Source of the DNA: Pseudomonadota bacterium
Lineage (GTDB): Bacteria; CALINM01
DNA: 13,201 nucleotides
Direction: 5' to 3'
Assembly (NCBI GenBank): GCA_026415985.1
Contig: JAOAGA010000050.1
Location: forward strand, 1 to 13,201
This document shows positions 1 to 13,201 of the stretch, in pieces. A model generated the notes under the pieces. It searched no databases. It worked only from the letters and a program-made list of their open reading frames with translations, and was not told where the DNA came from. Within the stretch, counting starts at the first letter, position 1; each line of letters begins with the position of its first letter. Position numbers and translations under genes: made by a program.

Positions 1-1
1 T

Positions 2-55
2 TCTGAAAGGGAGCTGGAGATTACATTATCGGCAATGAAAAAATTTATTCCCTAA
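2..55 (+). CDS. 3' end of an unidentified gene (partial)
   Basis: An open frame enters from the left edge and ends at a TAA at 53-55. It would give a 17-residue C-terminus ending in AMKKFIP. Its stop overlaps by four bases the stop of the converging minus-strand gene, a compact tail-to-tail arrangement common in bacterial chromosomes. The piece is too short to assign to a family, and an open frame this short can occur by chance. I report it only because it runs to the edge and ends exactly at the neighbour's stop. Confidence 0.35.
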   Translation, partial: SERELEITLSAMKKFIP

Positions 56-558
56 TGGTGAGTTCCTTCCACTACCTCAATACCTTGATTTTCAATGTCT
101 TTTTTAATTAACTCTTTGAAGGGGCACTTAGGATAGTCCCCTTCAAAGAGCATACAAGACGCTAAATGAACAACATGCAAATCGTAATTTTTTAAAGTTT
201 CTATAAGTCTGTGAACCCTTCTTCCCGAACAGCCCCCACAGGTAAAAAAACCTATTAATTCAATCTTCTTGCCTTTATACCTCTCAAAATGAACCCTTTT
301 ATCATTAAAAGCCTTAAGACATCCTACCCCCGGACAGGTTTCCGAAACGATATTGCACCTCACAACGGCAATATTTATTGTATCTTCTTTCTTTTCTGTA
401 ATACCTAAATATTTTTCCTTTGCTTTTCTGTAAATTTCCATATCAACCACATCTTTACCTTCTTTCTTTGCCATCTCCTCTATAGCCTTTTTTGCCATCT
501 TTCTTACAAAAAAGGGTATCTTTTCCAGCTCTTTTTCAGCATCTTCATTCCATTTCAT
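52..558 (-). CDS. PCP_red-CGGC two-domain putative metal-binding protein
   Basis: This 168-residue cytoplasmic protein has two parts. Residues 1-50 (W3, E5-A7, VRKMAKKAIEEMA and a charged EIYRKAKEKY helix) resemble the small PCP_red helical domain first named from light-independent protochlorophyllide reductase and found on many redox proteins. Residues 62-165 are a CGGC domain. It has C68, C75 and C80, the signature CGGC at 107-110 followed by SGRR, then C135 and C145, and six or more cysteines suggest a metal or Fe-S site. The family is associated with metal binding in anaerobes but has no assigned reaction. The start ATG has an AGGGGG ribosome site six bases upstream. It lies 101 bases downstream of hcp on the same strand with no visible terminator between, so co-transcription and a redox or nitrosative-stress link are plausible inferences. 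Confidence 0.8.
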   Translation of the reverse strand: MKWNEDAEKELEKIPFFVRKMAKKAIEEMAKKEGKDVVDMEIYRKAKEKYLGITEKKEDTINIAVVRCNIVSETCPGVGCLKAFNDKRVHFERYKGKKIELIGFFTCGGCSGRRVHRLIETLKNYDLHVVHLASCMLFEGDYPKCPFKELIKKDIENQGIEVVEGTHH

Positions 559-659
559 AATGCCCCCTGATGTTTAAGAAAGTAACGACATTAGGATAAC
601 CCGGATCAAGGCAAACCTCTATAGAATTTTCAACATTCACTATATTTCTCACCAAACTT

Positions 660-1955
660 TTATTTTTCCGATAAAATTGCATTCAGATCATCTTTCGGAT
701 TTGTAATTGGTTTTAATCCGTATTTCTCAACTAAAACATTTAAGACATTTGGGGTTACAAAGGCTGGCAGAGAAGGTCCTATTCTTATTCCTTTAATATC
801 AAGAGCAAGCAAGGTTAATAAAATTGCAACCGCCTTTTGTTCAAACCATGAGAGGATGAGGCTCAGTGGCAAATCATTAACATCACAGTGAAATACTTTA
901 GAAAGTGCTACCGCAACCTGAATGGCACTGTATGCATTATTGCACTGACCAATATCAATTAATCTTGGGATACCATCTATATCTCCGAAATCAAGTTTAT
1001 TAAATCTATACTTACCACAGGCAAGAGTTAATATAACAGCATCTTTGGGTACAAGTTCGGCAAACTCGGTATAATAATTTCTCCCCGGTCTTGCTCCATC
1101 ACACCCTCCTATCAGGAAGAAATGCTTAATCTTACCTGTTTTAACCGCATCTACTATCTTGTCAGCTATACTTAATATAAAGCTGTGATGGAAACCTGTC
1201 ATAATCTTTTTACCTTCCTGAGCCTTAAGAGGTTTTGTCTTTAAGGTCCTTTCAATCAATGGGGTAAAGTCCCTGTTTTTTATATGAACAGCTCCGGGCA
1301 CAGATGCTATGCCACAGGTAAACAATCTGTCTTTATAACTTTCTTTGGGAATAAGAACACAGTTAGTTGTTGCGAGAATTGTTCCGGGAAACTCATCAAA
1401 CTCTCTTTTTTGTTCCTGCCAAGCTCCTCCATAGTTACCTGCTAAATGTTTAAACTTTCTAAGTTCCGGATATGAATGGGCAGGAAGCATCTCGCTGTGA
1501 GTATAAATATTAATTCCCTTCCCTTCTGTTTGTTTCAATAACTCATATAAATCCAGCAGGTCATGCCCTGTTACAACAATTCCGTAACCTTCCTTAGTTC
1601 CAGTATCTACTTCTACCGGTGTTGGATTACCAAATTTTTCTGTATTTGCTTTGTCTAAAAGCTCCATAGCCTTTAAATTTGTCATCCCGCATCTCAAAAC
1701 TGTTTCTAAATGGTCGTTCAGATCAAAGCTTACATTAGTTAAGGTCTTAAACAGACCCTCCTTTAAAAAATCATCTACTTCCTGATCTCTGTATCCCAAC
1801 TCCTTTGCGTGATAGGCATATGCTGCGACTCCTTTCATTCCAAAAACAAGAATATCCTGCAGGGAGTTTATATCCTGATCTTTTCCGCAAACTCCTACCT
1901 GGGTACAGCCTGTGCCGTGGGCGGTTTGTTCACATTGATAACAAAACATACTCAT
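660..1955 (-). CDS. hcp: Hybrid-cluster protein, class III-like (hydroxylamine reductase / NO detoxification)
   Basis: Hcp proteins carry a cubane Fe-S cluster and a hybrid Fe-S-O cluster. They reduce hydroxylamine in vitro, and E. coli Hcp is a high-affinity NO reductase. At 431 residues this is about 120 shorter than E. coli or Desulfovibrio Hcp, yet it is not broken: it lacks the second helical domain, as class III Hcps of thermophiles and archaea do. The N-terminal cubane ligands are C5, C8, C17 and C23 (CX2C-X8-C-X5-C). By family alignment the seven hybrid-cluster ligands are all present: H131, E155, C199, C285 (GGCDGARPGR), C313 (ACGKYR), C338 (GQCNNAYSA) and E372 (WFEQKA). The first ATG has a perfect AAGGAGG at 1962-1968 with good spacing; a second in-frame ATG two codons later is less likely. 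A CRP/FNR-type palindrome lies upstream. Confidence 0.95.
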   Translation of the reverse strand: MSMFCYQCEQTAHGTGCTQVGVCGKDQDINSLQDILVFGMKGVAAYAYHAKELGYRDQEVDDFLKEGLFKTLTNVSFDLNDHLETVLRCGMTNLKAMELLDKANTEKFGNPTPVEVDTGTKEGYGIVVTGHDLLDLYELLKQTEGKGINIYTHSEMLPAHSYPELRKFKHLAGNYGGAWQEQKREFDEFPGTILATTNCVLIPKESYKDRLFTCGIASVPGAVHIKNRDFTPLIERTLKTKPLKAQEGKKIMTGFHHSFILSIADKIVDAVKTGKIKHFFLIGGCDGARPGRNYYTEFAELVPKDAVILTLACGKYRFNKLDFGDIDGIPRLIDIGQCNNAYSAIQVAVALSKVFHCDVNDLPLSLILSWFEQKAVAILLTLLALDIKGIRIGPSLPAFVTPNVLNVLVEKYGLKPITNPKDDLNAILSEK

Positions 1956-1987
1956 TTTAAACCTCCTTAATTTTATTTTAAATTAAG

Positions 1988-1996
1988 CTTATATCA
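1988..1996 (-). promoter_or_regulatory. Extended -10 element of the hcp promoter
   Basis: Read on the minus strand this is TGATATAAG, an extended -10 (TGnTATAAG, one mismatch to TATAAT). There is no good -35 at the expected distance; the TTGAC-N4-GTCAA palindrome occupies that position instead, as expected for an activator-dependent promoter. Transcription would begin near 1981, about 25 bases before the hcp ATG. Confidence 0.5.
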
Positions 1997-2013
1997 GAAA
2001 TTAATCATAAACA

Positions 2014-2027
2014 TTGACTATAGTCAA
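2014..2027. promoter_or_regulatory. CRP/FNR-family operator (HcpR-like) upstream of hcp
   Basis: The 14 bases TTGACTATAGTCAA form a perfect palindrome of the form TTGAC-N4-GTCAA. This is the layout of CRP/FNR-family sites, and the half-site resembles those reported for HcpR, the nitrosative-stress regulator of hcp in anaerobes. Its centre is about 39-41 bases upstream of the start site predicted from the extended -10 at 1988-1996 on the minus strand, which is class II activator geometry. HcpR binding is inferred; no regulator gene is in the window. Confidence 0.65.
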
Positions 2028-2200
2028 AAATTTAAAAAATACCTGCCCTTACTTTATTTTTTAGAAAATACATTATAAAAATATAGAAAATTATTTTTTC
2101 TACTAAATATATCTGGGCTATTAAATCTTTTTATCACATTAAATTACTATTCATTCAAAAACTTTTTTTGTTACTTTTATATAATTTTTTTAAGCTTTAC

Positions 2201-2229
2201 TTGACACATAAAGAATTAATTATTATATT
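2201..2229 (+). promoter_or_regulatory. Sigma-70 promoter P1 of the HsdM/S-like gene
   Basis: A perfect -35 TTGACA at 2201-2206 and a -10 TATATT at 2224-2229 are separated by 17 bases. Transcription would start near 2236, giving a leader of roughly 110 bases before the ATG at 2349. It shares the 11-base stretch TTTACTTGACA with the downstream promoter P2. Confidence 0.6.
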
Positions 2230-2294
2230 TAAAGTATATTGTATAATTTTTACGATAAATCAAAAATAATTTATAGTTTTTTATAAAAATTTAC

Positions 2295-2323
2295 TTGACA
2301 AAGTTTAAAATTTATGCTATATA
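2295..2323 (+). promoter_or_regulatory. Sigma-70 promoter P2 of the HsdM/S-like gene
   Basis: A perfect -35 TTGACA at 2295-2300 is followed after 17 bases by TATATA at 2318-2323, with an extended -10 TG at 2315-2316. Transcription would begin near 2330, about 19 bases before the ATG at 2349. A TTG at 2295 that could extend the coding frame upstream is part of this -35 box and so is unlikely to be a start codon. Confidence 0.65.
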
Positions 2324-2338
2324 TATTTATATAAAATT

Positions 2339-2346
2339 AAGAGGTG
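2339..2346 (+). promoter_or_regulatory. Ribosome binding site fixing the start at 2349
   Basis: AAGAGGTG is a near match to the anti-Shine-Dalgarno complement and lies just before the ATG at 2349. It supports that ATG over the in-frame TTG at 2295, which lies within promoter P2 and has no ribosome site. Confidence 0.6.
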
Positions 2347-2348
2347 CT

Positions 2349-4184
2349 ATGTTAAAAATTAGTAAACTTTTGGATTATTTAGATGCCTATGACAACATTA
2401 AGACAACAAAACAGGAACTTCCCGAAGAGACTCTTTTGCCTTTTAAGATTCTCGCATGGAAGAAATTAAGTGAACAAGGCTTATTACCAGAAGAGCATAG
2501 TTTTTTTGATTTTTTGATTAAGAAAGGGGATAAAGAAAACTTTTTCAATACCGTTAATTTTATAGGCAAAGATGAGAGTCTTAAAAAATACAGAGTTTTT
2601 TTCCCCGACGATGTGAAGTTTCTAAAAAAATATAGTGATACCGATTTAATAGCGTATATCAACAGGACTAACTTGTTAGAAAAATACCCTGATTTTGAAG
2701 ATTTTTATAATAGTATTTACAATCCAAGCAACATAGGACTTTTAAGAGGTGCATTTATAGATCTAATATTAAATCTGATAGGCTTACAGGAAACAGAAAA
2801 TATTTATAACCCCTATCCCGATGATTACAGATTAGCAGTAAGGATAAACAGTAAACTAAATAAAGAAGTATATATAGAAGATGAACAAATTACTTCATTG
2901 CCTTATATATTGAATGTCTTGTTTGATATTAACTTACATATCGAGTTTTCAAACCCTATTATGAACCCATCTTACAAAGAAGGTTATACTCTTCACTTGT
3001 TTGATACAGTGGTGTCTTTCCTACCCGTAATAAGAAAATTTGAACAAAGATTAGAAAAAGATTTTTATATAAGGTTGCAGAAAGACATTTATAATAGGTT
3101 TAATTATTTTGATATAGACAGAGCTGAATATACTACAGTATGTATTTTACATATCCTTTCGCAAACAAAAAACAGGGCTTTTGTTGTTGTCCCCGCAAAT
3201 TTTCTTAATAGAAACTTGAAAGCAGAGATTGATTTTAGAAAATTTCTCTTGGATAGAAATATTATAGATACTGTTATACTTTTTCCAAATAGCGTTTCAC
3301 AAAGGTCAACCATAAGTTATGCACTCATTGTTTTTGATAAAAATAAAGTGACAAATGATGTTTTTTTTATCGATGCTTCAGGTCTTATTACAGAGTCTGA
3401 CTATCGTAAAGAAAATATCATCATTGAACAAGAAAAGATTATAGAAATATTCAGAGACAGACCACCTGATACCGGATTTTCCCGCGTTGCGTCTTTTGAA
3501 GAGATAAAAAATAATGTTTATTCCCTGCACCCCAAAAATTATATCGAAATTAAAAATTTAAAAGAAATATTCAAAAACTTAAGCCTAACAAAACTTTCAT
3601 CATATGGAGAAATTATATCTTCACCGGTAATCAAAAGAAGAGAAGGAACCTTTCAGGTTTACGAGCTACAGCCAACGGATATTAACGAGTTCGGATTAGT
3701 AGAAAATCCTAAAAATAAAAAGGGAGTTTTCCTGACGGAGTCGGAAATTGAAAAAACAGAAATCAGAAATTATGATATTCTTTTGGTCTCAAAGGGAACG
3801 AAGGAATCACTCGGCAAAATAGGATTAGTAATAAATAAACCCGAAAATGAGACATGGATCGCAGGTCAGAGCATTATAACAATCAGAGCAAAATCTAACT
3901 TATTTGCAAAGGCTTTGTTTATGTTTTTAAAAACCGAAAGTGCAATGACAATGCTCAACTCTTTGGCAATAGGGGATATTCTATTAAATATATCTGCAAA
4001 ATCTTTGCGGGATATGAAAATTCCAGAGATAAAAGAGAAAAAAGCTGAAAAAATGGAAAGTCTGTTTTATCAATACATAAAAAGTTATGAAGAAATTAAA
4101 AGTTTAAAAGAAGAAATGAGTTCAGTAGCCGAAAGAACTATAAAAATTATTAAAGAAGAATTAAATGACAATCAAACTAATTGA
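2349..4184 (+). CDS. HsdM/HsdS-like fusion protein with eroded methyltransferase motifs
   Basis: This 611-residue protein has the layout of a Type I DNA methyltransferase (M) fused to half of a specificity (S) subunit. Residues about 1-120 form a charged helical N-terminus. Residues about 125-400 follow the HsdM core: RAFVVVPANFL (277-286), IDTVILFPNSVSQRSTISYALIVFDK (306-331, cf. HsdM 'VIxLPxxxFxxTxIxTxILVLxK'), FFIDAS (339-344), GFSRVASFEEI and Y399. Where motif I (DPxxGxGxF) is expected it reads NPYPDD (154-159), and where NPPF is expected it reads FLPV (224-227). Both SAM-binding and catalytic residues therefore appear lost. Residues about 412-600 resemble one HsdS target-recognition half: G483 region, SIITIRAK, LNISAKSLRDMKIP, then a coiled-coil end. 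There is no hsdR or separate hsdS beside it. The frame is intact, so it may act as a non-methylating DNA-binding protein (inference). It is very AT-rich and may have been acquired. Confidence 0.7.
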   Translation: MLKISKLLDYLDAYDNIKTTKQELPEETLLPFKILAWKKLSEQGLLPEEHSFFDFLIKKGDKENFFNTVNFIGKDESLKKYRVFFPDDVKFLKKYSDTDLIAYINRTNLLEKYPDFEDFYNSIYNPSNIGLLRGAFIDLILNLIGLQETENIYNPYPDDYRLAVRINSKLNKEVYIEDEQITSLPYILNVLFDINLHIEFSNPIMNPSYKEGYTLHLFDTVVSFLPVIRKFEQRLEKDFYIRLQKDIYNRFNYFDIDRAEYTTVCILHILSQTKNRAFVVVPANFLNRNLKAEIDFRKFLLDRNIIDTVILFPNSVSQRSTISYALIVFDKNKVTNDVFFIDASGLITESDYRKENIIIEQEKIIEIFRDRPPDTGFSRVASFEEIKNNVYSLHPKNYIEIKNLKEIFKNLSLTKLSSYGEIISSPVIKRREGTFQVYELQPTDINEFGLVENPKNKKGVFLTESEIEKTEIRNYDILLVSKGTKESLGKIGLVINKPENETWIAGQSIITIRAKSNLFAKALFMFLKTESAMTMLNSLAIGDILLNISAKSLRDMKIPEIKEKKAEKMESLFYQYIKSYEEIKSLKEEMSSVAERTIKIIKEELNDNQTN

Positions 4185-4264
4185 TAATTTGTTTTTAGGC
4201 TTTTTAAAGGTAGTCTTATCATATTTGTTAATTATTTTCTAACTAAAGATATACATCTAATTTA

Positions 4265-4276
4265 ATGATATATCAT
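4265..4276. promoter_or_regulatory. Perfect 12-base palindrome upstream of the zinc-ribbon/protease cluster
   Basis: ATGATATATCAT is a perfect palindrome in the 202-base gap before the cluster. An 8-base palindrome CTGATCAG (4332-4339) and a repeated ACCTGAT(T)CAG (4313-4323 and 4330-4339) lie between it and the first gene. These could be operator sites, but in AT-rich DNA the 12-mer may be chance, and I see no confident -35/-10 pair in this gap. Confidence 0.25.
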
Positions 4277-4386
4277 CATTAAGAGACCGAGCCCATATTC
4301 TCTCTATTTCCTACCTGATTCAGAACCCGACCTGATCAGTGCAAATCAGAAAACAGATTTAAAAAATAATTTTAAGGGGGTTTTTT

Positions 4387-4626
4387 ATGACAACTTACAG
4401 GGCTTTATTATGTGATGAGCATGGTTTTTATGATATCGATAGAGAAAAGTGCGCAATCTGCGGAAGCTGGCCAGCGCAAAATCAAGCTTTACTTTGTGGC
4501 GGTTGTGGTTTTTTAAGCAGTGATAGAGAAAAATGTGCGGTATGTGGTAAATGGCCTGCAAGACATCCCGCTATGGTCTGTGATAATCATAAAGGTAGAT
4601 GTGTTAAATGTGGTAAATACATTTAA
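4387..4626 (+). CDS. Small protein with three tandem zinc-ribbon-like modules
   Basis: This 79-residue protein is almost entirely metal-binding motifs. Module 1 is C9-X2-H12 with C22-X2-C25, module 2 is C37-X2-C40 with C50-X2-C53, and module 3 is C65-X2-H68 with C72-X2-C75. Modules 1 and 2 are 28-residue repeats sharing GF, DREKCA(I/V)CG and WPA, so the protein arose by internal duplication; module 3 is shortened, with three rather than nine residues between its pairs. There is no signal peptide or membrane segment, so a cytoplasmic adaptor or nucleic-acid-binding role is possible but unproven. The start ATG follows AAGGGGG with ordinary spacing. It is the first gene of a close-packed plus-strand cluster and ends 11 bases before the next. 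I do not recognise a named family. Confidence 0.75.
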   Translation: MTTYRALLCDEHGFYDIDREKCAICGSWPAQNQALLCGGCGFLSSDREKCAVCGKWPARHPAMVCDNHKGRCVKCGKYI

Positions 4627-4637
4627 GGAGACCTTTT

Positions 4638-4808
4638 ATGAAAAAAGAATTAATAAAATTAAAAGGTTTAAACATCCTGATAAAAATATTAAAAATTAAC
4701 GGAATAATTTATGAAGAGTATACGGTTTATAAATTTAATAAATTAATCTGGGTAAACATGTGCCAGGTTAAGTTTAATAAAAGAAAAAATAATTTTATAG
4801 AAAATTAA
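4638..4808 (+). CDS. 56-residue basic hypothetical protein
   Basis: A short frame starts at an ATG preceded by AAGGAGA at 4625-4631 and ends 13 bases before the protease gene. The product is rich in Lys, Ile and Asn, with a first part that could form an amphipathic helix (KKELIKLKGLNILIKILKI) and a second part that could form strands (IIYEEYTVYKFNKLIWV). It has one Cys and no recognisable motif. Good ribosome-site spacing and tight packing between two real genes support translation, but base composition alone could keep a frame of this size open. The function is unknown; it could be an accessory or inhibitor peptide of the neighbouring protease, which is speculation. Confidence 0.5.
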   Translation: MKKELIKLKGLNILIKILKINGIIYEEYTVYKFNKLIWVNMCQVKFNKRKNNFIEN

Positions 4809-4821
4809 AAAAGGGGGCCTT

Positions 4822-5781
4822 ATGTCTCAACAATTTAGTATTCAGATTAATCAGTTTTTTCCTTATAAATTAATTGATGGTCATATCATTGTAAAAGATA
4901 AGGAAAATGAAATTGTTATTGATACCGGTTCACCAATATCAATAGTAAAAAGTAATTACAGACCGCCTTTTTTTCTGCTAAAAAGAGTAAATTTTTTAGA
5001 AAATGAGATCCTGCTTGATGAAATATCAAATAAAATCAGGACATGCAATTTATCGGCAATTATCGGTAGTGATGTCCTTTCCTCTCTCGACATAAGTATA
5101 GATCCTTTAGGTAACACAATCATGATTTCTGAACCAAGAGATAAAGATGATATAGAATCCTTTTATACCGATAAAATAATGCTGTCAATTAGAACCATTA
5201 TGAATATCCCTGTAATTGATCTGGATATTGAAGGTGCCAAAAGAAAAATGTTTTTAGATACCGGTGCCAAGATAAGCTATTTAAAAGAAAATCTAATAAA
5301 AGATATGGAACCTGTTATAAAAAATGTCTCTGATTTTTCTCCCTTTAATCTGGAAGAATTTACAACCGATTTATATGAAAAAATAATAAAAGTAGGCAAT
5401 AGTAAAATTAATCTAAAATTTGGAACCTTACCGTCTTCGCTTTCACAAAAACTTCTATTATCAAACAATGTAGATGGCATTTTAGGTACTGCCATATTGA
5501 AAAACTGTTCTGTCTATCTTAGTCTGGCTAACAGATTTGTATGTATCGCCAATCTGCCTGAAAAGGTCATGCCTGAAGGAACAAAAGAAAGATGGACTCA
5601 AAGATTAAGATATACTTCTAATATGTATCTACGTGATTCTGATTTAGCAGAGACAATGCCTGAAGATTGCAAAGGCTATCTTCCCGCAATAGAGATTATA
5701 CAAAGAAAGATGCTGTCTCTGACAACAGGTAGTATGACACATACGTATCTTATGAATTTGTTAAATAGAATATTAAATTAA
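4822..5781 (+). CDS. Double-domain retropepsin-like aspartic protease
   Basis: This 319-residue protein holds two retropepsin-like lobes in one chain. Lobe 1 has the catalytic triplet D34-T-G in IVIDTGSP and the partner hydrophobic-Gly motif IIGSDVL (80-86). Lobe 2 has D146-T-G in FLDTGAK and GILGTAIL (219-226). Retropepsins are normally homodimers with one DTG per chain, so two intact DTG motifs suggest a self-contained pepsin-style monomer formed by duplication. Residues about 245-319 form a helical tail outside both lobes. No signal peptide or membrane segment is seen, so it should act in the cytoplasm. Bacterial relatives by fold include PerP, SpoIIGA and rickettsial APRc, which cleave specific partner proteins. 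The substrate here is unknown; the neighbouring zinc-ribbon or membrane protein is a candidate. The ribosome site is AAGGGGG. Confidence 0.8.
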   Translation: MSQQFSIQINQFFPYKLIDGHIIVKDKENEIVIDTGSPISIVKSNYRPPFFLLKRVNFLENEILLDEISNKIRTCNLSAIIGSDVLSSLDISIDPLGNTIMISEPRDKDDIESFYTDKIMLSIRTIMNIPVIDLDIEGAKRKMFLDTGAKISYLKENLIKDMEPVIKNVSDFSPFNLEEFTTDLYEKIIKVGNSKINLKFGTLPSSLSQKLLLSNNVDGILGTAILKNCSVYLSLANRFVCIANLPEKVMPEGTKERWTQRLRYTSNMYLRDSDLAETMPEDCKGYLPAIEIIQRKMLSLTTGSMTHTYLMNLLNRILN

Positions 5782-5819
5782 AGATAGCTTTTATAAATAA
5801 AAAATAAGGGGGACTATTT

Positions 5820-6200
5820 ATGAACATCATGATTTATATCGTTATTTTCTTACTCTTGATTACTAAGTTTTTTGATTTGCATTCAACCATTATTAGAAAT
5901 TGCGAAAACGAAACCAATCCTGTTTTTAGGCTTTTACCAAAATTTATAGGCAAGAAAGCAAGAGCCTATCTAATTGCCTTTCTTGCCTTTTTTATAATTA
6001 TTCTTGTTGGTACTGAAATGATTAATACTGACTCATTTCTTTTTAAATTGTTATTTGTCCTTATTGGTATAGCCATATCAATAATCCAAATGATAGTGGC
6101 TTTAAAAAATTATGGTATATGTGATAAATACAAAATAATTAGTTATGTGACAGAGATTATTGAACAAAAATATAAAAAAATAGAGCAGAAAATATACTAA
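5820..6200 (+). CDS. Small three-helix membrane protein, DUF5658-like
   Basis: This 126-residue inner-membrane protein has hydrophobic segments at about residues 2-18, 48-66 and 74-95. A short loop holds FFDLHST (17-23) and ENETNP (29-34). The D..ST...E.NP pattern after the first helix matches the DUF5658 family of small membrane proteins of unknown function. The last 25 residues are charged and could form a short coiled coil in the cytoplasm. It lies 38 bases after the protease gene and has an AAGGGGG ribosome site, so it is probably part of the same transcript. The conserved Asp, Glu and Asn residues next to the membrane might bind a ligand. Whether it is a substrate or an anchor for the protease cannot be told from sequence. 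Confidence 0.65.
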   Translation: MNIMIYIVIFLLLITKFFDLHSTIIRNCENETNPVFRLLPKFIGKKARAYLIAFLAFFIIILVGTEMINTDSFLFKLLFVLIGIAISIIQMIVALKNYGICDKYKIISYVTEIIEQKYKKIEQKIY

Positions 6201-6316
6201 AAATTTTACTACTTTAACAGAAAATAGGATATCAAATTTGTCATTGGGCCTTTTCTGAACTTTGCTTGCCTCATACAATTTGTTGATTATAGTTAATTAG
6301 CCAAAGGGGGCTACTA

Positions 6317-6336
6317 AATTTTAAATCATTAAAATT
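6317..6336 (+). terminator. Possible weak terminator after the membrane-protein gene
   Basis: AATTTTAA and TTAAAATT form an 8-base-pair stem around an ATCA loop, with T-rich sequence following on the plus strand (6342-6360). The stem is all A/T, so the hairpin is weak and may be chance. It sits in the gap between the plus-strand cluster and the converging der gene, where a terminator would be expected. Confidence 0.25.
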
Positions 6337-6344
6337 GAAAATTT

Positions 6345-7652
6345 TTATCTTTTTTTTCTTACCAGTATTTTTAAAGGTGCTCCTTCAAAATTATACTTTT
6401 CCCTTAATCTCTTCTCTATGTACTTTATGCTCGAAGGTGGTATGGCTACGGGATAATTGGCAAAAAGTATAAATAACGGAGGAGAAACGTCCTGTTGAGT
6501 GCCGTAGTATATCTTAAGCCTTTTTCCCTTATAAACCGGTAACGGGTTTCGTTCCTGAAGTTCCGCTATTATTCTGTTGAGTATGCCCGTAGATATTCTT
6601 GTATTTAAAGATTTGGAAACGGCCTCAATCTTTTTGAATATATTTTCAATACCTATGCCTTCTTTTGCAGATATAAAAATTTTAGGTGAATAATCGATGA
6701 AAGGTAGTTCTTTTTTAACTTTTTCCAAAAAAAACTCTTTAACCTCCTGACCTTTCTCAATCTTATCCCATTTGTTTAAAACGATTATGGAGCCTTTCCC
6801 TCTTTCTTTTATAAGCTCTGCAATCTTTTGCTCCTGTTCAGAAACTCCTTCATAGGCATCAACAACAAGAAGTGCTATGTCTACTCTTTCAAGTGCTCTG
6901 ATTGCTTCCATTACGGAAAATTTCTCAAGTTTCAGGGATATTCTGGATTTACGTCTTATACCTGCGGTATCTATAAAAAGATATGTTTTACTACCAATTG
7001 TTACTTCCGTATCTATGGCATCTCTCGTTGTTCCGGGAATATCGCTTACTATTGCCCGCTCATAACCAAGCATAGCATTTATAAGAGATGATTTTCCAAC
7101 ATTTGGCTTACCAAGTATTGCTATTCTCGCTGAATATTTTTTTTCATCTATATTTTCGCTTACTATAATCTTTGAGATATCTTCTATTAGCTCATCTATG
7201 CCTATTTTATGTTCCGCAGACAGGCTATAAACCTTTGTAAGCCCTAACTCATAAAAATCAACTATTCTATCTTTATGACTTTCATGGTCAATCTTGTTAA
7301 TGCCGTAAAAAACAGGTTTTTTATAGGCTCGTAAAAAATTAACAAGTTCCTTGTCAAGAGGGTTTAGCCCTTCCTTCCCATCAAAAAGGGCTATCACCGC
7401 ATCTGCTTCTTCAAGGGCTAACGTAACCTGTTTTTTTATCTCCTTTAATATAGGTTCTTCTGAATGAACAAAAAACCCCCCTGTGTCTATAATAGTGTAA
7501 CTTTTGCCTTTATAATCAAAATCTGCGTAGTTTCTGTCCCTTGTAACCCCCGGATAGTCCTCAACAATAGCCTTTTTTTGTCCCACAATTGCATTAAAAA
7601 GGCTTGACTTGCCTACGTTTGGTCTTCCTATTATAACAATAACCGGTTTCAT
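6345..7652 (-). CDS. der: Ribosome-assembly GTPase Der (EngA)
   Basis: Der is an essential bacterial GTPase with two G domains that helps assemble the 50S ribosomal subunit. All markers are present in 435 residues. G domain 1 has GRPNVGKS (9-16), DTGG (56-59) and NKID (119-122). G domain 2 has GKPNVGKS (181-188), DTAG (228-231), NKWD (293-296) and SAKEG (328-332). A C-terminal KH-like domain follows (about 350-435), including the NPLPVYKGKRLKIYY stretch and a basic end. The length is normal for the family. It is the last gene of a minus-strand run after the sugar aminotransferase and waaC, 26 bases downstream of waaC. Its ribosome site is weak, which suggests it depends on co-transcription or coupling. 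Confidence 0.97.
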   Translation of the reverse strand: MKPVIVIIGRPNVGKSSLFNAIVGQKKAIVEDYPGVTRDRNYADFDYKGKSYTIIDTGGFFVHSEEPILKEIKKQVTLALEEADAVIALFDGKEGLNPLDKELVNFLRAYKKPVFYGINKIDHESHKDRIVDFYELGLTKVYSLSAEHKIGIDELIEDISKIIVSENIDEKKYSARIAILGKPNVGKSSLINAMLGYERAIVSDIPGTTRDAIDTEVTIGSKTYLFIDTAGIRRKSRISLKLEKFSVMEAIRALERVDIALLVVDAYEGVSEQEQKIAELIKERGKGSIIVLNKWDKIEKGQEVKEFFLEKVKKELPFIDYSPKIFISAKEGIGIENIFKKIEAVSKSLNTRISTGILNRIIAELQERNPLPVYKGKRLKIYYGTQQDVSPPLFILFANYPVAIPPSSIKYIEKRLREKYNFEGAPLKILVRKKR

Positions 7653-7678
7653 TTTTAAGAACCTGTCATCCTAAAGGA

Positions 7679-8704
7679 TCAAAAGTTTTTATTATCAAAA
7701 GACACTTCTTTTTCAATAATTTTTAAGACTTCTTCTGCAGTTATATCCATACACTCCATTGATTTGTTGCATTCCCTTTTAAAACAAGGCGCACATTCAA
7801 CTCCTTCTTTTCTTATTATCGTTGCCCCCTTTTTTAAACTAAACGGCCCTGTCCTCTCACCTGAAGTGGGACCAAATATGGCAAATATCTTTGTTCCGCT
7901 TGCACTTGCTATGTGCATGGCTCCAGAATCACAGGTTAAGACAAACTCGGCACCCTTCATTAGATAATAAAGCTGATTAACAGAAAGTCTGCCTATTAAA
8001 CTTTTTTTGGGTTCATAACTTAAAGATTCGTTTTTATCCCCGACGAAAATAACAGGCAAATTCCTGTTTTCAAGCATATCTGCCAATATTTTAAAATTTT
8101 TCTCGTTCCACATCTTTGTCTTCCATCTTGAGAAGGGGGCAAAGACAACATATTTTTTGCCAATAACCCCCATACTTTCTAAAGATTGGTTAACATAGTC
8201 AATGTCTCCCTCTTTAAGGGGGATGTAAAACTCAATATCTTCTTTTTGCCAATTAATATTTAATGGTTTGAGAAGATCTAAATATCTAAGGACTGCATGT
8301 TTAGAGTAGTCACCTTCTATTTTTTCATCATAGAATGAAGATACCGGTTCTCTTGGATTTGAGAACCCTATGTTTTTTTTACCACCAGCCATAAAAACAA
8401 TCAGAACACTCTTAAATAACCCTTGTAAATCAATAACATAATCATATTTTTTTGATTTGAGATATCTGGAAAACTTTTTTAACTCAGAAAGATTAATAAA
8501 AAACCCGAAAGGATTTAGCCATTTTCTCCTTTTAAAGCTTATAACTTCAGAGATATCGGGGTTGCCTTTCAGAAGATTTTCATAGTTTTCATTGACAACC
8601 CAGTCAATATCAGCATAGGGTATATATTTTTTTAATACTCTTACAAAGGGAATAGTATGAACAACATCCCCCAGGGAGCTCATCTTAACAATTAATATCT
8701 TCAT
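7679..8704 (-). CDS. waaC: ADP-heptose:LPS heptosyltransferase I (WaaC-type)
   Basis: This GT-B glycosyltransferase of family 9 adds an L-glycero-D-manno-heptose from ADP-heptose to the Kdo of lipid A on the inner face of the inner membrane, the first step of LPS inner-core synthesis. The N-terminus KILIVKMSSLGDVVHT with D13 matches WaaC and places the family's catalytic Asp; DWVV (34-37) is also WaaC-like. The C-terminal half has the donor-binding region FAPFSRWKTKMW (188-199) and CDSGAMHIASASGT (258-271), including D259 and H264, then FGPTSGERTGPF. A Cys-rich tail, CAPCFKREC and MECMD (304-320), is common in this family. At 341 residues it is slightly longer than E. coli WaaC. It lies 39 bases downstream of the aminotransferase gene. 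Heptosyltransferase II (WaaF) or a related GT9 enzyme is the main alternative. Confidence 0.85.
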   Translation of the reverse strand: MKILIVKMSSLGDVVHTIPFVRVLKKYIPYADIDWVVNENYENLLKGNPDISEVISFKRRKWLNPFGFFINLSELKKFSRYLKSKKYDYVIDLQGLFKSVLIVFMAGGKKNIGFSNPREPVSSFYDEKIEGDYSKHAVLRYLDLLKPLNINWQKEDIEFYIPLKEGDIDYVNQSLESMGVIGKKYVVFAPFSRWKTKMWNEKNFKILADMLENRNLPVIFVGDKNESLSYEPKKSLIGRLSVNQLYYLMKGAEFVLTCDSGAMHIASASGTKIFAIFGPTSGERTGPFSLKKGATIIRKEGVECAPCFKRECNKSMECMDITAEEVLKIIEKEVSFDNKNF

Positions 8705-8743
8705 AATCTAAAACTGATAAGAAGTTTTTGGATAAACTTAGTA

Positions 8744-9883
8744 TCAGCCCTTTGTATAGAAGGCTTTTATTGTGTCAACTACATACTCAATCTGACCATC
8801 TGTTAGCTCAGGATAGACTGGTATAGCAATTACCTCTTTTGAAGCCTTCTCTGCTACAGGAAAGTCACCTTCCTTATATCCTAAATACTGAAAACATTTT
8901 TGCAGATGAAAGGGAAGTGGATAATAGACCTCACAACCTATCCCCTTTTCTGTGAGATATTTTTTTAGATTATCTCTATCCTTTACTCTTATAACATACT
9001 GATTGTAAATATGATAATTCTTTACCCCTGAATCTTTGTAAAGTGCTTTGGGAGTCTTTACAAAATCACTAAGATTTTTTTCAGCAAAAAGTTTATTATA
9101 TTTTTCTGCATTTATTCTTCTGCCTTCATGCCAGCTCTCAAGATATCTCAATTTCACATCTAATACACCCGCCTGCAAATTGTCTAATCTGAAATTACCA
9201 CCTACATAGTCATGAAAATATTTAATCTTACTTCCATGATTTCTTAAACAATGAAGCTTTTCATAGATGATAGAATCATTGGTTGTAACAAGACCGCCAT
9301 CACCAAACCCGCCTAAGTTTTTACTGGGGAAAAAGGAAAAACATCCTGTTTCTCCGAAGTTGCCCGATGAAACTCCGTTTTTATACTGTGCACCTATAGA
9401 CTGAGCGGAATCTTCTATTAAACTAAAGCCATATTTATTTTTTAAACTTATAAGCCCGTCCATATCTGCCACCTGACCGAAAAGATGAACGGGAATGACC
9501 GCTTTTATTTTATATTTTTTTAGTGCTGATTCAAGGGAGTTACAATCGATATTGAAACTCTCTTCCTCAATATCAACAAAAACTGGTACGGCACCTAATC
9601 TTGCAACACAACCTGCCGTTGCAAAAAAGCTAAAGGTAGTGGTAGCAACATAATCACCATGTCCAATATTCAGAGCCATTAGAGATATTAAAAGTGCATC
9701 CGTTCCTGATGATACTCCTAAAGCGTATTTTGATCCCACATACTGCGCAACGTTTTTCTCAAAATCTGCGAGCTCCTTTCCAAGAATAAATCTCTGTTCT
9801 TCTATGATATTTTTTATTACAGGCTCAATCTCAGCTTTAAGCTTTGAATACTGGGCTTTTAAGTCTAATAAAGGCACGTTCAT
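8744..9883 (-). CDS. PLP-dependent nucleotide-sugar aminotransferase (DegT/DnrJ/EryC1/StrS)
   Basis: This class of enzyme transfers an amino group, usually from glutamate, to a keto-sugar nucleotide for surface polysaccharide. The 379-residue length and motifs are typical: SSGTDAL (58-64) for the phosphate pocket, HLFGQVADM (133-141), EDSAQSIGA (157-165) with D158 and Q161 for the cofactor, and SFFPSKNLGGFGDGG (183-197) with Schiff-base lysine K188. RNHGS (214-218) and GGNFRLD (228-234) follow. The HLFGQ and FFPSKNLG forms resemble WbpE/WlbC-type enzymes acting on UDP-3-keto-GlcNAcA, but PseC- or WecE-like substrates are not excluded. The ATG follows AAAGGGG. It is the first gene of the minus-strand run with waaC and der, which fits envelope glycan synthesis. 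Confidence 0.9.
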   Translation of the reverse strand: MNVPLLDLKAQYSKLKAEIEPVIKNIIEEQRFILGKELADFEKNVAQYVGSKYALGVSSGTDALLISLMALNIGHGDYVATTTFSFFATAGCVARLGAVPVFVDIEEESFNIDCNSLESALKKYKIKAVIPVHLFGQVADMDGLISLKNKYGFSLIEDSAQSIGAQYKNGVSSGNFGETGCFSFFPSKNLGGFGDGGLVTTNDSIIYEKLHCLRNHGSKIKYFHDYVGGNFRLDNLQAGVLDVKLRYLESWHEGRRINAEKYNKLFAEKNLSDFVKTPKALYKDSGVKNYHIYNQYVIRVKDRDNLKKYLTEKGIGCEVYYPLPFHLQKCFQYLGYKEGDFPVAEKASKEVIAIPVYPELTDGQIEYVVDTIKAFYTKG

Positions 9884-9967
9884 ATTAAGACCCCTTTCAT
9901 TTTTTTGATAAAGTATTATACTATAAAAGAAATGAAAAGGAAAAAGTAAATAGTTTGGGAGGGAGTA
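9884..9967. promoter_or_regulatory. Divergent promoter region, aminotransferase / zinc-ribbon-comM
   Basis: This 84-base gap must hold or adjoin promoters for both directions. On the minus strand a TATAAT -10 lies at 9915-9920 without a clear -35 at the right distance. On the plus strand the overlapping TATACT (9917-9922) is a possible -10. GGAGGGAG just before 9968 is the ribosome site for the plus-strand gene. Confidence 0.35.
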
Positions 9968-10135
9968 ATGAAACAGTGTAATGTTTGCGGTAAAAAGATG
10001 GAAGATAATGAAGGCTCCTTTAAATATTTTAGCGATGAAGGAGAAGAGCTTACCGTCTGCGCTACCTGTTATCTCAATTTGAAGAGAAAAGACTATAAAA
10101 CCGGTGAAACCGTAGAAGACGGCAGTAGTGAGTAA
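9968..10135 (+). CDS. 55-residue zinc-ribbon protein coupled to comM
   Basis: A short frame with a strong ribosome site (GGGAGGGAG ending three bases before the ATG) encodes a protein with C4-X2-C7 and C31-X2-C34, the spacing of a treble-clef or zinc-ribbon fold. The opening KQCNVCGKKM and the middle VCATCYLNLKR are typical of small zinc-ribbon proteins, and an acidic end (EDGSSE) follows. Its TAA stop is followed without a gap by the ATG of comM (TAAATG), so the two are probably translated together. A role beside ComM in DNA handling is an inference from position only; the zinc ribbon could equally be a general protein- or nucleic-acid-contact module. Confidence 0.75.
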   Translation: MKQCNVCGKKMEDNEGSFKYFSDEGEELTVCATCYLNLKRKDYKTGETVEDGSSE

Positions 10136-11650
10136 ATGGTTTATAAATCTTTAACTTATACCCTGATAGGAATTGACGCCTATCTTGTAGAGGTTGAGTC
10201 AGATATCTCTGTGGGGTTACCAGCCTTTAACATAGTAGGGCTTCCTGAAAGCACTGTAAAAGAAAGTAAAGAAAGAATAAGATCCGCAATAAAAAATTCA
10301 AGGCTTCCCTTTCCTGAGCACAGAATTACAATTAATTTGGCACCGGCAGATTTAAGAAAGGAAGGGACTTCCTTTGATTTACCTATAGCAATTTCTATTA
10401 TATCAAGTGCCTTAAATATTTCTAAAGAAAGACTTAATAAATTTCTCATTGCAGGTGAGCTATCTTTAAATGGTGAGATCAGAAGAGCAAAAGGCGCTCT
10501 TTCTTCTGCCTTCCTGACAAAAAAATTAAATTTGGATGGTATAATCTTACCGGAAGAAAATGTTTTTGAGGTCTCCTATTTTACCGATATCCCCATCTAT
10601 CCTGTTAAACATCTTCTTGAAGTAGCACAGTTTTTAAAAGGTGAAATAGAAATTAACAGGGTAGAAAAAAGAGATATACCTGTTAAAGACTTTTCATCTT
10701 TAGATTTCTCTGAAGTAGTAGGGCAGACTTATGCAAAAAGGGCTCTTGAGATATCAGCAGCAGGTAAGCACAACGTGTTGATGGTGGGACCACCCGGCAG
10801 TGGCAAAACCATGCTTGCTATGAGAATCCCCACTATACTACCACCTATGACAATTGAAGAATCCTTGGAAACAACAATGATTTATAGCTCCGCAGGCTTA
10901 CTTGAAGATGATAAACCAATACTTATAAGACCTTTTAGGACCCCCCATCATACCGCCAGTGAGGTCGCTATAGTTGGCGGTGGAACAAACCCTAAACCGG
11001 GAGAGATCTCTCTTGCCCATAACGGCGTGCTTTTTTTAGATGAGTTTCCTGAGTTTAAAAGGCCTGTTATCGAGGCTTTGAGGCAACCCCTTGAAGAAGG
11101 CAAAATAACAGTATCCCGTGCCACATTGAGTGTTCAGTTCCCCGCTGATTTCCTGCTCGTATCAGCTATGAACCCCTGTCCGTGCGGACATTACGGCGAT
11201 GAAAGCAAGCCCTGTAACTGCAGTTACTCACAAATACTTAAATATAGAAAAAAGCTCTCTGGTCCGATTCTTGACAGAATTGATATACACATTGAAGTTC
11301 CAAGAATACCTGTTAGTGATTTCAGAAAAGTCTCACAGGAAGAAAGCTCTGAAAAGATAAAAGAAAGAGTTATGAAAGCAAGGGATATGCAAAGAATCAG
11401 ATTTGGTAAGGATAATTTTTTTAATAGCAGGATGTCAAACTCTCAGGTTAAAAAATACTGTCAGTTAGATCAGTTATCTATTGACTTATTAGAAAAGGCC
11501 GTTGAAAAATACAAATATTCAGCAAGAACATATAATAAAATCTTGAAACTTAGCAGAACTATCGCTGACCTCGACTGTTCTGAAAAAATTGAGTCAAGAC
11601 ACGTTGCAGAAGCCATTCATTTAAGAGGAATGGACAGGGAGTTTATATGA
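10136..11650 (+). CDS. comM: ComM/YifB family AAA+ ATPase
   Basis: ComM is a hexameric AAA+ branch-migration helicase that helps integrate donor DNA during natural transformation; the wider YifB family is often annotated as Mg-chelatase-like. Residues 1-165 form the N-terminal Lon-protease-like (ChlI) domain. The Mg_chelatase AAA+ domain follows, with Walker A GPPGSGKT (218-225), Walker B VLFLDE (298-303), sensor 1 SAMNPCPCG (343-351) and the Arg-finger motif GPILDRIDIH (376-385). C348, C350, C360 and C362 form the conserved Cys cluster of the family. A C-terminal helical domain ends the protein; 504 residues is normal. The ATG abuts the upstream stop, and the TGA overlaps the next ATG (ATGA), so it is the middle gene of a coupled trio. 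Confidence 0.95.
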   Translation: MVYKSLTYTLIGIDAYLVEVESDISVGLPAFNIVGLPESTVKESKERIRSAIKNSRLPFPEHRITINLAPADLRKEGTSFDLPIAISIISSALNISKERLNKFLIAGELSLNGEIRRAKGALSSAFLTKKLNLDGIILPEENVFEVSYFTDIPIYPVKHLLEVAQFLKGEIEINRVEKRDIPVKDFSSLDFSEVVGQTYAKRALEISAAGKHNVLMVGPPGSGKTMLAMRIPTILPPMTIEESLETTMIYSSAGLLEDDKPILIRPFRTPHHTASEVAIVGGGTNPKPGEISLAHNGVLFLDEFPEFKRPVIEALRQPLEEGKITVSRATLSVQFPADFLLVSAMNPCPCGHYGDESKPCNCSYSQILKYRKKLSGPILDRIDIHIEVPRIPVSDFRKVSQEESSEKIKERVMKARDMQRIRFGKDNFFNSRMSNSQVKKYCQLDQLSIDLLEKAVEKYKYSARTYNKILKLSRTIADLDCSEKIESRHVAEAIHLRGMDREFI

Positions 11651-12489
11651 ATATAGAACCATTGAATCTCTCTCATAAAGAGCTTCTATACGATAAATTA
11701 AGAAATATTGATACTATGATCTCTGAATATAGCTTTGCAAATCTCTATCTCTTCAGAAAGGTCCACCAATATAAGGTAATAACTGATAAAGAAATCTTTA
11801 TAGAAGGAGTTACCTACGATGGCTATAAATATCTAATGCCAACAAAACCCATTGATAAGATAGATTCAGATTATCTGAAAGAGATATCAAAAGACTACAG
11901 TTTTATCTTCCCCGTCGATGAGAAGTGGGTTGAAAACCTTATAAACTTAAAAAAAGACTTCAGGGAAGGTGATTCTGATTATATCTATCTAAAAGAAAAG
12001 ATTAAAACATACCCCGGAAAAAGTCTTCACAATAAAAAAAATCTGCTAAACTTTTTCCTAAGGGAGTACAAGGCAGAATCAAAGGCACTAATAGCTGAAA
12101 GGATGGATGATGCTAAATATATCCTTGAAGAATGGCAAAAAGAATCCGGTCAGCCAAAGGAAGAGACCGACTATTATTCCCTGACTGAAGCCTTTGATCT
12201 ATATGACGAGCTTGTAATCTGCGGAATTATATACTATGTAAACAATGAACCTGCCGGGTTTGTCATTGGTGAAGAACGGGGATTAAATATGTTTTTACTG
12301 CACTTTGCCAAGGGGCTTACAAAATATAAAGGAATATATCAGTATATTTTTCATAGCTTTGCAGAAGTGCTACCTGACAGATATACCTACTTAAACTTTG
12401 AACAGGATCTTGATAAGGAAAACCTCAGGATATCAAAGCAGTCCTACCATCCTGAGTTTATGGTGAAAAAATTAAGAGTAAGTATATAA
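11647..12489 (+). CDS. DUF2156 family protein with GNAT-like folds
   Basis: This 280-residue protein matches the DUF2156 family, related to the C-terminal aminoacyl-transferase domain of MprF-type phosphatidylglycerol lysyltransferases. Visible family marks are SEYSFANLYLFR (26-37), DYIYLKEKI with LHNKKNLLNFF (111-137), PAGFVIGE (202-209) and NFEQDLDKENLRISKQSY (250-267). It lacks membrane segments, so it is a soluble protein and not a full MprF. Substrate and reaction are unknown; transfer of an acyl or aminoacyl group is the likely chemistry from the fold. The start overlaps the comM stop by four bases, so it is translationally coupled to comM. A partnership with ComM is not established. 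Confidence 0.85.
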   Translation: MNIEPLNLSHKELLYDKLRNIDTMISEYSFANLYLFRKVHQYKVITDKEIFIEGVTYDGYKYLMPTKPIDKIDSDYLKEISKDYSFIFPVDEKWVENLINLKKDFREGDSDYIYLKEKIKTYPGKSLHNKKNLLNFFLREYKAESKALIAERMDDAKYILEEWQKESGQPKEETDYYSLTEAFDLYDELVICGIIYYVNNEPAGFVIGEERGLNMFLLHFAKGLTKYKGIYQYIFHSFAEVLPDRYTYLNFEQDLDKENLRISKQSYHPEFMVKKLRVSI

Positions 12490-12506
12490 ACTACATCTTC
12501 ACAAAG

Positions 12507-12935
12507 TCATTCCATCTCTACGGGTGTTAAGGTTACCATTGCCTTTGATACAAGTTTTTCCCTGCCTCCATTAATAGAATAGACTTCTGATTCTGCAACG
12601 GTAATGAGCCTTCCCGCCTTAATAACCTTTGAAATACACCTTAGTTTTTCACCCTCTGCTGGTCTTATAAAATTAATCTTAAACTCAATAGTTAGAATTT
12701 CTTCCTTTTCCTTGATTAAGGTAGTTCCCGCTGCCCCTGCGGTATGATCTGCCATTGTTGCGATGACTCCAGCATGGATGAAATTATGCTGTTGTCTGTG
12801 TTTATCCTCAATAACAAGCTCTGTTTCACAGAGGCCTGCATCAATATTTTTTACCTTTATTCCAAGCTCTTTTATAAAATTGGCATCGGAAAACAATTTT
12901 TCGGTCTTTTCTCTAAAATCTTTATTCTTAATCAT
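12507..12935 (-). CDS. PaaI-type hotdog-fold thioesterase
   Basis: This 142-residue protein has the single hotdog domain of the PaaI/4HBT acyl-CoA thioesterases. The key helix region is QHNFIHAGVIATMADHTAGA (49-68), where D63 is the likely catalytic carboxylate and the HNxxHAG turn lies over the active site. The strands TIEFKINFIRPA (82-93) and the closing LVSKAMVTLTPVE are also typical. Such enzymes hydrolyse acyl- or aryl-CoA esters in the cytoplasm; the substrate cannot be told here. The ATG overlaps the end of uvrC by eight bases on the same strand, so it is probably translated by coupling to uvrC. It converges on the comM-DUF2156 run with only 17 bases between stops. Confidence 0.88.
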   Translation of the reverse strand: MIKNKDFREKTEKLFSDANFIKELGIKVKNIDAGLCETELVIEDKHRQQHNFIHAGVIATMADHTAGAAGTTLIKEKEEILTIEFKINFIRPAEGEKLRCISKVIKAGRLITVAESEVYSINGGREKLVSKAMVTLTPVEME

Positions 12936-13201
12936 TTTTCATCTCCAAAACTTTTTTGATCCTTCTTTTTAAATGTCTATTTGCAAAGTTGTGTGCTGAT
13001 GCCCTTAAAAGGCTTAGTAGCTTTAGCGCTTCGCTTTCTTTTTTTAAAATGACAGGATTTATTCTGTTTGGCAAGTAGATGGAGTTATTTTCATCCTTTG
13101 CATAGGCAATAACAGGTATATCATTTATCCCCCTCTCCACTAAAACTTTACTTGCTGTTTTTAACTGAGCTCTGCCACCATCAATAACTATCAGATCAGG
13201 G
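12928..13201 (-). CDS. uvrC: UvrC C-terminal part (partial, edge of window), lacking the HhH domain
   Basis: UvrC makes both incisions in nucleotide-excision repair with UvrB. Only the last 90 residues are inside the window. They start in the RNase H-like endonuclease domain, which makes the 5' cut: PDLIVIDGGRAQL with the conserved Asp in IDGG, then IYLPN, SEALKLLSLLRASAHNFANRHLKRR with the conserved His. An internal ATG at 13138-13140 is not the start because the UvrC match continues upstream to the edge. After HLKRRIKKVLEMKND the frame stops. Typical UvrC continues for about 60 more residues with a tandem helix-hairpin-helix DNA-binding domain; none is present, and the thioesterase gene begins at once. 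Identity as UvrC is firm; the full domain set of this copy cannot be judged. Confidence 0.88.
   Translation of the reverse strand, partial: PDLIVIDGGRAQLKTASKVLVERGINDIPVIAYAKDENNSIYLPNRINPVILKKESEALKLLSLLRASAHNFANRHLKRRIKKVLEMKND

Follow-up and report, generated by a model that had tools for sequence, protein, structure and literature searches.

Four closely spaced open reading frames (ORFs) in a contig from a Pseudomonadota bacterium raise the question of whether they act together as one functional unit. The initial annotation of this 13,201-nucleotide stretch of DNA, referred to here as the window, described them as an undescribed cassette of a triple zinc ribbon, a small basic protein, a double retropepsin, and a DUF5658-like membrane protein, placed between conserved hcp and der genes. 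Re-reading of the ORFs bears out their arrangement, with all four on the plus strand, spaced 11, 13, and 38 bases apart and each preceded by a purine-rich ribosome site (AAGGGGG, AAGGAG, AAAGGGGG, and AAGGGGG, in gene order). Comparison with other genomes favors, with a probability of about one half, an AT-rich, lineage-specific island that holds a two-gene unit composed of the protease and the membrane protein.

The AT-rich island is present but wider than first annotated, spanning ~2000 to 6340 with a GC content of 0.21-0.33, compared with 0.31-0.46 in flanking windows. It takes in a fifth gene (2349-4184, plus strand), encoding a 611-aa N6-methylase-like and HsdS-like protein. This protein matches PF02384 at E 3e-24 over the final two thirds of that profile, along with Type I M and S models, and possesses an HsdS-like C terminus. 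A simple motif scan of it revealed neither a SAM-binding motif nor NPPY, and it may be a methylase that has lost its activity and is retained for binding DNA. The supposedly conserved hcp-der setting is not retained in G002, a genome of the same family, where other genes flank der and hcp does not occur within ~8-10 kb. The block of der, a heptosyltransferase-like gene, a DegT-like gene, and a 55-aa gene is kept in G002, and the opposite side of der carries unrelated genes, with neither hcp nor the island there. The protease is absent from both G001 and G002, the closest relatives compared. Since the protease is missing from both genomes and the island is missing beside the G002 der, these comparisons mark the island as lineage-specific. 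A structured RNA or tRNA insertion at the island was ruled out, none being detected. Promoter-like sites were not above shuffled sequence, and neither of two terminator-like sites (0.7 expected) was convincing.

The first ORF (4387-4626, plus strand) encodes a 79-aa protein that is, as annotated, a triple zinc ribbon, its 12 Cys/His ligands forming three CxxC/H...CxxC repeats that align with those of homologs. Besides the source genome, four of 386 genomes carry it, with 65% identity in G343 and more distant homologs in G289, G600, and G519. None of these four belongs to the 22 of the 386 genomes, sampled around G000, that match the protease with E values of 1e-6 or lower (the weaker matches may be other double retropepsins), and the two sets overlap only in the source genome. 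As far as the contigs reach, no zinc-ribbon homolog lies near a protease, the G343 contig ending ~100 bases downstream. Phages and plasmids gave no match, and viral contigs gave three weak matches of 25 residues only. The repeated CxxC resembles that of PHF5-like and small multi-zinc proteins, and the Pfam PHF5 model is matched at 31.4 bits over a cutoff of 26.7. The protein is nevertheless unlike PHF5 in being short and bacterial, with three repeats and its own bacterial homologs, and cysteine spacing probably accounts for the match. The zinc ribbon is probably a free-standing family and not part of the protease unit, its position upstream of the protease being best read as chance or as a recent addition or recombination.

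The second ORF (4638-4808, plus strand; 56 aa), annotated as a small basic protein, is a doubtful gene. Its codon score (z 0.6) is not above shuffles, compared with z 3.1 for the window's 55-codon gene, which G002 retains, and no homolog of the 56-aa ORF was found, including at the 40 protease loci described below. It is probably not a gene, codon evidence at a length of 56 codons being suggestive, not final.

The third ORF (4822-5781, plus strand) encodes a 319-aa single-chain double retropepsin, in agreement with the initial annotation. Its core, residues 7-246, carries DTG motifs at D34 and D146, and clan AA motifs occur in both lobes, with D34-T-G, D146-T-G, IIG82, and ILG222 conserved. 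Both DTG motifs and the hydrophobic-Gly motif of each lobe are conserved in a 39-sequence alignment, and the lobes are homologous to one another (hhalign E 9.6e-10). The protein matches the Pfam families RVP (above cutoff), gag-asp, and Asp_protease_2, and the Pfam search did not assign the A1 sequence signature or the Pfam Asp family to it. A unique helical tail follows at residues 250-319, and a C-terminal extension common to this protease and that of Denitrovibrio (L020) was ruled out, the two showing no similarity. The AlphaFold2 model (pLDDT 83.8, with a confident core) adopts a bilobal, pepsin-like fold. Its best fold match is 9iy9 from Bacteroides fragilis (Z 17.9, 221 residues, 14% identity), and pepsins align to both lobes at Z about 13-14 over about 205 residues.

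The protein has points in common with several known aspartic proteases and differs from each of them. The putative endopeptidase 9iy9 is the top match in both sequence-profile and fold searches and covers both lobes, but it measures 420 aa and is named an 'exported protein', whereas the window protease core measures ~240 aa and has no evident signal sequence. Shewasin D is a mainly cytoplasmic bacterial pepsin homolog,(PMC4814920) and shewasins A and D are, like the window protease, single-chain bacterial aspartic proteases of pepsin type.(PMC4814920) They belong, however, to family A1 and have full-size pepsin lobes, whereas the window protease has retropepsin-sized lobes assigned to Pfam retropepsin families; its model shares the bilobal single-chain fold of A1 but its sequence lacks the A1 signature. 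SpoIIGA, PerP, and APRc of Rickettsia are bacterial retropepsin-type proteases (PMC4140852) that share the DTG motif and retropepsin type with the window protease. APRc is single-lobed and dimeric with membrane helices of its own, whereas the window protease is a double-lobed soluble chain accompanied by a separate membrane gene. Because two homologous lobes lie in one chain, the protein is a single-chain variant and not a classical A2 enzyme, in which a single lobe homodimerizes. We infer that the window protein is proteolytically active. An intracellular location is plausible, as no signal sequence is evident by eye and family members are fused to VWA domains.

The protease belongs to a family of ~225-aa double retropepsins that is sporadic in bacteria, with 40 loci in 84,980 species genomes as retrieved by one public genome scan with a single motif. 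These loci are distributed over Bacteroidota, Ignavibacteria, Acidobacteriota, Elusimicrobiota, Sumerlaeota, Deferribacterota, and other taxa, and most of their proteins are ~225 aa long, start near the first lobe, and lack a signal sequence evident by eye. Phages, plasmids, and viral contigs yielded no protease match, and a phage or plasmid origin was rejected. The NCBIfam and PHROGs models tried leave the family unnamed, and a literature search, with coverage mostly outside subscription journals, returned no description of a compact cytosolic double-lobed family and no paper naming DUF5658 or PDC-M08. The source genome has two protease copies, the second following a gene read from its sequence as a V-PPase at a contig end. 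In the tree, the window copy occupies a long branch with no supported sister and is not sister to the protease of L022, a locus considered below.

Family members vary in both catalytic residues and domain composition. In G032, the catalytic Asp is lost (NTG/NTA) in both protease copies, each beside a VWA gene (L100, 832-4673 and 4640-5252; L010, 4621-6961), and L100 also has a MoxR-like AAA gene, located two genes upstream. A first-lobe STG is present in the G455 copy and in one G583 copy. A VWA domain and a double retropepsin share one chain at L003 (130-2163), L015 (6717-8687), and L018 (880-2919), and a MerR-like gene precedes the fusion in the latter two. In G009, two double retropepsins stand in tandem (L008, 7440-8120 and 8191-8817).

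Neighbor clustering across the protease loci revealed varied contexts, including methyltransferase, adjacent VWA, and ADP-ribosylglycohydrolase genes, the domain names being readings of sequences and not products of profile searches. Several Bacteroidota and Ignavibacteria have a class I methyltransferase gene that runs into the protease start; at L016, L019, L025, and L027, this upstream gene overlaps the protease by 4 bases, forming a candidate two-gene unit. ADP-ribosylglycohydrolase-like genes accompany the protease in a few loci and a DUF3990-like gene in two, and an Elusimicrobia group has two small unrelated membrane genes downstream. A hydropathy-based search for a general excess of membrane genes 3' of the protease gave no clear trend beyond the window and L022. 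Across the 40 loci, the sole neighbor common to the window island and any other protease locus is the DUF5658-like membrane protein.

This membrane protein (5820-6200, plus strand; 126 aa) contains predicted helices at residues 2-26, 45-69, and 73-97, plus a C-terminal helix. Its AlphaFold2 model has low confidence (pLDDT 59.8) and was left out of the fold search. As for the DUF5658-like label, the window protein itself lacks a Pfam match, and its L022 relative weakly matches PF18902 (E 0.001). At L022, from candidate division BRC1 (Sumerlaeota), the protease gene (7989-8675) and the membrane gene (8672-8908) overlap by 4 bases. The two membrane proteins are 39% identical (SW z 9.7 over local shuffles) and have the motif D..ST...ETNP in common; the L022 gene is shorter, at 78 aa, and may be truncated. 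The order of protease followed by membrane protein is therefore seen in two distant lineages, and it is the one link of the annotated cassette that recurs.

The membrane family is, by all searches made, very rare. Twenty-two other protease genomes contained no match, nor did plasmids and viral contigs, and 193 relatives of L022's genome gave one odd match. Matches in G028 and G146 were judged spurious, being located within a 436-aa ORF. One further clear member was found in G394, next to a PIN-like gene and without a listed protease; there (L093, 4599-5440), it lies directly 3' of the PIN-domain-like (VapC-like) gene. Given this rarity, chance adjacency to the protease in L022 would be roughly 1 in 1,500 to 3,000, as estimated from gene number.

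A functional cassette of all four genes, with a zinc-ribbon adaptor, a small basic protein, a protease, and a membrane protein engaged in regulated cleavage, defense, or stress, would accord with the tight co-directional packing and good ribosome sites. The N6-methylase-like gene upstream points the same way, as does a match to the PADLOC candidate PDC-M08B, which is weak (E 1e-4 over 23 residues) and makes a defense role a weak lead; the proteins scanned matched no other PDC-M08 model. The co-occurrence data nonetheless led us to reject the four-gene cassette, which we consider improbable. The zinc ribbon and the small basic protein occur at no other protease locus among the 40, zinc-ribbon and protease genomes are disjoint among the 386 outside the source genome, and the 56-aa ORF lacks a codon signal. 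Less probable still is a role for the window protein as a peptide-binding module instead of an active protease. Such a role is suggested by the NTG/NTA copies of G032 beside VWA genes, with the AAA gene further upstream at one locus, by the first-lobe STG of the G455 and G583 copies, and by the three VWA fusions, but both DTG motifs are intact in the window copy and in almost every one of the 39 aligned sequences.

A quite possible alternative is co-location only, in which an autonomous, mobile protease enters variable islands, with the zinc ribbon and membrane protein as unrelated passengers. The wide differences among neighbors at the 40 loci, the lack of the protease in G001 and G002 and of the island beside the G002 der, and the separate placement of the second copy after the V-PPase gene are all consistent with it. 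What argues against it is the relative of a rare membrane protein directly 3' of the protease in L022. The same pair supports the two-gene unit, against which it counts that the pair is found in one other genome, with a shorter and perhaps truncated membrane gene, that the two proteases concerned do not group as sisters in the tree, and that most protease relatives have other or unshared neighbors.

Under the preferred reading of a two-gene unit, the protease would be a compact cytosolic enzyme acting as a monomer, with two fused retropepsin lobes that form one pepsin-like active site. The membrane protein, encoded 38 bases downstream, may recruit the protease to the inner membrane or may serve as its substrate or inhibitor, and cleavage could release or remove a membrane-linked partner. 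We infer from the pairing a functional tie of the two proteins at the membrane. Neither a sigma-factor precursor nor a polarity factor gene, as would be expected of a partner in SpoIIGA- or PerP-type signaling, was seen in the window. A more speculative and rather unlikely proposal is that the pair constitutes an unnamed signaling module, in which a natural single-chain retropepsin dimer located in the cytosol would work with a small DUF5658-like membrane protein dedicated to it. The wider protease family, likewise unnamed, would then have been linked to VWA/MoxR and ADP-ribosylation genes as well, and some of its members would have become catalytically dead binding modules.

Pepsins are viewed as having arisen when a dimeric ancestor resembling retropepsins was duplicated,(PMC2642776) and natural cytosolic single-chain double retropepsins of ~225 residues are candidate living relatives of the form that linked homodimeric retropepsins to pepsins. 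Reuse of this protease family in signaling is suggested by its dead members and VWA fusions, and the pairing with a membrane protein offers a concrete candidate partner for the protease.
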